Source: Methanotrichaceae archaeon (GTDB taxonomy: Archaea; Halobacteriota; Methanosarcinia; Methanotrichales; Methanotrichaceae). Taken from it: 64,000 nt of DNA. Under the pieces are notes generated by a model. The model ran no database searches and had not been told where the DNA came from. It saw only the letters and a list, made by a program, of their open reading frames with translations. Below are positions 1-64,000 of this stretch, piece after piece. The stretch is from the NCBI GenBank assembly GCA_016927425.1, contig JAFGMR010000007.1, forward strand, positions 1 to 64,000. The letters run 5' to 3'. A program made the position numbers and the translations under genes. The stretch's first letter is position 1, and every line of letters begins with the position of its first letter.

Positions 1-78
1 CAATTCCACCCATTGACGGCCGTACCATCGATGTGTCTGTGGAGCCGGTATCCGTTGTCGAATAGGCTTATTCCGATT

Positions 79-300
79 TCAAGACGTGAGCTTATCCGGC
101 GGTTGGTAGAGCTGGGATAGAGCGGCCCCTTCAGAGGTTCTGGACACGAGTTCATGGCCAAAGGAGCAATCCGCGTCAAGCTTCCAAATGAGCATCGTGG
201 TCAGGACATCGGCACCGATCTCCTGACCAGGATTCTGAGGGATTCCGGAATAGTGCCAAATGACCTCTCCGCCCCCACAATCGATTTGCGCTGCCATCAT
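79..300 (-). CDS. small hypothetical protein, 73 aa
   Basis: Unrecognised short frame whose ATG (298-300) overlaps the TGA of the DUF1670 gene upstream, the ATGA geometry typical of translational coupling. The product has no signal peptide or membrane segment and one CGGG motif. Just beyond its stop a different frame stays open to the left edge and reads plausibly as protein, so this may be the front of a frameshifted longer gene. Support is only the coupling and the open frame; it could be spurious. Confidence 0.3.
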   Translation of the reverse strand: MMAAQIDCGGGEVIWHYSGIPQNPGQEIGADVLTTMLIWKLDADCSFGHELVSRTSEGAALSQLYQPPDKLTS

Positions 301-1064
301 CCTATCTCTCCCACAGTCTTGGTCATTTCTTCCACAATAGCCACATACTCGCGAACAAGAGCCTTGCTCATCTCGAGCTCCGATGCGATATTCTCAGCAG
401 GGAGCCCGTCCTTGAAGAGCTTCTGGACCTTCTTGAAGGCTTTGATGTACCTGTCGCATGCTTCCTCGCTGTGACTGGTTCGGCGTGCGATCTCAGGGGT
501 AGGGATGTTCTGGACGAATTGCTTGATGATGATCCTCTTATGGGTGAGAGTGGGACCTATATCGTGAATAGTCCCGCGATAAGGCAGGACAACGCCATGT
601 TCCATCTGGTATTCCTTGATATCCCTACCAATCGTTCCGGCGCTCACGCCGATGAGCTGGCTTACATCGGCCTGATTCAAGACGCCGCCCTGCTCAAAGG
701 CCTCATGCAATATTCTGGCCACCTTGAACCTGCGAATCTCCTTGGCAGAGTAGCCATCAAGCCTCAGACGTAGATCGTCCTGACTTGCTACAGATAGTAT
801 GACCGGGACCATCCTTGTGTTCTCGATCGTCTTGTTCCTGCCTGGCATCTCATCTTTATGGGCTGCCCACCAGACCGTCTGGCCAGCATCGAGCTTCCAG
901 CCATCCTTAAGATGCGCGTCGAACTCCTTGAGCAGGTCCTTGATGAACATGTCCTGGATCTTATCGCCACCAAGGAACTTGTATTCCTGATTAAGCATCT
1001 GCTTGATGGCGTTAGAGAATCCGTTGTACTTTCGGAGCATGCGCTCGGCATCGGAATCGGTCAT
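297..1064 (-). CDS. DUF1670 family protein, probable DNA-binding regulator
   Basis: Archaeal protein of 255 aa. The middle holds a helix-turn-helix-like stretch (QGGVLNQADVSQLIGVSAGT, about residues 125-145) followed by the family hallmark block GTIHDIGPTLTHK; the C-terminal third looks like a second HTH-type helical bundle (SELEMSKALVREY). The same architecture recurs in the gene directly upstream, with which it overlaps by 4 bases, so the pair is a tandem duplication in one transcript. DUF1670 members occur in several methanogens and Archaeoglobus; molecular function is not established, and DNA binding is inferred from the HTH segments. Confidence 0.75.
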   Translation of the reverse strand: MTDSDAERMLRKYNGFSNAIKQMLNQEYKFLGGDKIQDMFIKDLLKEFDAHLKDGWKLDAGQTVWWAAHKDEMPGRNKTIENTRMVPVILSVASQDDLRLRLDGYSAKEIRRFKVARILHEAFEQGGVLNQADVSQLIGVSAGTIGRDIKEYQMEHGVVLPYRGTIHDIGPTLTHKRIIIKQFVQNIPTPEIARRTSHSEEACDRYIKAFKKVQKLFKDGLPAENIASELEMSKALVREYVAIVEEMTKTVGEIG

Positions 1065-1972
1065 GAGGCCACCACCTCTCGATTCTCGCTCTCCGGGTGG
1101 ATCTTTTTTTTCGAAGGCGGCAGATCGACAAGGATCTGCTCGAGTCTCATCTGAGCTTCGGGGCGGTCCTTGAACGATTCGTAGAGGTCGAGGTATTCAT
1201 TGACCAGTCTCTCTGACATCTCAGTGAGTTCCCGTATCTCCGGCGCGCTGTACCCCCTGTTGTGGAATCGTATGACCTTGGAAAAACCGGTGAGATACCT
1301 CTGGACCGAGGTGCTGGAGTGCCCAGTCTTTCGTTCGATGTCGGTATACTCGTAGCCTTCAAGCCACATCTTCACAACTTTTGATTTGTGCGTGACTCCT
1401 GGACCAATATCCTGGAACGTTCCCCGAGTTGGAACATCGAGTCCCTGGTTCTTCATCGCCTTTATATCGCGCCGGATCGTCCTCCGTGAGCTGCAGAGAA
1501 GAACTGCCAGGTCTTCTTGTGTCAGGAGACCGCCCTGTTCCAAGGCTTCATGAGACATACGCACGATCTTTTTCTGCCTCAGACCCGCAGTTCCTTCCGT
1601 AGATAGGATATCGAGATCGGTCCTGTCGTGAAATGTGAGATGCGCGGGGACTGTTCTCAGATCTGAGACGCTCTTTCCCGGCGGCTCAGCCGCCGAAGCC
1701 GCATGAAAGGTGATCTGGCCGTCATGAAGCACCTCTCCGAAGGTCTCCGTGAGGAAATCCCACATCAGGTTCACCAAGGATCGGCATGTAGCCCTCGGAA
1801 AAGCGTAGTCATCTTCAAGGATCTGGAACATCCTCTGCTGAGCGCTTCTTACCCAAGGACCTTTATAAACCAGATCGGTCTCGTCGACTCGTGCCATTCG
1901 TCCCACCAATTCAAGTTCGCGTATCTCCGGGTATATTAAGGCGGGGGACATTTGGCCTAATGGTAAATCCAT
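1061..1972 (-). CDS. DUF1670 family protein, paralogue of the next gene
   Basis: Same order of blocks as its downstream neighbour: an N-terminal helical part, an HTH-like segment (EQGGLLTQEDLAVLLCSSRR), the block GTFQDIGPGVTHK and a C-terminal helical bundle (ELTEMSERLVNEYLDLYE). The frame stays open to 2197, but the stretch before 1972 runs through a repeated hairpin and is rich in Arg/Ser, so I start at the ATG ending at 1972 (MDLPLGQM); the ATG at 1951 is the alternative and neither has a good ribosome site. It overlaps the following gene by 4 bases, implying coupled translation. The C-terminus is very basic and acidic-mixed (PPSKKKIHPESENRE). Confidence 0.7.
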   Translation of the reverse strand: MDLPLGQMSPALIYPEIRELELVGRMARVDETDLVYKGPWVRSAQQRMFQILEDDYAFPRATCRSLVNLMWDFLTETFGEVLHDGQITFHAASAAEPPGKSVSDLRTVPAHLTFHDRTDLDILSTEGTAGLRQKKIVRMSHEALEQGGLLTQEDLAVLLCSSRRTIRRDIKAMKNQGLDVPTRGTFQDIGPGVTHKSKVVKMWLEGYEYTDIERKTGHSSTSVQRYLTGFSKVIRFHNRGYSAPEIRELTEMSERLVNEYLDLYESFKDRPEAQMRLEQILVDLPPSKKKIHPESENREVVAS

Positions 1973-2061
1973 CGTGATGAGTGGTTTTCGGTGGCCTAGA
2001 TCATTGGATCTTTCCGACGAGACGAAAGTAGGCATGAATCGACATGATCTTAAAAACGAAT

Positions 2062-2083
2062 ACCCCGCAGCTTGCTGCGGGGT
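2062..2083. repeat. dispersed hairpin repeat, copy 1
   Basis: Perfect 9-bp stem (ACCCCGCAG / CTGCGGGGT) closed by CTTG. Close relatives lie at 4904-4923 and 36823-36844. Copies 1 and 3 also share a 3' flank of the form GCRCCG then GTTTGAC, and all three are preceded by GA(A)TACC, so the repeat unit is larger than the hairpin. REP-like; could also act as a terminator. Confidence 0.7.
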
Positions 2084-2207
2084 GCGCCGCCGCCGTTTGA
2101 CCATGGATGAACAGCTCCTTACCCCTGAAATAACCGGCGGGCAGCGGGCCAAATGGCCTTTGTGCGCTGCTTTTGCAGCTCTCGCTGTCCGTCTCAAATA
2201 TCCGGGA

Positions 2208-3743
2208 TTATCGCGACCCGAACATCCGTCGGAGCAGTCCCCCTTCAGCCCTCCTCTCCGGAGGCTCTGTCCTGATCTCGGCGGGCCGGTCGAGCATCTC
2301 CTCTTCCGGCGCCACGATCGGCGTGCTGACTCCGCCGTGCAGGCTCTTTCGGGGTCGGATGCTCACGACAACAGGCCGCTCGATCTCGTTATTCACGAGC
2401 ATTGCCGTTCCCGGGGGAAGGCGTTTGATCTCCTCCTCGAGCTCCCCCGTCATTCCCTCGAGGCCCTTCGAGAGTGCTTTGAGGTCGTTTGGATTCGTAA
2501 CCCTCATGATGATCTGGGTATTGCACTGCGAGATCACGTTCTTGTCAACCCTCGCAGGCCTCTGGCTTATCACCATGAGGCCCAGGCCGAACTTCCTTCC
2601 CTCGGCAGCTATCGTCCTGATGATCGATGTGGAGGCGGCCTTGCCTGTCCCCCTCTCGGGGATGTAGTTGTGTGCCTCCTCGACCACGACCATCCCCGGA
2701 TTCACCTTCCCGAGCTTTCGGGCCTCGAATAGCTCAGAAAGCAGCCGGGCAACGATCATCGACTGCATCTCGGGGCCGATTCCCGTCATGTCTATCACAG
2801 ATGCCCTGCCCCGCCGGAGAAGCTCATCGGGCTCCGTTGGGAACCCCGAGAATATGCCCATCTCGTTTAGCTGCTCCAGATTTCCAATCAGGCTCCACTT
2901 GGACTTGCTTGTCCCTTTTCCAACGGCCTCGATCACGTCTTCCAGGTCGTAAGTATCGGTCTCCGCCTTTAGCGCCGTGATCGCCTCGTAGAGAAGGCCG
3001 ATCTGGCCGTTGCTCGACTCTTCAGGCATCATCCGGGCGATCTCGCGCGCGTTGAGGCTTATCCCATTGAAGCGAAAGAGCTTGTCCGCCCGTGGATTGA
3101 CCGTCATGTTGGCCGGGGTGTAGACCGTGACGTCATAGCCCCGAGGCTTGATCTTGAAGCGGGAGAAGTCGCCCTCCCGGCCTGGGCTCTTCATCGATGC
3201 ATACTCGCCGTGGGGATCGATTATGAGAAGAGCAACTTTCTTCTCTAGAAGCTCTTCGAGAATCACGGCTGCCGTATATGACTTGCCGCTTCCGGTCTTT
3301 GCAAGTATGCTGCAGTGCTTCTGCACAAGGCTGTTTGCATCGAGCTCTACCCGAAGGTCGTAGCCGCGAAGCTTTCCTATGTACATCCGGCCCTGGGAGA
3401 GCCCGAGAGTACCCTTGATCAGCCGCTCGTCCGCCAGGAATACCTCCTCCCCTGGCCGGGATGGTGTCGTGGGAGGCCGAAGGCCCTTGGCCGTTGCAAC
3501 ACCTATTACCCTTGCCTGGGCTACGATCCATTCCCGAGCCTGCCCGTCCTCTTTGCCCCTCTCCATATGGGCCAGGTTGTAGGCGGCGTTGGAGCGCTTC
3601 ACCTCATCCACCTGGGCTAGGATCCAGTCCTTTCCCTCGCCCCTAACCTTTACATAGGCTCCGCGCCCCACATGCCGGCCTATCATGAACTTGAACTGCA
3701 TGGGGCTCGTCTCGCCTACGATAATGCCAATAGCGCTCTTCAA
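2208..3743 (-). CDS. herA: HerA-type bipolar DNA translocase/helicase ATPase
   Basis: Hexameric AAA+/FtsK-like ATPase that, in archaea, works with the NurA nuclease in resecting DNA ends for homologous recombination. N-terminal HAS-barrel region (about 1-130), Walker A AKTGSGKS (about 148-155), IIDPHGEY shortly after, Walker B VVVEEAHN (about 352-359), and a sensor/arginine region near VISQRPARVD. Length of 511 aa fits the family. The frame opens with TTG at 3741-3743, with GGTGAGG just upstream. No nurA, rad50 or mre11 is adjacent, unlike many archaea, so the partner genes must lie elsewhere. The DUF87 annotation in databases covers the same family. Confidence 0.9.
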   Translation of the reverse strand: MKSAIGIIVGETSPMQFKFMIGRHVGRGAYVKVRGEGKDWILAQVDEVKRSNAAYNLAHMERGKEDGQAREWIVAQARVIGVATAKGLRPPTTPSRPGEEVFLADERLIKGTLGLSQGRMYIGKLRGYDLRVELDANSLVQKHCSILAKTGSGKSYTAAVILEELLEKKVALLIIDPHGEYASMKSPGREGDFSRFKIKPRGYDVTVYTPANMTVNPRADKLFRFNGISLNAREIARMMPEESSNGQIGLLYEAITALKAETDTYDLEDVIEAVGKGTSKSKWSLIGNLEQLNEMGIFSGFPTEPDELLRRGRASVIDMTGIGPEMQSMIVARLLSELFEARKLGKVNPGMVVVEEAHNYIPERGTGKAASTSIIRTIAAEGRKFGLGLMVISQRPARVDKNVISQCNTQIIMRVTNPNDLKALSKGLEGMTGELEEEIKRLPPGTAMLVNNEIERPVVVSIRPRKSLHGGVSTPIVAPEEEMLDRPAEIRTEPPERRAEGGLLRRMFGSR

Positions 3744-3815
3744 AGCTCCTCACCGAAGATCCTTCATCGCTTGCTCCCCCGAACTTCGGCGCTTATCCTT
3801 ATTATTATTTTCCCA

Positions 3816-3976
3816 CCTTAACTCCCATTGAGTAGGGGATAGTTTTCTATGAATCAGGCAGCTTGATATCGATAATCAAAAATCCGATTCCTTGCATATG
3901 GAGAATACGTCAATCCCTAAATCAACATGCATTGGCCACCTGTCTAAACATATCCCCTAAAACTTGGGAGTTAAGG
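3816..3976. mobile_element. 161-bp MITE-like repeat, copy 1
   Basis: Terminal inverted repeats of about 26 bp: CCTTAACTCCCA, 5 variable bases, TAGGGGATA at the left, and the reverse complement of the same pattern at the right. The interior has no coding potential and includes the palindromic stretch GATATCGATAATC. By eye about 88 percent identical to copy 2 and exactly equal in length. Its right end is two bases from the stop codon of the next gene. Confidence 0.75.
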
Positions 3977-3978
3977 CT

Positions 3979-4776
3979 CTAAGACATTGTATGTGATATT
4001 GACGTCGTTGACCCGGGCTCTGCTGGGGCAAGCACATCCACAATGACTGTGTTGCTGGGCTGGCTGTTTACCACGAAGTTGAGCATATGTCTCCCTACTT
4101 GGTCAGCATAGAAGTTCATGGTGTTATAACCTTCGTTGAACTGATATGTCTTGTATTTCGAACTGATTGTGTCGGTCTGAGTCATCTCATAGAAGCCTGC
4201 GGGTCCTGCAACGGGTGCGTAGGCGATTAGCTGTAACCAGGTTCCGACAGGGCATATCACATATTGTGTCCAGTTGGTTGCGCCCTGGATCCAGAGGTCG
4301 TTGGTCTTGGACGGCACTGTGGCTTCATACTGGGAGTATGGCAACCCTACACCTGCACCGTAGTACACAGCGGTGGGTGTTTTCTGCGTTATATCGAACC
4401 TGGTAGGATTGCTTATTATTCCACCAACAACAGGCGTGCCTGTAGTTGCATAATATTCTCTGAAGGGCGAGAATGTGGTGTCAACAACTGGATTCGTATA
4501 AAAGATGAGATCCGGGTTGTACCAGGGTAAGGTGGGGACTGGTGCATCGAGCCACTGCAGCATGCCAGCTATCGCTGGGTCCGCCATCGAGCGATCTCTA
4601 ACGTACCCTTGGCCCATGTTGGGGCTAATCCAATCTCCGCTAGATCCCATTACGCTGCCACTACCACTGGAACTTTCAACGTATCCTCCTTCTAAATAGT
4701 CTTCTCCCCATGCAATGCCAATTAGCAAACATGCGGCGAGCGTCGTCATACCCAGCAACGTTTTGCTATATCTCAT
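3979..4776 (-). CDS. secreted hypothetical protein, cargo of the composite unit
   Basis: 265 aa with a clear signal peptide (basic MRYSK, hydrophobic core to about residue 22, cleavage after GIAWG). The mature part is rich in Gly, Ser, Thr, Tyr and Pro and looks like a beta-rich surface protein; the end resembles an Ig-like fold (GRHMLNFVVNSQPSNTVIVD). No family recognised. It is the only gene between the two MITE copies and has no operon partner. The low-complexity SSSGSGSVMGSSG linker follows the signal peptide. Confidence 0.7.
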   Translation of the reverse strand: MRYSKTLLGMTTLAACLLIGIAWGEDYLEGGYVESSSGSGSVMGSSGDWISPNMGQGYVRDRSMADPAIAGMLQWLDAPVPTLPWYNPDLIFYTNPVVDTTFSPFREYYATTGTPVVGGIISNPTRFDITQKTPTAVYYGAGVGLPYSQYEATVPSKTNDLWIQGATNWTQYVICPVGTWLQLIAYAPVAGPAGFYEMTQTDTISSKYKTYQFNEGYNTMNFYADQVGRHMLNFVVNSQPSNTVIVDVLAPAEPGSTTSISHTMS

Positions 4777-4903
4777 TTAGTTTCACCGAATACTGTTAAA
4801 CCTTATTTAGATTTATAGCTATCTGCAACTCTACTTTCCAACTCGTCATCTATATATATTTATAATTAGATAATTGGGGGCATATATTTATTTGTTTCGA
4901 ATA

Positions 4904-4923
4904 CCTCGCAGCTTGCTGCGGGG
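4904..4923. repeat. dispersed hairpin repeat, copy 2
   Basis: Stem CCTCGCAG / CTGCGGGG with CTTG loop and one G-T wobble; same loop and flanking GAATACC as the copy at 2062. It sits inside the composite unit, between the secreted gene's promoter region and MITE copy 2. Confidence 0.6.
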
Positions 4924-4968
4924 ATGGTCATGAAAACCGACTTAACCTGAGAAGCACATCTTTCATAA

Positions 4969-5129
4969 CCTTAACTCCCAATGGGTAGGGGATAGTTTTC
5001 TTCGAATCGGGCAGAATGATATCGATAATCGAAAATCCGATCCCTTGCATTTAGAGAATACGTCATTTCCTGAATCAATATGCATTGGCCACCTGTCTAA
5101 ATATATCCCCTAAAACGTGGTAGTTAAGG
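4969..5129. mobile_element. 161-bp MITE-like repeat, copy 2
   Basis: Same length, orientation and ends as copy 1, with roughly 20 substitutions and no indels. Right end slightly degraded (GTGGTAGTTAAGG rather than TTGGGAGTTAAGG). Followed immediately by TTTCCCA, which also precedes copy 1. With the hairpin at 4904 it fills the gene-free stretch 4777-5192. Confidence 0.75.
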
Positions 5130-5192
5130 TTTCCCATATATCGACCAGATATATCGACTATATCGATCCCGGCCCGGGAGGGAGGGCGGCCT

Positions 5193-5861
5193 TCAGAGGT
5201 AGGCGCGCCTGTACCTGTCCCGGAGAATATAGCCGAAGCCAAGCCCGACGAAAAGGCCGCCGATATGGGCCATATGGGCGATGCTGTCGCCTGAACCCAT
5301 CATGCTGAAGTCCATCAGGGCGAAGAGGACGACCGCGTACTGTATCCTGAGGGGCAGTATGAAGAACAGCAGTACCCTGATCTCCGGCGCGATCAGTGCG
5401 AGGCACCCAAGAACCCCGTAAAGGGCGCCGCTAGCTCCCAGCATATAGCCGGAGGAGATGGCTATCTGGCAGAAGGCGGCAACGAGGCCTGAAGTGAGGT
5501 AGATCTCCAGAAACAGCCTCTCTCCAACTCTGCGCTCGAGCTCCATCCCGAAGAAGAAGAGGAAGAGCATATTCCAGAAGAGGTGATCGAAGCTCGCGTG
5601 CATGAACATATGGGTGACCATCGTCCATGGCCGTTCGAGGACGAGGGCCGGATTGAGGGCCAGATAGGGTATGGCAATCCCAGGAGCGATCAATGTAGCG
5701 ACATAGAAGAGCATGCATATGATCAGAATGGCTCCAGAGACGCTCACCGGCAGGCCACCCCTCGGCGCTCGCCAGTCCTCGTCGTCGTCCCAATGAGCGT
5801 CGGTGCGGACCCACGTTGGACCTGGTCTCTTCGTCAGGGGGAGGTGTAACAGGGACCTCAT
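5193..5861 (-). CDS. rhomboid family intramembrane serine protease
   Basis: 222 aa polytopic membrane protein. The catalytic serine motif GASG is at about 142-145 and the partner histidine lies in AHMAHIGG (His199), followed by the GxxxG-type helix GGLFVGLGFG; an HxxxxxxN-like segment (HMFMHASFDHLFWN) precedes them. All residues needed for the Ser-His dyad are present, so it should be active and cleave membrane-protein helices. The short charged N-terminus (DDDEDW) is cytosolic. Its ATG overlaps the stop of the NYN gene by 4 bases, so the two are co-translated. Confidence 0.9.
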   Translation of the reverse strand: MRSLLHLPLTKRPGPTWVRTDAHWDDDEDWRAPRGGLPVSVSGAILIICMLFYVATLIAPGIAIPYLALNPALVLERPWTMVTHMFMHASFDHLFWNMLFLFFFGMELERRVGERLFLEIYLTSGLVAAFCQIAISSGYMLGASGALYGVLGCLALIAPEIRVLLFFILPLRIQYAVVLFALMDFSMMGSGDSIAHMAHIGGLFVGLGFGYILRDRYRRAYL

Positions 5862-6385
5862 TCGGTCACATACTCCCCGTTTCGCAGAACGATCACATAA
5901 TCGGCCGAGTTCTTCAATGCAACGGAAAAGCCAGGCTCGGCCCCGAAGATGATCGTCTCCTTGCCGTGCTCCATCGCCTTCATGAGCACTGGCTTGAGGT
6001 CTGCATCCCTCGTCACCAGGGCGATCGTATCGATCACGGGGTTGTAGATCATCTCTATCCCCTCGACCGCGAGGCGAACGTCCACATCGCTCGTGCAGAT
6101 GATAGGCTCGAGCCCCTGGTTCTCCACCGCCTCCACCAGCTTCTCTGATGCGTACTGGTTGAGGAAGACCTTTCCCACTTTGATATCGCCGTAGTCTTTG
6201 AGGATATCCCGGATCTCTTCCAGGTCCATCTGGAACTCCTTTCTCAGCATGTTGGGGCCGTCCACAAGAAGGCCTATCTGCTTCCTCCCCTTTTCCTTCC
6301 TGGAGCCCAGGTACTTCAGTATGTGTTCGAAGTGAATCGGCATGAGATCACTGATCCCTGATGGAGAATATCTTGTCTCTTTCAT
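5858..6385 (-). CDS. NYN (LabA/TIGR00288-type) domain protein, putative RNase
   Basis: Single-domain PIN-like protein: GLLVDGPNMLRKEF carries the first acidic residue, DVDVRLAVEGIE and ALVTRDADLKPVL the next ones, and KETIIFG the last strand, in the order of the archaeal TIGR00288 family. These residues form the metal site of NYN nucleases; substrate is unknown. Start uncertain: the frame extends to a GTG at 6409, where it abuts tatD, but the ATG at 6385 fits the family better. Coupled to the rhomboid gene. Confidence 0.8.
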   Translation of the reverse strand: MKETRYSPSGISDLMPIHFEHILKYLGSRKEKGRKQIGLLVDGPNMLRKEFQMDLEEIRDILKDYGDIKVGKVFLNQYASEKLVEAVENQGLEPIICTSDVDVRLAVEGIEMIYNPVIDTIALVTRDADLKPVLMKAMEHGKETIIFGAEPGFSVALKNSADYVIVLRNGEYVTE

Positions 6386-6408
6386 ATAATTTTCTGTGAT
6401 CCATGGCA

Positions 6409-7164
6409 CTAAAGCCCGAAGATCCTTCGTGCGTTCTCGCGAGTAGCCCTGGCAAGCTCCGCAGGGTCCATGCTCCTGAGCCTGGAGATCAGCCTGACCG
6501 AGTCGAGGACGAAGGATGGCTCGTTCCTCCCCCGGCGCGGGGATAGGAATGGGCTGTCCGTCTCTATCAGCAGCCGCTCCAGGGGCACCTGCCTTGCGAC
6601 TGCCTGATGGGGCACCGACCGGCAGACTACCGTTGCGATCGAGACGTAGAAGCCCCTGTCGACTATCTTTTTCATGGTATCGAGGTTGCCGCTATAACAA
6701 TGGAAGACCACCTTATCGAGATCCTTGACCATCCCGAAGGCCTCTTCCTCGGTATCGCGCGCGTGGATGATCAATGGCAGGTCGAGGGAGCGAGCAAGCT
6801 CGATCACCTGGGAGAAGACCTCCACCTGTCTTCTGCGGAGCGAGGGCTCGAGGCAGCGATAGTAGTCGAGCCCAGCTTCTCCAACGCCCACGATCTCGCC
6901 TGCGTGCTCCTGAATGTGGTCGAGCACCATCTTGACGTCTGCCGGCTTGAGCCGTTCCAGGCCGTTTGGGCTGAGGCCAAGCGTCGGCCGGATGAAGTCG
7001 TGATTTCGGGCAAGCTCAAGCGTCTTTCGATTGGTGGCCAGGTCCACGCCGGAGTTGATCATCAGCTCAATCCCGGATGACCTGGCCCGCTCAATAACCT
7101 CTGCCCTATCTTTGTCGAAATGCTTGAAGTCGAGATGACAGTGTGAGTCGACGAGTCCCTGCAA
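6409..7164 (-). CDS. tatD: TatD family metal-dependent hydrolase
   Basis: TIM-barrel amidohydrolase-like nuclease, 251 aa, usual length. Metal ligands are visible in order: DSHCHLD at the N-terminus, GVGEAGLDYYR, PLIIHARDTEEEA, VVFHCYSG and ETDSPFLSP near the end. Bacterial homologues are 3'-5' DNA exonucleases; the archaeal role is less clear. The first codon is TTG (7162-7164), directly followed by the conserved start QGLVDSHCH. It begins 6 bases after the LeuA/CimA-family gene stops, so it is probably in the same transcript. Confidence 0.88.
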   Translation of the reverse strand: MQGLVDSHCHLDFKHFDKDRAEVIERARSSGIELMINSGVDLATNRKTLELARNHDFIRPTLGLSPNGLERLKPADVKMVLDHIQEHAGEIVGVGEAGLDYYRCLEPSLRRRQVEVFSQVIELARSLDLPLIIHARDTEEEAFGMVKDLDKVVFHCYSGNLDTMKKIVDRGFYVSIATVVCRSVPHQAVARQVPLERLLIETDSPFLSPRRGRNEPSFVLDSVRLISRLRSMDPAELARATRENARRIFGL

Positions 7165-7170
7165 ACTAAT

Positions 7171-8673
7171 CTAGCCTCCATTCGCCTTCAACAGCATCAA
7201 TCTGTTGATGGCGCTAACAAGTGCCTCCACCGAGGCCATCACTATATCCTCCCTCGCGGACCGGGCTTGAACCCTTCGGCCCGAGATGTCCTCGACGCCG
7301 ATTACCACCTGGGCGAGGGCGTCTGATCCTCCCGATATGGCCTCGATCCGAAAGTCGCTCACCTTGATCGTGGCCTCCTCTCCGAGTATCTCGCTCACCG
7401 CCCTGACCGCTGCGTCGACCGGGCCTACGCCCGTCTTCGCAAGCACGCGGTCCTGGCCGTGAATGATCGCCCTCACAGTGGCCGTAGGGGTGATGATGTT
7501 TCCCGTCATCACCGATACCTCCTTGAGGATCATCGCCTGCTTCTCTCGGGCTACATCGCCGAGGACTACGTCCGCTATCGTCTGAAGGTCGGCGTCCGAG
7601 ATCTGTTTGCCCTTGTCCCCGAGCTCCTTGATCCGGGTGAGGATGTCTTGGAGCTGCTCATCGGTCGTCGTGTATCCCACCGACTCCAGGGCCTGGCGCA
7701 CGGCATGGCGGCCGGTATGCTTGCCTATGACTATGCGCCTCTTGTGGCCCACCATCTCAGGCGTCATTATGCCGGGCTCGAAGGTATCGCTCCTCTCCAA
7801 TACGCCGTGGCTGTGAATCCCGCTCTCGTGGGAGAATGCGTTCTCCCCCACGATCGGAGCAGTGATGGGGATCTGCGCTCTGGTGAGCCGTTCCACGAGC
7901 CTTGCCGTCTCCACGAGGTACTCGGTCTTGATGGATGTCTTGGCCCCGAAGATGGACTGGAGGGACATGACTGTTTCGGCAAGGTTGGCGTTTCCAGCCC
8001 TCTCCCCAAGGCCGTTTACGGTTACCTGGACCTCCCTTGCCCCGGCCTCAACTGCTGCAATGCTGTTTGCAACGGCGAGCCCGAAGTCGTTATGACAATG
8101 AACGTCCACGGTCATGCGGTGGACGTTCTGGCAGATCTCCCTTACAAGGCGGTAGAATATCGAGGGGGCGGCAACGCCTACGGTATCCGGGATGTTGATG
8201 ATGTCGCAGTTTGCCTCCTCCACAGCTCCGAATATCTCCTTGAGGAACTCCGGGGATGTCCTCGTGGCATCCATGGCCGAGAAGAGGCATGCGAGTCCAG
8301 CATCCTTCACCTGCTCTATCGCCTCGACCGAGGCTCTGACAATCTCTGGTCGGCTCTTTTTGATGGTATGGGCTATCTGGATATCCGATGTTGAGACGAA
8401 GACGTGCACCATGTCGACGCCAGCGTCGAGGCAGGCCTGGACGTCGCCCTTGACGATCCGGGAGAGGCCGCAGACCTGGGCATGGAGCCCCTCATCGGCG
8501 ATCCTCTTCACCGATTGAAACTCACCTCGTGAGGATATAGGAAAGCCGGCCTCGATGATGTTGACCCCAAGCTTATCAAGCTGCCTTGCGATAACGATCT
8601 TATCTTCCGGGGTAAGGGAGACGCCGGGAGTCTGTTCCCCATCGCGAAGGGTGGTGTCGAATATCCTTACCAT
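7171..8673 (-). CDS. 2-isopropylmalate / (R)-citramalate synthase family enzyme
   Basis: Condenses a 2-oxoacid with acetyl-CoA: 2-oxoisovalerate in leucine synthesis (LeuA) or pyruvate in the citramalate route to isoleucine (CimA). Visible: the catalytic arginine motif TTLRDGEQ (7-14), GFPISSRGE, the HxH metal site VHCHNDFGLAVAN, GLGERAGNA, and a C-terminal allosteric domain from about residue 370 to 500 (leucine or isoleucine feedback in the family). 500 aa is the full two-domain length. Archaeal LeuA, CimA and homocitrate synthases cannot be separated reliably by eye, so the substrate is open and no symbol is given. Confidence 0.88.
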   Translation of the reverse strand: MVRIFDTTLRDGEQTPGVSLTPEDKIVIARQLDKLGVNIIEAGFPISSRGEFQSVKRIADEGLHAQVCGLSRIVKGDVQACLDAGVDMVHVFVSTSDIQIAHTIKKSRPEIVRASVEAIEQVKDAGLACLFSAMDATRTSPEFLKEIFGAVEEANCDIINIPDTVGVAAPSIFYRLVREICQNVHRMTVDVHCHNDFGLAVANSIAAVEAGAREVQVTVNGLGERAGNANLAETVMSLQSIFGAKTSIKTEYLVETARLVERLTRAQIPITAPIVGENAFSHESGIHSHGVLERSDTFEPGIMTPEMVGHKRRIVIGKHTGRHAVRQALESVGYTTTDEQLQDILTRIKELGDKGKQISDADLQTIADVVLGDVAREKQAMILKEVSVMTGNIITPTATVRAIIHGQDRVLAKTGVGPVDAAVRAVSEILGEEATIKVSDFRIEAISGGSDALAQVVIGVEDISGRRVQARSAREDIVMASVEALVSAINRLMLLKANGG

Positions 8674-8827
8674 CTCGTCCCGAAGCGGCGATTCACTGTA
8701 GAAAACGATCCCACGCGGATGATTCCTGTGACATGGGCATTGGGGGAACTTGCGGCCCTATAAACCTTTTGCCGGCTGGACTCCGCCTGGAGCCACCAGC
8801 GGGCAAGCCTCCGGGAGATGTGCCCTC

Positions 8828-9379
8828 TCAAAGGAGTCCCATGTTCTCCAGCTGGCTTCGAACGATCTTGACCCCTTCCTCGCACTCCTGAGGCGACTTG
8901 CCTCCGGTAACCACGAGCTTGCCCGAGCTGAATATAAGCACAACTACCTTAGGGACTTTTATGCGATAGACCAGTCCGGGAAACTGCTCTGGCTCGTACT
9001 CGATGTTCTCAAGGCCAAGGCCCAAGGCGATGGCATTGAGGTTTAGGTCGGTCTTGAGGTCGGCGCTTGCCACAATGTTCTGAACGTGGATCTCCGGCTC
9101 CAGGTCGATCTTGTCGAACCCAATGGACTTGAGGGTATGGGCCATGTTGGTTATCACCGTCCTCACATCCTCGACGTTCTTTGCGCCAGTACATACGACC
9201 TTGCCCGAGGTGAATATGAGAAAGGCGGCCTTGGGCGACTTCACTCGGTAGACAAGCCCCGGGAACTTCTCCTTATTGTACTCTGCCCCCTCAAGCTCAG
9301 CCTCGATCTTTATCAGGTCGAAATCGTCGGCAAGCTTGGTAGAAGCGACCACGTTCTCGATATTGATTGTGGACTCCAT
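8828..9379 (-). CDS. tbp: TATA-box-binding protein
   Basis: General transcription factor that binds the TATA box and recruits TFB and RNA polymerase. Two imperfect direct repeats of about 90 residues, each with the saddle motif: [12 protein letters not shown] then GKVVCTGAK, and [12 protein letters not shown] then GKLVVTGGK. Start placed at the ATG ending at 9379 ([11 protein letters not shown]), preceded by GGAGAG; an in-frame TTG nine codons earlier has no support. Its own promoter region holds two TATA-like boxes. Confidence 0.97.
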
Positions 9380-9408
9380 GCACGTCTCTCCATGGCCTCT
9401 TCTCAAGC

Positions 9409-9440
9409 TAAGGGTATATAAAGTATGGGTATATAAGGGG
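9409..9440 (-). promoter_or_regulatory. tbp promoter with two TATA-like boxes
   Basis: On the minus strand, TTTATATA (9415-9422) and a second TTATATA-type box (9430-9437) lie 36-58 bases upstream of the tbp ATG. Either would place the transcript start just before the GGAGAG ribosome site. Two boxes in tandem could allow alternative starts or autoregulation; that part is inference. Confidence 0.55.
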
Positions 9441-9464
9441 GGAGTCGGGCATGGTGGGGATTTA

Positions 9465-9557
9465 AGCCGCCGATGGGATTCGAACCCATGGACTGCTGAT
9501 CATTCGGGCGCTATGCCTTACGAATCAGCCGCTTTAACCGGGCTAAGCCACGGCGGC
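9465..9557 (-). tRNA. tRNA-Thr (CGT anticodon) with an 18-nt intron
   Basis: Acceptor stem GCCGCCG / CGGCGGC with discriminator T, the usual base for archaeal tRNA-Thr; T arm ATGGGTTCGAATCCCAT. The anticodon arm reads GCTGA TT CGT A, then an 18-nt insert (plus-strand 9501-9518), then A TCAGC. Removing it restores a 7-base loop and a 5-bp stem. The insert sits after position 37, the canonical archaeal site, so splicing endonuclease should remove it. CCA is not encoded. A TATA-like TTAAATCGA lies at 9581-9589, inside the 3' end of the upstream gene. Confidence 0.93.
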
Positions 9558-9577
9558 AACATCCCGTCCATATCCAG

Positions 9578-10813
9578 TTATCGATTTAAGATTTGCGATC
9601 GGCGATCTTGTATCTCCTCGACGAGCTGAGGGAGTAGCGTTCCCACGTCGGTGACGAGGCCGATCGCCTGAGCCGATCCTCGGTCCATCAGCTTGGTCAA
9701 CGTGGAGGGATTTATGTCGATGCAGATGGTCTTGATGTAGGAGGGGAGCATGTTGCCCGCGGCTATCGAGTGGAGCATGGTCGACATCATCAGTGCCATC
9801 TCAACGCCATCGAGCGCCTCGTACATGGCGTCCTTGGCCTTAACGGTATCCGTGATCACCTCGGGCAGGGGCCCATCGTCGCGGATCGATCCCGCGAGAA
9901 CGAATGGCACACCTCGTGTGATGCACTCGTACATGATGCCCCCTTTCAGCTTCCCCTCTCTGATCGCCCCCTCGATGGATCCGCTCTCCATCACCTCGCT
10001 GATTGCGTAGAGATGGTTGCGGTGGCCACCCGATGTCGCACAGCCGTGGAGGTCCATCCCCAGGCTCGTGTCGAAAAGCTGCCGCTCAATATCGTGCACA
10101 GCTACGGCATTTCCCGCTAGGAGGACGTTGACGTAGCCTTCGCGGATCAACCAGGCGAGGGATGGGGCAGCTCCTGTGTGGATTATCGCCGGTCCGCAGA
10201 TGGCCGCGATCTTTCCTCCCTTCGACCTCGTTCCGATGATCTCCCCTGCCAGCTGCCCTATGATCTCCCTGCTCGGCCTCTCCGAGGAGACCTCGTTGTT
10301 CATGAAGCCGAAGAAGGACTTCTCCCTGGGACGTTCCGGCGGCATTACCTTGACCCCGGATGTTCCCACAACCACCCTATCGCCACGATGGATGTGGTTG
10401 ATGGGGGTAGAGCGCGCCTTTCCGTCCTTGACCGTTATGAGGCAATCCATCCGGCTGTTCTCCACCTTCATCCAGGCCCCCTCGGTTCGAATGAGGGTTG
10501 GATGGTTTGTTGTGGAGTAAAATCCCTTGGGAACCACCATATCGCCGGGGCAGGTCTCGATCCTTGCGTCCTCGACCTCTACCGATCTCGCTCCTAGGGA
10601 GTGAAGCTCGAGGAGGATGCGTTCAAGATTAGCTGCATCCTTCCCCATAACTGCGATCCTTGCATAACTCGAATCGTTCTTCTTCTGGCCTATGCGGAAT
10701 ATCTTGATCTCGAACTCGCCGCCCATATCCATGATCTTGTCCAAGACACGGGTGAGCATGAGCGAGTCTATGAGATGACCCTCCATCTCAATATCGCAGA
10801 TTTCACCTAACAT
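9578..10813 (-). CDS. LOR/SDH-domain protein (TIGR00300), archaeal ornithine cyclodeaminase type
   Basis: 411 aa, matching the archaeal family whose Methanococcus member converts ornithine to proline plus ammonia using NAD. The N-terminal LOR/SDH part (1-100) is followed by a conserved block (CPGDMVVPKGFYSTTNHPT) and a C-terminal nucleotide-binding domain (AAICGPAIIHTGAAPSLAWL, LLAGNAVAVHDIE, SGGHRNHLYAI). The same family includes lysine-oxoglutarate-reductase-like enzymes, so the substrate is inferred. The gene stands between the tRNA and the RNA ligase, on the same strand as both. Confidence 0.8.
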   Translation of the reverse strand: MLGEICDIEMEGHLIDSLMLTRVLDKIMDMGGEFEIKIFRIGQKKNDSSYARIAVMGKDAANLERILLELHSLGARSVEVEDARIETCPGDMVVPKGFYSTTNHPTLIRTEGAWMKVENSRMDCLITVKDGKARSTPINHIHRGDRVVVGTSGVKVMPPERPREKSFFGFMNNEVSSERPSREIIGQLAGEIIGTRSKGGKIAAICGPAIIHTGAAPSLAWLIREGYVNVLLAGNAVAVHDIERQLFDTSLGMDLHGCATSGGHRNHLYAISEVMESGSIEGAIREGKLKGGIMYECITRGVPFVLAGSIRDDGPLPEVITDTVKAKDAMYEALDGVEMALMMSTMLHSIAAGNMLPSYIKTICIDINPSTLTKLMDRGSAQAIGLVTDVGTLLPQLVEEIQDRRSQILNR

Positions 10814-10836
10814 TTCGACCTACCGCCGTCTTCCGG

Positions 10837-11958
10837 CTACCACAGCTGGCCGTCTATCATGGCCTGGGTTTTGTCGTTGGTGGACATCACCATCTTTTCG
10901 ATCCGGACCACGTATCCGTCCACGTCAGGCACGGGAATGTCAAAGATGGCCCGAATTCCCATGCGCCGGAGATGTTGTTCGAAGTCCTTCGCGGTCTGGA
11001 TCCTCTTGACCCTGATCTGTACGCTTTGTGCGATCTGCTCCTTCTCCATCTTTCGCCTTATTGTATCGGCGAGTGGGAGAAGGATGCTCTCCCCCAGCCT
11101 TGCAGCCCTCGCCCTGATCTCCTCGCTCGACTCGCCCCACTCAACGGCTTGGAAACCCTCCCTGACGACTCGAGAGACGATGAAGTCCGAGGCATAATCG
11201 TTGTAGTAGCGAAAGGCGTGCTCCAGGTCCATGCAATTGCTCTCCGAGCAGGTATATTTGATTGGGGGAGCCTCGTTCGAGACGTCCTTTAAAACTATTC
11301 CCTCTCGACCTCGCTTGCCGAGGTCTCGCACGATTGGGACGATCTCCTTGTACGCCCCCTCTGCGCGAAACTCGCCTAGGAGCGGCGTGACGTTGAGGCC
11401 GTACTCCTCGGCAAGGTCGTGTGTTGGATGAACTCCTTGAGTTACCCTACTGTTCTTTTTTGCAATGTCGAATAGGACGAACTCGGCGCTATCGACCGGG
11501 TAGATGGACTTTGGAACATAGGGATTCTCCGGCCCGACCATCTCCCCGCAGAGAACGATCTCCGGGTGGTCCCTGAACACCTCGGGATCGATCCGGTCCC
11601 GCACGACCTCGGTGGAGAAGGGGCAGATGTAGCCGCCCCGGGTGAGGGCCACGATCTCCCCGTCGATGCTAGTTGCGCGGAGGTTGTATCCGTTCATCTT
11701 CTCCTCGACGGCCACAATGCCTGTAAATTGCCTCTTGATGGCCGGCTCAAGCAGCATGGCCCGCTTGATCTTCGGGTAGCCGTAGACCACCTCGCCCGTG
11801 TAGAAGACGACCGTCCCCGCCTCCACCCCGGATACGGGCTTATCGAAGCGCATGAGCCTTGGGGGAGGCCAATCACTCTCCTTGACGATCGTCTCCTGGA
11901 GCTCGGATAGCCTCTCCTTGGGCAGTCCCAGCCTCTCCGCTACCCGCGAGATCTTCAT
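10837..11958 (-). CDS. ATP-dependent RNA ligase, Rnl3/Pab1020 family (TIGR01209)
   Basis: Homodimeric archaeal RNA ligase that joins or circularises single-stranded RNA. Motif I is EEKMNGYN with the nucleotidyl lysine at about residue 87; VLCGEMVG matches motif III, GREGIVLKD motif IV and PPIKYTC motif V. The C-terminal dimerisation domain completes a 373-aa protein. The ATG ending at 11958 overlaps the stop of the CBS gene upstream by 4 bases, so it is the last gene of the CBS-domain operon; an upstream alternative start has no support. Confidence 0.9.
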   Translation of the reverse strand: MKISRVAERLGLPKERLSELQETIVKESDWPPPRLMRFDKPVSGVEAGTVVFYTGEVVYGYPKIKRAMLLEPAIKRQFTGIVAVEEKMNGYNLRATSIDGEIVALTRGGYICPFSTEVVRDRIDPEVFRDHPEIVLCGEMVGPENPYVPKSIYPVDSAEFVLFDIAKKNSRVTQGVHPTHDLAEEYGLNVTPLLGEFRAEGAYKEIVPIVRDLGKRGREGIVLKDVSNEAPPIKYTCSESNCMDLEHAFRYYNDYASDFIVSRVVREGFQAVEWGESSEEIRARAARLGESILLPLADTIRRKMEKEQIAQSVQIRVKRIQTAKDFEQHLRRMGIRAIFDIPVPDVDGYVVRIEKMVMSTNDKTQAMIDGQLW

Positions 11959-12737
11959 CTGGTTCTCACCAGGTAGTCGATCAGACACCTCCTGGTTATC
12001 ATGCCGACGAGCTCATCCTTCTCGTTCATCACCGGAAGGCCTCCTCGATCATCGGATAGGATGACGTTCAGGACGTCTTGGAGGGGCGTATCTTGCCTCA
12101 CTTTCTTCACATCCTTTGTCATCACATCAGCGACGAGCAGGTTCTTGATCCTCGCATCCTGTTGCCTTCGGGAGACCAGGTCCCGAAATGCCCGCATGGC
12201 CTTTGCGATATCCCTCTCGGTGATAATGCCGAGGAGGTCGCCTCCTTCTACCACTGGCAGCCTTCCAACGTCTCGATCCAGCATCATACGGCGAGCATGT
12301 ACCAGGCGGTCCTGTGGATGGACGCTCAAGGCCGCCCTCATGGCGTCCTTGGCAACTCCGGCAATATTCGTCGATGCGAGGACCTCGCGGGGCCTGACCC
12401 ATCCCAGTATCTCCTCTCCCTGCATCACCGCGAGGACCGAGGTCTTCTGAAGCAACAGTGTGGCATCGTCGACGCTCATCTCGGGCAGCACCCTGATGAC
12501 CGAGTCCATCGTGGCCGCGGCTACGTGTAGGGATGAGGCGGGCAGCCCCAGGCTCTGCCTCGCTCCCAGGACCCGGGCGATCTGGCGCATGGTGATGATC
12601 CCGCCGATCCGGCCATTGTTGGTGACAAGCAACCTTCTCAGGTTATGCTTCTCCATGAGATCGAGCGCATGGCCTATTCTCTCCGACTTATCGATGCTCA
12701 CCGGGGTTGTCATTATGTCCCTAACCTGCATCATCAT
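11955..12737 (-). CDS. CBS-domain protein (four CBS motifs), operon gene 5
   Basis: About 260 aa made of two CBS pairs: VRDIMTTPVSIDKSER with GGIITMRQIA; a degenerate second motif (VLAVMQGEEILGWV); KDAMRAALSVHPQDR with LLGIITERDIA; VADVMTKDVKKVRQDT with LVGMITRR. CBS pairs bind adenosyl compounds (AMP, ATP, SAM) and act as energy sensors; no catalytic domain is attached. Three ATGs in a row follow GAGGTG and the first overlaps the upstream stop. A longer open frame to 13397 is a shadow of the next gene. Coupled to the RNA ligase downstream. Confidence 0.85.
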   Translation of the reverse strand: MMMQVRDIMTTPVSIDKSERIGHALDLMEKHNLRRLLVTNNGRIGGIITMRQIARVLGARQSLGLPASSLHVAAATMDSVIRVLPEMSVDDATLLLQKTSVLAVMQGEEILGWVRPREVLASTNIAGVAKDAMRAALSVHPQDRLVHARRMMLDRDVGRLPVVEGGDLLGIITERDIAKAMRAFRDLVSRRQQDARIKNLLVADVMTKDVKKVRQDTPLQDVLNVILSDDRGGLPVMNEKDELVGMITRRCLIDYLVRTR

Positions 12738-13582
12738 CACCTCGCCATCTCCGCTATGATCTCTCGATTGGAGAAGAACCCAACCATCTTTCCTTCCTCG
12801 ATCACAGGCAGGCCGCAGATGGACTTCTCCACAAGGACCTTTGCCTCGTCTACCGCGCGCGCATCGGATCGGGTGGCGATTATCGGATAGGACATGATGT
12901 CCTCGGCAACCAGGGGCACCTCCTTGATGTAGCGGTACTGCTTCCTGCCGGCCGGGCTCTCCTTTCGGGTCATCTTGATGGACTTCATCCTCGCCTGGTC
13001 CATCTTGTTCTCCGTTCCGGCAAAGACCAGGTTGGACCGGGTGATCAGACCGACAGGGGACAGGTTGTCCTCGTAGACCAGGACCCTGCTCACGCCATGG
13101 ATGTTCATCTGTTCTATCACATGGGAGATGGTGTGATGTCGATGGACGGTCACCAGGCTCTCGGCCATCAGATCCTTCACGCGAAGGTCCAGGTCCTGCT
13201 TGGAGAAGTAGCGCACTATATCTCGAGCGGTGATGATCCCGATCACAGAACCGTCCCTCTCGACCGGCAGCCCGTCGAACTCGTTTTCCATCAGCAACTC
13301 CGCCGCCTGGTCGATCGTGGCATCGGGGTATATGGTGATTGGATCCTCCGTCATCACCAGGTGGATGGGGATCATATCTATGGGCCTTCTGCGCCATTCG
13401 GGGGCGGCCTGATCCAGCCGGTTGGATATGTCGTACTTGGTGACGACGCCTGCGAGCTTCCCATCAACCATCACCGGCAACCGGCTTATATCATGTTTCA
13501 GCATCAGGTTCCTTGCTCGCTGGATTGGCTCGTTCTTCTCTATCACATAGACTGGAGCTGTCATGTAGTCCTTGACCTTCAT
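12737..13582 (-). CDS. CBS-domain protein (four CBS motifs), operon gene 4
   Basis: 281 aa: KVKDYMTAPVYVIEKNEP / LAGVVTKYDIS; HLVMTEDPITIYPDAT / VIGIITARDIV; VKDLMAESLVTVHRHH / PVGLITRSNLV; AEDIMSYPIIATRSDA / MVGFFSNREII. A basic linker (KMTRKESPAGRKQYRY) separates the third and fourth motifs. No other domain, signal or membrane segment. Both junctions are 4-base or 1-base overlaps, so it is translated with its neighbours. Confidence 0.88.
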   Translation of the reverse strand: MKVKDYMTAPVYVIEKNEPIQRARNLMLKHDISRLPVMVDGKLAGVVTKYDISNRLDQAAPEWRRRPIDMIPIHLVMTEDPITIYPDATIDQAAELLMENEFDGLPVERDGSVIGIITARDIVRYFSKQDLDLRVKDLMAESLVTVHRHHTISHVIEQMNIHGVSRVLVYEDNLSPVGLITRSNLVFAGTENKMDQARMKSIKMTRKESPAGRKQYRYIKEVPLVAEDIMSYPIIATRSDARAVDEAKVLVEKSICGLPVIEEGKMVGFFSNREIIAEMAR

Positions 13583-14529
13583 GATATGATACCTCGCCTC
13601 TCTTGGACTGCTCTGATGAAATCCCGTTCGGTCAGTATTCCCACAAGGGAGCCTCCCTCCATGACAGGAAGGGCCCCTATCCCCTTCTCGCTCATCGTTT
13701 GGGCGGCTTCTCCAAGGTCCGCCTTGCCCTCTATGGTCACTAGATCCCCAACAATGAGAGACTTCACCGGTTGCTCCATAACCTCTTGTACGTGCCCCGT
13801 GACCACCTGCTTGAAGGCCTCCCCGCTTGCCAGGTACCTCATTATGTCGAATGCCGTAGCAATCCCTATCAGCAGGCGGTCTTGGAATACGGGCAGGCGG
13901 CGAAAGCCCTGTTGGATGATCGTCTGCGTGACCTTCTCTATGCTCGTCTGGGACGAGACGGTGACCACGCGAGGGCTCATGAACTCCTTGACGGTTATGC
14001 CCGTCTTGATCCCGGCTATGAGATGGACGAAATCCTCCTCCGTCACTATGGCCTTGATGCGGGTCTCCTCATCCACGATCGGCAGACCGCCGACGTTCCT
14101 CTCATACATGATCTTCAGAGCGTCGTCGACCGAGGTCTTCTCGCTCGCGTAGGCCAGGTGGGTGCTCATGATCTCCCTAACGTCGGCATTGATCCCTACG
14201 AAGATGTTTCCCTCGTACTTCTCCTTGAGAAGGTTGTGCCTGATGCCCCCGCCAAGGAAGTCCACAACGTCCACGCTGGAGAGGAAACCTATCAGCCGAT
14301 TGGTCCCGGCATCGGTTATGGGCAGCCGGTTGAAGCCATAGTAGGTCATCGTCTTGATGGCGCCCATTATGGTTGTGGTGGGCGGCACCGTGACCACATT
14401 TGGATTGGCCACGGTCAGGATATCTCCGGTCCTCTTCGCTGCACGGGATTGGAATTCCACGGGACCCCGGTCCATGGATCCCGGCTGTATGGGCATCCTG
14501 GCCTCCCTTCTGTCTGCGCCTTTCTTCAT
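13579..14529 (-). CDS. CBS-domain protein (four CBS motifs), operon gene 3
   Basis: About 316 aa with four motifs: VANPNVVTVPPTTT / LIGFLSSVDVVDF; VREIMSTHLAYASEKT / IKAIVTEEDFV; VKEFMSPRVVTVSSQT / LIGIATAFDIM; VKSLIVGDLVTIEGKA / LVGILTERDFI. The basic 35-residue N-terminal extension (KMKKGADRREAR) is unlike the others. The ATG ending at 14529 comes one base after the upstream stop; an in-frame TTG at 14547 is less likely. A 4-base overlap joins it to the next gene. Confidence 0.86.
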   Translation of the reverse strand: MKKGADRREARMPIQPGSMDRGPVEFQSRAAKRTGDILTVANPNVVTVPPTTTIMGAIKTMTYYGFNRLPITDAGTNRLIGFLSSVDVVDFLGGGIRHNLLKEKYEGNIFVGINADVREIMSTHLAYASEKTSVDDALKIMYERNVGGLPIVDEETRIKAIVTEEDFVHLIAGIKTGITVKEFMSPRVVTVSSQTSIEKVTQTIIQQGFRRLPVFQDRLLIGIATAFDIMRYLASGEAFKQVVTGHVQEVMEQPVKSLIVGDLVTIEGKADLGEAAQTMSEKGIGALPVMEGGSLVGILTERDFIRAVQERRGIIS

Positions 14530-14530
14530 C

Positions 14531-15310
14531 TTAAGTTCCCTCGCCAAGGTAGCTCCTGATCAGATCGTATCTATCCACGATTCCCACAAGCTTGTCATCT
14601 TCCAGGACGGTCACCCGTCCCACCCGTTGTTTCAACATGATCTTGATGACATCCGCCATGTCGTCATTTGGGCCGACGTGGAATAGGGGTGTGCTCATCA
14701 GCTTCTCAGCCTTCATATGCATGGCGTCGCTTGGCCGCGACGCTCCTTCTTTGCTGATCCTGGGCCCGCCCAGTATGTCGAAGCGGGTGATCATCCCAAG
14801 CGGCCGTTCCTTCTGGTCCAGCACGGGCAGGCCAGTCAGGTCCGATTCCATCATCGTCTCCCACACCTTGGAGACATGGTCGTCGGTCCGGCAGGTGACG
14901 ACGGAGGTGCTCATGATCGCGCTTACAGCCCTCCGAGGAAGGCTATCGAGGTCGATGCTGCCGAAGATGTCAATGATGCTGACAACTCCCCTCAGCTTGG
15001 GGGTCTCCCGGGATAGGACAACGGGAAGGATCTCCGCCCTCTCATTCATCATCCTCGCCGCCTCCATGGTCTCCATATCGCCGGTTATCAGTGGGACTTG
15101 GACCGTGAACCCTGCCACGGTGACGTTCGACCTGCTGGATGTAATCCTCAGGATATCTCGATTGGTTAGTATCCCCAATACGAGGCCCTGGGCGTCCAGT
15201 ACAGGCAGGCCGCGCACATGGTTGTCCCGAACCATCTGTCGCGCCTTGGTCAGAAAATCGTTCTCCTCCACATAAAGTGGATCTCTGGACATGATATCTT
15301 CTACCAACAT
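14531..15310 (-). CDS. CBS-domain protein (four CBS motifs), operon gene 2
   Basis: About 259 aa with four motifs: VEDIMSRDPLYVEEND / VLGILTNRDIL; FTVQVPLITGDMETM / LRGVVSIIDIF; VSAIMSTSVVTCRTDD / PLGMITRFDIL; AEKLMSTPLFHVGPND / LVGIVDRYDLI. The ATG ending at 15310 has GGGAG five bases upstream and places the first CBS motif at the usual distance. A GTG at 15352 would overlap the upstream stop as GTGA and cannot be excluded. Confidence 0.86.
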   Translation of the reverse strand: MLVEDIMSRDPLYVEENDFLTKARQMVRDNHVRGLPVLDAQGLVLGILTNRDILRITSSRSNVTVAGFTVQVPLITGDMETMEAARMMNERAEILPVVLSRETPKLRGVVSIIDIFGSIDLDSLPRRAVSAIMSTSVVTCRTDDHVSKVWETMMESDLTGLPVLDQKERPLGMITRFDILGGPRISKEGASRPSDAMHMKAEKLMSTPLFHVGPNDDMADVIKIMLKQRVGRVTVLEDDKLVGIVDRYDLIRSYLGEGT

Positions 15311-15348
15311 GGCCACTCCCGTCCGGCAACGGATATATGCCGATACAG

Positions 15349-15906
15349 TCACTTGCCGCTATCCTTACAGCTCCAGCATAGCAGCTCGCCATCCACTGCA
15401 GTCAGGGAGTCGGATATCTGACCGCAGCGCTCGCAGATTCCTCTAACCATCTCCACAGGTTCGGCGAAGTGGACGCTCTCCCGGTGCATCTCGATTAGAT
15501 CTGCCAAAATATCGCTGAGCCCAACTGAGGAGCCGGAGACGAGGTCGGTATCAGTGATGATGCCCACGAGCCCCCCCTCATTGGAGACCACGGGCAGCCT
15601 CTTCACGCCCGCTTTAAGCATCTGGAATGCGGCATCCCTGAGGCTGGCATCGGGAGCGATCACGATCAATGGGGAACTCATTATCTTCTCCACGACGACT
15701 TCCCTTGGGTCTGCAGCCTCCGCTACCACCTTCTTGACGATATCCCTCTCGGTCAAGATGCCTACAGGTCCCCCTCCCCGCATAACGATGAGGCTTCCCA
15801 CGTTCACGGAGATCATCTTCTTGGCCGCGGTGAAGATGTCTAAGTCTGCATCGGTCGTGATCACCGGGCGGCTCATGATCTCCCGAACTGGTATCGCTGT
15901 CTCCAT
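15349..15906 (-). CDS. CBS-pair protein with C-terminal zinc ribbon, operon gene 1
   Basis: 185 aa. One CBS pair (VREIMSRPVITTDADL / PVGILTERDIV and VEKIMSSPLIVIAPDA / LVGIITDTDLV) then a helical linker and a rubredoxin-like zinc ribbon with CERCG and CWSCK, about 150-183. Zinc ribbons on CBS pairs are known in archaea. It is the first gene of the CBS operon and the only one that could touch nucleic acid or another protein through a separate domain. Directly preceded by the CTATAGC repeats. Confidence 0.88.
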   Translation of the reverse strand: METAIPVREIMSRPVITTDADLDIFTAAKKMISVNVGSLIVMRGGGPVGILTERDIVKKVVAEAADPREVVVEKIMSSPLIVIAPDASLRDAAFQMLKAGVKRLPVVSNEGGLVGIITDTDLVSGSSVGLSDILADLIEMHRESVHFAEPVEMVRGICERCGQISDSLTAVDGELLCWSCKDSGK

Positions 15907-15927
15907 CGCCTATCTCCTCCATCATTT

Positions 15928-15998
15928 GCTATAGTATCCGGCTATAGTGATGAGCTATAGTGGCTATAGCCTCGGACCCAGTACTCCATAGGGTCAAC
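15928..15998 (-). promoter_or_regulatory. CBS operon promoter with four CTATAGC iterons
   Basis: GCTATAG occurs at 15928-15934, 15941-15947, 15954-15960 and 15963-15969, at spacings of 13, 13 and 9 bases; each is a near-palindrome, and on the minus strand it reads CTATAGC. A TATA-like TTTATAG (minus strand, 15991-15998) lies upstream, putting the transcript start near 15968, within the iterons. An operator overlapping the start suggests repression. Nothing in the window resembles a matching regulator except the DUF1670 pair. Confidence 0.55.
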
Positions 15999-16066
15999 CC
16001 CTATAAATGGATTGCTGCGGGATACCGATATTTTATATGGACATCAATATCTCTCAAAGCCATGGA

Positions 16067-16552
16067 TCAGCCTCTCCGTATATGCTTGAGCATATGATCG
16101 AGTTCCATGAGTATCAGGTCGAGGCCGAGGCGGGCAGCCGATGGGGATCCTGGCAGGCAAAAGACCGGGATCTGCCCGACAACACCAGCTGAAGCCCGCG
16201 TGAGAATAGCCCTCGTCCCCACCTCCTCGTAAGCCCTCTGGCGAAATATCTCCCCGAATCCTGGAATTGCCTTCCTGTAGAGGGGCTCTGCTGCTTCGAT
16301 CGTGACATCCTCCGGGCCGAGACCGGTCCCACCGCAGATGATCAGGGCATCGGCGGAGCATTCGAGGATTGCCTCTCGCAGGGGCACCATCTCGTCGGGA
16401 AGGAGCATATATGTGGTGATGTGGCCTGCCCTCTCGAGCCCATCGATGATCGCCTCTCCCGAGATGTCATCGGCTTCTTTCGGGGAAAAGACCGATCCGT
16501 GCAAGCGAAAGCGAGATGTGCTGACGGTTATGGCCTGGATCTGCATATTCAA
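16067..16552 (-). CDS. moaB: molybdenum cofactor biosynthesis protein MoaB/MogA family
   Basis: 161 aa MPT adenylyltransferase-fold protein of pyranopterin (Mo/W) cofactor synthesis. Family motifs: AITVSTSRF at the start, DALIICGGTGLGPEDVT (the GGTG loop binding the pterin), then a PGFGEIFR segment, RASAGVVGQIPVFCLPGSPSAA near the end. Length is standard. It diverges from the DUF1786 gene over an inverted repeat. Fits with the tungstate/molybdate transporter and Mop elsewhere in the window. Confidence 0.92.
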   Translation of the reverse strand: MNMQIQAITVSTSRFRLHGSVFSPKEADDISGEAIIDGLERAGHITTYMLLPDEMVPLREAILECSADALIICGGTGLGPEDVTIEAAEPLYRKAIPGFGEIFRQRAYEEVGTRAILTRASAGVVGQIPVFCLPGSPSAARLGLDLILMELDHMLKHIRRG

Positions 16553-16570
16553 TCGCCTCGCTTTCGGGGG

Positions 16571-16605
16571 GATAAGGATTGCCCTTGGTCGGAGGAATCC
16601 TTATC
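16571..16605. promoter_or_regulatory. divergent promoter built on a perfect 10-bp inverted repeat
   Basis: GATAAGGATT (16571-16580) and AATCCTTATC (16596-16605) are exact reverse complements separated by 15 bases, midway between moaB and the DUF1786 gene. Each arm lies about 20-30 bases before the start codon facing it, where an archaeal TATA/BRE would sit, so both transcripts could be leaderless or nearly so. Alternatively the palindrome is a shared operator. Confidence 0.5.
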
Positions 16606-16630
16606 TTGAAGGAGGATTCTTTCCGCCGTC

Positions 16631-17680
16631 ATGTCTATTCTGGCCGTGGATATAGGTGCGGGCACCCAGGACATACTGCTCTTCAACGAGTCGATGCCGC
16701 TCGAAGGCTCGTTCAAGATGGTACTTCCAAGTACCACGGTGATGCTTGCGGAGCGGATCGATCGTGCCCGCGTCGATGGCCTTCCGGTCCTTCTCGAAGG
16801 GCCGACCATGGGCGGGGGAGCCATAACGAGGGCTGTGCTCCGCCATATTGAGGCCGGCCTGGACGTTTATGCTACGGAAACTGCCGCCCTGAGCCTAAAT
16901 GACGATCTAACGCGCGTGGAGGGGATGGGCGTCCTCATTGGCGACGACGCGCCCGCTGGAGCGGTCGTTCTGGAGACGGGCGATCTCAGGCTGGATCTCA
17001 TCTCCCAGTCGTTTGGCCTCTTTGGGATTGAGATGCCCGAGGTTGTGGCTGTCGCCGTACAGGACCACGGTTACTCTCCTGGTCGATCCAACCGCCAGGC
17101 CCGCTTCGAGCAGATGGCGGAGATGATGATAAAGGGCGGTCTCCTCGAGGATTTCGCCTATCGGGAGCCTCCGGCCTTCTTCAGCCGCATGGCGGCCGTA
17201 TCCACCTGCCTTAAAGAGAAGGACATCCCCTCCTTTGTTATGGACACGGGCCCTGCCGCGATCCTGGGGGCGACGCTCGACCCCCGCTATCGTGAGCCTG
17301 CCCTGGTGGTGAACATAGGTAACGGTCATACGATTGCCGGGGTCGTCAAAGACGGTCGTATGGTCTCCCTATTCGAGCATCATACTTCTCTTCTCGATCG
17401 GATGCGCATCGGCGTGCTCGCAAAGGCACTCTGCGAGGGGACGCTCTCGAACGAGGCGGTCTTTGTCAATGGGGGACACGGTGCCCATGTGGAGGAGGCG
17501 GTTGGAATCGATCGTCTCCGGTCCGTCCTCGTCACTGGCCCGCGGAGGCACAAGCTCTTGGGCGGTCTCTCTGATCTCGGCGATCCTATATCTGCGGCCC
17601 CAGGCGGGGATATGATGATCGCCGGGTCTCTTGGCTTGGTGGAGGCCTGGAGGAGGAGGGGGGGCGAGGAATGGAGATAG
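16631..17680 (+). CDS. DUF1786 family protein, ASKHA-like ATPase fold
   Basis: 349 aa methanogen-conserved family, once labelled as a putative pyruvate formate-lyase activating enzyme without proof. The N-terminus MSILAVDIGAGTQDILLF resembles the phosphate-1 loop of actin/Hsp70/sugar-kinase ATPases; a second glycine-rich block (VVNIGNGHTIAGVV, about 222-235) resembles phosphate-2. No Fe-S cysteine cluster, so a radical-SAM role is not supported. It overlaps bud32 by 10 bases, which puts it in one operon with a KEOPS component, itself partner of the ASKHA protein Kae1. Confidence 0.78.
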   Translation: MSILAVDIGAGTQDILLFNESMPLEGSFKMVLPSTTVMLAERIDRARVDGLPVLLEGPTMGGGAITRAVLRHIEAGLDVYATETAALSLNDDLTRVEGMGVLIGDDAPAGAVVLETGDLRLDLISQSFGLFGIEMPEVVAVAVQDHGYSPGRSNRQARFEQMAEMMIKGGLLEDFAYREPPAFFSRMAAVSTCLKEKDIPSFVMDTGPAAILGATLDPRYREPALVVNIGNGHTIAGVVKDGRMVSLFEHHTSLLDRMRIGVLAKALCEGTLSNEAVFVNGGHGAHVEEAVGIDRLRSVLVTGPRRHKLLGGLSDLGDPISAAPGGDMMIAGSLGLVEAWRRRGGEEWR

Positions 17681-18243
17681 GCAGGGGTGCGGAGGCGGTC
17701 GTCACACTGGAGGATGGCCGGGTTCGCAAGTCTCGCATGGCCAAGGGCTATAGGGTTCCCGAGCTCGACCGGCAGATACGGCAGGAGAGGACGTTAAGGG
17801 AGTCGCGCATAACCTCCGAAGCCCGCCGATTCGGCGTTCCCACTCCCATTATTTGCGATATCTCATGCTATGATCTTTTCATGGAGCATATAGCGGGCTC
17901 GAAGCTGAAGGATGTGATAACAATGGAGCTCGCAGAGCAGGCCGGGGAGGTTGTGGGCAGGCTTCACAGCGGTGGAATCGTCCATGGCGATCTCACCACA
18001 TCCAATATGATAGTGCGGGAGGGCCGGATATGCCTGATCGACTTTGGACTTGCCTATCACGATCCAAGCATCGAGGCCCAGGGGGTCGACGTCCACGTTC
18101 TATTCCAGACGCTTGCATCCACACACGATCGGTCCGATGAGCTGAGGTTGGCCTTCGTCGCAGGATACCGTCGCACCCATGGCCGGTGGGAGGCTGTGCT
18201 CGAACGGGTCGAGCAGATCAAGGCTCGGGGCAGATACCTATAG
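17671..18243 (+). CDS. bud32: Bud32 kinase/ATPase of the KEOPS complex
   Basis: 190 aa minimal kinase needed, with Kae1, for the t6A37 modification of ANN-decoding tRNAs. Visible: GRGAEAVV (nucleotide loop), RKSRMAKGYRVPELD (catalytic Lys region and Bud32 signature), IVHGDLTTSNMI (catalytic loop), CLIDFGLAY (DFG). Many methanogens carry Kae1-Bud32 as one fused protein; here Bud32 stands alone and no Kae1 gene is in the window. Short C-terminus ends KARGRYL, typical of the family. Confidence 0.93.
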   Translation: MEIGRGAEAVVTLEDGRVRKSRMAKGYRVPELDRQIRQERTLRESRITSEARRFGVPTPIICDISCYDLFMEHIAGSKLKDVITMELAEQAGEVVGRLHSGGIVHGDLTTSNMIVREGRICLIDFGLAYHDPSIEAQGVDVHVLFQTLASTHDRSDELRLAFVAGYRRTHGRWEAVLERVEQIKARGRYL

Positions 18244-18363
18244 GTGGATCCGGATTTCTATAGGGGGCACCGGATTTATCGCCAAAAAATGGACTATCAT
18301 ATCAGAGCCTTTATCTAGTATATGGGAGATACTCGAAAATAAATCCCAAGGTGGTGACTTGCC

Positions 18364-18633
18364 ATGGCAGAGGATGATGTGGTATTCGTCGGCAACAAAC
18401 CAGTGATGAACTATGTGCTAGCTGTGGTCACCCAGTTCAATGGTGGCGCAAAGGATGTGAAGATAATGGCCAGAGGACGAGCGATCTCCAGGGCAGTTGA
18501 CGTCGCCGAGGTATCCAGATGCAGGTTCCTGGCAGATGTCTCCGTCAAGGACATACAGATATCCACCGAGACGCTGAATACAGACCGTGGGGAGACCAAC
18601 GTCTCCGCGATAGAAATAACCCTTGGGAAATGA
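18364..18633 (+). CDS. albA: DNA/RNA-binding protein Alba
   Basis: 89 aa chromatin protein. It begins [18 protein letters not shown], has [15 protein letters not shown] and ends with a beta-hairpin strand ([10 protein letters not shown]), matching the Alba fold; the loop lysine acetylated in Sulfolobus corresponds to about the KP near residue 10. Preceded by GGTGGTGA. purN starts inside its stop codon (ATGA). The 120-bp leader before it is AT-rich, as expected of a strong promoter. Confidence 0.95.
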
Positions 18634-19289
18634 GGCTACTGGATCGATCCGGGAGGGCACGGCCCGCGCGGATAGGGGTCGTATCCTCGGGCAGAGGGGA
18701 GAATCTTCGCTATATTCTGAAGGCGGAGCGTTCCGGATATCTGCCAGCCGAGGTTAGGATTGTCCTCACAGACCAGAAGGATGCAGGCGCGCTCGATATC
18801 GCCAGGGAGTTTAAAGTAGAGGCGTTCTTCATCGATCCGACGGGGATGGATAAGGAGAGTTACGACCGCTCTTTGGTGGACCACCTTGAGGGGGCGGGTG
18901 TGGATCTCGTTGTCCTCACAGGATACATGAGGATCCTCTCCAGCGCTTTTGTAAAGCTGTTTTCGGGAAGGATTCTCAACATCCATCCGGCTCTCCTTCC
19001 GTCCTTTCGGGGGCTAAACGCCTTCCAGCAGGCGCTCGACTACGGTGTCCGGTGGACCGGGACGACCGTTCATATCGTGGACGAGGAGGTGGACCACGGG
19101 CCCATAATATATCAGGTGCCGGTGAAGGTGTTGGATGGCGACACCTTGGAGAGCCTGAAGGCTCGCATCCAGAAGGCGGAGTATCGGGCCTACCCTAAGG
19201 CGATCAAGTTCTTCATCGAGAGCGATCTTCGCCAGGATGGAAGGAGGCTAATCTTTGGGCGACCGGGCCCGGTCGAGCGGGGGATTTGA
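18630..19289 (+). CDS. purN: phosphoribosylglycinamide formyltransferase
   Basis: Transfers a formyl group from 10-formyl-tetrahydrofolate (or the pterin analogue) to GAR in purine synthesis. Motifs: [17 protein letters not shown] for the GAR phosphate, the catalytic N-x-H pattern in [31 protein letters not shown] with the conserved Asp. Start is the ATG overlapping the alba stop; an upstream open frame reads through alba and is a shadow. Length about 219 aa, normal. Most methanogens use folate-independent PurT/PurP for formyl steps, so its cofactor here deserves attention. Confidence 0.9.
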
Positions 19290-19290
19290 G

Positions 19291-19779
19291 ATGGATACTT
19301 TATGGGCGCCGTGGAGGATTGATTACATCCTCAGCGAGAAGAAAGGCGGGTGTATATTCTGCGAGAAGCCTCGGGAGGCGGAGGATCGTCATAACCTCAT
19401 ACTCCTGCGAGGAGAGTTCCACTTCATCATCATGAACGCCTATCCTTATAATAATGGCCATATGATGGTCGTCCCATATCGGCACACTCCAACGCTCGCC
19501 GGTTGGAGCGTTCAAGAGTGGGGGGAGATGATGGAGCTCGCCGATCTCGCGGTCGAGGTCTTGCGGCGGACGATTGCGCCGGACGGGTTCAACATCGGGA
19601 TCAACATGGGTCAAGTGGCAGGAGCCGGGATCGCAGAGCATATTCACCTGCATATCGTGCCCCGCTGGAATGGGGATACCAACTTCATGCCGGTGCTCTC
19701 ATCGACGAGGGTGATCCCAGAGCATATAACGGCCACATACGATAAGCTGAGGGCAAGCTTCGAAGAGATGGGGCGCTGA
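19291..19779 (+). CDS. HIT family nucleotide hydrolase/transferase
   Basis: 162 aa with the histidine triad AEHIHLHIVPRW near residue 115 and the N-terminal CIFCEK zinc-type pair that marks the FHIT/Ap4A-like bacterial-archaeal branch; GHMMVVPYRH is the preceding strand. Acts on AMP-linked substrates such as diadenosine polyphosphates; the precise one is unknown. Begins one base after the purN stop, so in the same operon. Confidence 0.9.
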   Translation: MDTLWAPWRIDYILSEKKGGCIFCEKPREAEDRHNLILLRGEFHFIIMNAYPYNNGHMMVVPYRHTPTLAGWSVQEWGEMMELADLAVEVLRRTIAPDGFNIGINMGQVAGAGIAEHIHLHIVPRWNGDTNFMPVLSSTRVIPEHITATYDKLRASFEEMGR

Positions 19780-19796
19780 TAGAAGAGGTATTGACG

Positions 19797-20195
19797 ATGA
19801 AGAACGCCGTTCTCTTTCTCATGCTCTCGCTTACAATCGCCTCGACGATGGCAGACGAGGGACTCTTGCGCATAAGCGAGATCAACTTCGATGCACCTGG
19901 CTATGACAACCAGAACATCAACGGCGAATGGGTGAAGATAACTAACGGTGGCTATGGGGAGGTGGAGATGACGGCTTGGACGCTCTCCGACGAAGGGGAG
20001 GTCCACGTCTACACCTTCCCCTTCTTCGTCCTTGCAAGGGGAAACTCGGTCAAGGTCTACTCGGGCAGGGGAACCGATCTCGGCGACCGGCTCTACATGG
20101 GCTATACCCATCCCGTCTGGAACAACGATGGCGACTCTGCCACGCTACGCGATGAAGGCGGGAACCTGATCAGCCAGATGGGCAATCTGGATTGA
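19797..20195 (+). CDS. secreted lamin-tail (LTD) domain protein
   Basis: 133 aa. Signal peptide MKNAVLFLMLSLTIASTMA, then a single lamin-tail Ig-like domain: LRISEINFDAPGYD, NGEWVKITNGG, AWTLSDEGEVHVYTFP, VKVYSGRGTD, NDGDSATLRDEGG. Such domains occur on archaeal and bacterial surface proteins and nucleases, usually as adhesion or binding modules; here it is alone. The ATG at 19797 has GAGGT seven bases upstream, better than the TTG at 19791. Confidence 0.85.
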   Translation: MKNAVLFLMLSLTIASTMADEGLLRISEINFDAPGYDNQNINGEWVKITNGGYGEVEMTAWTLSDEGEVHVYTFPFFVLARGNSVKVYSGRGTDLGDRLYMGYTHPVWNNDGDSATLRDEGGNLISQMGNLD

Positions 20196-20386
20196 TGGGA
20201 CTGGAAGGGCATAGGTCAGCTTTTTTTATTCGGCTGATTGTATGTTTAGGTGAGGGTGGGAGCGGTCCAGTGCCGCTTGGATCCGCCTTTGTTCTAACTA
20301 ATTTTGTACCATTTCAAATTTGGTGTTACGTATCAGAGAAAAATTCATATAGGATATGCCTCTATGTAAATAATCGGTGATGTAAC

Positions 20387-20572
20387 ATGTCGGAAGATAG
20401 ACCGCGTCGCAAGTTGGTAGTTTCGAACGCAGCCATCCCCTTCGTCGCAAGGGGAGGGCGCATCTTTGGCCGGCAGCTGATGGATGCCGATCTCGATATT
20501 CGGGATGGGGAACGGGTGCTGGTCACGGATAGGATGGACCATACATTGGCCGTTGCACGGGCAGTCCTCTGA
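20387..20572 (+). CDS. stand-alone PUA domain protein
   Basis: 61 aa. SNAAIPFVARGGRIFGRQL, DADLDIRDGERVLVTD and TLAVARAVL match the PUA fold found at the C-terminus of archaeal TgtA/ArcS tRNA-modifying enzymes, where it grips the tRNA acceptor end. There is no catalytic part, so it is either a trans-acting RNA-binding subunit or a domain relic. A run of 12 T follows the gene, then the CRISPR repeats. Confidence 0.8.
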   Translation: MSEDRPRRKLVVSNAAIPFVARGGRIFGRQLMDADLDIRDGERVLVTDRMDHTLAVARAVL

Positions 20573-20587
20573 AGGCTGCCCGGAATC

Positions 20588-20599
20588 TTTTTTTTTTTT
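20588..20599 (+). terminator. poly-T terminator after the PUA gene
   Basis: Twelve consecutive T, 15 bases after the PUA stop. Runs of T on the non-template strand are the standard intrinsic terminator in archaea. It also lies 25 bases before the first CRISPR repeat, so it would insulate the array from upstream transcription. Confidence 0.7.
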
Positions 20600-20624
20600 G
20601 ACTTGATCTAGGGTATGTCCTTTG

Positions 20625-20878
20625 GCAGCCATGGCCGCAAGGCCGTGGCCCCATTGAAGCACTATATCGGGATCGAACTTGTGGAGGAGTATGTCGAGTC
20701 TCCATGGCCGCAAGGCCGTGGCCCCATTGAAGCAAAACATTGCCCTCTCTTAGCCAAATAGAATTATTTGCGTCTCCATGGCCGCAAGGCCGTGGCCCCA
20801 TTGAAGCGGTTACGTTGGTGGCTGCTCCCGCCGTCTTTGCAAGTCTCCATGGCCGAAAGGCCGTGGCCCCATTGAAGC
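20625..20878 (+). CRISPR. orphan CRISPR array, 4 repeats and 3 spacers
   Basis: 36-bp repeats at 20625-20660, 20698-20733, 20772-20807 and 20843-20878; spacers of 37, 38 and 35 bp. The repeat starts GTCTCCATGGCCGCAAGGCC and ends GTGGCCCCATTGAAGC, the ATTGAA(R)C 3' end typical of many archaeal arrays, suggesting plus-strand transcription. Repeat 1 is altered in its first six bases; repeat 4 has one change (GCAA to GAAA) in the hairpin loop. No leader and no cas genes in the window. It overlaps the 3' end of the neighbouring ABC ATPase frame. Confidence 0.92.
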
Positions 20879-21777
20879 CTGGCGCTGGATTTGAGCGGCA
20901 CCTTGGATATCAATATGTCCTCAGGCCGGACCGATGCGAAGACCTTAACCCCGGCCGTCCCGCAATCGTTCCCGCCTTCGTCTCCGTCGCCTGCCGCTGC
21001 TGAGACGATCCTCAAGCCATCGACCTCGATCTCCATCAGACCTTGGTTCCTTGAGGCGGCGCCCTTGAAGACGTTCTCGACTCCGACGAAGTTTGCGATC
21101 ATCTCGCATTTGGGCCTTCTGAAGACCTCCTCCGGGGTTCCAACCTGGACGATCTCGCCCTCGTTCATCACCGCCACCCTGTCGGCTAGGGAGAACACCT
21201 CCTCGAAGTTGTGGGTGACGTGTATTATCGTCGTCCCGTATACCTTGTGTATCCTCTTTAGCTCTCGCCTGAGCCTCTCTCGCGTCAGGCCGTCGAGGGC
21301 GCTCAGGGGCTCGTCGAGGAGCATCACCGCAGGCTCCATGACGATCGCCCTTGCTATCGCTACCCTCTGCTGCTCCCCTCCGCTCAACGTCACCGGCCGC
21401 CTACTGTGGAGGTGCGAGATTCCCAGGAGCTCAGAGGCCTCCTCTACCTTCTTTTCGATCTTGCCAGGTGATGTCTTCCTCGACCTAAGGCCGAAGGCTA
21501 TGTTCTCCTTGACTGAGAGGTGGGGAAAGAGCATGTAGTCCTGGTAGACCATGCAGACGTTTCGCATCCTCGACACCTCCCCCGTGATCTCCCGCCCATT
21601 GAGGAAGATCCTCCCTTCGTCGGGAGCGTAAATCCCGGCAATGGTCTCCATGAGGATCGTCTTTCCGGAGCCAGTAGGGCCGATTATGACGAGATACTCG
21701 CCATCTCCAACCTCTAGGGAGATATCCCTCAAGGCGAATTCGCCCAGATCTACGGAGATATTCTCTATCTTCAGCAT
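20764..21777 (-). CDS. wtpC: tungstate/molybdate ABC transporter ATPase, C-terminus replaced by CRISPR sequence
   Basis: Powers oxyanion import with the permease and binding protein upstream. Walker A GPTGSGKT, Q-loop MVYQDYMLF, signature LSGGEQQRVAIA, Walker B VMLLDEPLSALD and switch HVTHN are intact. The following regulatory TOBE-type region starts normally (FVGVENVF, VFASVRPEDILISKVPLKSSAR) but breaks off: the last 37 or so codons are read from CRISPR repeat 4, spacer 3 and repeat 3 (LQWGHGL, FNGATALRPW). About 45 residues of the oxyanion-sensing half are thus missing, while the ATPase core is complete. Start is the ATG ending at 21777 (MLKIENISV). Whether wtp-, mod- or tup-type cannot be fixed by eye. 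Confidence 0.85.
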   Translation of the reverse strand: MLKIENISVDLGEFALRDISLEVGDGEYLVIIGPTGSGKTILMETIAGIYAPDEGRIFLNGREITGEVSRMRNVCMVYQDYMLFPHLSVKENIAFGLRSRKTSPGKIEKKVEEASELLGISHLHSRRPVTLSGGEQQRVAIARAIVMEPAVMLLDEPLSALDGLTRERLRRELKRIHKVYGTTIIHVTHNFEEVFSLADRVAVMNEGEIVQVGTPEEVFRRPKCEMIANFVGVENVFKGAASRNQGLMEIEVDGLRIVSAAAGDGDEGGNDCGTAGVKVFASVRPEDILISKVPLKSSARLQWGHGLSAMETCKDGGSSHQRNRFNGATALRPWRRK

Positions 21778-21896
21778 CTTGCGCGATCTCCTGCGGCATC
21801 GCACAATCCCTTAAAGCCTCTTGCAGTCTCCCAAACCATCGTACAATCTCCTGGATTTCCTTGCCGCCCCCCCCCCTGGAATCCCTTGCGATCCCC

Positions 21897-22601
21897 CTAA
21901 AGGCGAAGTCCTCCAACGCGCCGCTCGAAGACGTAAAGGGAGAATATCGAGATCATTATCAGGATTGTCGCAACCGCTATGGCCTCGTCGAGCTTTCCGC
22001 AGGACATGTTCAGGAAGAGGGATGTGGGTAGCGTCTCGGTCTTCATCCTCGTTGCTCCCGCGAGCATCAGGACCGCCCCGAACTCGCCGATCCCCTTCGA
22101 CCAGGTGATCACGGACCCTGCGATAAGGCCGTTTGTGGCCATGGGGAGCGTCACCCTCCAGAGGGCCTGGGCATCGGAGCACCCCAGGGTCTTCGCGACG
22201 TGCTCGTACCTGGGGCTGATCCCCTCGAAGGTCGACCTCATAACCCTCACCATGAATGGCATGTTCACGAAAAACTGGGCGACCACGATCCCTAGCGGCG
22301 TGAATACGAAGACGAGCCCAGCTTCTGCGAGATCCCTTCCAGGAATGCTCACGCCGAAGAAGAGGAGAAGGCCGACTCCTGCTACAAGCGGCGGAAGGGC
22401 AAGGGGCATGTCTAGAAGGGTGTTTGCCACGGTCTTTCCAAAAAAATCGTAACGAGCAAGGGCGTAGGCAGCCGGGACTGCGACTGCGAGGCAGAGGATT
22501 GTCGAGGCCAACGAGGTCTTGAGGCTGAGAGCGATTGCGAACTGGATCTCCTCGGATCGAAGCGCTGCTAGAAGGGCCTCTGGAGGCGAGTGGCTAACCA
22601 C
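21897..22601 (-). CDS. wtpB: tungstate/molybdate ABC transporter permease, start unclear
   Basis: Membrane subunit with the EAA-type loop (FEGISPRYEHVAKTLGCSD then LPMATNGLIAG), GxGEFGAVLM and about five TM segments. As listed it begins with GTG at 22601, but the frame stays open for another 90 bases upstream and there encodes a convincing first TM helix (TIGASLVLATFISTVLFLV) lacking any ATG, GTG or TTG start; the gene probably begins there, overlapping the TrmO-family gene, with an unusual codon such as the CTG after AGAGG near 22690. A tract of some 12 C separates it from wtpC. Confidence 0.85.
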   Translation of the reverse strand: MVSHSPPEALLAALRSEEIQFAIALSLKTSLASTILCLAVAVPAAYALARYDFFGKTVANTLLDMPLALPPLVAGVGLLLFFGVSIPGRDLAEAGLVFVFTPLGIVVAQFFVNMPFMVRVMRSTFEGISPRYEHVAKTLGCSDAQALWRVTLPMATNGLIAGSVITWSKGIGEFGAVLMLAGATRMKTETLPTSLFLNMSCGKLDEAIAVATILIMISIFSLYVFERRVGGLRL

Positions 22602-22687
22602 CAGGAAGAGGACTGTAGATATGAAGGTTGCAAGGACGAGGCTCGCCCCGATGGTTGCAGCCTTCAGCCATAGCCGCTCAAGGGCGA

Positions 22688-23209
22688 TCAGCCTCTTATG
22701 CCCCCTTCATCGAGCCTTCTCGGCGTTATCCCGATTGAGCCTTCGACTCCCTTTCCATCCACCCATCCGCTCCTCGAATCCTCTCTCCGGTCGAACTCCC
22801 TGACGTAGGGCTTGACGTCTAAAAGGAGAGTCCCGTCAAGGACGTCGAGCCCCCGAACCTTGAGGACGCTTCCCCTCACCTCCTGCAGCTCGACTATCGA
22901 CAGACCAATGGGCGTCGGCCTGTTGAAGTGGCGCGTAGCGAAGATGCCGTGCTCCACGTCGTCGAGGAAGGGCTTTCTAATGAGGTCGAAGCCCGTTGCC
23001 CGATGAAAGTGGTAAAGGAGGATCAAGTGGGAGAAGGACTCGATGTCCTTCAGCCCTGGAGCATACTCGGGAAAGATCTCAACCTCCCCCTCAGAGGGGC
23101 TGAAGGCCGACTGTATCGGCGTGTCCTCCTTGTCTATGTATTCCGAGCGAATGATTCCAATCGGCTTGTAGATGATCTCTGCCAGCTTGGGCCCCTTCAT
23201 CTCCTCCAT
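22688..23209 (-). CDS. TrmO/TsaA-family protein (YaeB-like) inside the transporter operon
   Basis: 173 aa. IGIIRSEY near the start, then PEYAPGLKDIESFSHLILLYHFHRA and IFATRHFNRPTPIGLSIVELQEV are the signatures of the family that N6-methylates t6A37 in tRNA using SAM through an unusual beta-barrel fold. It sits between the binding protein and permease genes of a Mo/W transporter, 3 bases after the former. Homologues recur beside Mo genes in archaea, so a cofactor-linked methylation rather than tRNA modification is possible; function here is inferred. Confidence 0.82.
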   Translation of the reverse strand: MEEMKGPKLAEIIYKPIGIIRSEYIDKEDTPIQSAFSPSEGEVEIFPEYAPGLKDIESFSHLILLYHFHRATGFDLIRKPFLDDVEHGIFATRHFNRPTPIGLSIVELQEVRGSVLKVRGLDVLDGTLLLDVKPYVREFDRREDSRSGWVDGKGVEGSIGITPRRLDEGGIRG

Positions 23210-23211
23210 TA

Positions 23212-24021
23212 CTAGACCGCCTCCGCGCTTTCTCCTTGGCTTTCGAGATAGCTTTCTTCTTCAGGATCCAGACAGGTGGCAAATCCGTAGTCGGCAAAGA
23301 CCGCCTTGCCCTCATCTGAAGCGACGAAGTTCATGAACTCAAGGGCGATCTCCTTCTTTTCGGAGAACGCGAGAGTTCCTATGGGGACGATATCGATCTC
23401 GTTTATCTCTTGCGATATCTCGACCTTCTCCATCGTATCGGGGTTGTAGAGATCCTCCCAGTCGATTGCAGCATCGGCCTGCCCCATCGAGATGTAGACC
23501 AAGAGCTCGTTGGCAGTTCCCGAGAAGGCGATGACGTTTCTCTCTACCTCCTCCCAGATCCCCAAGCTCTCCAGCATGTTCTTCGAGTTCTTTCCGATCG
23601 CCGGACCCTCAGGGTCGCCGAGGACTACGCTTACGTCGGGCTTCGCGAGATCCTCGATTGATTCGATCCCGGCTGGATTTCCCTTTGGGGTGATGATGCA
23701 GGGGACGTGGTAGACGACATCTGTTGCCTCGTCGACGAAGCCCTTCACGATCGCCGATTCGATGTAAGACCTCGCCCCGGGCATGTAGAGATCGCCGGTC
23801 TGGTACAGCTCGATCTGGGAGAGGAGCTGGGCCGACCCGCCAAAGGTGTACTGGATCTCTACCTCCTCCCTCTCCTCGAATATGTCGGAGATCGCCTCCA
23901 TCGGCTCCCTCAATCCTGCGCCGCAATAAACGAGAAGCGAATCCTCAGCAGCGGAGACGGAGACCATGAGGCTCGCCGCCAAGATCGATCCGATCACGAT
24001 TGATATGGCTCTGCGATTCAT
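23212..24021 (-). CDS. wtpA: tungstate/molybdate ABC transporter substrate-binding protein
   Basis: 269 aa, signal peptide to about residue 25 (SLMVSVSAAED; the small residues indicate secretion, no lipobox Cys). The mature part is ModA/WtpA-type: LLVYCGAGLREPME, TFGGSAQLLSQIE, ITPKGNPAGIESIEDL, FSGTANELLVYISMGQADAAIDWED. First gene of the operon wtpA-trmO-like-wtpB-wtpC. It could bind molybdate, tungstate or sulfate-like anions; the Mo/W reading is favoured by moaB and mop in the window. Confidence 0.85.
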   Translation of the reverse strand: MNRRAISIVIGSILAASLMVSVSAAEDSLLVYCGAGLREPMEAISDIFEEREEVEIQYTFGGSAQLLSQIELYQTGDLYMPGARSYIESAIVKGFVDEATDVVYHVPCIITPKGNPAGIESIEDLAKPDVSVVLGDPEGPAIGKNSKNMLESLGIWEEVERNVIAFSGTANELLVYISMGQADAAIDWEDLYNPDTMEKVEISQEINEIDIVPIGTLAFSEKKEIALEFMNFVASDEGKAVFADYGFATCLDPEEESYLESQGESAEAV

Positions 24022-24528
24022 TGGGCGGCATTAGTGCAAACATAATCATAAACATATCGGCTTGAAGGTAAACGTAGATGTTTAATATGCCTTCCGGATG
24101 GGGTAAAGATCGGAACGCAAACCAAAGCACGACATATAATTTATATAATTATTGCAAATCGCTGGGTCATGCCAAGAAAAAGCCCGCATCACGCGGCAGG
24201 TCGTCGTCAACTATAGGAAGTGCAGCCATATATGTTGATACAAATCAATGGTCGAGGAGAGCTATTGGAAAGGGCTTTCCCATATCCATAAGCCTGTGGC
24301 CTAATTGATGAGATCCATAAATTGCAGCTATTACTATTATTATTACTATAAATATCTTTATATAGTACAAGTTGCAACTCCATATTGGAGGGGGTAATAG
24401 CGTGACCGGGTTTGCGGGCGAGGTCCTCCGCCTCGTCCCCCGTCTCGGTCAGCGTCATGTCGATTGATCTCGCTTCTGCCTTGCATTCCAAGAAAGGATT
24501 GATATAGTTATCAGGATAACGCGCTCAT
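24022..24528. other. AT-rich intergenic region with divergent promoters
   Basis: No convincing gene; one 94-codon minus-strand frame is dominated by AT-rich codons and rejected. The wtpA side has AAAC-GTAGAT-GTTT (24070-24083), a small inverted repeat that could be an oxyanion-responsive operator. The right side has a TATA-like GATATAG near 24500, about 26 bases before the ATG at 24529, implying a leaderless transcript. Several ATT/TTA-rich stretches in between. Confidence 0.4.
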
Positions 24529-24975
24529 ATGGTAAACAGACTCCTCGCGATAATATTCGCCCTCGTCGCAACGGGCGCGGCGGTTGGGTTCGTTAGCGAT
24601 GATATGAAGGCGGGACTGACCGAAGGGCTGCGCATAGGCATTCAGATCGGACACATGAAAGGGCAGGCGGAGCTTGGAACAAATGTCTCGGCGTACAATA
24701 CCAATGTGGCGCAGTTCAACGAATGGCTGGCCCAGACATTTTCCGGCGATCCGGCCACGATCGACCAGTTCTCCTTGACCCCGATCGACCAGACTAGCCA
24801 GGCAACGACTGGCTCTCAGCAGTCGATGCACACAATCGACGGAGGACCCAAGGCTACACAAGAGCAGGTCAGTGAGATGGGGACGGGAATTGCGGGCGGA
24901 AGCGAGCCCATGATCAATGGCGTGCCCAAATCAGTTTACTGCACCAACTGCCCAGAGTGCACCGCATGTCAGTAG
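24529..24975 (+). CDS. secreted small protein ending in a cysteine cluster
   Basis: 148 aa, signal peptide MVNRLLAIIFALVATGAAVG, then a Gln/Thr/Ser-rich region and a C-terminal knot VYCTNCPECTACQ just before TAG. No family recognised. The Cys tail could bind metal or form disulfides. The motif YCTNCPEC is encoded again, in frame, 25 codons further on (25012-25035), beyond the TAG. Confidence 0.65.
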   Translation: MVNRLLAIIFALVATGAAVGFVSDDMKAGLTEGLRIGIQIGHMKGQAELGTNVSAYNTNVAQFNEWLAQTFSGDPATIDQFSLTPIDQTSQATTGSQQSMHTIDGGPKATQEQVSEMGTGIAGGSEPMINGVPKSVYCTNCPECTACQ

Positions 24976-24984
24976 ACGGCAGCG

Positions 24985-25163
24985 GTGAGCCAATCAACCA
25001 GCATATCCACCTATTGCACTAACTGCCCAGAGTGCCCTGGGTACTGGAAGGGGGCCATCGGTCTGATCGGCTCCCTCGCCCCGGGGGCGGTCTCATGGGG
25101 CCCTTCCCGGCCCCCCCTATCGTGGGGGGATCTTCGCGGCCAAATCAGCATCCGATCAACATG
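24985..25163 (+). CDS. small frame with a second YCTNCPEC motif, possibly read-through or coupled ORF
   Basis: 59 codons from GTG at 24985, in the same frame as the secreted protein after its TAG. Encodes TYCTNCPECPGYW then a Gly/Pro/Ser-rich tail. Its TGA overlaps the ATG of the acetyltransferase gene as ATGA, the geometry of a translated upstream gene. It may be the decayed C-terminus of the preceding protein, a read-through extension or an independent small gene; the sequence alone cannot decide. Confidence 0.35.
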
Positions 25164-25679
25164 AGGACATATGGAACCCCCTCTTCTGGCCCTCTTGATG
25201 CTATAACCATACGCACCGAGATCAAACCCGGCGACCTTGGCTGCATCACCTACTTGCATGGAATGCTGTATTCGTTGGAGTATGGATTCGACTCGACCTT
25301 CGAGCCATATGTGGCAGCCCCCCTATGCGAGTTCGCGCTCTCCCAGAATCGCGAGGGACAGAGGATATGGATTGCCGAGATGGGCGGAAGGATCGTTGGA
25401 TGCGTGGCGATAGTCAGGCACTCGTCTGAAGTGGCCCAGCTTCGCTGGCTGCTTGTCTCCCCGCGCGCACGCGACCTCGGGCTTGGAGGGATGCTCGTCT
25501 CACGATCATTGGACTTCTGCCGGGAGAGGGGCTATCGCTCCGTATTCCTCTGGACTGTGAGCTTCCTCTTGACGGCAAAGGCGATATATCGATCCTTAGG
25601 CTTTCATAAGACTGAGGAGAAGACGCACTTCTTATGGGGGAGGATGCTCACAGAGGAGCGCTACGAGCTCGAGCTCTGA
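25161..25679 (+). CDS. GNAT family N-acetyltransferase
   Basis: 172 aa single GNAT domain: IWIAEMGGRIVGCVAIVR (strands 2-4), LRWLLVSPRARDLGLGGMLV holding the acetyl-CoA pyrophosphate loop (RxxGxG variant), LDFCRERGYRSVFLWT and AKAIYRSLGFHKTEEK. Substrate unknown. Start at the ATG at 25161 because the 43 codons before it are Gly/Pro/Arg-rich shadow; it overlaps the small frame upstream by 4 bases. Confidence 0.85.
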   Translation: MRTYGTPSSGPLDAITIRTEIKPGDLGCITYLHGMLYSLEYGFDSTFEPYVAAPLCEFALSQNREGQRIWIAEMGGRIVGCVAIVRHSSEVAQLRWLLVSPRARDLGLGGMLVSRSLDFCRERGYRSVFLWTVSFLLTAKAIYRSLGFHKTEEKTHFLWGRMLTEERYELEL

Positions 25680-25706
25680 TCTCCGCTCTTCAAAAGGCAT
25701 TTTTCG

Positions 25707-26456
25707 CTATCCTTCTTCTCCTCGATCTCGGGCCTGCGCCTTCGTGGAAGGCGGCTTTCGGCACGCCAGGGCGCTTGTCGATACGGCAAGGCCTGCCTTT
25801 GTGAGGAGGAATGCAAAGAAGGCATATGCAAAGGGAAGCCAAGCGGGCATTCCCATGAAGTCCTGCACGATGTATGACCAGGCCCCCCTCGCCACAGGCA
25901 GGGCCTCGCATGCTGGGCCCAGCACCCCCCCTGCTGCCATCAGGACGATCGTCTCCATCCCGGGCCCTCTGGCTAGCGCGACTGCGAGTATGCAGAGCGA
26001 GGCTGCGAGTGCGAGCGTTGCGTTCCTGCCTAGAGCGATGAAGAGGACCACCTCCCCAGCGAGGCCTGCGAGGGCGAGCGGCAGATCCCCAGCCCTTCCC
26101 CCTGGCACCCGGCCGAGCGTCCCTCTGAGGATTAGAATCATCGCGGGGAGAAAGCATGCCCAGATCGAGAAGAGCCAGGGCGGGATCAGGAATAGCCCTC
26201 CAGTCTCCGAGTACTTCCATAGACCCCCTCCAACGCATGCGATCTCCGTCAGGGGCCCAAGCAGCGCACCTGCTCCTGCAAGCATAATTCCCTCTCTCGG
26301 TCCCAGTCGAAGGACAAGGGGGAGGATGATTGGAACCAGTAACGCTCCCAGGAGATAAGGCTCCTTCCACTTCCAAGCTATGAGCACCGTGGCCAAGGCT
26401 GCGAGGAGGAGGACGAGGGCTATATCGAGCGACCTGGAGATGGGGGTCATCGCCAT
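25707..26456 (-). CDS. polytopic membrane protein of unknown function
   Basis: About 249 aa with seven or eight hydrophobic segments (SLDIALVLLLAALATVLIAW, YLLGALLVPIILPLVL, GIMLAGAGALLGPLTEI, FSIWACFLPAMILIL, and so on) and a basic tail ACRKPPSTKAQARDRG. The two segments LGPLTEIACVGGGLWKYS and LGPACEALPVARGAWSYI are internal repeats, so the protein may be a duplicated half. Resembles uncharacterised small integral membrane proteins; no catalytic motif seen. Start at the ATG ending at 26456, the first before the hydrophobic part. Confidence 0.75.
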   Translation of the reverse strand: MAMTPISRSLDIALVLLLAALATVLIAWKWKEPYLLGALLVPIILPLVLRLGPREGIMLAGAGALLGPLTEIACVGGGLWKYSETGGLFLIPPWLFSIWACFLPAMILILRGTLGRVPGGRAGDLPLALAGLAGEVVLFIALGRNATLALAASLCILAVALARGPGMETIVLMAAGGVLGPACEALPVARGAWSYIVQDFMGMPAWLPFAYAFFAFLLTKAGLAVSTSALACRKPPSTKAQARDRGEEG

Positions 26457-26557
26457 CCAGGCCTGATGCCATCGGTAAAAAGGATATCCGCTATCGGGGG
26501 AAGGCAGATTTGGCCCTCCGCGTCCTCCTGAGGCGAAGCGTCCTGCGCCCCCCACCT

Positions 26558-27007
26558 TCAGTAGCAGTGGGCTACGAGCACGTGCACCTTGGAGCTTCGG
26601 CAGACCTTCTCAGCAACCGATCCCATCATCAGCCGCTCGATCCCGGTCATGCCGATGCGCCCCATCACAAGCACGTCCACAGGAGGCCTTGCCAGCTTCA
26701 GGATCTCTTCTACCGGATGGCCCTCAACGATCTTGGTCTGGCAGGGGACGGAGGCGGCGCTTGCAACCTTCTCGACGTGTTCGGTTGCAACCATCCCCTC
26801 CACCATGACCATCTCATTGAGCTTTTCCAAGACCTCGGTCATCTTGGCCTCGGAAAGGCCCCCAATTGGGGCCACGTACTTGGCCGTATCTGCCACGTAA
26901 AGCGCGGTTACGCTTCCCTTGGAGAGGACAGCGAGTTCAATCCCTACCTTCGCCGCCATCTCGCTATGCTTCGATCCATCGGTTGCGATCAGTATCTTCT
27001 TGAACAT
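26558..27007 (-). CDS. universal stress protein (UspA family)
   Basis: 149 aa single USP domain: FKKILIATDGSKHSEMA (first strand and Asp), VTALYVADTAKY, a helical insert, VEGHPVEEILKLARPPVDVLVMGRIGMTG and GSVAEKVCRSSKVHVLVAHCY. The usual ATP-binding GxxGxxGxxxxxxGS is recognisable as GRIGMTGIERLMMGS. Start taken at ATG ending 27007 with GGAG six bases upstream; a TATA-like GTTTATATC (27040-27048) lies upstream. A decayed relative lies at 60754. Confidence 0.88.
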   Translation of the reverse strand: MFKKILIATDGSKHSEMAAKVGIELAVLSKGSVTALYVADTAKYVAPIGGLSEAKMTEVLEKLNEMVMVEGMVATEHVEKVASAASVPCQTKIVEGHPVEEILKLARPPVDVLVMGRIGMTGIERLMMGSVAEKVCRSSKVHVLVAHCY

Positions 27008-27111
27008 ATCAGTCTCCATTAATTGTTATGGTAATTGGATATAAACAATCCTTTGGAACCTCAAGCCGCTCCCCCGCGATCATCTCGCGGTGCGATGCGG
27101 GAATGATCGCC

Positions 27112-28194
27112 CTAATGCCCCGGCGAAGAGCCGGATCCGCTCGCATGCTCGGGCAGCGCCTGAGCCACGAGGTCGATTAGATCGATCGCCATTCCCCCGG
27201 CATCGTTGAGGTTCTTCATGCAGAGTGGACAGGTTGTGACTATCGTCTCGACATTGGAAGGAAGATCCTCCAATCGGCGCCGCGCCATCCGCAGCGAGAG
27301 ATCGGGATATCCTGACCTGACCCCTCCGCCGCCGCCACAGCATCGTGCCTCTTCCCTGCTCCACTTCATCTCCTCGAGGTTGCAAATGGCCTCGATCACC
27401 CGTCGGGGCGGATCGAATATGCGGTTATGCCTTCCCATGTGGCAGGGATCGTGATATGTTACGGTGATATCGAGGGATTTGAGCTTCAGATCGGAGATAT
27501 GCTCTTCCAGAAACTCCGATAGGCTGAGCACCTCGAACTCGGGTGGGTAGTCATTCTTCAGCGTGGTGTAGCAGCCGGCGCATCCGGTGATCACCGTCTC
27601 CGCTCCCGTTGCCCGGATCTGCTCCAGGTTGTGATCGATCGTCTCCGCTGCGATTCCTGTGCGCAGCAGGGGCGAGCCGCAGCACCTCTCGTTCTTTAGA
27701 ACCGTAACCCCAAGGGGCTTGATTATGGAAAGCGTCCTTGCCGTAACTTGTGGATAGCGGTAGGAGTTTAGGCATCCTGCGAAGTAGACCGCTTTCGCCC
27801 GATCTGGGATCTCCTTCTCGGTCATCCAGGCGAGCCGATCCTGGGCCTCTCCCAGGCTGTTTCCCGTCGCCTGGATCCGCGTCTTCAGCTTGAGCTGTGC
27901 CTCGCTCAAGAGCCCACGGCCCGAAATCGCCCTTCGGGCGCCCTCGATCAGCTGGGGAGAGTTGATTTCCGCTGGGCATATTTCCTTGCAAATCCCGCAT
28001 GTGGTGCAGCTCCTCAGGCTCGCAAGGGCTGCCTCGTCCGGCAAACCTCCATCCAACAGGTGCCCGGCGATCATTAATCTGCCCCTTGCGGAGGTGGACT
28101 CCCATCCAAGCTCTCGAAATACGGGGCATACCGAGCGGCAGGTTCCGCACCTGACGCATTTGAGGATCTCTCTGATATCCGGTTTCCCCGTCAT
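27112..28194 (-). CDS. GlcF/HdrD-type iron-sulfur subunit of an oxidoreductase
   Basis: 360 aa. Two 4Fe-4S ferredoxin motifs (CVRCGTCRSVCPV and CTTCGICKEICPA), then two CCG domains (AGCLNSYRY with ERCCGSPLL and GCAGCY; DPCHMGRHNR with CCGGGGGV and CPLCMKNL) that ligate a non-cubane cluster. Electron partner of the FAD protein encoded just upstream, whose stop overlaps its ATG by one base. The pair resembles bacterial glycolate/lactate oxidase GlcDF; in methanogens the acceptor might be methanophenazine or a heterodisulfide-like carrier. Confidence 0.88.
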   Translation of the reverse strand: MTGKPDIREILKCVRCGTCRSVCPVFRELGWESTSARGRLMIAGHLLDGGLPDEAALASLRSCTTCGICKEICPAEINSPQLIEGARRAISGRGLLSEAQLKLKTRIQATGNSLGEAQDRLAWMTEKEIPDRAKAVYFAGCLNSYRYPQVTARTLSIIKPLGVTVLKNERCCGSPLLRTGIAAETIDHNLEQIRATGAETVITGCAGCYTTLKNDYPPEFEVLSLSEFLEEHISDLKLKSLDITVTYHDPCHMGRHNRIFDPPRRVIEAICNLEEMKWSREEARCCGGGGGVRSGYPDLSLRMARRRLEDLPSNVETIVTTCPLCMKNLNDAGGMAIDLIDLVAQALPEHASGSGSSPGH

Positions 28195-29564
28195 CAAAGC
28201 CCCAGCTTTCCAGGATTGAGGATCCCCTGGGGATCGATCGCCCTCTTTATGGAGCGCATCAGGTCGAGCCCCTCCCCCCATTGTCTTTCCATGTAGCGGG
28301 CTCGAGCAAGGCCTATCCCGTGTTCGGCGGAGACCGTGCCTCCCAGATCCAGGGCCGCAAGGTGTATCCTGTCTGCCGCCCTCTCGAGCGCCCCCCATCT
28401 GTCCTCGTCTGTGATGTCGATGAAGAGGGCTGCGTGCAGGTTTCCATCGCCGATGTGGCCGTACTTCATGGCGGGAATGCCAGCCTCCTCTGCGATCCTC
28501 TCTACCCGCGCGATCAGCGTCGGGATCTGGCTTATAGGGACGCCGACGTCCTCGCCCAGGTAGACGCGCGAGAGGTTTGGGTCGAGCCTTGAGACCGCTG
28601 CCCCAACGAGCCTCCTCGCAGCCCAGATCTCCTCCATCTCCTCCTTGCCCGTGGCGATGCGGACGGAGATTGCGGCGCTGCAGGCCCTCTCGATCTGCTC
28701 AGCCTCTTCAGCTGTGGACTGCTCGGAACCATCCACCTCGAAGAGGATGAGGTCCCCGTCCATGGGAAGCGCGAGGTTTGGATTGCACTTGGATAAAACC
28801 ATCAAGGTTGTGCGGTCGAGGATCTCGCAGGCCGATGGAACGATGCCAGCCGAGAATGCCTCTATCACCGCCCTTGCGCCTGCTTCGGCCGTGGGAAAGG
28901 AGGCTGCGATAAGGCGCCTTGCCCGCGGCAGGGGTGTGATCCTGAGGCGGGCGGCCGTGATTATGCCTAGCGTTCCCTCTGAACCCACCATCAGCCTCGT
29001 CAGGTCGTAGCCGGCAGAGCTCTTGAGCATGCGAGAACCCGTATGGATCACCCTGCCGTCGGCCATCACCACCTCCAAGTCGAGGACATGATCGCGCGTT
29101 GTGCCATACTTCACGCATCGCATGCCGCTTGCGTTGTTTGCGATCATCCCGCCGATAGTGCACATGGCAGAGCTTCCAGGGTCGGGCGGAAAGAAGAATC
29201 CGTGCTCCTTCAAGGCCCAGTTGAGCCTCTCCGGGATCACGCCCGGCTCGATTTGGACCTGGAGGTCATCGAGGTCGAGCTCGAGCATGCGGTCCATCCC
29301 CGAGAGGTCGAGAAGGATGCCGCCTTTGATGGGAACCGCCCCTCCGGCAAGGCCTGTTCCCGCCCCCCTGGGAGTTACGGGCACCCCCAATCGTCCCGCA
29401 AGGCGGACGATCTCCGATACCTCGATAGCATTGAGCGGGCGGACCACGTAGTCTGGCAGCCCTCTCACTTGGGAAGCGTCGCGGGAGTAACAGAGCCTCT
29501 CAGAGGACGAGTCAGTTGCCCTATCCCCGACCAATCGTCTCAGATCGTCTATGAGGTTCATCAT
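28194..29564 (-). CDS. FAD-linked oxidase, GlcD / D-lactate dehydrogenase type
   Basis: 456 aa. FAD_binding_4 domain (VTPRGAGTGLAGGAVPIKGG, PPDPGSSAMCTIGGMIANNASGMRCVKYG) and FAD-oxidase C-terminal domain (IPAMKYGHIGDGNLHAALF, GTVSAEHGIGLARARYM). Oxidises a 2-hydroxyacid such as D-lactate or glycolate; substrate unknown. Start at the paired ATGs (29564/29561), since the open frame before them has no fold. Translationally linked to the iron-sulfur subunit. Confidence 0.88.
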   Translation of the reverse strand: MMNLIDDLRRLVGDRATDSSSERLCYSRDASQVRGLPDYVVRPLNAIEVSEIVRLAGRLGVPVTPRGAGTGLAGGAVPIKGGILLDLSGMDRMLELDLDDLQVQIEPGVIPERLNWALKEHGFFFPPDPGSSAMCTIGGMIANNASGMRCVKYGTTRDHVLDLEVVMADGRVIHTGSRMLKSSAGYDLTRLMVGSEGTLGIITAARLRITPLPRARRLIAASFPTAEAGARAVIEAFSAGIVPSACEILDRTTLMVLSKCNPNLALPMDGDLILFEVDGSEQSTAEEAEQIERACSAAISVRIATGKEEMEEIWAARRLVGAAVSRLDPNLSRVYLGEDVGVPISQIPTLIARVERIAEEAGIPAMKYGHIGDGNLHAALFIDITDEDRWGALERAADRIHLAALDLGGTVSAEHGIGLARARYMERQWGEGLDLMRSIKRAIDPQGILNPGKLGL

Positions 29565-29646
29565 CGGCCAGGGGAAGCTCCGCCCTTGCGAGGCAAAAAA
29601 GGTTCCTGATAATCGCGTCGGCGGGATGCGCTGATCTTGGACCACA

Positions 29647-30714
29647 TCAGAGCTGCTTATTCAGCTCGATGAAGCGGGTCATGGCCTCCTTTGACTCCTG
29701 GAGGCGTCCGAGAATGCGTAGCACAAGGGCCTTGTTGAATAGGGCGGTGGCATTCAAGGGGTAGGCATCCAAGGCCTTGTCATAGCTTGCCAGGGCCTCC
29801 TTGTACCTTCCCAAGTGGTAGAGGGCAAATCCCCTATCGCTCCAGCATCGTGTGTCGCAGGAGTCGAGCTCCAATGCCCGGTCCAGGCAGGAAAGCGCCT
29901 CTCCATATCTCCCCAGTTCGAGGAGGGCCATTCCTCTATTATACCAGAGCGGCGGATACTCCGGATCCCCTGCCTGGTCGAAGCAGTGCAAGGCCTTCTG
30001 GGCCTGACCCATCCTGCGCAGCGCAAGGCCGAGGCCAATCCAGGCCTTGGAGAAGTCGGGGTCGATCACAACGGCCCGATGATAGCACGAAGCAGCCTCT
30101 TGATAACGTTCGAGATGGCTTAGGGCATCCGCCCTGTCGTACCATGATTGGGGCCTTTTTGGGCAGAGATCAGTTGCCCTGATGAAGCAATCGAGCGCTC
30201 TCTGGTAGTCGTCGTTTGCCTGATGGGCATATCCTTTGTGAGCCCATGCGTTTATATCCTGGGGATCGATTCCAAGTGCACGATCATAAGCCTCGATCGC
30301 CTCCTGGAATCTCTCCAGGGAGTGCAGGGCGAGCCCCTGGCATATCCACGCCTCGGCATCCCATGGATTCATCTCGGCATCTTGGCCCATCCAGCCCAGG
30401 CCGTAGGTCATGTCGAGCTCCATCGCCTTATCGTAGCAGACGACGGCCTCCTGAAACCGGCCGAGCTCGCAGAGCGAGTCCGCCTTGTTCTCCCAGGATT
30501 CGGCATCCATCGGATCGAGCTCGATGGCTCGATCAAAACAGCATAAGGCATCCTCGCTGCAACCTAGGGCGGAGAGGGCAAGGCCCTTCTCATTCCATGC
30601 CTTCTCGCAGGAGGAGTCGAGCTCAATCGCCCGGTCAAAGCAGCTCAGGGCCTCTTGATATCGGCATTGTCCGAGGAGAGCATCGCCCTTCTCGCACCAT
30701 CCAACAGGACACAT
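29647..30714 (-). CDS. tetratricopeptide repeat protein
   Basis: 355 aa composed almost entirely of about ten TPRs of 34 residues (for example YQEALSCFDRAIELDSSCEKAW, FQEAIEAYDRALGIDPQDINAW, YKEALASYDKALDAYPLNATAL), with two regions of near duplication. One unit is interrupted (GWMGQDAEMNPWDAEAW), pointing to a deletion or insertion near residue 110. No signal or membrane segment, so a cytosolic scaffold. Many such genes are found in Methanothrix-type genomes. No partner is indicated by the neighbours. Confidence 0.85.
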   Translation of the reverse strand: MCPVGWCEKGDALLGQCRYQEALSCFDRAIELDSSCEKAWNEKGLALSALGCSEDALCCFDRAIELDPMDAESWENKADSLCELGRFQEAVVCYDKAMELDMTYGLGWMGQDAEMNPWDAEAWICQGLALHSLERFQEAIEAYDRALGIDPQDINAWAHKGYAHQANDDYQRALDCFIRATDLCPKRPQSWYDRADALSHLERYQEAASCYHRAVVIDPDFSKAWIGLGLALRRMGQAQKALHCFDQAGDPEYPPLWYNRGMALLELGRYGEALSCLDRALELDSCDTRCWSDRGFALYHLGRYKEALASYDKALDAYPLNATALFNKALVLRILGRLQESKEAMTRFIELNKQL

Positions 30715-30806
30715 CCATCGCGGTTTAGCGTTATGCTAACCATTCCACCTCCGCATCGTCGGCTTAAGAGATATATCTCTCATGTTTAAATATAAGGATT
30801 TTACCC

Positions 30807-31943
30807 TCATCTGACGATCTCATCGAACTCTGCCTGGCTTAGATGCGCGGGGCTGTAGCTCTCGCCCCTCTCATTAAGGACCCCGACGAACGATCGGAGA
30901 TGCTTCTTGGATCCCTCGAGAAGTCCCACGTAGGTCACGCGAATCTCCTCGCTATCCGTCTCGTTCAGTCGGCTCGAAAGGTCGGTTATGCTCATCTCCT
31001 CGATCGAGCATGCGATTCTCAAGGCCTCCTCCGGCGAGGCCTGGCCTGTTGCCGAGTAGTTCTCGTAGATCTCCTGGAATGATGAAGCGGTAAACGCGCC
31101 TCGCGCCTCCACGACCGGGTCCGCAATGCCGTTTCGGTCTATCAGCACCTTGACCGCGTCCATATGGTTCTGCTCGGAGTTCGCAGTCGCGTTCATGATT
31201 GAGAGGTTATGAATGCTTCCGAACTCCCTGTAGAGGTCCCTTGCCATCTTCTCCTCCTCTCGGATGTACGTCACTCCCTCTACCTCTTGGGCGGTGAGGG
31301 GGGATGCCTCCCTCACCTCCGAGCCGCCAGAATCCAGCACAATAACAGCCTCTCCATGGGCTACGTTGTGTTTGACGAGGGGATCGTCGGAGGAGGACAT
31401 GGCCCAGATTATGGGGACCTCTTCACCGGGGGTGAAAGCCTTATCGTAAGTGTCCCCTGTATTCAAGCGCCTCTTGACCTCGATTACTGTGTATCCATCG
31501 ACCTCTCGTCCCCCGTACGCCGCGATATCGTCGGTCCCGCCGAGCTCCACATCCTCTGGATGGGGGCCGTAGCTATCGACGGAGTACTGATCCTTAACAA
31601 AGGCCTCGTCATCGACCACATATCCAAGGATCATATCGGCATCCTTCATCCATTCGCGCGGATCGAAGCCGAGCGAGGTCCATCCAGTGGTCTCTCCCCT
31701 CATCGCCAGGTAGATGTACTCATCGTCGTTCTTCCACGATATCTCGAGGTCTCCTCCGGTGAGGCCATAGCCCTGGGCCCCGTGAAGGACCAATGAACGG
31801 GCATACTCATGATCTCCAACTACCCCGTCTGCATTCCATTCCTCCGACGCATCGTGCTCGGACGCCTCTGGGGGGCTCTCCGTTTGGATGCAGCCGCATA
31901 GGATGGCGGCTGCGATCAAAGCGATCAAGGACAGTGGTCGCAT
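30807..31943 (-). CDS. lipoprotein with DOMON-like and DUF2202 domains
   Basis: 378 aa. N-terminal signal with lipobox AAILCGC; start at ATG ending 31943 because it precedes the lipobox peptide directly. Residues 35-200 resemble a DOMON/cytochrome-type b-binding or sugar-binding sandwich (WNADGVVGDHEYARSL, LEISWKNDDEYIYLAMRGETTGW, SLGFDP). Residues 210-378 are DUF2202, a ferritin-like helical bundle (YIREEEKMARDLYREFG, NSEQNHMDAVKVLID, YVGLLEGSKKHLRSFVGVL). A surface-anchored redox or metal role is inferred; function not known. Confidence 0.8.
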   Translation of the reverse strand: MRPLSLIALIAAAILCGCIQTESPPEASEHDASEEWNADGVVGDHEYARSLVLHGAQGYGLTGGDLEISWKNDDEYIYLAMRGETTGWTSLGFDPREWMKDADMILGYVVDDEAFVKDQYSVDSYGPHPEDVELGGTDDIAAYGGREVDGYTVIEVKRRLNTGDTYDKAFTPGEEVPIIWAMSSSDDPLVKHNVAHGEAVIVLDSGGSEVREASPLTAQEVEGVTYIREEEKMARDLYREFGSIHNLSIMNATANSEQNHMDAVKVLIDRNGIADPVVEARGAFTASSFQEIYENYSATGQASPEEALRIACSIEEMSITDLSSRLNETDSEEIRVTYVGLLEGSKKHLRSFVGVLNERGESYSPAHLSQAEFDEIVR

Positions 31944-32164
31944 CACAATCACCATTATTATTGATGTATTCCATCGAATATCATGCTTTCGGGACGATAC
32001 AGGACCCCAAACGGGGCTACTGGAAGGCTAATTCGCCGCAGCATCCCTCCGCCCGGCGACGGATGGAAATGTGCTAATCGTGACAGGTGGATGCATGTTG
32101 GTATTGGCCAGCGGTGGATATATCTCCTAGAGGCTCAAACCTTCTGACCAATGGAGGAGATCTA

Positions 32165-32851
32165 TTGAGGGAAAAAGCACCATTGATAGCGGCGCTCGTG
32201 GTTGTGTTCGCAGTCATCCTGATCATATTTCCGGGAGGTACTGCTCAAGGAGGGACGCTTGGGGATTCGTGGTTGACCCCATCCGATCCCCAGGCAGGGG
32301 AGATACTCTACTTCGACAACTTCTCAAGCAGCAAGAGCGGCTGGCTAAGGTTCGATGCAGGAGACGTTCTCGCAGATTATCGGGATATGGCCTATAGGAT
32401 CACCGTCGTGCCGGATGGTGCTTGGTGGTGGTGCAGGGCCAACAAAAACTTCACCGACTTCGTGATGGAGATCGAGGCAACGCAGATCTCGGGTCCCGAC
32501 GACAACGCCTATGGCGTCGTGGCTCGCCTAATCGATTCAAGAACCTTCTACATGTTCCTCATATCTGGGGATGGCTACTACGGCTTTGGCGCTTTGAATA
32601 ACAACACGTGGGTCAAGCCCTTGGAATGGGAGCAATCATCTGCCATCAATCTCGGCAACGCCACAAACCAGATCAAGCTCATCTGCAAGGGCGACCTCCT
32701 TAGCTTCTATGCAAATGGCGTCTTGCTTGGCGAACATAGGGAGGGAACGCTCTCCTACGGCGACGTCGGCCTCTACGTCGGATCCGTCAAAGGGGGAAAC
32801 GTGACAGTAAGCTTCGACGACCTGCGCGTATGGAAGCTCAAGAGGAGCTGA
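32165..32851 (+). CDS. membrane-anchored LamG/DUF1080-like surface protein
   Basis: 228 aa. N-terminal hydrophobic anchor (APLIAALVVVFAVILIIF) then a concanavalin-like sandwich: DNFSSSKSGWLRFDAG, WWWCRANKNFTDFVMEIEAT, YGVVARLIDSRTFYMFLISGDGYYGFG, ICKGDLLSFYANGVLLG, VGLYVGSVKGGNVTVSFDDLRVW. Such domains bind or cleave sugars; no catalytic residue can be named. Starts with TTG at 32165, with GGAGG seven bases upstream; the ATG at 32087 lacks a ribosome site. Confidence 0.78.
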   Translation: MREKAPLIAALVVVFAVILIIFPGGTAQGGTLGDSWLTPSDPQAGEILYFDNFSSSKSGWLRFDAGDVLADYRDMAYRITVVPDGAWWWCRANKNFTDFVMEIEATQISGPDDNAYGVVARLIDSRTFYMFLISGDGYYGFGALNNNTWVKPLEWEQSSAINLGNATNQIKLICKGDLLSFYANGVLLGEHREGTLSYGDVGLYVGSVKGGNVTVSFDDLRVWKLKRS

Positions 32852-33199
32852 TGAATGGACGAGGCCTGGCTATCGGGAGCCAGGGTCTCTTCACCCCCAC
32901 TTTTTCGCCTTTGGCAATAGGTGCCTCGATCTTTTGATTGGCAATCGGATCGTTCATGGAGCTTGAATCGCCGATTTGACCGGTCTGATTGATCTTGCTT
33001 GTCGGCATTAATGGTGAAGATTTTTAATCATTCATCTCCTCCGATGTGGTATTAATTGCGATCAAAGGCGGCATCGGCCATAACCAGAAGGATTATAAAT
33101 CAGTAGCCACAGGTGGGCCCGCGGATGCATATAGATGTGCAACGATGTATTAGCAGCTGAGGCCGGCTGGCCGTTTGAGGGATTGCCGGGGGGATCGCG
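32852..33199. other. intergenic region before iorA
   Basis: No gene seen. It holds the terminator-like hairpin at 32865-32884, an AT-rich stretch near 33020 (GATTTTTAATCATTCATC) and a TATA-like segment (GATTATAAATC) near 33092, about 100 bases before iorA, a candidate promoter. Confidence 0.4.
32865..32905 (+). terminator. hairpin terminator
   Basis: CCTGGCT (32865-32871) pairs perfectly with AGCCAGG (32878-32884) across a 6-base loop, followed by TTTTT at 32901-32905, just after the end of the plus-strand gene. Confidence 0.55.
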
Positions 33200-34945
33200 C
33201 TGGCCCGCCTGATCTCGGGGAACGAGGCGATAGCGAGGGGTGCCTACGAGGCCGGAGTCACGGTTGCAACGGGTTATCCCGGCACTCCCTCGACGGAGAT
33301 CCTCGAGAGCCTCTCCCGCCACAAGGACGAGGTCTACTGTGAATGGTCTCCGAACGAAAAGGTCGCCTTCGAGGTGGCGGCCGCAGCCTCGCTGGCCAAG
33401 GCCAGGTCCATCGTGACCATGAAGCACGTGGGCCTTAATGTGGCAGCCGACCCTTTGATGACTTTAAGCTATCTAGGCGTTGAAGGGGGCCTCGTCGCCT
33501 GCGTTGCAGACGACCCCGGGATGCACTCATCCCAGAATGAGCAAGACACCCGCCATTACGCGCGCCTTGCCAAGGTCCCCCTTTTCGAGCCCTCGGACAG
33601 CCAGGAAGCTCGGGATCTCATGCTCCTTGCTATGGAGATATCGGAGGAGTATAGGACGCCGGCCATCCTCCGGTCAACTACCAGGGTCAGCCATTCTCGA
33701 AGCCTGGTGGATCTAGGAGAGCGCAAGCCTGCGGGGCGAAGGATTGGCTTTGTGAAGAACCCCCCGCGCTATGTGCCGATCCCAGTCTGGGGTAGGGTTA
33801 TGCGGCGAGATGTCGAGGAGAGGATGGGCAGGCTCGTCAGGGCGGCCGAGGCCTCCTCTGCCAATTGGATGGAGTGGCGTGATCGATCGCTTGGTATCGT
33901 CACGTCCTCGATCGCCTATCAGTATGTGAGGGAGGTCTGGCCCGATGCATCGGTACTGAAGCTGGGCTTCTCCTATCCCTTCCCCGACTCCCTCTTTCTG
34001 GAGTTCGCATCCCAAGTCGATTCAGTGCTCGTGGTTGAGGAGCTCGACCCCATACTCGAGGAGCACGTGCGATCGCTCGGGATCGCCTGCCGAGGTGGGG
34101 ACGTGGTGCCAAAGGTTGGCGAGCTCTCGCCCGATCAGCTTCTTCTCGCCCGCATGAGGATGGAGGGCCGAAAGCCTGCGATGGACGCAGGTCAGATGGC
34201 GCTTCCGCCCCGTCCGGCAGTCCTCTGCCCCGGCTGCCCACATCGTGGCATCTTCTACGTGCTGGGTCAGCTGGATGTCGTCGTGACCGGTGATATCGGC
34301 TGCTATAGCCTGGGCGCCTTCAAGCCGCTGGACCGCATGGACACGATCCTCTGCATGGGCGCTGGGATCTCCATGGCGCAGGGGCTCGAGAAGGCTGGCG
34401 ATCCCCGAAAGGTAGTTGGAATCGTCGGAGACTCGACCTTCTTTCATTCAGGGATCACAGGCCTATTGGACATAGCTTACAATCGGGGGGGGTCCACCAT
34501 ATTGGTCCTCGATAACAGGACTACTGCAATGACTGGGCACCAGGAGAACCCCGGGACCGGTCGCACCCTCATGGGCGATGTCTCCGTGCCGATATCGATC
34601 GAGGCCATCGGCAGTGCCTGTGGGATCGAGCGGGTGCGAACCGTCGACCCCTACGACCTGGAGGCGGTCTCGGTTGCCGTACGGGAGGAGGTAGAGGCAT
34701 TCGCCCCATCGTTGATCGTTGCACGGGCGCCCTGTCCTCTAAAGGAGAGGCGGCGGCTGGGCGCGGTAAGGGTGGTGGACGAGGATGCTTGCAAGGGCTG
34801 TCGCATCTGCATAAGGCTTGCCTGCCCAGCGATCGAGTGGCTGGGCGAGACTGCAAGGATCAACCCCCTTCTATGCATGGGCTGCGGCCTCTGCCAGGGG
34901 ATCTGTCCGGCTGGAGCGATCGCACCGCAGGAGGTGGACTCATGA
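33200..34945 (+). CDS. iorA: indolepyruvate:ferredoxin oxidoreductase alpha subunit
   Basis: TPP enzyme that decarboxylates aryl pyruvates to aryl-CoA, reducing ferredoxin, or runs in reverse in methanogens to make aromatic amino acids from aryl acetates. Domain order: pyrimidine-binding domain (GNEAIARGAYEAG, GYPGTPSTEIL with catalytic Glu), TPP domain (CPGCPHRGIFY, GDIGCYSLG, GDSTFFHSGITGL), then two 4Fe-4S motifs (CKGCRICIRLACP, CMGCGLCQGICP). The conserved start reads through 33179-33215, but no ATG, GTG or TTG exists there; the nearest GTG (33374) would remove the catalytic Glu. I place the start at CTG 33200, preceded by a run of six G; ATT 33182 and ATC 33194 are alternatives. Confidence 0.87.
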   Translation: MARLISGNEAIARGAYEAGVTVATGYPGTPSTEILESLSRHKDEVYCEWSPNEKVAFEVAAAASLAKARSIVTMKHVGLNVAADPLMTLSYLGVEGGLVACVADDPGMHSSQNEQDTRHYARLAKVPLFEPSDSQEARDLMLLAMEISEEYRTPAILRSTTRVSHSRSLVDLGERKPAGRRIGFVKNPPRYVPIPVWGRVMRRDVEERMGRLVRAAEASSANWMEWRDRSLGIVTSSIAYQYVREVWPDASVLKLGFSYPFPDSLFLEFASQVDSVLVVEELDPILEEHVRSLGIACRGGDVVPKVGELSPDQLLLARMRMEGRKPAMDAGQMALPPRPAVLCPGCPHRGIFYVLGQLDVVVTGDIGCYSLGAFKPLDRMDTILCMGAGISMAQGLEKAGDPRKVVGIVGDSTFFHSGITGLLDIAYNRGGSTILVLDNRTTAMTGHQENPGTGRTLMGDVSVPISIEAIGSACGIERVRTVDPYDLEAVSVAVREEVEAFAPSLIVARAPCPLKERRRLGAVRVVDEDACKGCRICIRLACPAIEWLGETARINPLLCMGCGLCQGICPAGAIAPQEVDS

Positions 34946-35526
34946 GCTTGGAGGATGTCCAGAGCGTGGTGCTCGTGGGCGTAGGCGGCCAGGGGATCCT
35001 CCTTGCAAGCGAGGTCCTGGCCCAGGCTGCAGTCCTCTCGGGACACAGGGTGAAGACGAACGAGGTCCACGGCATGGCTCAGCGGGGGGGGTCTGTGGTG
35101 GCCCAGATCAGGTGGGGCCAAAAGGTCTATAGTCCTCTCGTCGCCTCCGGCACTGCCAGGGTTCTGGGATCCCTTGAGCAGATCGAGGCCTTGCGCTATG
35201 CACATTACCTCGCTCCAAACGGCCTTGCCGTCGTTAGCGCGCAAGCGATCATGCCCATGACGGTCTCCACCGGCGAGGCGATCTATCCAAAGGACGTCCC
35301 AGGCCTCCTGAAGCGATCCTTTTCCCGGCTGATCTACCTGGATGCAGCCCAGGCTGCCCTGGATCTGGGCGAGATCAGGGCAGCCAACATGGTGGTATTG
35401 GGGGCGGTCTCCACAGGACTGGATATCGCGATCGAGGACTGGAGGGATGCCATCGTCGCCTCGGTAAAGGAGAGGTTTGTGGAGATCAACTTGAGGGCAT
35501 TCGAGGCTGGAAGGAGCTTTTCATGA
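34942..35526 (+). CDS. iorB: indolepyruvate:ferredoxin oxidoreductase beta subunit
   Basis: 194 aa gamma-domain subunit partnering IorA: VVLVGVGGQGILLASEVLA, VKTNEVHGMAQRGGSVVAQIR and AALDLGEIRAANMVVLGA are the family blocks. ATG at 34942 overlaps the iorA stop (ATGA). The next gene overlaps its own stop in the same way, making a tight three-gene unit. Confidence 0.93.
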   Translation: MSLEDVQSVVLVGVGGQGILLASEVLAQAAVLSGHRVKTNEVHGMAQRGGSVVAQIRWGQKVYSPLVASGTARVLGSLEQIEALRYAHYLAPNGLAVVSAQAIMPMTVSTGEAIYPKDVPGLLKRSFSRLIYLDAAQAALDLGEIRAANMVVLGAVSTGLDIAIEDWRDAIVASVKERFVEINLRAFEAGRSFS

Positions 35527-36797
35527 GCGATAATGGGAACTATCATAACCGTGGAATCGAGACCGCGTCGAGGGAGGAGATCGCATCTCTGCAGTCTAGA
35601 CGGCTGAAGAAAATTGTAAAGCACGTCTACGAATCGAATCCAATCTACAGAAGGCTGTTCGATGGGCACGGCGTAAGGCCTGAGGATATCCAGAGCGTTG
35701 AGGACGTCCGCAAGCTTCCCCTGATGAACAAGGAGCTGCTTCGAGAGAGCTATCCATTGGGCCTCTGCTGCGTCGCCCGCGATGAGGTCAGGGAGATGCA
35801 TATGTCGAGCGGCTCGACCGGCACTCCGGTGATCATGCCCTACACCGATGCCGACCTCGATCAATGGGCGGAGTGCATGGCACGATGCTACCGCATGGCC
35901 GGCAGCAAGACGGGCGACGCAGTCCAGATCACGCCCCTCTTCGGCCTCTTCAACGGCGGCTTTGGAATGTATCACGGGGCAAGGGCCGCAGAATTGTTCA
36001 TCATCCCCGCGGGACCCGGAAATACAGCAAGGCAGATACAACTTGCGAGAGACTTGAAGACCCGCATCTTCACAGGGGTTGTTAGCTATGGCATCAGGCT
36101 GATGGAGGTACTCCAGGAGACCGGCCAGGATCTCCCCGACCTGGAAGCGGGGATCTTCGGAGCCGAGGTCTTCTCCGACTCCATGAAGTCGAAGATCTCT
36201 CAGGGCCTCGGTGCGGAGGTATTCGATATCTACGGCATGACGGAGACCGGCGGCGTTGGAACGCTTGGAATGGACTGTCCTGCCCACGATGGTCTCCATG
36301 TTTGGGAGGACCATTACATCGTCGAGATACTCGATCCCTTGACCCATGAGCCACTTGAGGACGGGGAGGCTGGAGAGCTTGTGGTGACGGCTCTTACGAG
36401 GGAGGCCCTCCCTGTGATTCGCTTTCGCACGGCGGATCTTACATGCATCATCTCGCGGGATAGATGCGATTGCGGGCGCACCCATCTGAGGATTGCTCCC
36501 ATCACCGGCAGGCTCGACGACATGCTGATATTGAAGGGCGTCAACTTCTTCCCAAAACAGATCGAGCAGACGCTGATGAAGATCCCGGGCGCGGGCTCAA
36601 ACTACCAGATCATCATCGAGGAGTCGGATGGCATAAAAGAGGTCCGCGTCAATGTGGAGGCGGAGGATCATGTCACTAGCTCCGTTGTGGCGAGGGCCTT
36701 GAAGGATTCGCTCGGATTTCGTCCAAAGGCGTTCGTCTATCCATTGGGCGATCTGCCACGTCAGGACGGAAAGGCCAAGCGCGTCTTCTACAGGTAG
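35523..36797 (+). CDS. phenylacetate-CoA ligase family enzyme
   Basis: 424 aa PaaK-type AMP-forming acyl-CoA ligase: P-loop MSSGSTGTPVI (about 95-105), FDIYGMTETGG (about 237), RFRTADLTCI and GRLDDMLILKGVNFFP, C-terminal lysine GKAKRV. Two CxCG-like cysteines (RCDCGRTH) are conserved in this branch. Coupled to iorAB, it would activate aryl acetates so that IorAB can carboxylate them to aryl pyruvates, a salvage route documented in methanogens, or run the reverse with ATP gain. Direction is inferred. Confidence 0.9.
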   Translation: MSDNGNYHNRGIETASREEIASLQSRRLKKIVKHVYESNPIYRRLFDGHGVRPEDIQSVEDVRKLPLMNKELLRESYPLGLCCVARDEVREMHMSSGSTGTPVIMPYTDADLDQWAECMARCYRMAGSKTGDAVQITPLFGLFNGGFGMYHGARAAELFIIPAGPGNTARQIQLARDLKTRIFTGVVSYGIRLMEVLQETGQDLPDLEAGIFGAEVFSDSMKSKISQGLGAEVFDIYGMTETGGVGTLGMDCPAHDGLHVWEDHYIVEILDPLTHEPLEDGEAGELVVTALTREALPVIRFRTADLTCIISRDRCDCGRTHLRIAPITGRLDDMLILKGVNFFPKQIEQTLMKIPGAGSNYQIIIEESDGIKEVRVNVEAEDHVTSSVVARALKDSLGFRPKAFVYPLGDLPRQDGKAKRVFYR

Positions 36798-36822
36798 GTG
36801 GGCTTTCATCTTAGAAAGTGAT

Positions 36823-36844
36823 ACCCGGCAGCTTGCTGCTGGGT
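36823..36844. repeat. dispersed hairpin repeat, copy 3
   Basis: ACCCGGCAG / CTGCTGGGT around CTTG; the differences from copy 1 leave the stem paired (one G-T wobble). It is followed by GCACCG and GTTTGAC as copy 1 is. Lies between convergent genes, so could also serve as a two-way terminator. Confidence 0.65.
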
Positions 36845-36873
36845 GCACCGTCATTGTTTGACTAAATCTCACC

Positions 36874-39800
36874 TCACTCGTATGCGGTCCTTTCGCAGTC
36901 AAACCTATCGAGAGCCGACCGGAGCGCTTCAAGCCTCACGGGCTTGCTGATGTAGTCGTCCATCCCAGCATTGAGGCATCTCTCGCGGTCCCCCTGGAGC
37001 GCATGGGCGGTCATGGCGACTATCCAAGGTTGTCTAGCCCCCGACAGCCGTATCAGCCTTGTGGCCTCAAGGCCATCGATCTCCGGCATCTGCACGTCCA
37101 TCAGCACGAGGTCATAGCTACTTTTCTCCATGGCGAGGAGCGCCTTTCGGCCGTTGGATGCCACTTCCGCTTGAATCCCAAGCTTCTGGAGCATCTTGAG
37201 GGCGACCGTCCTGTTGACCGGGTTGTCCTCGACTAGAAGCACCCGCGCATTCCAGGTCGTTCGAGGATTGACAGGCTTATCCTCGTTCGACCTCTCGATA
37301 TCGACCTCGCCCAAGATCTCCATGAGCACATGGTGCAGCTGGCTGGGTTTCACCGGCCGGTTCAGCCATGCGCTGAACTTCTCTCCGCCGGAGTTGGGAC
37401 TTCCAAGATGACTTATCACGATCCGGGGGAGATCCGGCTGGCAGAGCTGCAGTCGGCCTGCCTCCTGTAGGCCCTCTTCGTCCATCAGCGCGAAGTCAAA
37501 CGGCGCCTCCAATAAGTCGTCCTTACCAACCTCGGGGAGGGCAACGGCGACCATCCCCCATCTCAACAGAAGAGAGCATATGACATCCCTCGTTGCGCCT
37601 CCCTTCATCGCAATCAGCACACGCCTTCCCTCGAGGGGCTCGACATTTAGGGGCTCGGGCTCCGGTCCTGCCTCGGCCATTATCGTGAAGTGGAATGTGC
37701 TTCCCCTGCCTGGCATGCTCTCTACCCGGATCCCTCCGCCCATCATCTCAGCCAGGCGCTTGCTAATGACCAGGCCGAGGCCAGTTCCCCCGTATCGGCG
37801 CGTCGTGGAGGAGTCAAGCTGGGAGAAGGGCTGGAAGAGGCGGGATTGCTCGTACTCGGGGATTCCGATTCCCGTGTCGCGTATCGAGAAGTGGATCTGC
37901 AAGCCTTCGGACGCGCCCTTCGAGTCCACAGTTACGACGACCTCTCCCCTCTCGGTGAACTTGACTGCGTTGCTCAGGAGGTTTGCCAGTATCTGGCCCA
38001 GCCTGTGGGAATCGCCGATCAACGCCAAGGGACAAGACCGGTCGATATGGAATGCCAGGTCGAGCCCCTTCTTCGCCGCTTGGAGGGCAACTTGATCCAG
38101 TGAGTCTTCGATCGCCTTCTCCAGGGAGAAGGGCGCCCTCTCAAGCTGCAGCTTATTCTCATCTATCCGTGAGAAGTCCAGGATCTCGTTGATTATGGCG
38201 AGAAGAGAGTCCCCGCTGTTGTGAATGGTGTCGACAAACTCCCTCTGCTCTTGTGTGATCTCGGATCCCAAAAGCAGGCTTGCCATGCCGATGATGGCGT
38301 TGAGCGGAGTGCGTATCTCGTGGCTCATGTTGGCAAGGAACTCCGATTTTGCCCTGTTGGCCTCTTCAGCTACCTGTTTGGCGGCCCGCAGTTCCTCTTC
38401 GCTCCTCTTTCTCTGTGTCACATCCTGCGTCAGCAGGAGGATGCCCTCAACTTCGCCGTCCGAGCCTATCGCCGGGGCGAGGCTCGCATCCCAGTAGGTT
38501 GCCTCCAGGTCGCCATCCCTTCTCAGCATCAGTGGAAGATCGTGGAAGGTCAACGTCTCGCCTAAGTCGCGCACCCGGCGAAACAGCCTCTCCAGTTGCT
38601 CCTGGCTTCCTGGCACAAAGTCGAAGCAGCACATGTTCAGAGCTTCTTCCGGAGTGTACGGAGAATATCTCCGGATGAACTCTGCATAGGGCTCGTTATG
38701 CTTTCTCAAGACGAACTCCCTGTCCAGGAATGCCACATCAGCAGGCATATTGCTGACTATCGTCTCGTTTAGCTGCTTCTCGCTTCTAAGGAGCTCCTCT
38801 GCCCTCTTTCGCTCTGTGATGTCCTGAGCGATCTCGAGCCTTACGAGGCGACCGTCGGGCCAGGAGATCGCCCTGTCCTTGATATAGAACCATCTGCCCG
38901 TGCGAGTGTTTAAAGACTCCCAGGTGATCCCCTGCATGATGCTGCCGTCTTTGCCGATCAATTGATCTTTGTTGCAGAAGGGGCATGGACCATCGAATCC
39001 CGACTGGATCGTCTGCCAGCATATGCACCCCGTGGCATCTCTGCCGAGGAGATCCGAAATATATCTGTTGGCAAAGAGGATCTCGTAGGAGTCCATATCT
39101 GCCACATATACCGCGGCATCCAGCGATGAGAGGACGGCCAAGAGGCGGTCGTGGGACTCTGAGAGTGCTTCTTCCGCCTGTTTCTGCTCAGAGATATCCT
39201 CGACAATCCCTTGGATGCCGACGATACCATCCTCGGAGTCTCGAATGGGCGTGAGGTGCAACTTGAGCTGGAGGCGCTTTCCCCATATCGAGGTGTAGGG
39301 ATGTTCGCCGGTGCTCTTCCCATCGATCAGGCATCTCTTGAAGCTCTCGGAGATGCCGGCCTCCACGAGCTGGGGGTGCTTCAATAGGTTGATCTCCTTT
39401 GTCGCCTCTGTCGATGGCGAGCCCATAAGATCCAGAAGGGCTTGGTTGGCCTCGAGTATCCTTCCGTCCCGGTCGGCTGTGATTATCCCGACAGGCGAGT
39501 TCTCGAAGAGCTGGCGGAACCTCTCCTCGCTCGCCCTCATGGCCTCCTCTGCCTCCTTTCGCCCGGTAATGTCCATATGGACTCCAACGAGACGGATAGG
39601 AAGGCCATGGGCGTCTCGTTCTATGACCTTTCCGCGTCCAAGGATCCATCTGTAGCCTCCATCCTTGGTCATGAGGCGAAACTCCTCCTCGTATCCGCAG
39701 TCGCCCCTTTGGATATGCTCCTCGATCCGCCTGATGGCCTCATCCCGGTCCTGGGGGTGGAGCAAACCTACCCAGGTCTCGTATGTGGCGGGCATCTCGC

Positions 39801-41361
39801 CCGGCTCGTAGCCGAGCATAGTGTAGTAGCGCGGTCCGAAGTAGGCCTTCCCCGTGGTGATGTCCCAGTCCCACAGCCCTTCATTGGCAGCCTCGAGCGA
39901 TAATCGAAGCCGCTCCTCGCTCTGCCGCAAGGCATCTTGAGCCTCCTTGCCCTCGGTGATATCTGCAAGGAAGTTCAGCGTGGCAGGCTTGCCGTCCCAG
40001 GCTATGGGAACGGCTTTTATCTCCACCCACTTCACAAGTCCATCGCGCCTGATAATCCGGAAGGGATAGCTGGAAGGCGGGCTTTTGCCGCCTTGTCTCT
40101 GGGTATGGCGCTCGCTGACCAGCAACCTGTCATCGGGATGGATGAAATCGGTGAAAGGATGGGATAGAAGGTCCTCCTGGCTCTGGCCTGTGAGATTTGC
40201 AGCCGTGGGATTTGAATACTTCAGTATGCCGTCTTGGGCAACGACGATTGCCTCCAGGGAGTTGTTCACAATGAGACGATAGTTCTCCTCCGATCTCTTG
40301 AGCTCGCCTTCCACCCTGATCCGCTCTTCATTCTCCCCTCGCAGATTGGAGTTGGCTTTTCTCAGCTCGGCGGTCCTTTTCGCAACCTTTGCTTCGAGAT
40401 ACCTCTCCTGCCTCCTGAGATCCTCTTCCCTTCGCTTTTGCTCTGTGACGTCCTCCACCGTGCAGATGATGCCCCGGAGTTTGCCCTCCTCCGTCAGGGG
40501 GATAAGCCAGCCCGATTGCAAGCTCTCCCTCCCTGATGGGGTTACGACCAAGATCGCATCATAGAGCACTGGCTTCTTAGTCTCCTTGGCTTTGAGATAA
40601 AGGGGCTCGAACTGACTCATAGTCTTCTGGAAGCAGTCGGGAATTCGAGAGCCTATGATCTGCTCTCGGGAAATGCCTGCGATCCTCTCCATTTCGCAAT
40701 TGGCATAGAGTATCTGGTCTCCCGCGTCCGCCACCCAGATGCCCGTGATCATCGCATCAAGTATCTCGTTTTGAAGGGTACTTGCCCGGCGGCCAACCTC
40801 CTTTATGCGGCGCAAGATGGTGAGGGGATGATGGAGATCTTCAGGGGGATGATGGTGGGGGTTTGACATAATCTCTCCATCGACCATGACGAATGGGTGG
40901 GCTGAGAGGAGCGCCATCCAGGCGAATGGTGGAAGGGCTCTTGAATCGTATTCGCAGAGGACCTGGCAGCGGCTGCCCTGTATGAAGCGGTCGATCACGC
41001 GCTCGTACTCCATCATCTGGTCGGGCTGGGCAGCCTCGAACAGCCATCTCATATCAGCTGCCACCCTCAGGAGGCTGCATCCATCTTCCAGGGCTCGAGC
41101 GACCTGTTCTTCCAAGAGCCCTGTCATCCCCTCGGGCGTAAACGCACCCTCGATGAGGCAGGGATTCTCGGATATGGTCGATATCCCGTCGGAGGGCAAT
41201 TCTCCCGTCGTCGGTCCCAGGAAGAGCGATCTTCCTCCTTTATGTCCCCCTCGGAGGAGAAAGGACCTAGTCGAGGAGAGCCACTCCTCTTCACCGTCGT
41301 AGAATAGGCAGATATGGCCTTCAGCTTGATCGCCCAGATCATCAGACAAGCTCGAACTCAT
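36874..41361 (-). CDS. MEDS-multi-PAS hybrid histidine kinase with receiver domains
   Basis: 1495 aa cytosolic sensor. N-terminal MEDS domain (about 10-175: HICLFYDGEEEW, MMEYERVIDRFI), then six PAS units (about 195-985; several with PAC tails such as WKWVEIKA-like and RWILGRGKVIERDAHGLP). HisKA has FLANMSHEIRTPLNAIIG (about 1010), HATPase has LLSNAVKFTERG and DTGIGIPEYEQSRLF, GGTGLGLVISKRL. Then a degenerate receiver (RVLIAMKGG, no phospho-Asp) and a complete one (VLLVEDNPVNR, LVLMDVQMPEIDGLEA). No TM segment, no output domain; signal unknown. Probably a redox or small-molecule sensor by its MEDS and PAS content. Confidence 0.92.
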   Translation of the reverse strand: MSSSLSDDLGDQAEGHICLFYDGEEEWLSSTRSFLLRGGHKGGRSLFLGPTTGELPSDGISTISENPCLIEGAFTPEGMTGLLEEQVARALEDGCSLLRVAADMRWLFEAAQPDQMMEYERVIDRFIQGSRCQVLCEYDSRALPPFAWMALLSAHPFVMVDGEIMSNPHHHPPEDLHHPLTILRRIKEVGRRASTLQNEILDAMITGIWVADAGDQILYANCEMERIAGISREQIIGSRIPDCFQKTMSQFEPLYLKAKETKKPVLYDAILVVTPSGRESLQSGWLIPLTEEGKLRGIICTVEDVTEQKRREEDLRRQERYLEAKVAKRTAELRKANSNLRGENEERIRVEGELKRSEENYRLIVNNSLEAIVVAQDGILKYSNPTAANLTGQSQEDLLSHPFTDFIHPDDRLLVSERHTQRQGGKSPPSSYPFRIIRRDGLVKWVEIKAVPIAWDGKPATLNFLADITEGKEAQDALRQSEERLRLSLEAANEGLWDWDITTGKAYFGPRYYTMLGYEPGEMPATYETWVGLLHPQDRDEAIRRIEEHIQRGDCGYEEEFRLMTKDGGYRWILGRGKVIERDAHGLPIRLVGVHMDITGRKEAEEAMRASEERFRQLFENSPVGIITADRDGRILEANQALLDLMGSPSTEATKEINLLKHPQLVEAGISESFKRCLIDGKSTGEHPYTSIWGKRLQLKLHLTPIRDSEDGIVGIQGIVEDISEQKQAEEALSESHDRLLAVLSSLDAAVYVADMDSYEILFANRYISDLLGRDATGCICWQTIQSGFDGPCPFCNKDQLIGKDGSIMQGITWESLNTRTGRWFYIKDRAISWPDGRLVRLEIAQDITERKRAEELLRSEKQLNETIVSNMPADVAFLDREFVLRKHNEPYAEFIRRYSPYTPEEALNMCCFDFVPGSQEQLERLFRRVRDLGETLTFHDLPLMLRRDGDLEATYWDASLAPAIGSDGEVEGILLLTQDVTQRKRSEEELRAAKQVAEEANRAKSEFLANMSHEIRTPLNAIIGMASLLLGSEITQEQREFVDTIHNSGDSLLAIINEILDFSRIDENKLQLERAPFSLEKAIEDSLDQVALQAAKKGLDLAFHIDRSCPLALIGDSHRLGQILANLLSNAVKFTERGEVVVTVDSKGASEGLQIHFSIRDTGIGIPEYEQSRLFQPFSQLDSSTTRRYGGTGLGLVISKRLAEMMGGGIRVESMPGRGSTFHFTIMAEAGPEPEPLNVEPLEGRRVLIAMKGGATRDVICSLLLRWGMVAVALPEVGKDDLLEAPFDFALMDEEGLQEAGRLQLCQPDLPRIVISHLGSPNSGGEKFSAWLNRPVKPSQLHHVLMEILGEVDIERSNEDKPVNPRTTWNARVLLVEDNPVNRTVALKMLQKLGIQAEVASNGRKALLAMEKSSYDLVLMDVQMPEIDGLEATRLIRLSGARQPWIVAMTAHALQGDRERCLNAGMDDYISKPVRLEALRSALDRFDCERTAYE

Positions 41362-41501
41362 GCCGCGTACACCCTAATCATCCTCTTACAATCATTTATG
41401 TTTTTTTCAATAAGTAATTATCCATTACGGCTGGTGTCCGAGGGGAATCGATTTGTCAGGAGGGTGGCGTTGTTGAGATGGCATGGCCTCTTGCGGCCAT
41501 A

Positions 41502-41804
41502 TCATGGAACCGCATCGGATCGCTTCTGAGAGGCCGCCCGCAGATAGCTTCCCAGGATGCAGAAGTCGTCCTCTCGTCCCACCTGCTCGAACTGCTGGCA
41601 GGGCGTCTGCTCGTAGCAGGGAAGGTGGTGGATCGAGCAATTCGCGACCTCCCCCGAGAATGCCAGGTAGGGGCAGATCTTCCCCGCCGGCTTATGGATC
41701 AGTGGCTTTGAGGGGTCAGACCTCCCGTCCGCCTGGATCGCGGCAGGATCGATTATGGCCACGTCCAGATATGTGCAGCATCCGCCGCACCTCATGCAGA
41801 TCAT
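41502..41804 (-). CDS. YkgJ-type cysteine cluster protein
   Basis: About 100 aa with the family pattern CMRCGGCCTYL at the N-terminus, then CPYL, CSIHHLPCYEQTPCQQF. Eight or nine cysteines bind zinc or iron-sulfur; function unknown. Start at the ATG ending at 41804, right behind GGGAGG; an upstream TTG (41861) overlaps the divergent promoter. Diverges from the Toprim-like gene. Confidence 0.82.
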   Translation of the reverse strand: MICMRCGGCCTYLDVAIIDPAAIQADGRSDPSKPLIHKPAGKICPYLAFSGEVANCSIHHLPCYEQTPCQQFEQVGREDDFCILGSYLRAASQKRSDAVP

Positions 41805-41887
41805 AACCTCCCTCTGGGAGGTCTGCCGGAAAAACCTTGGCCAGGGGTTTATATGGGGCAAGCGTCATTCAGAATGGAGGCTCGGTG

Positions 41888-42652
41888 GTGGAAGTGGCCT
41901 TTGTGGAGAGCGAGGTTGACCGCACCAAGTGTCGATGGGTTGCTGGGATTCTGCGTGAGTGGGGGCGGCCGAGGGCGACCTTGAGGGCTCTCTATTATTA
42001 CGCCCTCTCCCGGAAGGGGGAGGATTATCCCATATGCGGCGGATTTGTAGGAGAGATCCGCATACTGAGACAGTTTCATCCAAACGACGGCCCCAAGCTC
42101 GCGAAGTGGGCGGCACGGGCGAGGGATCTTGGGTACATCGGCCGCGATGCGATAGCTGGGCCTGCACCGGTCGTCTTGGTACCACCCGGCAAGAAGACGA
42201 ATATCGAGGTCTGGACCGATAGCTCAGATCTTGCTCCATCATTCTGGCCTGCCTGCCTGGAGTTGGGGGCGGTCCTCGTCGCCCTTGACGGTCAGCCCAT
42301 CGAAGACGACCTGGTCGAGCTCTCCATGCGGTCGCCCTCCCTGATCCTCACCCTAACTGACATGAGCCCCCCGGGGCTTGCCTTCTCCAGGGACCTAAAG
42401 TCGAGGCTAGGGGATCCAGGCTATGAGGTCCGGCAAATCGGCCTCCTGCCGGAGCAAGTTGTGGAGATGGATCTGCCTCTCGTCGCGATCGTTGAGAATG
42501 CAGAACGTTGGTACGAGGATCTTCTCAAACGCCATCGCTTGCCCTCCGGTGTAATGGCCGAGCTCGACTGCCTGGAGCTCTATCATCCTTCCGGAATTGC
42601 AGGCTTCGTCAAAGAAGAGCTTGCAAAGCATTGCCGCCAGCGCATTCGATAG
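41888..42652 (+). CDS. Toprim-like protein related to Spo11/TopoVI A architecture
   Basis: About 255 aa, not confidently named. The N-terminal half reads like the winged part of small Topo VI A relatives (RATLRALYYYALSRKGEDYP, GPKLAKWAARARDLGYIGRDAI), the C-terminal half like a Toprim (SLILTLTDMSPPGLAFSRDLKSRL then VRQIGLLPEQVVEMDLPLV). The Toprim acidic residues are reduced to D-M-S-P-P, so cleavage activity is doubtful. Start: GTG at 41888, with GGAGG seven bases upstream, is better than GTG 41885. Family assignment is my pattern reading, not certain. Confidence 0.55.
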   Translation: MEVAFVESEVDRTKCRWVAGILREWGRPRATLRALYYYALSRKGEDYPICGGFVGEIRILRQFHPNDGPKLAKWAARARDLGYIGRDAIAGPAPVVLVPPGKKTNIEVWTDSSDLAPSFWPACLELGAVLVALDGQPIEDDLVELSMRSPSLILTLTDMSPPGLAFSRDLKSRLGDPGYEVRQIGLLPEQVVEMDLPLVAIVENAERWYEDLLKRHRLPSGVMAELDCLELYHPSGIAGFVKEELAKHCRQRIR

Positions 42653-42725
42653 GATTGCCCTTAGCTATCCGAGATGGGCGAATAGGGGGCGAGGGGCGAA
42701 TCTTTCAATCCTGAGTTACCCATTG

Positions 42726-42792
42726 ATTAGGCATAAGTGGGGACAAATAGGGCGATTGATGCTCACTATAGCGGATAACTCATATGCCTAAT
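42726..42792. repeat. 67-bp inverted-repeat element
   Basis: ATTAGGCATA (42726-42735) and its exact reverse complement TATGCCTAAT (42783-42792) bound a 47-bp interior, between convergent genes. The flanks also carry GAGTTAC and ATAACTC. Another partial copy (GTGCCTAAAT) follows. Could be a small MITE or a paired terminator. Confidence 0.4.
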
Positions 42793-42873
42793 TTGGCACA
42801 ACAGCTCCCTTATGCTCCGGCTCTATGTGCCTAAATGCGAGGTGTGGTAGTGGGGGGGTCAGGTTCCATCCCT

Positions 42874-43749
42874 CTAGCCACAGGGCCCGAGGATCAGGCG
42901 GTATGCCATTGCGGACGCCATGGGGACTGTGATGTTATCGTCAATTCGAGGCAGGGACTCGGTCGCCCAAGCGACGATTATCGCAATCGCCGTCGCTGGC
43001 CCTGGCAGCACGAGGAGCGCGGGAAGGCAGCCTAGAATGAAGCCGAGGGATCCCTCGAAGCTCTTCTCGCCGTTCCAAGGCAGAGGGTGTCTGCCCCTTC
43101 GGCCGATGACCGTCGCAAGCGAGTCTCCCAGGGATAGTATGAGGATCACCGAGATAGCATAGATCGGGCTATCCCTCAGGAGGCCCAGGGCGAAGAGCAC
43201 GCCGAGCGCATAGTAGAGGGAGCCCTCTCCGGGAATGGCGCCTCCCCTCTCCAGGTGTCGCATAAGCCTCTCAATTAAGGATCCTCGAAGGCCTCTTTGG
43301 ACCAGATGCATGATCAGCATGCCAGCGAGGGTTCCTGCGAGGATGATCCCTGATGATATGTATGTGCCAAAGGCGAGGATCATCAGGCAGAACAGGATGC
43401 CGAATGCTGCATGGATTGCCTGCCTCGGGACTTCGTTTGCCTTGAAGGTCACGGCTCGACGGGACGCAATCCTCTCGGCAAAGCAGAAGCCAAGTCCCGC
43501 CAGGGACACTCCCATTCCGAGATCGGGCAGGGACTGAACTCCCATGGAGAGCCCTGAAATGGAGACGAACGTGCTTCCAAGGAGCGCGGGAAGGAAGAGC
43601 CTATGGCCAAGAAGCGCGAGCGAGAGCGCATAAGCCGCCTCCAGGTAAAGGCACGATCCTGCGCATCGGGGGCTGAACGCTCCAACGAGCCACGAGAGGC
43701 ATAGCGCAAGCGAGATGGCAGCCAATGCCAGATTTAAGCGCCCTCTCAT
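42874..43749 (-). CDS. dolichol kinase / CTP-transferase-like integral membrane enzyme
   Basis: 291 aa with about nine TM segments. The C-terminal third has LGDSLATVIGRRGRHPLPWNG then EKSFEGSLGFILGCL, the signature of the DGK1/Sec59-type CTP-dependent lipid kinase family, including the GDxxAxxxGxxxG and KS(F/W)EG motifs. Acts on a polyprenol or diacylglycerol-like lipid, probably in recycling of the lipid carrier of surface glycans. Start at ATG ending 43749, 18 residues inside the open frame. Confidence 0.8.
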   Translation of the reverse strand: MRGRLNLALAAISLALCLSWLVGAFSPRCAGSCLYLEAAYALSLALLGHRLFLPALLGSTFVSISGLSMGVQSLPDLGMGVSLAGLGFCFAERIASRRAVTFKANEVPRQAIHAAFGILFCLMILAFGTYISSGIILAGTLAGMLIMHLVQRGLRGSLIERLMRHLERGGAIPGEGSLYYALGVLFALGLLRDSPIYAISVILILSLGDSLATVIGRRGRHPLPWNGEKSFEGSLGFILGCLPALLVLPGPATAIAIIVAWATESLPRIDDNITVPMASAMAYRLILGPCG

Positions 43750-43771
43750 CGTTTCGAGAGGGCGTGCCCCA

Positions 43772-44371
43772 TCAGGCCGGGGTAGGGGCGATCCAGTCAC
43801 GCAGGTCCTCCAGGACCTGGTTCAACCAGCGTTGCAGCTCATTTAGGATATCCAAAAGCATCCGACGAAGGAATCCCTCTACCTCCCCTCCAACGCCTCC
43901 GAGGGCGTCGTTCAGTGGCGAATCTGCGGTAGACCACCATTTATCTGGATCGAACTCGTTATCTTTGAAGTCCTTGACAGTTGCCATGCCGGAGTCGACG
44001 ATCATCCTATTAACGCAGGGAGTCAATATCTGGCCGTTCCGGTCGGTTAGATATGCGAGACATATCAGTCGCCCATATTTATCCCTCACATTAAAGTCGT
44101 CGATATCGAGGCATACGCTTCTGTCGAGCAATAGGATCGTTGCTAGCTCCTTTGCAGCCTTTCCCTCCTCACAATCGACCTCTGGTGCGTCGACGTCTGC
44201 GAGGCGCACCCTCACCACGGCCGAGTCGATTCTGGAGTCTCCCTTATCCACGATCAAGTCGAACGTATCTCCATCCACAACCCTGCTGACATGGCCACAG
44301 GCCTCGTCGGGCGCCCCATTGGCTGCGAGGGACAGCAGTGCCAGCATAACCAAGGCCGAAAGCATGCGCAT
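43772..44371 (-). CDS. secreted thermonuclease (SNase)-like protein
   Basis: 199 aa. Signal peptide RMLSALVMLALLSLAANGA then SNase barrel: HVSRVVDGDTFDLIVDKG, VRVRLADVDAPEVDC, GKAAKELATILL, DKYGRLICLAYL, VNRMIVDSGMA. The catalytic Arg-Glu-Arg triad corresponds to R in VRLAD, E in EGKAAKE and R in KYGRL, all present. The 60-residue C-terminal amphipathic helix is not part of the family and may bind a surface. Ends 23 bases after the dolichol-kinase-like gene begins. Confidence 0.85.
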   Translation of the reverse strand: MRMLSALVMLALLSLAANGAPDEACGHVSRVVDGDTFDLIVDKGDSRIDSAVVRVRLADVDAPEVDCEEGKAAKELATILLLDRSVCLDIDDFNVRDKYGRLICLAYLTDRNGQILTPCVNRMIVDSGMATVKDFKDNEFDPDKWWSTADSPLNDALGGVGGEVEGFLRRMLLDILNELQRWLNQVLEDLRDWIAPTPA

Positions 44372-44504
44372 ATCTGCACTCCCATCTCGCAATTCTCGGC
44401 CATCTATTTACCTTTGCCGTTTGTCGAGGTAGCGATAGTATTATATAGATATAAAAACAGTATTGGTATATGGGGCATCGTATGAGCCCCAGCCCGGAGG
44501 TACC

Positions 44505-46364
44505 ATGGAAGAAGGTTACACAATGCGTTCTGCCCTCCTCCTTCTCGTCCTAGGTCTATCGGTCCAGGTCGGCTGGGGCGATCCCCTGCCGTCGGAGAGC
44601 CCGATGAAACTGATATTCATCCATCACTCCACCGGCGAGAACTGGCTTGCTGATGATAACGGTGGCCTGGGCCTCGCCCTCCGGGAGAACAACTACTTCA
44701 CAAGCGATACCAACTACGGATGGGGGCCGGACGCCATAGGCGACCTTACCGATATCGGCCATTGGTGGCTGTGGTTTCGAGGTCCTGATAGCGCTCGATA
44801 TATCGAGGCCCTCTACGATGAGGGCGGACAGCATTCCTACTACTCTCGCTTGGCCGAGGATCCGGGCGGCGAGAACAGCATCGTGCTCTTTAAGTCGTGC
44901 TTTCCAAACTCTGCCCTGAAGGGTGGATTGAACGACCCCATACCCCCAATCGAGGAGAACCCCCTTCGTGGGGAGGATTGTTGGTCACCACATCATACGC
45001 TTGCCAACGCCAAGGGGATCTACTCCGACCTTCTCGAGTACTTCATAACGAGGCCAGACAAGCTCTTCATAGTGATTACAGCTCCTCCTCTCTCGGACCC
45101 CACATATTCCGCCAACGCTAGGGAGCTGAATCGATGGCTCGTCGAGGATTGGCTGGATGGCTATGATGGCTCCAACGTCTTCGTCTTCGACTTCTTCAAC
45201 GTCCTGACATCGAACGGCGGAAGTCCTGCTGTAAACGACCTCGGGATGGAAGAAGGGAACCATCATCGCTGGTGGGACGGATCGATACAACATCAGGTGG
45301 CGGTCCCATGCGACACCCTCGCCTATCCAAGCGGCGATGACCACCCAAGCCAGGCCGGGAACCTCAAGGCAACGGGGGAGCTTTTGCCCCTCCTCAACCT
45401 GGCTTACGGGCGCTGGATGGATGCTAGACGGTCCTGGACTGGGCTTGGTGGGAGGACCCAAGAGCGGCCGGCAATGATCCGAGACGGGGATGGCGAGGTG
45501 CATGTATTCGCAATAGGGCTGGATCGAGCGCTATGGGACTACTACATGGGCGAGTGGCATAGCCTCGGCGGCGTTCTGACATCGCCTCCCTGGCCCATCT
45601 GGAACGAAAGCTGCATCCATGTATTCTCTCGCGGCGAGAATGGTGGTCTCTGGGATTGCGTGATATGGGTGCAAGCCGGCGGAGGGGGCGCGCTGGATGG
45701 TAGCTGGCACGGCCTTGGTGGATACCTGACGGGGGGCGTCACAGGGGAGGCAGACTCGCTGGATCCAAACCTCATCCGCCTTGCTGCAAGGGATGGTGGG
45801 GGAGGGCTCTGGATGATGGTGGTCGAATCCACCGATCTATCGGGCGAGTGGCAGCCCCTCGGCGGAGTTGGCAGTTCCGCACCGTTCCTGATGGGCGACG
45901 CCATTGGACGGGTGCATATCCTCGTCCAGGGGATGGATGGGGGCCTCTGGGATTGCGTAATCGACGGCTTGGGGGGCGTGGATTGGATCTCACCTGGCGG
46001 ACGGATCACATCCGGCGTCAGGGCGTTGGAGGGGCCGGACGGATCGCTCGATATATTTGCTCGGGGGGAGGACGGCCATCTCTGGATCTACTGGATGGAC
46101 GCAGTCCTTGCTGGGAGCTGGCATGATGGGGGCGGCTACATATTCCCAGCTGAGGACGGCTACAGCGCAACGCCAGAGGTCGCAAGGGATGGTCGTGTAT
46201 TCCTGCAAGGCGGAGACTGCCATCTCTGGGAGGGCCTCGTCCCAGGTTGGGAGGAATGGAGGTATCTTGGAGGCCAGATGACGACCGATCCTTGCGCATT
46301 GGGGCGAGAGGTCTCGATTGCGGGAGCTGGCGGTGATCTTTGGCTATATGCCGCTCCCGACTAG
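44505..46364 (+). CDS. SGNH-like esterase fused to a tectonin/PLL-type propeller, secreted
   Basis: 619 aa. N-terminal signal ([18 protein letters not shown]). Residues about 35-310 carry an SGNH-like fold beginning [16 protein letters not shown] and later [30 protein letters not shown]. The C-terminal 310 residues are repeated units with LGG, DGxxHVFxxGxDxALW ([39 protein letters not shown]), resembling fucose-lectin propellers. A carbohydrate-deacetylating enzyme with a sugar-binding tail is the natural reading; substrate unknown. Start 44505 or 44523; GGAGG precedes the first. Confidence 0.75.
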
Positions 46365-47191
46365 GTCTCGGGGAGGAGGCGGTCTATCTCCTGGTTCATT
46401 AGATCCAGCTCCTCGTCCGATAGAGGGGTTGGGCTTGCGCGCTCCTCGTTCATGCATATTGCGCGGGCAAGCTCCCGGAATATCCCGGCGATTTCGGACT
46501 TGGGGGCGTACTGGAGGACGGTCTGGCGCCTGATCTCTGAACGGGGGATGATATCGCTCATCGGCATCCTGCCGATGACGTGCGTTCCAAGGCGCGAAGC
46601 GAAATCCTCAACGATCCCAGGCTCGTCGACTACGCTTCGCCCGTTGTATATGATACCTCCAAGGGAGACCTTACCTCTCCTGGAAAACCTCTTTATGCCT
46701 TTGCAGATGTTGTTTGCGGCATAGATGGCCATGGGGTCGCATGTCGAGACTATATAGACGTCCTCGGCAAGGCCGTTCTTCAGAGGCATGGCAAATCCTC
46801 CGCACACTACGTCCCCCAGAACGTCGTATATCATCACGTCGGGCTTCATCTCTTCGTAGGCCCCAAGGCGGTCGAGCATCTCCGCTGCGGTCATCACGCC
46901 CCGGCCAGCGCAGCCCACGCCCGGCTCCGGGCCTCCGGCCTCCACGCAGATGACCCCATTGAAGCCTTGGAAGATCACATCCTCGAGCCTCATCCCCTCA
47001 GGTCCCTTCGCACGAAAGACGTCCAGGACCGTTGGAATCCTTCGCCCCATCAGGTTCCTCGTTGTGTCGGCCTTCGGATCGCAGCCCATGACCATGACCC
47101 TCTGCCCCTCTTCGGCAAGGGCTGCGGCCACGTTGGAGACGAAGGTGGACTTGCCTATCCCACCCTTGCCGTATACGCAAAACTTCCTCAT
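46361..47191 (-). CDS. NifH-like iron protein ATPase (CfbC/nitrogenase-iron-protein superfamily)
   Basis: 276 aa. P-loop [10 protein letters not shown] at the N-terminus, [10 protein letters not shown] (switch I region), cluster ligands GVGCAGRGV (Cys94) and [10 protein letters not shown] (Cys130) at the spacing of NifH, ready to hold a 4Fe-4S cluster between two subunits. Divergent from true NifH. No NifD/K or CfbD homologue is adjacent; the neighbours are an Fe/B12-type ABC importer transcribed the same way. Could be CfbC of coenzyme F430 synthesis or an uncharacterised NifH paralogue. Start at ATG ending 47191. Confidence 0.78.
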
Positions 47192-47433
47192 GAGATCATC
47201 CTTCATCATCTTTCGCATGAAAAACTAGCGCAGCATGCTGGTTTTTCATCATTTGTGCATGAGCCCGCCGGGATCATGAACGTGTCGCATCAAGGCCAAT
47301 CGGCATCGAGCAGATAACATATGACGATTCCGGCCTCAATTATGAAGCTATCCCTGGGGCCAAATGCATCGATCCCGATTGGATCCACCAATTTGTGCCC
47401 CGCCCGATCTTACTGTGGATCACCTAAAGTGGG

Positions 47434-48213
47434 TTAGACCGCTTCCAGGGGAATTATGTAGGGACGGCCGTCGCATCCTACGAGCACCTCCGCCCGGACG
47501 CCGTAGACAAAATTGATGTTCTTCTGGGTGAGGACCTCCTTCGGAGGGCCGATCTCGTGGATCATTCGATCCTTGAGCATCACAACCCTATGGGAGAATC
47601 GGGAGGCGAGGTTGAGGTCGTGCATGGCCATTACTGCCGAGATTCCCCTCTCCCGAACGAGCCTCTCGATGGTCTTCATGAGCTCCAGTTGGTGGAGTAT
47701 GTCGAGGTTGCTAGTAGGCTCGTCGAGCAAAAGGATCTTCGGCTCCTGGGCGAGCGCCCTGGCCATTGCTATCTTCTGCTTCTCACCACCGCTAAGCTCA
47801 TCGAAGTACCGGGAGGAGAACCGCTCGATCCCCATGAATCGAAGCGTCTCTGCGACGACTGAGATGTCCCTTTGCGTGACGCGCCAGCCGATGTGCGGGC
47901 GCCTTCCCATCATCACTATATCGAAGACGGTGTAGGGAAATACCTCCGCCGTGCTCTGGGGGACGTAGCCCATCGACCGGGAGATCTCCTTTCCGCTCAT
48001 CCTGGCTAGATCTCGGCCGTCCACGAGGACCGATCCCCTATTCGGCTTCAGTATGCGGTCGATGCACTTGAGAAGGGTGCTCTTCCCGGCTCCGTTTGGG
48101 CCGACGAGGCTTACGATCTGGCCTTCGCTCACATCGAGTGCGATATCCTCCAGGGCAAGCGAGCCGTTGTAGCCGAAACAGAGGTCCTTTATGCTGAGCT
48201 TCACTGCCACCAC
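47434..48213 (-). CDS. iron/cobalamin-type ABC transporter ATPase
   Basis: 259 aa FecE/BtuD-type: Walker A GPNGAGKST, Q-loop YVPQST, signature ELSGGEKQKIAMARAL, Walker B ILLLDEPTSNLD, switch MAMHDLN. Starts with GTG directly after GGAGG (several GTGs possible, 48213 to 48204). Overlaps the permease gene by 13 bases. Substrate not decidable: ferric siderophore, heme or corrinoid. Confidence 0.9.
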   Translation of the reverse strand: MVAVKLSIKDLCFGYNGSLALEDIALDVSEGQIVSLVGPNGAGKSTLLKCIDRILKPNRGSVLVDGRDLARMSGKEISRSMGYVPQSTAEVFPYTVFDIVMMGRRPHIGWRVTQRDISVVAETLRFMGIERFSSRYFDELSGGEKQKIAMARALAQEPKILLLDEPTSNLDILHQLELMKTIERLVRERGISAVMAMHDLNLASRFSHRVVMLKDRMIHEIGPPKEVLTQKNINFVYGVRAEVLVGCDGRPYIIPLEAV

Positions 48214-49277
48214 CTCCTCTTCTTCCTGACGAGCAGGTAGAGGAAGAATGGAACGCCGATGAAGGATGTAACGATTCCTACAGGTATCTCAGTTGGCTGG
48301 ATCGCCGTGCGGCAGGCGGTATCCGATATGAGTAGCACCAATGCTCCCATGAGGCCCGAGGCGGGGATGAGGTAGCGATGATCGCTTCCCACAAGGAGCC
48401 TGCATAGATGCGGCGATACGAGTCCGATGAAACCGATGATCCCCGTAAATGAGATCACAGCAGCCGTAAGGACCGAGGCCAAGCTCAGGCAGATGACTCT
48501 AACCCTGCCTACGTCAATTCCGAGGCTTTTGGCCACCTCCTCCCCGGCGCTGAGGGCATTGAGGTCCCAGGAATAGCGCAGGATGGCGAGCGTGAGGACG
48601 AGGACCAGAGGAACAAGTATGGTCAGGTTCTCCCATCGGGATGTGTAGAGGCCGCCCATGAGCCAGAAGACTATCTCCCTCAGCTCCTCGTGACCGGAGA
48701 CGTATTTGAAGGAGGATATGATCGCCGAGAAGAGGTAGCCCATGGCAACTCCGGCCAGTATCAGCGTCTCGACCGAGGTGCCTTTCATGCGGGATATGCT
48801 GTAGACTATGACCATGGTGAGGAGGCTGAAGGAAAACGCGCTAATCACTATGACGTAGCTGCCGCCCTCTGCCCCCATCACTATGGCAAGCGCCGCCCCG
48901 CAGGCCGCTCCCGAGGAGAGGCCAAGCGTGTACGGCGAGACGAGCGGATTTCTAAGCACCCCTTGCATGGCAGCTCCTGCAACCCCCAGGCTCAGCCCCG
49001 TTACAACTGCCATTATGATCCTCGGAAGCCTCAGCTGGAGGACCACCATCTGGGCGAGTTGGCTTGGCTCCTCCATCGGAAGCAGCCAAGATAGGACGGC
49101 TGAAAAAGACTCGAATGCACCAAGGGATGCCGCTCCAAGAGAGATTGCGAGAACCGCCACAACGATGAGAACGCCCAGGAGGAGGAGCGAGATGGCTGCC
49201 TTTCTCCAGCTCGCCTGGAGATAGGTTCCCTCTGCGGAAACTGCCTCTTGGGCCGTATTCTCATCCGAGATATCCAA
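48201..49277 (-). CDS. iron/cobalamin-type ABC transporter permease
   Basis: 358 aa FecCD/BtuC family with about ten TM helices (SLLLLGVLIVVAVLAIS, IIMAVVTGLSLGVAGAAMQG, GLSSGAACGAALAIVMGA, ISFTGIIGFIGLVSPHLCR). The coupling motif (AGEEVAKSLGIDVGRVR) and GxIxFxGLxxPHxxR motif are present. Opens with TTG at 49277; 40 residues of soluble N-terminus precede the first helix. Same operon as the ATPase. Confidence 0.9.
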   Translation of the reverse strand: MDISDENTAQEAVSAEGTYLQASWRKAAISLLLLGVLIVVAVLAISLGAASLGAFESFSAVLSWLLPMEEPSQLAQMVVLQLRLPRIIMAVVTGLSLGVAGAAMQGVLRNPLVSPYTLGLSSGAACGAALAIVMGAEGGSYVIVISAFSFSLLTMVIVYSISRMKGTSVETLILAGVAMGYLFSAIISSFKYVSGHEELREIVFWLMGGLYTSRWENLTILVPLVLVLTLAILRYSWDLNALSAGEEVAKSLGIDVGRVRVICLSLASVLTAAVISFTGIIGFIGLVSPHLCRLLVGSDHRYLIPASGLMGALVLLISDTACRTAIQPTEIPVGIVTSFIGVPFFLYLLVRKKRRWWQ

Positions 49278-49379
49278 CAGCGATAGCCTCCCATCAACTT
49301 AATTGATCCGAACTCAACTTCATTTGATAAAAAGGCATCGTCGGCCATCGCCCCCCTGCTTCACGCTGGCCAATGGTCG

Positions 49380-50375
49380 TCAGGGGTAGACGTAGGTCCC
49401 CTCCAGCTGCAGACCGAAGAACCTCTCCATCATCTCCTCGTGAATCTCGCCGGGATCGATATCGACGAAGAGGTCTGGATGGAACCACTTGGCCATGTAG
49501 ATCTCCCCTATGACGGATCTGATCCCGCTTGCAAGCCTGCTATTGTAGGCGTAGATCCGCCCGTCAATGACGGCGCTCACTTGGGCGAGCCCAGGCCTTG
49601 CGAGGATCTCATCCCTCGCCTGTATCATCTCGTCCCTGGAGATCTCCTCTCCCTCAACAGACCATACGGCGAGGAGGATAACCTCGGGATCCCTCTCGGC
49701 AACCCACTCAGGGCTGACGGTTGGGTACTTGACGTTCTCCCCAGCTGCGATGTTCTCCCCGCCAGCAGCGTCGATCAGCTGGTGATCGCTCGTCTGAGAG
49801 GAGGCAGTCTGGTAGGGAAGGTCTCTCTCGAGAAATACCCTCGGCCTATCGGAGACACCCGAGACCCGCCCTTCTACCATCTCCTTGTAACCCTCGATGA
49901 AATCGGTGAGCTCGGTTGCCTGGGCTTCCTTTCCGAGGATTGCTCCGATGTTTGCTATCGCTTGGGTGAGGTGCTCTGGATCGACGAAGCTCTCCTCTAC
50001 CACTGCTATTCCCGCATCCTCCATCAGGGCGCGGTTCACCTGGCTGAGCATCGTATCTGCGATGACGACCTCGGGATGGGCTTCAAGTATAAGCTCCATG
50101 TTGGGCGAGTAGGAGCTCGTCCCCATCTCAGGGACTGCTTCGATCGATGGGGGAAATTGAGATGTCCCGCCCCGTCCAACGAGCTGGCCCTCGCCGCCCA
50201 GCGCGAAGATGAGCTCCGATGCCGAGGAGGAGAGGGATACGATCCTCCCTGCAGGGCTGGCTAGGGCCACCGACTGGCCTGTGTAGTCTTCTATCGTCAC
50301 CGAAGCGGCTCCCCCTGCGTTTGTTAGAAGGCAAAGGAGGGCCAGCATCCCGATGGGCAGGTATATACGCTTCAT
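49380..50375 (-). CDS. iron/cobalamin-type ABC transporter substrate-binding protein
   Basis: 331 aa. Signal peptide after ATG ending 50375 (KRIYLPIGMLALLCLLTNAGGA), then class III binding-protein fold: RIVSLSSSASELIFALGG, VPEMGTSSYSPNMELILEAHPEVVIAD, and a second lobe ending EIYMAKWFHPDLF. A Cys near the signal is absent from a lipobox, so it is probably held by other means. Located 100 bases upstream of the permease; same strand. Its VVIADTMLSQVN helix is typical of BtuF/FhuD proteins. Confidence 0.88.
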   Translation of the reverse strand: MKRIYLPIGMLALLCLLTNAGGAASVTIEDYTGQSVALASPAGRIVSLSSSASELIFALGGEGQLVGRGGTSQFPPSIEAVPEMGTSSYSPNMELILEAHPEVVIADTMLSQVNRALMEDAGIAVVEESFVDPEHLTQAIANIGAILGKEAQATELTDFIEGYKEMVEGRVSGVSDRPRVFLERDLPYQTASSQTSDHQLIDAAGGENIAAGENVKYPTVSPEWVAERDPEVILLAVWSVEGEEISRDEMIQARDEILARPGLAQVSAVIDGRIYAYNSRLASGIRSVIGEIYMAKWFHPDLFVDIDPGEIHEEMMERFFGLQLEGTYVYP

Positions 50376-50551
50376 GAAGCTCAACTCGAATTAATTTAAT
50401 GTAGGCAAAGTTTATTTGATGGATAAGCCTTTCGCTGCGAAATCACATCGTGCAGAGTCCCAATCGAGGATGGACGTCGCAATCGGCCGCAGGGAATCTC
50501 AATCGAATCGCGGGAATTGCTTTATATGGGATGTGATCCCATTTCTAAGCT

Positions 50552-51193
50552 ATGAAGCTCCAGGCCAGGATAATCGGGTCCAGAGTTCATGACGTTGGGT
50601 ATAGGGTCTTCATTCTACATGGAGCTATGGAGTTGGGCTTTCAAAGATTCTCCGCCAAAAATTGCCTATACAATGGCAACCAGTATCTCATCGTCACTGT
50701 CGAGGGGGAGGAATCGCAGCTCGCAGAGTTCAAGAAGCTTGCCGAGACCAGAAGGCCCAAAGGCGCAGAGGTCTCGAAGATCGAGTTCTGCGAGTTTAAA
50801 GGCCATGTGATGTCCGTCGAAGATTTCATGCATATCTCGATGGTGGAGCAGCTCAACAAAGGCATACCACTTCTGCTCAGAATGGACGATAAGCTTGGCA
50901 GCATGGACAATAAGCTTAGCAGCATGGACAATAAGCTTAGCAGCATGGACAATAAGCTTAGCAGCATAGACTGCAAGCAAGACAAGCTGTTGGAAGGGCA
51001 GGACAAGATAATGAGAAAGCAGGATGCATCTATCGAGCTCTTGAAAGGTGTCAAGGATGATACCTCTGCCATTCGAGAGGATCTCTCCAGAAGTCCTCCT
51101 TTGGAGGAGAAGGTCGAGGAGCTTAGCCGCCAGATAGCCGAGATCAAGATGACGCTCTCATCGATCGAGTCCAGGATTGCCCAATCGAGCTGA
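50552..51193 (+). CDS. acylphosphatase-like domain fused to a repeat coiled coil
   Basis: 213 aa. Residues 1-92 read like acylphosphatase (ARIIGSRVHDVGYRVFI, with the phosphate Arg in GYR and a likely catalytic Asn in SAKN); ordinary acylphosphatase is about 90 aa alone. Residues 110-205 form a long helix: four consecutive 7-residue units MDNKLSS (encoded by a 21-bp tandem repeat) then helical heptads to the end. A similar helix plus fold occurs in some archaeal proteins of unknown role. ATG at 50552, no partner in operon; SD not strong. Confidence 0.72.
   Translation: MKLQARIIGSRVHDVGYRVFILHGAMELGFQRFSAKNCLYNGNQYLIVTVEGEESQLAEFKKLAETRRPKGAEVSKIEFCEFKGHVMSVEDFMHISMVEQLNKGIPLLLRMDDKLGSMDNKLSSMDNKLSSMDNKLSSIDCKQDKLLEGQDKIMRKQDASIELLKGVKDDTSAIREDLSRSPPLEEKVEELSRQIAEIKMTLSSIESRIAQSS
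50883..50966 (+). repeat. 21-bp coding minisatellite, 4 units
   Basis: Four tandem 21-bp units (TGGACAATAAGCTTAGCAGC plus A; first unit differs in two bases), each coding 7 residues of the coiled coil. The three last units are identical, so slippage or recombination is recent. Confidence 0.9.
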
Positions 51194-51580
51194 GCCCATT
51201 TGCTCGGAATGTTCACGGCAACAAGAGAGATTCAGCTCGAATGGCTGCCTGGAGCGGTCCTGAATGGCATAATGGATCTCTCACTGCGCTGTTCCCTGCA
51301 AGGCTGCCCGGGCGGATCCTTCTCATAATTATGAAATCAATGGGAGCTTAAGAGGATTAAACGCGAGATCGGATGGTGGTCCTCCGTCGATAAGAGTGTA
51401 TAAGATCCCATGTTCTTTCCGATCTCAACTCGCCGAAGGTAGGTGGCTGCGGCCAAGAATCCCCCTTCGCCCCCTTGGACTCGATAGGCCCGATGTTGCC
51501 TTTCCAGCCACGTATTGTCCACCTTCGATCGTGTTATATGCTACTCCTAACCGAACTCATATGCGGTGATCTTCCTGATG
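51194..51580. other. intergenic region without a recognisable gene
   Basis: No RNA gene or conserved frame seen. A 61-codon minus-strand frame at 51337 lacks family, start or ribosome-site support. A TATA-like CATATGCG segment close to 51560 may drive the broken cupin gene. Confidence 0.4.
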
Positions 51581-52069
51581 ACAAGGTATCTTTTGGCGTC
51601 GTTATTGTTGCTGTTCTGTTGTACAATTGGACTTATGGACTCCTTAGACGAGGGCGCTTCAAATGGAACTGCCCTCGGCGAGGCTGGAAGTCAAACCTCC
51701 CTCGCAAATATCCTGGAATTCGCGTGGGAGAATCCTCTCGATGAGGGGAACTCATCGTCACAAACGCCTGTCATCTCCGAGGAAAACGCCAGCATCCACC
51801 TCATGCAGATGGCCCCAGGTGCCTCTATCGGGCTTCATTATCTCGAGGCACACGATGAGCTCGTCTTTATGATATCGTGAGTTGCGATTACGACTATCTA
51901 TACAGATGAGCCCGAGGATCTCCATCTCCGGCCGGGCGATATGCTCTATCTGCCTTCAGGCGTTAGACATGAGACAAGGGCGGTTGGAGAAGAGACCGTG
52001 AAATCGATCTCGATCTTCATCCCTCATTTCGAAGGACGGGATCGTATATTCGTCTCTCCAAGCTCATAA
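51581..52069 (+). pseudogene. secreted cupin-domain protein broken by an in-frame TGA
   Basis: Frame of 162 codons with one TGA at 51878-51880. Signal peptide TRYLLASLLLLFCCTIGL; ASIGLHYLEAHDELVFMIS then, after TGA, VAITTIYTDEPEDLHLRPGDMLYLPSGVRHETRA and ISIFIPHFEG, exactly the two cupin motifs in one frame. The expected residue at the TGA is Gly, and GGA to TGA is a single change. Likely a nonsense mutation; read-through cannot be excluded. No selenocysteine system is otherwise visible. Confidence 0.75.
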
Positions 52070-52104
52070 AGACAGAGCAGGCGTTGCCTTGCTCCCGATC
52101 GTTC

Positions 52105-54798
52105 CTAATAAAGCGGCCATCGGCGCCGGGCAGCCTTATGAATCTCCATCGCAAGAAGGATGGTCAGGGCAAGCCCTATTAGCTCGATCCAGTGCTCCGG
52201 AGAGACCGGCCCCAGGCCTAATAGACCGCTCAAGCCGGGTGTGTACATGGCGATCATATGAACCATTAGAGCTCCGAAGGTGCCCAATAGGAGAAACCGG
52301 TTTCCGAGAGGATTCTGTGAGAACGCCGAGAGCCGCTCGGAACGGCTGTTGAATACCTGAACGTTCTCGAAGAGGACCATCAGCAGCATTGTGAAGTTCC
52401 TGGCCTCATCGATGCTTCTGCCCGCATGGAGCATGGCGGTATATAGAGAGAACGCAACCGTCCCTATCACCAAGGCCGAGATCGCTATGCGCTCTACCAT
52501 CAGCTTGTTGAAGATCCCCTCCTTTGGGGATCGCGGGCGGCGGCGCATCTCGTCGCCTTCCGCGGGCTCGAAGGCGAGGGCAACGTCCTGGATGCCATTT
52601 GTGACTAAGTTGAGCCAGAGCAGTTGAACCGCCAAAAGCGGTAGTGGAAGGGATGCAGCAAGCGCCAGTATGAAGAGGACGATCTCCGCTGCCCCCGTCG
52701 ATATCAGCAGGAAGATGACCTTTCGAAGGTTAGAGTAGACTATCCGCCCTTCCTCGACACCCGAGACCAATGAAGCGAAATTGTCGTCGGTTATGATCAG
52801 GTCGGAGCTCTCTCGCGCAAGGTCGGTCCCCTCCTTTCCCATGGCGACTCCTACGTGGGCTGCCCGGAGGGCGGGGGCGTCGTTTGCGCCATCGCCTGTT
52901 ACTGCCACCACATGGCCCTGACGGATGAGGGACTCGACTATCTGCAGCTTCTGCCTGGGCTCGGCACGGGCGAAGACCCGGGCGTTTCCGCTAAGCGCAT
53001 CGATCTCCTCAGGCCCTACGGTCTCTGCTTCGCAAAGCTGTGGTCCTGTTACGACCTGGTCCATCGTCTGGGCAAGCATCAGCTCCCGTGCAATCGCAAG
53101 CGATGTCTCAGGGTGGTCTCCTGTTACCATGGCTACCTGAATTCCAGCCTCTCTGCATGCGGCAACTGCCGCGCAGGCCTCGGGGCGCAAGGGATCGATC
53201 ATCCCCACTATCCCAAGAAATGCAAGACCCTTGAGGTGCTCCTCGCTAAACGACTCCTCCTGTCGAGGGGCCATCTTCCCTGACGCGAGCGCCAGGAGGC
53301 GATACCCGCCCTGGGCAAGCTCCCTTGCTCCTCTCTCCACCGCCTCCGAATCGAGCGGGAGGTCTCCATCGATCGTTGCCATCGTTGTGCAGAACGATAG
53401 CACCTTCTCAGGCGCTCCCTTAACATGGACTTGACTGCAATCGTCCGCCCTGTTGAGTGATGCAGAGAACTGTCGTTCCGACTCGAATGGTATCTGGTCT
53501 ACCTGGGGGTGGTCGGCAAGCATCACCTCTCTTGTTACGCTGGCCTTTTTAGCCATCACAAGGAGGGCTACGTCCACCATATCCCCCCGATGGATCCAGC
53601 CCCCTTCAGCCCTCACGAGGGAGGCCTCGTTGTCGAGGACGGCCGTCTGGAGGAGGCGGAGGAGAAGGCGGTCTTCCGGCTCGCCTCGTGAGCCTGAAGG
53701 GTCGAGGATCTCACCCTCTGGAAGTGTGCCCTCCCCGGTGACGTTCCAGGTCTCGCCGGAAGGAAAGGCGATCCTCCGGGCGGTCAGCTCGTTCATGGTC
53801 AGCGTTCCAGTCTTGTCCGACGCAATGAAGCTGCAGGAGCCGAGGGACTCGACTGCGACGAGCCTTCGGATGATGACGTTTCGCCGCGCCATCCGGCCCA
53901 TTCCCACGGCCAGGGCAACCGTGAGTGCAACCGGCAGCCCTTCGGGTATGGCGGAGACGGCGAGTGCCACCGACTGGAAGAATACCTCCTCAAGAGAGAC
54001 CCCTCGATAGAGCGATGTTGCGATGATTACGACGACAGCTGCTCCGACTGCTGCAGCCACCCGGGAGGTGAAGCGCTCCATCGCGATTATGAGAGGAGGC
54101 TTTGCCTCCTTTCTCTCAAGAAGGCTTGCAAGACTTCCGATCTCGGTCGACCGGCCGGCAGCGGTCACAACGCCCTGCCCGCGGCCGCGAGAGATGAGGG
54201 TTCCTGCAAATGCCATGTTCCTTCTGTCGCCAAGCGGGCAGCCTTCTTGGGAGATCGAGTCGGCATCCTTCGAGACTGGAAGCGACTCCCCTGTGAGGAG
54301 AGACTCGTCCGCCTCAAGGCCAAGGGAAGAGAACAGCCTGAGGTCGGCTGGGACCTTGTCCCCGGACTCCAGAAGGACGACGTCGCCCGGCACGATCTCG
54401 CGGGAGTCGAGCTCCAGGCCTTCGCCTCCCCGAACCACCCGGGCCCTTGTCGTCACAAGCTCTCGCAGGGCTTCGGCGCTTCGCTCTGCCGAGTACTCCT
54501 GGACGGTGCCGATTGCGGCGTTGACGAGCAACACAGCGAAGATGAAGAATCCGTCCGACCACTCCCCAAGGAGAAATGAGATCACTCCTGCGAGGAGCAG
54601 GATGTAGATCAGGGGGCTTTTGAACTGGTAGAGGAATATTGCGGAGATCCCGGGGACATGGGGCTTTGGAAGCTCATTTGGGCCAAACCGCTCCAGCCGG
54701 GAGGCGGCCTCGGCCGGGCTCAGGCCGTAGGGGCCGGCATCCAGGTCCTGCAAGACACCCTCGACGCTTTTCGCGTGTGGCTGGGACGGGCTCTTCAC
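52105..54798 (-). CDS. P-type cation-transporting ATPase (Ca2+/PMR1-like, P2A)
   Basis: 897 aa with N-terminal cation-ATPase domain, TGES at 169-172, TM4 motif PEGLPVALT (286-294), phosphorylation site DKTGTLT (Asp328), hinge TGDGANDAPAL and MITGD-like AMVTGDHPETS, plus ten TM helices. TM4 resembles SERCA/PMR1 (PEGLP), so Ca2+ or Mn2+ export is likely. The C-terminus ends KAARRRWPLY. Stands alone; convergent with the cupin pseudogene. Confidence 0.93.
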   Translation of the reverse strand: MKSPSQPHAKSVEGVLQDLDAGPYGLSPAEAASRLERFGPNELPKPHVPGISAIFLYQFKSPLIYILLLAGVISFLLGEWSDGFFIFAVLLVNAAIGTVQEYSAERSAEALRELVTTRARVVRGGEGLELDSREIVPGDVVLLESGDKVPADLRLFSSLGLEADESLLTGESLPVSKDADSISQEGCPLGDRRNMAFAGTLISRGRGQGVVTAAGRSTEIGSLASLLERKEAKPPLIIAMERFTSRVAAAVGAAVVVIIATSLYRGVSLEEVFFQSVALAVSAIPEGLPVALTVALAVGMGRMARRNVIIRRLVAVESLGSCSFIASDKTGTLTMNELTARRIAFPSGETWNVTGEGTLPEGEILDPSGSRGEPEDRLLLRLLQTAVLDNEASLVRAEGGWIHRGDMVDVALLVMAKKASVTREVMLADHPQVDQIPFESERQFSASLNRADDCSQVHVKGAPEKVLSFCTTMATIDGDLPLDSEAVERGARELAQGGYRLLALASGKMAPRQEESFSEEHLKGLAFLGIVGMIDPLRPEACAAVAACREAGIQVAMVTGDHPETSLAIARELMLAQTMDQVVTGPQLCEAETVGPEEIDALSGNARVFARAEPRQKLQIVESLIRQGHVVAVTGDGANDAPALRAAHVGVAMGKEGTDLARESSDLIITDDNFASLVSGVEEGRIVYSNLRKVIFLLISTGAAEIVLFILALAASLPLPLLAVQLLWLNLVTNGIQDVALAFEPAEGDEMRRRPRSPKEGIFNKLMVERIAISALVIGTVAFSLYTAMLHAGRSIDEARNFTMLLMVLFENVQVFNSRSERLSAFSQNPLGNRFLLLGTFGALMVHMIAMYTPGLSGLLGLGPVSPEHWIELIGLALTILLAMEIHKAARRRWPLY

Positions 54799-54883
54799 CG
54801 ACTGCCTCCTTTCAGCTGATTGGGCAGGCCGAGGCCTTAACCGTTCCGTTTGGGGGGTCGTATCCGCCGGGAGACGATTAGGG

Positions 54884-54890
54884 TTAAATA
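54884..54890 (+). promoter_or_regulatory. TATA box of tRNA-Leu
   Basis: TTAAATA, 32-38 bases upstream of the tRNA-Leu 5' end, the normal archaeal tRNA promoter position with a short leader. Confidence 0.55.
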
Positions 54891-54921
54891 GGACTAGTGC
54901 ATGAGGTCTGCTGCCTCTTTT

Positions 54922-55006
54922 GCGGGGGTTGCCAAGTCAGGTCAAAGGCGCTGGATTCAGGGTCCAGTCTCGCAGGAGTTCGTGGGTTCGAATCCCATCC
55001 CCCGCA
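54922..55006 (+). tRNA. tRNA-Leu (CAG anticodon)
   Basis: Acceptor GCGGGGG / CCCCCGC with discriminator A; anticodon arm CTGGATT CAG GGTCCAG; long variable arm as in class II tRNAs; T arm GTGGGTTCGAATCCCAT. 85 nt, no encoded CCA, no intron. It is the probable attachment site of the decayed integrated element that follows. Confidence 0.95.
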
Positions 55007-55119
55007 CCTAATTACCAGTATGTATTGATATTAAACTATTTTTGTTGTGGTCATCAAAGGGTCCGCTATCTCTGTAAGGATTCCCGTAAGGTCCTGCCGC
55101 CATCCCTGTCGTCAGGTCG

Positions 55120-55726
55120 AAGACGGTGCCCTCGTTGAGTGATGAAGTATATCTACAACCTCCCTTCGGCTAACCCTTCATAGCTCCTGGATGAACTCCT
55201 GCTCAATCCCGGCCCGCTGCAGGTGAGTGGTGGGACAACGCCGGCGACAATGGGAATTGAAGTGATCCACCCCCTATCTGAGATGTGGGATCATGGCGGG
55301 GGCCTGCCCGCGTCGCTCATCTCCGCCCGATCTCCTCCCGTGTTCAAGAAGGGCGAGGGACATCCCTTCCGGGTCATCCCCGCCCGGATCTTCAGCCAGT
55401 GGCGGAGGATGAAAGCCGCCTCGCAGTCATTGGAGTGCTCGGCCCTCTTGGGGATGGGCTTCGGCTTGATCGACTGCTCCACAAAGCCCGCGTCCCCGTG
55501 GTCGAGGGCGATACGTTCGTTTCTCCTAATCTCGGCCTTAGTCAGGAGGACGATTGCCGCCCGGCCTCGGATGTCCAGGATTCCATTGACCAGCCGGGCC
55601 ATCTCATCCACGCCTGTGCTTCCACTCGTGCAGGCCTCCATCGTCCTTGTATCGCCGGATGTAACGCTTCCGGATGGGCAGGACTGGGTTGGATTGGATC
55701 AGCTCCTCGAACATGGAATTACTCAT
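55120..55726 (-). pseudogene. decayed tyrosine recombinase (integrase)
   Basis: Starts MSNSMFEELIQSNPVL (ATG ending 55726), continues IRKRYIRRYKDDGGLHEW, then shifts frame to GRAAIVLLTKAEIRRNERIAL, FVEQSIKPKPIPKR and EAAFILRHWLKIR (catalytic Arg-I in GIRRNE-like context), and in a further frame PTTHLQRAGIEQEFIQEL, a stop, RVSRREVVDI at the C-terminus where the His/Arg box and Tyr should be. At least two frameshifts and one stop; the catalytic Tyr context is replaced (DILHH). Not functional. Confidence 0.72.
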
Positions 55727-55976
55727 AGACCTCGGTATCGGTCCTTCTGTGAGACATCTCGATTGAGGGATATGAAACGAGCCAAGGGGGCGGATCGCCA
55801 CAACGAAACTTATATCATCTCACCGTTCAGAGAACGAGCATGGCTGGCGAGAAGGGCGGAGCGGATAGAAAAATAGAGGGGAGGCGGGAACAAGAATTGA
55901 GCATCTTGCCTACGGAAATCCGTGATACATATTTAGATGTCACAAGATATCATCGCAAGCTATTGGCCCGTTTGGC

Positions 55977-56389
55977 TCAGAGGTAGTCGTAGATTGTTTT
56001 TTGGGTTGTCTTCCACCATTTATGGCTTTTCTTTTTCAGCCATTGTTATATTTGATGCAAATCGCAATCTATTTCCGCATCAGACATCTTATTCAATACA
56101 TAAAATATCTCATCCTCGTCGGACTTGTTAAGAAAAAGCCGTTCAGCCTCAAAATAGTAGCAGCTACGATAAAAGATGTCCGCTTATTGCCATCAAAGAA
56201 CGGATGAAGACGGGACATATATAAAACCCAAGCAACTCTTGCATGAATACCACTCTGCATATCAATTTGATTCAAGATATAGTCAATAGTGCCATCACAA
56301 AGAATTCCTTGGACACGGCCACCCGTCCTAATAAGATCTTCATGGATTGCAATGATCATTTCGTTTGTTATTCTATTGTCGGTGGACAT
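55977..56389 (-). pseudogene. decayed Doc/Fic-family toxin gene
   Basis: MSTDNRITNEMIIAIHEDLI, then the Fic active motif HPFFDGNKRTSF intact, then FLTSPTRMRYFMY and a premature stop at 56093. The neighbouring frame continues with a better Doc tail (DEDEIFYVLNKMSDAEI, later QWLKKK), so there is one frameshift near 56130 next to a T5 run, plus a TAA. Doc toxins phosphorylate EF-Tu-like targets; no antitoxin is visible next to it. Typical accessory cargo of an integrated element. Confidence 0.65.
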
Positions 56390-56567
56390 CACACCCCCAG
56401 CTGCGGAATGCGCGTTAATTAAACACATCCTAGTTCTATATTATCCCATATATCAACAACCTCCCCTCCCCTCGGCCATCCCCCTTCAATGCTCCGGAAG
56501 AGAGAGGGTCATCCTTCCGGTCCATTATCGATAATACGAATACCTTTGCAATTAGGATTGGCAGGGG

Positions 56568-56587
56568 TCCCAATCCCCCGCGCTAAT
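56568..56587. repeat. possible right attachment site resembling the tRNA-Leu 3' end
   Basis: TCCCAATCCCCCGCGCTAAT resembles the tRNA 3' end and its flank, CCCATCCCCCGC ACCTAAT, with one inserted A and small changes. If real it bounds the element at 54985-56587. The match is short, so it may be chance. Confidence 0.3.
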
Positions 56588-56630
56588 CCATCACCATCCC
56601 GGCAGCTCTGTCAATCGTCCCCACAGGGCT

Positions 56631-57212
56631 CTAGTAGTTCTCCCCTAAGAGCTCGAAGTAGTCCCTCGGATGCGCGCAGGCAGGGCATTCCTCCGGCGCC
56701 TCGTATCCTTCGTGGACGTAGCCGCAGTTCCTGCACTTCCAGCGGACTACCTCGCCCCTCTTGAAGACCTCTCCTGCCTCGATGTTCCTTAGAAGGGCAA
56801 GATACCTCTTCTCGTGCTGCTTTTCGGCGGAAGCTATCGATCTCATCGCTGATGCGATCTCTCCAAAGCCCTCCTGATCGGCAGTGTCTGCGAACTCGGG
56901 GTACATCTCTGTATATTCGTGGTTCTCGCCTGCGGCCGCAGCCTTGAGGTTCTCCTTTGTGCTTGCTATGACTCCTGCGGGAAAGGCGGCCGAAATTTCG
57001 ACATCTCCCCCTTCGAGGAACTTGAAGAGCCTCTTCGCATGCTCCTTCTCGTTCTCGGCCGTCTCCGCGAATATGGCCGATATCTGCTCATAGCCCTCCT
57101 TCTTCGCCTGGGATGCGTAGAAGTGGTAGCGGTTTCTCGCTTGGGATTCTCCTGCAAAGGCTGTCAGGAGGTTCTTCTCCGTCTGGGTTCCTTTCAAGCT
57201 CTTCAAATCCAT
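56631..57212 (-). CDS. rbr: rubrerythrin
   Basis: 193 aa peroxide-reducing di-iron protein. Ferritin-like bundle: [67 protein letters not shown]; rubredoxin tail with [10 protein letters not shown] and CPACAHP. Two Glu-x-x-His sites and the C-terminal Fe site are complete. Start at ATG ending 57212 (MDLKSLKG), with GGAGGAG immediately upstream. Expected in a strict anaerobe for oxidative stress. Confidence 0.95.
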
Positions 57213-57434
57213 CTCCTCCAACGATTGCGCTCTCGGGGCCGCTCCGTCTAAAAGGCAAGAATTAAGACCTCAGGCCTTTGGCTGCGGGCCCTTTCGAGCT
57301 TTGAGTCTGTCGTTACTGGGTTATTAACCGCACGCTGCTCATCTTTTGGAGGGCCATACAGCGCAGAGGTCGATGGAACATTTATATTCTATTAAATCTT
57401 ATGATATCTCAAATGTTTCCAGGAGGAATCAAGC

Positions 57435-57644
57435 GTGAAGATAAGTGCCAGAAATATGCTCAAAGGCAAGGTCAAAGGAATTATCAAAGGGCCGGTGAAC
57501 GCTGAAGTATCGGTAGAGCTTCCCGGTGGAGAGGTCCTTGTCTCTATCATAACCAGTAAATCCGTAGAAAACCTTGAGCTTGCTGAGGGAAAAAACGTCT
57601 ACTTGGCAATAAAGGCCACCAATGTGATGATCGCCATAGACTGA
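57435..57644 (+). CDS. mop: molybdenum-pterin/oxyanion-binding protein Mop
   Basis: 69 aa single TOBE (Mop) domain: SARNMLKGKVKGIIKGPVNAEV and VSIITSKSVENLELAEGK then VYLAIKATNVMIAID. Hexameric Mop binds molybdate or tungstate and buffers them. Starts GTG with GGAGGA nine bases upstream; a TATA box TTTATATT lies at 57381-57388 and the leader is short. It carries exactly the domain half lost from the transporter ATPase, so may compensate. Confidence 0.92.
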   Translation: MKISARNMLKGKVKGIIKGPVNAEVSVELPGGEVLVSIITSKSVENLELAEGKNVYLAIKATNVMIAID

Positions 57645-58280
57645 ACCGAGCCGGACAACGCGGGACAGATCCCATTCTTGCAGATGGACCAAACCCAAAC
57701 GACGTCGACAGCGGCGAAGCCGACCTGTTGATCACAGACCTATCGGTTCCGGCAGGGATGAAGCCTGGGATGAGAACGAAGATCGCAGTTGGGTTCGCAA
57801 ATCAAGGCTCGGGTGATGCAGGGCCCTTTGAGGTGTATGCCAATCCATTCTCAAAGCATCACTATCAGTGCCCGATCGGGATTATGGGACGAAAGGTGGA
57901 GACGTATTGTTTTCATTGTCCGCAAGCGAGCTACCTGGTATAGGCAGCGTACCTAATGCTTGCTTGGGGGGGTCAAGCCCGACCTGGAGCTGCCCGGAAG
58001 GGAGCATACCATCATCGCCTCCGATCCTTCCTACTTGGTCTCACAATTCGAAGACCGGGGGCGAAGGCATAGCCTGGATCTACGGCATGGCAATTCCAAT
58101 ATCGCCCTCTGCAAGCGCCGAAGAAGGGGCAACGGACTCGCTTTCAAAGGAGGACGGAGCGTATGCGAACCCAGAATCCGATGCATTGGGTGCTGGTTGT
58201 GAGGGTGCCAAAGGAGAGATCCTCATCGACGCATCGTTTGGGGGCTTGGAGAAAGATACTTTGGGAGAGCCGATATAGAC
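57645..58280 (+). pseudogene. decayed CARDB-domain surface protein
   Basis: Three reading frames each carry part of a CARDB-like domain: ADLLITDLSVPAGMKPGM then VGFANQGSGDAGPFEVY in one, DYGTKGGDVLFSLSASELPG in another, VKPDLELPGREHTIIASDPS in a third. Together they read as one protein of about 200 codons with at least two frameshifts. The tail (KGEILIDASFGGLEKDT) has no family. Confidence in the reading is moderate because the remnant is short. Confidence 0.5.
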
Positions 58281-58311
58281 TACGCGCGCAATCGATAAGG
58301 AGTCGGAATTC

Positions 58312-59343
58312 ATGGGGTACGAGAAGGTATTGGACCGCTTTGGAAGCGTCATCGAGGAGGATCTAAGGAGGACGTTTGACCAATTGAAAGAGGAGGGGGC
58401 GAGGTACCATCCCTTCATCGGAGATGTATACGAGGCGATCGAGGAGTTCGTGATGAGGGGCGGAAGGAGGCTTGCCGCATGCGGCACTCTTGTGGCCTAC
58501 AAGGGCTACAGCGGCCGAATAGATGACGAGATCGTAAAAATCTCCTCCGGCGTCGAGCTCTTCCGGCATGCGATCCTCGTCCACGACGATATCGTGGATC
58601 GAGAGCTTCTCAGGCGAGGCGGAAAGACTCTTCACAGAACCCTCGGAGGGCAGGGCGAGAGTCTCGGCATGGGGTCAGCCCTCTTCGCCGGAAACATCCT
58701 CTATGCCCTAGCCATCGAGGCCGTCTCGGGTTCCGGCTTTGATGCCCCGGTCGTAACGGAGATCGAAGACCTCCTCTCATCCGAGTACCGGGCCGTAAAC
58801 GAGAGCCAGATTCTGGATCTTCTATTCGAGTTCAAGGAGACCGATCTCGACGAGTGGACGGTCATGGCCAGCAGAAGGGCAGCGTCCCTCTTCAGGGCAT
58901 CGATTATGGCAGGCGCAATTCCCGCCTCCGCCCCAAAGGACGATATTGCCCTCCTGGAGGAGGCCGGAAGGAAGATTGGAATTGCGTTTGATATACAGGA
59001 CGACATAATAGATACCTTCGCCACCAAAGAGCAGTATGGCCGGGATCCCTGCGGCGATATCTCCAAGGGAAAGAAGCCTCTGCACGTCGTAGTTGCCCTC
59101 CAGAGAGACGACCGCCTCTCCTCTTTCATAAAGGGGGAAAGGGAGCTCTCAGACGAGGAGGTCGATGAGGTCCAGGAGATCATCAGAAGCTCAGGGGCCC
59201 TCGATGAGGCGAAAGCCATATCCAGCGCTCATGCAAGGGAGGCCGAGAGGCTGATCTCCCGGACGCGGATGGGTGAGGCGGAGAAGGAGTTCTTCATCTC
59301 CTTCATAAGATACGTGGATGAGAGCTTGGAGTGGTACAAATAA
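58312..59343 (+). CDS. isoprenyl diphosphate synthase (geranylgeranyl/farnesyl type)
   Basis: 343 aa all-helical prenyltransferase that elongates DMAPP with IPP to the C15-C20 chains of archaeal lipids. First aspartate motif DDIVD (92-96) with HDD, second DDIID (230-234), GxKxP-type GDISKGKKPL. Chain length cannot be set from sequence alone; GGPP is expected for archaeol. ATG at 58312. Not adjacent to other mevalonate genes except the HMG-CoA synthase 1.7 kb away. Confidence 0.93.
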   Translation: MGYEKVLDRFGSVIEEDLRRTFDQLKEEGARYHPFIGDVYEAIEEFVMRGGRRLAACGTLVAYKGYSGRIDDEIVKISSGVELFRHAILVHDDIVDRELLRRGGKTLHRTLGGQGESLGMGSALFAGNILYALAIEAVSGSGFDAPVVTEIEDLLSSEYRAVNESQILDLLFEFKETDLDEWTVMASRRAASLFRASIMAGAIPASAPKDDIALLEEAGRKIGIAFDIQDDIIDTFATKEQYGRDPCGDISKGKKPLHVVVALQRDDRLSSFIKGERELSDEEVDEVQEIIRSSGALDEAKAISSAHAREAERLISRTRMGEAEKEFFISFIRYVDESLEWYK

Positions 59344-59395
59344 GGTGACAAGGAAGGTGACAAGGCAACGCTAGGAGGGCGCAGCCCTCTATCGG

Positions 59396-60040
59396 TCAGA
59401 TCAGCCTCGCTCCCATTATCACCGCAATTCCCGCGAGGATGGTTGGCACACCTACGGCGAGCCAGATCAAAGGGTTTCCCTGATAGATCTTCCTCCCATC
59501 AAGAGGGCCGAACGGGAGCATATTGAATGCGGCAAGCGTCAGGTTGATCATAAGGGCGCTATAGGCGGCGGATATGGTAAGCCAGCTGGATCTGGGAAGG
59601 CTTACCAGGATTGCGAAGAAGACGATTGCAAAGACGATATTTGTGAGGGGACCTGCAATGGCAATTCTCAGGAGATCCGACCTCTCGTCCCTTCCCTCAT
59701 CCCCATACCAGCCGGAGACTGCCCCAGCTGGCGTTGACTTTCGTATCATGACAGCTCCTGGCAAGGCGAAGATGAAGCCCGCCATGGCCATAAAGATGAT
59801 GAGAATGAGCCACGGCCGGTTGGCCCTGTACTCGGCCCAGTATCCAAAGCGTTGGGCTACGACCTTGTGGGCCATCTCGTGAAGTATGAAACCGGTTCCA
59901 ACCCCGAGGCCCGAGATCATGATAATCTCAATGCTCGGTATGGTTCCCGGCCAGAGGATGGCAAAGGCCGCTGTGAGGGCGATGAACGAGAGCATAAGGT
60001 CGATCAGCTCTGTTGGGCCAGTCTTTCTCCAGGGGCTCAT
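59396..60040 (-). CDS. site-2 protease family membrane metalloprotease
   Basis: 214 aa with six TM segments. Zinc motif HEMAH (54-58) in GTGFILHEMAHKVVAQ and third ligand region NMLPFGPLDG. All catalytic residues are present, so it should cleave membrane proteins. Start moved to the ATG ending 60040 (MSPWRKTGP); the 42 codons before it are shadow. Convergent with the prenyl synthase gene. Confidence 0.88.
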   Translation of the reverse strand: MSPWRKTGPTELIDLMLSFIALTAAFAILWPGTIPSIEIIMISGLGVGTGFILHEMAHKVVAQRFGYWAEYRANRPWLILIIFMAMAGFIFALPGAVMIRKSTPAGAVSGWYGDEGRDERSDLLRIAIAGPLTNIVFAIVFFAILVSLPRSSWLTISAAYSALMINLTLAAFNMLPFGPLDGRKIYQGNPLIWLAVGVPTILAGIAVIMGARLI

Positions 60041-60244
60041 GCGCTGCCGCGTTTGCCGCGAACTTACTTGAACCTGCTGTTCGATCGTCTGCAATGCAAT
60101 CCCATGGCACCGTGACGGGGGTGCATTGGAGGGGATTTTGGCGTCCACCGGATATAATCGATCCATTCTGAAGGATGTGAAGAGGCTTGGCGATAGGGAA
60201 GACGTTTATCCCTTGGGGATCGATGGGACCGATGGAGAATTGTC

Positions 60245-60757
60245 ATGCTGGACCTACTGAGAGCGCGGCGCAGCATCAGGCGGTATAAGGACGAGGGGAT
60301 AGATCCCCTGGTGATCGAGAAGCTCAGGGAGGCGGCGGTTCGTTCACCGACCTCTCGCGGAATTAATCCATGGCGCTTCATCTTTGTCGCCGACAAGCCT
60401 CTCCTCGATGATCTCTCCCGCGCTAAGGAGGGCGGCTCAGGCTTTCTGAAGGGGGCTGGCCTCGGCGTGGTGGTCTGCGCAGAGGAGGAAAAGTCCGACG
60501 TCTGGGTGGAGGACTGCTCGATAAGTGCCATCATCCTGCAGCTAACAGCGCTGAGCCTCGGCTTGGGATCCTGCTGGATTCAGATAAGAAACAGGATGCA
60601 CAGCCCTACCCGATCCTCTGAGGAGTACGTCAGGGAGATCTTGGGCTTGCCTGAGACGATGAGGGTGGAGTGCATCATCTCCCTCGGCTATCCTGCCGAG
60701 ACAAAGTCGCCCGTTCCAGCAAAGGACCTCGAGTTCGAGAAGATCCTTTCCCTCTAG
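60245..60757 (+). CDS. nitroreductase family protein
   Basis: 170 aa FMN-dependent reductase: LLRARRSIRRYKDEGI (phosphate-binding Arg), AAVRSPTSRGINPWRFIFVAD, GLGSCWIQIRNR, LPETMRVECIISLGYPAE. Short form without the C-terminal extension. Substrate unknown; the archaeal members often act on flavin or F420-linked compounds. Its stop is shared with the end of the minus-strand UspA remnant. Confidence 0.88.
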   Translation: MLDLLRARRSIRRYKDEGIDPLVIEKLREAAVRSPTSRGINPWRFIFVADKPLLDDLSRAKEGGSGFLKGAGLGVVVCAEEEKSDVWVEDCSISAIILQLTALSLGLGSCWIQIRNRMHSPTRSSEEYVREILGLPETMRVECIISLGYPAETKSPVPAKDLEFEKILSL

Positions 60758-60969
60758 TGGATTATCATCACAGGCACCAGGGTGTGGCGAACCATCTTGT
60801 CGGCGATTGCTCCCAAGGGGGAACTAATCCACCTCCCGGTTCTGCCAATGCTTACGAGGATTACGTGGTCCATCCATCGAGCAGCCTTCAGGATCCCATC
60901 AATTGGATGGCCTAGGGATTTCACCCTTTGGAAGGGCCTTCTCGCTTTCTTTCTACTCTTGGTCTACCC
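60754..60969 (-). pseudogene. remnant of a universal stress protein
   Basis: On the minus strand GHPIDGILKAARWMDHVILV, SIGRTGRWISSPLGAIADKM, VRHTLVPVMIIH and TAG form the second half of a USP domain, closely like the intact one at 26558 in pattern. The first half is missing; an in-frame TAG precedes about 70 codons. A relic rather than a gene. Confidence 0.6.
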
Positions 60970-61009
60970 GTGCTCATGAGGGGGCTCGCCCGCGGGCGCG
61001 TACGACCGA

Positions 61010-62344
61010 TCAGGGCACATATCCATAGCGTCTATAGCCGGTCTCGTCTATCCCCAAAAGGGCGAACTCGCCCTTTGGGGTATTAAGGCTCGTTCGGCTG
61101 CCCTCGTGAAGCGCCTCGTACTCCAAAAGGTCGATCTCCCTTCTATTCTCCAACCCCTCGATCAGCCCTTGAATTGGAAGGTCGAGCACACCTGGCTGGA
61201 CCGTCCCTGAGAAGAAGAGGGCGGAGCATCCGCTCCCATAGGATCCCATGCCTATCCTCCTTCCCGGCGCAAGCCTTCCTGCCTCTCGAAGGCTTGATAG
61301 GCCCAGATAGAGCGATCCTGTGTAGATGTTTCCTGTCTGTCTGGAGATGAGGGTTGTCTCAGCAACCTTCTCCTCGAACGACTTCCTGAAGAGGGCGGTC
61401 TTTGCAAGGCGCTTCGAGTACTCCCAGTTCGCCTGTAGGAAGCTATCCTTATCAGGATAATCGGCCTCGCGTGGCTCATCCCCGATCTCGTTTTGGATAT
61501 TCGAGAACCGATCGAGCCCTCGCCAGTCCTCCCTGAATACCGCCGAGGCTGCGTACTCGGCCATGCGCGGATAGGGGATGTGGAAGATCAAGTGGGAGAG
61601 CTGATCGGTCAGGCATTCCCCGTTTGCCAATTCGAAAAGGCCTCTATCCTTTGCCCTTCTTCTAAAGGCGGCGAAGGCCTCTACCATGGCCGATACATAG
61701 CAAAAGTTGCTGTGCCTTCCATTGACGACTGCCGTATGCATGCCGATCGGCCGGTAGAAGTCGTCCTCGTCCCTCGTAAAGCCCCCGAAGACCGGATCTA
61801 TGGCGAGGAGGCGGGGCTCCCGCTTTACGAGGAGGGCGACTGCCCCCGCCCCTTGGGTGTACTCGCCAGGGGACCGAAGCTTGTATCTGGCGATGTCGGA
61901 CCCCACCACAAGCGCGAGGCCGTCCTCGCAGGAAAGCCAGTGAATGGCGTTCTCGAGCGCAATTGTGGCGCCGATGCAGGCCGACTTGAGCTCCACGGTG
62001 GAGCACTCCTGGAAGGACCCCTCGCCGTATGCCTTCTCAAGCATGCCGATAACGTAGGTGCCTATGGCCTTTGCCTCATCTACCGCGGACTCGGTGCCGA
62101 TGTAGATCTTGCCCACATCCTCCGGATGCACTCGGCTCCTCTTCATCAGTCCCAGTATGGCCATGGCTGCAAGCGTGGCTGCGTCCTCATGGGCGTCGGG
62201 GACTGCCATCCTCTCGATGCCTATTCCCCTCGTAAGCTTTGCGGGAACGACTCCTCGCGATCTGGCGAACTCCCCCGTAGTCGAGATGAACAGATCTGGC
62301 AGATGGACGTGGATATCGTCGATGCCGATGGGTGGCTGTGTCAA
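61010..62344 (-). CDS. hydroxymethylglutaryl-CoA synthase, long (bacterial/eukaryotic-like) form
   Basis: 444 aa thiolase-fold enzyme joining acetyl-CoA and acetoacetyl-CoA, first committed step to mevalonate. Catalytic residues: Glu85 in GTESAVDEAKA, Cys123 in ELKSACIGATIAL, His255 in FHIPYPRMAEY. Usual archaeal HMG-CoA synthase is about 350 aa, so this is the longer type, possibly an acquired paralogue with another acyl substrate. Begins TTG at 62344 after GAGGAG. Lies near the prenyl synthase. Confidence 0.82.
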   Translation of the reverse strand: MTQPPIGIDDIHVHLPDLFISTTGEFARSRGVVPAKLTRGIGIERMAVPDAHEDAATLAAMAILGLMKRSRVHPEDVGKIYIGTESAVDEAKAIGTYVIGMLEKAYGEGSFQECSTVELKSACIGATIALENAIHWLSCEDGLALVVGSDIARYKLRSPGEYTQGAGAVALLVKREPRLLAIDPVFGGFTRDEDDFYRPIGMHTAVVNGRHSNFCYVSAMVEAFAAFRRRAKDRGLFELANGECLTDQLSHLIFHIPYPRMAEYAASAVFREDWRGLDRFSNIQNEIGDEPREADYPDKDSFLQANWEYSKRLAKTALFRKSFEEKVAETTLISRQTGNIYTGSLYLGLSSLREAGRLAPGRRIGMGSYGSGCSALFFSGTVQPGVLDLPIQGLIEGLENRREIDLLEYEALHEGSRTSLNTPKGEFALLGIDETGYRRYGYVP

Positions 62345-62483
62345 TCCGTCTCCTCCTCTTCAGCGAAGAGATCGATAGCGCCTATTTCTAACTTATCCCT
62401 TCCCAGGAATAGGGTGTTCGGTCCCGCGAGGCGATTGTGAAGTGAATAGTGATATAAATCAGTTCGTTCATAAGCGGGCACCT

Positions 62484-62987
62484 ATGATGAAGATCCGATG
62501 GTTCTTAGGTCCGCTTCTCCTATTCCTCCTGATCGCTCCCCTTCAGGCCTCGGAGATCCCAGAGGTGTACTATCGCCAGATTGGCGACGCTCCCAATAAT
62601 CTCTCAGGCCTGATGTGGGTTGTCCTTCCTGCATCGAACAACCTGACGTTCAATGCGAACTTCGATGTATCGGAGGCGGTCGCCTACTATGACTGGCTGC
62701 TCACAGGTTATGGATTCGATACCGCCATCTGTGCCTCTCATGGGTTCATGAACGGGCAGGATAATCTCTGGCTGGCGGTCAGGCTCGACGAGTACGTATG
62801 CTATCTGGAGAGCGCGGAAGCCGGACGGGGCCTCTTCGTCCTGCCGGAAGATTCAGATTACTACAAGTACAGCCGGCCCGATGTGATGTGGGAGAATATC
62901 TACGAGGCAGAGCCCGAAAACGCGGCGGGAAGCTTCGACTGGTGGACTGCGCCATTCATGTCCATCCTCTACGCCCGAAACTCCTGA
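62484..62987 (+). CDS. secreted hypothetical protein
   Basis: 168 aa. Signal peptide KIRWFLGPLLLFLLIAPLQA, then an unknown Tyr/Trp/Asp-rich domain (YYDWLLTGYGFDTAICASHGF, DNLWLAVRLDEYVCYLESAE, YKYSRPDVMWENIYEAEPENAAG). Two Cys could form a disulfide. ATG 62484 is followed directly by a second ATG. Not recognised as a family; the fold may be Ig- or transglutaminase-like by Trp/Tyr pattern, but that is weak. Confidence 0.7.
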   Translation: MMKIRWFLGPLLLFLLIAPLQASEIPEVYYRQIGDAPNNLSGLMWVVLPASNNLTFNANFDVSEAVAYYDWLLTGYGFDTAICASHGFMNGQDNLWLAVRLDEYVCYLESAEAGRGLFVLPEDSDYYKYSRPDVMWENIYEAEPENAAGSFDWWTAPFMSILYARNS

Positions 62988-62996
62988 AGATAAGCC

Positions 62997-63335
62997 TCAT
63001 CTTTGACCGCCTTCATTGGTGAATGCTCCTTCAGGCGGCCGGGATTTGCGGGCATCCCTTGCCTCCTCCCTGATCCGCTCGGAGAGCAGCTTCAGGCGAG
63101 CCCCTGTGGCTTGGGAGATGTCGCAGTGCGACCCCTGCTTGGGGCTGCAGCTCGCCATGATATCCATCACCCTGTCCGCCAGAGCGTAGAGCTCCTCATC
63201 CTCGAGCCTCTCTAGGAGGTGGGAGAGGCGGCCCCCAAACTCCCTGCACTTCGTGAAGTCCGCAAGGCCATCCCCGTGCCAGCGGCAGAGCTCCTCGACC
63301 TCTTGCACGAGCTCGGGCCAGGGCGGCTTGCTCAT
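62997..63335 (-). CDS. small helical hypothetical protein
   Basis: 112 aa, charged amphipathic helices (ELVQEVEELCRWHGDGLADF, LSHLLERLEDEELYALADRV, LKLLSERIREEARDARKS) and three Cys (C17 in LCRWHG, C29 in TKCRE, C62 or so in ASCS). No family recognised. Transcribed away from the secreted gene, convergent with it by 9 bases. Confidence 0.6.
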   Translation of the reverse strand: MSKPPWPELVQEVEELCRWHGDGLADFTKCREFGGRLSHLLERLEDEELYALADRVMDIMASCSPKQGSHCDISQATGARLKLLSERIREEARDARKSRPPEGAFTNEGGQR

Positions 63336-63504
63336 GGTCGCGCGTTGGCGGCCATTGGATAAGGATCTCGCGCTGGCGTTTATTTGGCAGGAAGCAGGCT
63401 ACAGGGCGAGAAAGGTTCTATCATAATCATTGAATTGGCGCTTTGGAACGGAATAATGATCCATATCGGCCATTTCAGATGGGATGCTGAATGCTGGAAT
63501 GGGC

Positions 63505-64000
63505 CTATACTGCGCGGTCGATATCATCTAAGGCCTCTACCACGCTATGCCACTCAGGGCAATAATAGACCTGGTTAGAGTAATCTTCGATATCGGTGTC
63601 ATTGATGCTCCAAGGATGCAAGAACAGAATTCCGTGTCGATCGGGATGGCTCTTGACGAACTCCACGATGTTTAAATCGAGGTCGTCTATCAACACGTCA
63701 GAGGGTATATTGTGCTTGGTTCCTGTGCTTGCGTGGTAGTAATCCTTCAGGCATGGAAAGTGAGCATTCAGCCATTGCTTTGTAGCCTCTTCCGCATTGG
63801 GCCTCCTGGCAGTCACTACAAATGGTTCGTGATCGATGAGCTGTTTTACGCCTCTTTGGGACCCTTCTATCAGCGGCAGGCTTAGGGTGTATTCCGGGTC
63901 GGCGAGCAGCCTTCCAATCTCAGACCACAACTCCCCTCCTGCAAAGCTCCAATGCGCCTGATTAACGTCGCTTTTACAATATTTCTGACCATATTCTTTC
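63505..64000 (-). CDS. 5'-nucleotidase (NT5C-type HAD) family protein, truncated at right edge
   Basis: Open at the window edge; the visible C-terminal 165 codons include AHWSFAGGELWSEIGRLLADPEY, EPFVVTARRPN, the HAD-like DVLIDDLDLNIVEF (metal-binding acidic pair) and ILFLHPWSINDTD. These match small HAD 5'(3')-deoxyribonucleotidase-like proteins. The N-terminal nucleophile motif DxDxT lies outside the window. Function: dephosphorylation of nucleotides, inferred. Confidence 0.7.
   Translation of the reverse strand, partial: KEYGQKYCKSDVNQAHWSFAGGELWSEIGRLLADPEYTLSLPLIEGSQRGVKQLIDHEPFVVTARRPNAEEATKQWLNAHFPCLKDYYHASTGTKHNIPSDVLIDDLDLNIVEFVKSHPDRHGILFLHPWSINDTDIEDYSNQVYYCPEWHSVVEALDDIDRAV

What the first reader, a model, noticed from the sequence alone, without database searches (positions are those of the whole stretch)
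20764..21777. CRISPR array has replaced the 3' end of a transporter ATPase gene
The ABC ATPase reads normally up to VPLKSSAR and then continues without a stop through CRISPR repeat 4, spacer 3 and into repeat 3, so its last ~37 residues are CRISPR-encoded. The oxyanion-sensing TOBE half of the domain is missing and the ATPase core is intact. This implies that the array, or a deletion beside it, joined onto a gene and that its product may have lost substrate feedback.
Basis: partly seen in the sequence, partly recalled or inferred. Interest (0 to 1): 0.78.

Follow-up and report, generated by a model that had tools for sequence, protein, structure and literature searches.

The report
Transporter gene tail lost to CRISPR array
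In this methane-producing archaeon, the gene for the motor of a molybdate/tungstate importer runs straight into a leftover CRISPR array and has lost the domain that normally senses the metal and shuts the importer off; it is a real but probably accidental rearrangement.

Summary
Confirmed: the minus-strand wtpC-type ATPase gene (21777..20764) is native for codons 1-300 (…VPLKSSAR). It then reads 37 codons through CRISPR repeat 4, spacer 3 and repeat 3, stopping 5 nt into spacer 2. Intact homologues from four family genomes carry 59 further residues after SSAR, matched by the TOBE domain model. That tail is absent from the 99.2%-complete assembly. AlphaFold gives a well-folded ATPase core, a disordered array-encoded tail and a weakened remaining regulatory half; an intact homologue folds the whole domain well. 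Core dN/dS (0.17-0.19) resembles that of intact pairs, and this operon holds the genome's only ModA-family gene. Most likely it is an active importer without substrate feedback, but that is inferred. The array is an orphan remnant: sense strand +, convergent with the gene; no family leader; first repeat damaged; no cas1 or RAMP gene found. The join is exact at the repeat edge. A solo copy of this repeat type abuts another gene's stop codon in the same relative orientation. How the join formed is unknown; rearrangement is the simplest reading, and assembly error is unlikely but not excluded without reads.

The parts
20878..21777 (-). native part of the wtpC/modC-type ATPase gene, codons 1-300 (ABC ATPase domain plus first half of the regulatory domain)
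   Evidence: PF00005 E 1.8e-35; NCBIfam WtpC 384.6 bits over model 1-291/347; 77-84% identical to family homologues
20764..20877 (-). array-encoded C-terminus: 37 residues LQWGHGLSAMET...RRK plus stop TAA
   Evidence: translation; AlphaFold pLDDT below 50, no secondary structure
20878..20879 (.). junction between the repeat edge and the wtpC coding sequence, 1 bp microhomology (G)
   Evidence: DNA comparison with four family homologues
20625..20660 (+). CRISPR repeat 1, leader-side; first bases GTCT changed to GCAG
20661..20697 (+). spacer 1 (37 nt)
20698..20733 (+). CRISPR repeat 2
20734..20771 (+). spacer 2 (38 nt)
20772..20807 (+). CRISPR repeat 3
20808..20842 (+). spacer 3 (35 nt)
20843..20878 (+). 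CRISPR repeat 4 (loop GCAA to GAAA), abuts wtpC
   Evidence: fold
20558..20600 (+). terminator-like hairpin and T-run of the neighbouring PUA gene, leaving about 24 bp before repeat 1 where a leader would sit
   Evidence: no match to family leaders
21897..22601 (-). wtpB/modB permease
   Evidence: TIGR01581 over cut-off
22688..23209 (-). trmO (tRNA methyltransferase O) between modA and the permease
   Evidence: TIGR00104 over cut-off
23212..24021 (-). modA substrate-binding protein, the only ModA-family gene found in the assembly
   Evidence: TIGR01256 over cut-off

Best explanation
A genome rearrangement joined the 3'-side edge of an old, leaderless CRISPR array to codon 300 of the only molybdate/tungstate-importer ATPase gene found in this Methanotrichaceae archaeon, and the last 59 codons were lost. 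The gene now ends by chance, reading antisense through two repeats and a spacer. The ATPase core should still power the importer, as in A. fulgidus ModC, which has no regulatory domain. Oxyanion binding at the C-terminal regulatory dimer, which inhibits the M. acetivorans homologue, should be lost, so uptake would not be feedback-inhibited. Shown: the join, the lost tail, its absence from the assembly, a core under ordinary constraint on average, and orphan features of the array. Inferred: the rearrangement mechanism, retained transport and lost feedback.
For: Intact homologues from four family genomes share the 59-aa tail right after SSAR, and Pfam TOBE maps to it (L042 304-365, L041 311-372). 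DNA similarity with relatives runs up to the repeat edge and then stops. The tail is absent from the assembly. wtpC pairwise dN/dS is 0.17-0.19 against 0.14-0.20 between intact homologues. modA and the permease are intact and this is the only ModA-family hit in the genome. In the model of the window protein the ATPase core has pLDDT mostly above 90, the residual regulatory half 42-70, and the array tail 23-46 without secondary structure; the intact control has the regulatory domain at 86-95 apart from one linker. The nearest solved structure over the regulatory part is 3D31; 2ONK (240 aa) shows a ModC without that domain. Trans-inhibition by the C-terminal domain of M. acetivorans ModC is reviewed in PMC10710835. 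Orphan array: no family leader, first repeat damaged, no cas1 and no RAMP. Flanking genes are scattered in closed relative G010 (HIT at 387 kb, PUA at 70 kb, wtpC at 2,501 kb).
Against: No read data, so a chimeric join cannot be formally excluded. No sister genome in the genus, so the event cannot be dated; ordinary dN/dS would also be seen in a freshly broken gene. The join falls exactly on a repeat edge, which a random break would do only a few percent of the time. TupA-type and other oxyanion importers were not sought.
Confidence: 0.6

Rival explanations
1. Recent pseudogene: the truncated ATPase is non-functional or degraded, and the operon is on its way out.
For: Half of a conserved two-part regulatory domain is gone and the remaining half is predicted to be destabilised (against control). 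A recent break would not yet show in dN/dS.
Against: No frameshift or stop in wtpC, wtpB or modA, ordinary dN/dS, and no second ModA-family importer in a methanogen that should need Mo or W (general knowledge). A natural regulatory-domain-free ModC exists (2ONK).
Confidence: 0.17
2. Assembly artefact: a chimeric contig joined a wtpC end to an array at a repeat.
For: The join lies exactly at a repeat edge and the genome is in 94 contigs, several of which end in or near arrays.
Against: A jump between repeat copies needs wtpC to border a repeat copy already. The true wtpC tail should then survive on another contig, and it is absent at 99.2% completeness. Repeat 4 carries a private base, and the contig continues about 20 kb to one side and 54 kb to the other.
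Confidence: 0.1
3. Different route to the same state, array-born insertion: a repeat or short array was inserted inside wtpC (clean repeat edge at codon 300), and a later deletion on the leader side, cutting into repeat 1, removed the leader and the wtpC tail. (This competes only with the mechanism step of the best explanation, not with the rest of it.)
For: One clean edge (20878) and one ragged edge (repeat 1, GTCT to GCAG), no leader and no tail are explained by one insertion plus one deletion. A solo copy of the same repeat type abuts an SDR gene's stop codon exactly, in the same relative orientation.
Against: Clean trailer-side repeat edges are seen in some ordinary arrays (L135, L133). 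No empty-site comparison is available, no mechanism is known to me for inserting whole repeats ectopically, and no cas1 was found.
Confidence: 0.2
4. Adaptive capture: loss of feedback, or the array on the wtp transcript, was selected (constitutive Mo/W uptake, or antisense control of the array).
For: The gene stays open and constrained on average; wtp transcription would read antisense through the array.
Against: No functional data and no cas1 or RAMP found to use the array; read-through is expected by chance, since the three frames run 22-92 codons.
Confidence: 0.05

Closest known systems
Methanosarcina acetivorans ModC (PDB 3D31)
   Same: Best solved relative of this gene and of its intact homologues; the intact homologue aligns over its whole length
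   Different: 3D31 has a complete C-terminal regulatory domain that binds oxyanion; here the alignment stops at 3D31 residue 288 of 348
Archaeoglobus fulgidus ModC (PDB 2ONK, 240 aa)
   Same: A molybdate/tungstate importer ATPase without the regulatory domain
   Different: It lacks the whole domain; here half of the domain plus a random 37-residue tail remains
Orphan CRISPR arrays (no cas genes nearby)
   Same: Short array of near-identical 36-nt repeats, no leader, no cas1 or RAMP found in the assembly
   Different: One edge is fused in frame to a conserved gene and supplies its C-terminus
Ectopic CRISPR repeats / CreTA (PMC9458426)
   Same: Repeats outside ordinary arrays, including one solo repeat in this genome
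   Different: CreTA repeats are degenerate, one or two in number and tied to a cas locus; here there are four near-identical repeats and no cas1 found

Membership tests
WtpC/ModC oxyanion-importer ATPase | ABC ATPase core with Walker A, signature, Walker B and H-loop motifs | tested here: met
   GPTGSGKT, LSGGEQQ, VMLLDEP and HVTH in the sequence; PF00005 E 1.8e-35
WtpC/ModC oxyanion-importer ATPase | Score above the NCBIfam WtpC cut-off (440 bits) | tested here: not met
   384.6 bits, matching model 1-291 of 347; intact homologues score 446 and 455. The shortfall reflects the missing tail
WtpC/ModC oxyanion-importer ATPase | C-terminal TOBE regulatory domain | tested here: not met
   No TOBE hit in the window protein; present in homologues
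WtpC/ModC oxyanion-importer ATPase | Operon with ModA-type binding protein and ModB-type permease | tested here: met
   the same modA-permease-ATPase order in relatives
CRISPR array | Regularly spaced near-identical repeats with unique spacers | tested here: met
   four 36-nt repeats, spacers 37, 38 and 35 nt
CRISPR array | Leader next to the first repeat | tested here: not met
   most leaders inspected upstream of family arrays are clearly related to each other; the window flank scores within the range of shuffles against them
CRISPR array | cas genes in the genome | tested here: not met
   no PF01867, no PF03787; other cas families not searched
CRISPR array | Spacers matching viruses or plasmids | tested here: inconclusive
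   no hits in phages or, with synonymous-codon patterns in one frame each, in viral contigs
CreTA / ectopic regulatory repeat | One or two degenerate repeats linked to a cas locus | tested here: not met
   four repeats with 92-100% identity to the reference copy; no cas1 in the genome

The most novel reading that the evidence does not exclude
This repeat type can be placed as whole units at ectopic sites next to gene 3' ends, with its crRNA-handle end facing the gene. Two of two ectopic sites in this genome (wtpC at 20878; the SDR gene on contig C48) show an exact repeat edge abutting a coding sequence in the same orientation, which would point to an unrecognised way of spreading CRISPR repeats that can reshape host proteins.
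Probability: 0.1. Interest if true: 0.72.

Novelty: new variant of a known kind. Interest (0 to 1): 0.42.

Why it matters
It is a natural domain-deletion allele: an oxyanion importer ATPase from which genome rearrangement removed the TOBE part of the trans-inhibition domain, while the rest of the operon stayed intact in a methanogen that appears to depend on it. If transport is retained, it gives a test in a natural allele of whether trans-inhibition is dispensable. It also shows that debris of orphan CRISPR arrays can supply coding sequence and reshape a conserved protein, and that gene callers will report such hybrid C-termini.

Tried and rejected
Looking for the lost tail downstream of the array or elsewhere: absent; the only hit is a stand-alone Mop at 33% identity. 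Sister genomes in the genus: none held. Gene order in relatives as a guide to the ancestral state: the flanking genes are scattered, so uninformative. CRISPR arrays near wtpC in relatives: none found. Protospacers: none found in phages or viral contigs and none convincing on the contigs checked. A degenerate leader left of repeat 1: not supported. 'No stop' as evidence of selection: rejected, since all three frames run at least 22 codons. 'Intact last repeat proves a broken trailer': rejected, since some ordinary arrays end in intact repeats. An empty site for the solo repeat on C48: the downstream sequence is not conserved among relatives, so it could not be judged. Literature on CRISPR arrays fused to genes: the searches gave no matching case among the titles and abstracts listed, but subscription journals are mostly missing from that library.

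Full report
Check of the observation. The minus strand from 21777 encodes an ABC ATPase starting MLKIENIS, aligned with the starts of its relatives. The last native residue is R300 of VPLKSSAR, whose codon ends at 20878, the outer base of CRISPR repeat 4. The frame continues through R4, S3 and R3 and stops at 20766-20764, five bases into S2, adding 37 residues. The array has four 36-nt repeats at 92-100% identity to the reference copy. Running on without a stop is expected: the three frames run 22, 37 and 92 codons.

What was lost. The intact homologues inspected (L036-L039, L041, L042; L041 has the same protein as L038 and L042 the same as L036, so four distinct sequences) continue after SSAR with a conserved 59-residue tail ending in FKATAVHIF/HVF; the other WtpC-type homologues aligned in A1 also have such a tail. 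Pfam TOBE matches 304-365 of L042 and 311-372 of L041, i.e. it starts at the SSAR motif; the window protein has no TOBE hit. It scores 384.6 bits against the NCBIfam WtpC model (cut-off 440), matching to model position 291 of 347, whereas intact homologues score 446-455. Against PDB 3D31 (M. acetivorans ModC) the intact homologue aligns to residue 346, the window protein only to 288. A search of the host assembly (2.3 Mb, 99.24% complete, 0% contamination) with the tail finds only a distant stand-alone Mop protein on the same contig. DNA of the window and of relative G014 is near-identical just before the join (AATCCAGCGCCAGG) and unrelated after it.

State of the protein. Pairwise dN/dS of wtpC against relatives is 0.17-0.19, in the range of intact pairs (0.14-0.20); wtpB and modA are likewise constrained (three array-encoded codons were included in the wtpC columns). 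AlphaFold with 15 sequences gives the ATPase core pLDDT mostly above 90, the remaining regulatory half 42-70, and the array-encoded tail 23-46 without secondary structure. The control, the intact homologue L041 with the same relatives, folds its whole regulatory domain at 86-95 except one low-confidence linker. Foldseek puts 3D31 first and also finds 2ONK, a 240-aa ModC without the domain, at TM-score 0.91 over the target. So the core is probably sound and the regulatory domain is not. That the C-terminal domain of M. acetivorans ModC mediates inhibition by molybdate/tungstate is established (reviewed in PMC10710835); its loss here is inferred to remove feedback. The operon holds the only ModA-family gene found; other importer families were not sought.

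The array. The repeat ends in ATTGAAGC on the + strand, folds as a better hairpin on that strand, and most family arrays read in that orientation carry a shared leader directly before their first repeat. The sense strand is therefore +, convergent with wtpC, and the gene reads the array antisense. There is no leader here: the PUA gene's terminator-like hairpin and T-run end about 24 bp before repeat 1, the flank scores against family leaders within the range of shuffles, and repeat 1 differs in its leader-side bases (GTCT to GCAG). No cas1 and no RAMP gene was found. Other arrays in this genome (C65, C76/C55) have a different repeat. Apart from this array, the window's repeat type occurs once, as a solo repeat on C48 whose edge shares the G of an intact SDR gene's TAG stop.

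How it formed. The order PUA-array-wtpC is not seen in relatives: in closed relative G010 these neighbours are far apart, so the join sits at a synteny break, though gene order in this region is generally not conserved. Either a break joined the array edge to wtpC, or a repeat-bearing segment entered wtpC and a later leader-side deletion took the leader and the tail. The exact repeat edge and the damaged first repeat lean mildly towards the second; the first needs no special mechanism. A chimeric assembly is unlikely because the true tail is missing from the rest of the assembly and because jumping between repeats would need wtpC to border a repeat anyway, but only reads can settle it.

Verdict. 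Loss of feedback is plausible and untested. It is a new variant of a known kind of event (domain loss by rearrangement), with an unusual partner. The confidence given for the best explanation covers the join being real, the core being active and the feedback being lost; the join alone I hold at about 0.9.

Noticed in passing
L121:6293-6328 (contig C48 of the host genome): A solo copy of the same CRISPR repeat type abuts the stop codon of a complete SDR gene; the G of TAG is the first base of the repeat, in the same relative orientation as at wtpC.
   Followed up: partly
window 57435-57644 (+): Stand-alone molbindin/Mop protein (TIGR00638 E 5.2e-25, PF03459), the same domain family as the one lost from WtpC, 36 kb away on the same contig.
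   Followed up: partly
window 22688-23209 (-): trmO lies between modA and the permease gene; the same arrangement occurs in locus L043 (Euryarchaeota archaeon BL5_bin.5).
   Followed up: no
L129:15836-16387, L193:9935-10771, L194:481-516: Arrays with a second repeat type and recognisable leader in a genome where neither cas1 nor RAMP genes were found.
   Followed up: partly
L197, L198, L203, L207, L208, L211, L215: Scattered single CRISPR repeats, some with a leader-like sequence, in other Methanotrichaceae genomes.
   Followed up: partly
window 20387-20572 (+): Stand-alone 61-aa PUA-domain gene next to the array; conserved in the family, at other positions.
   Followed up: partly
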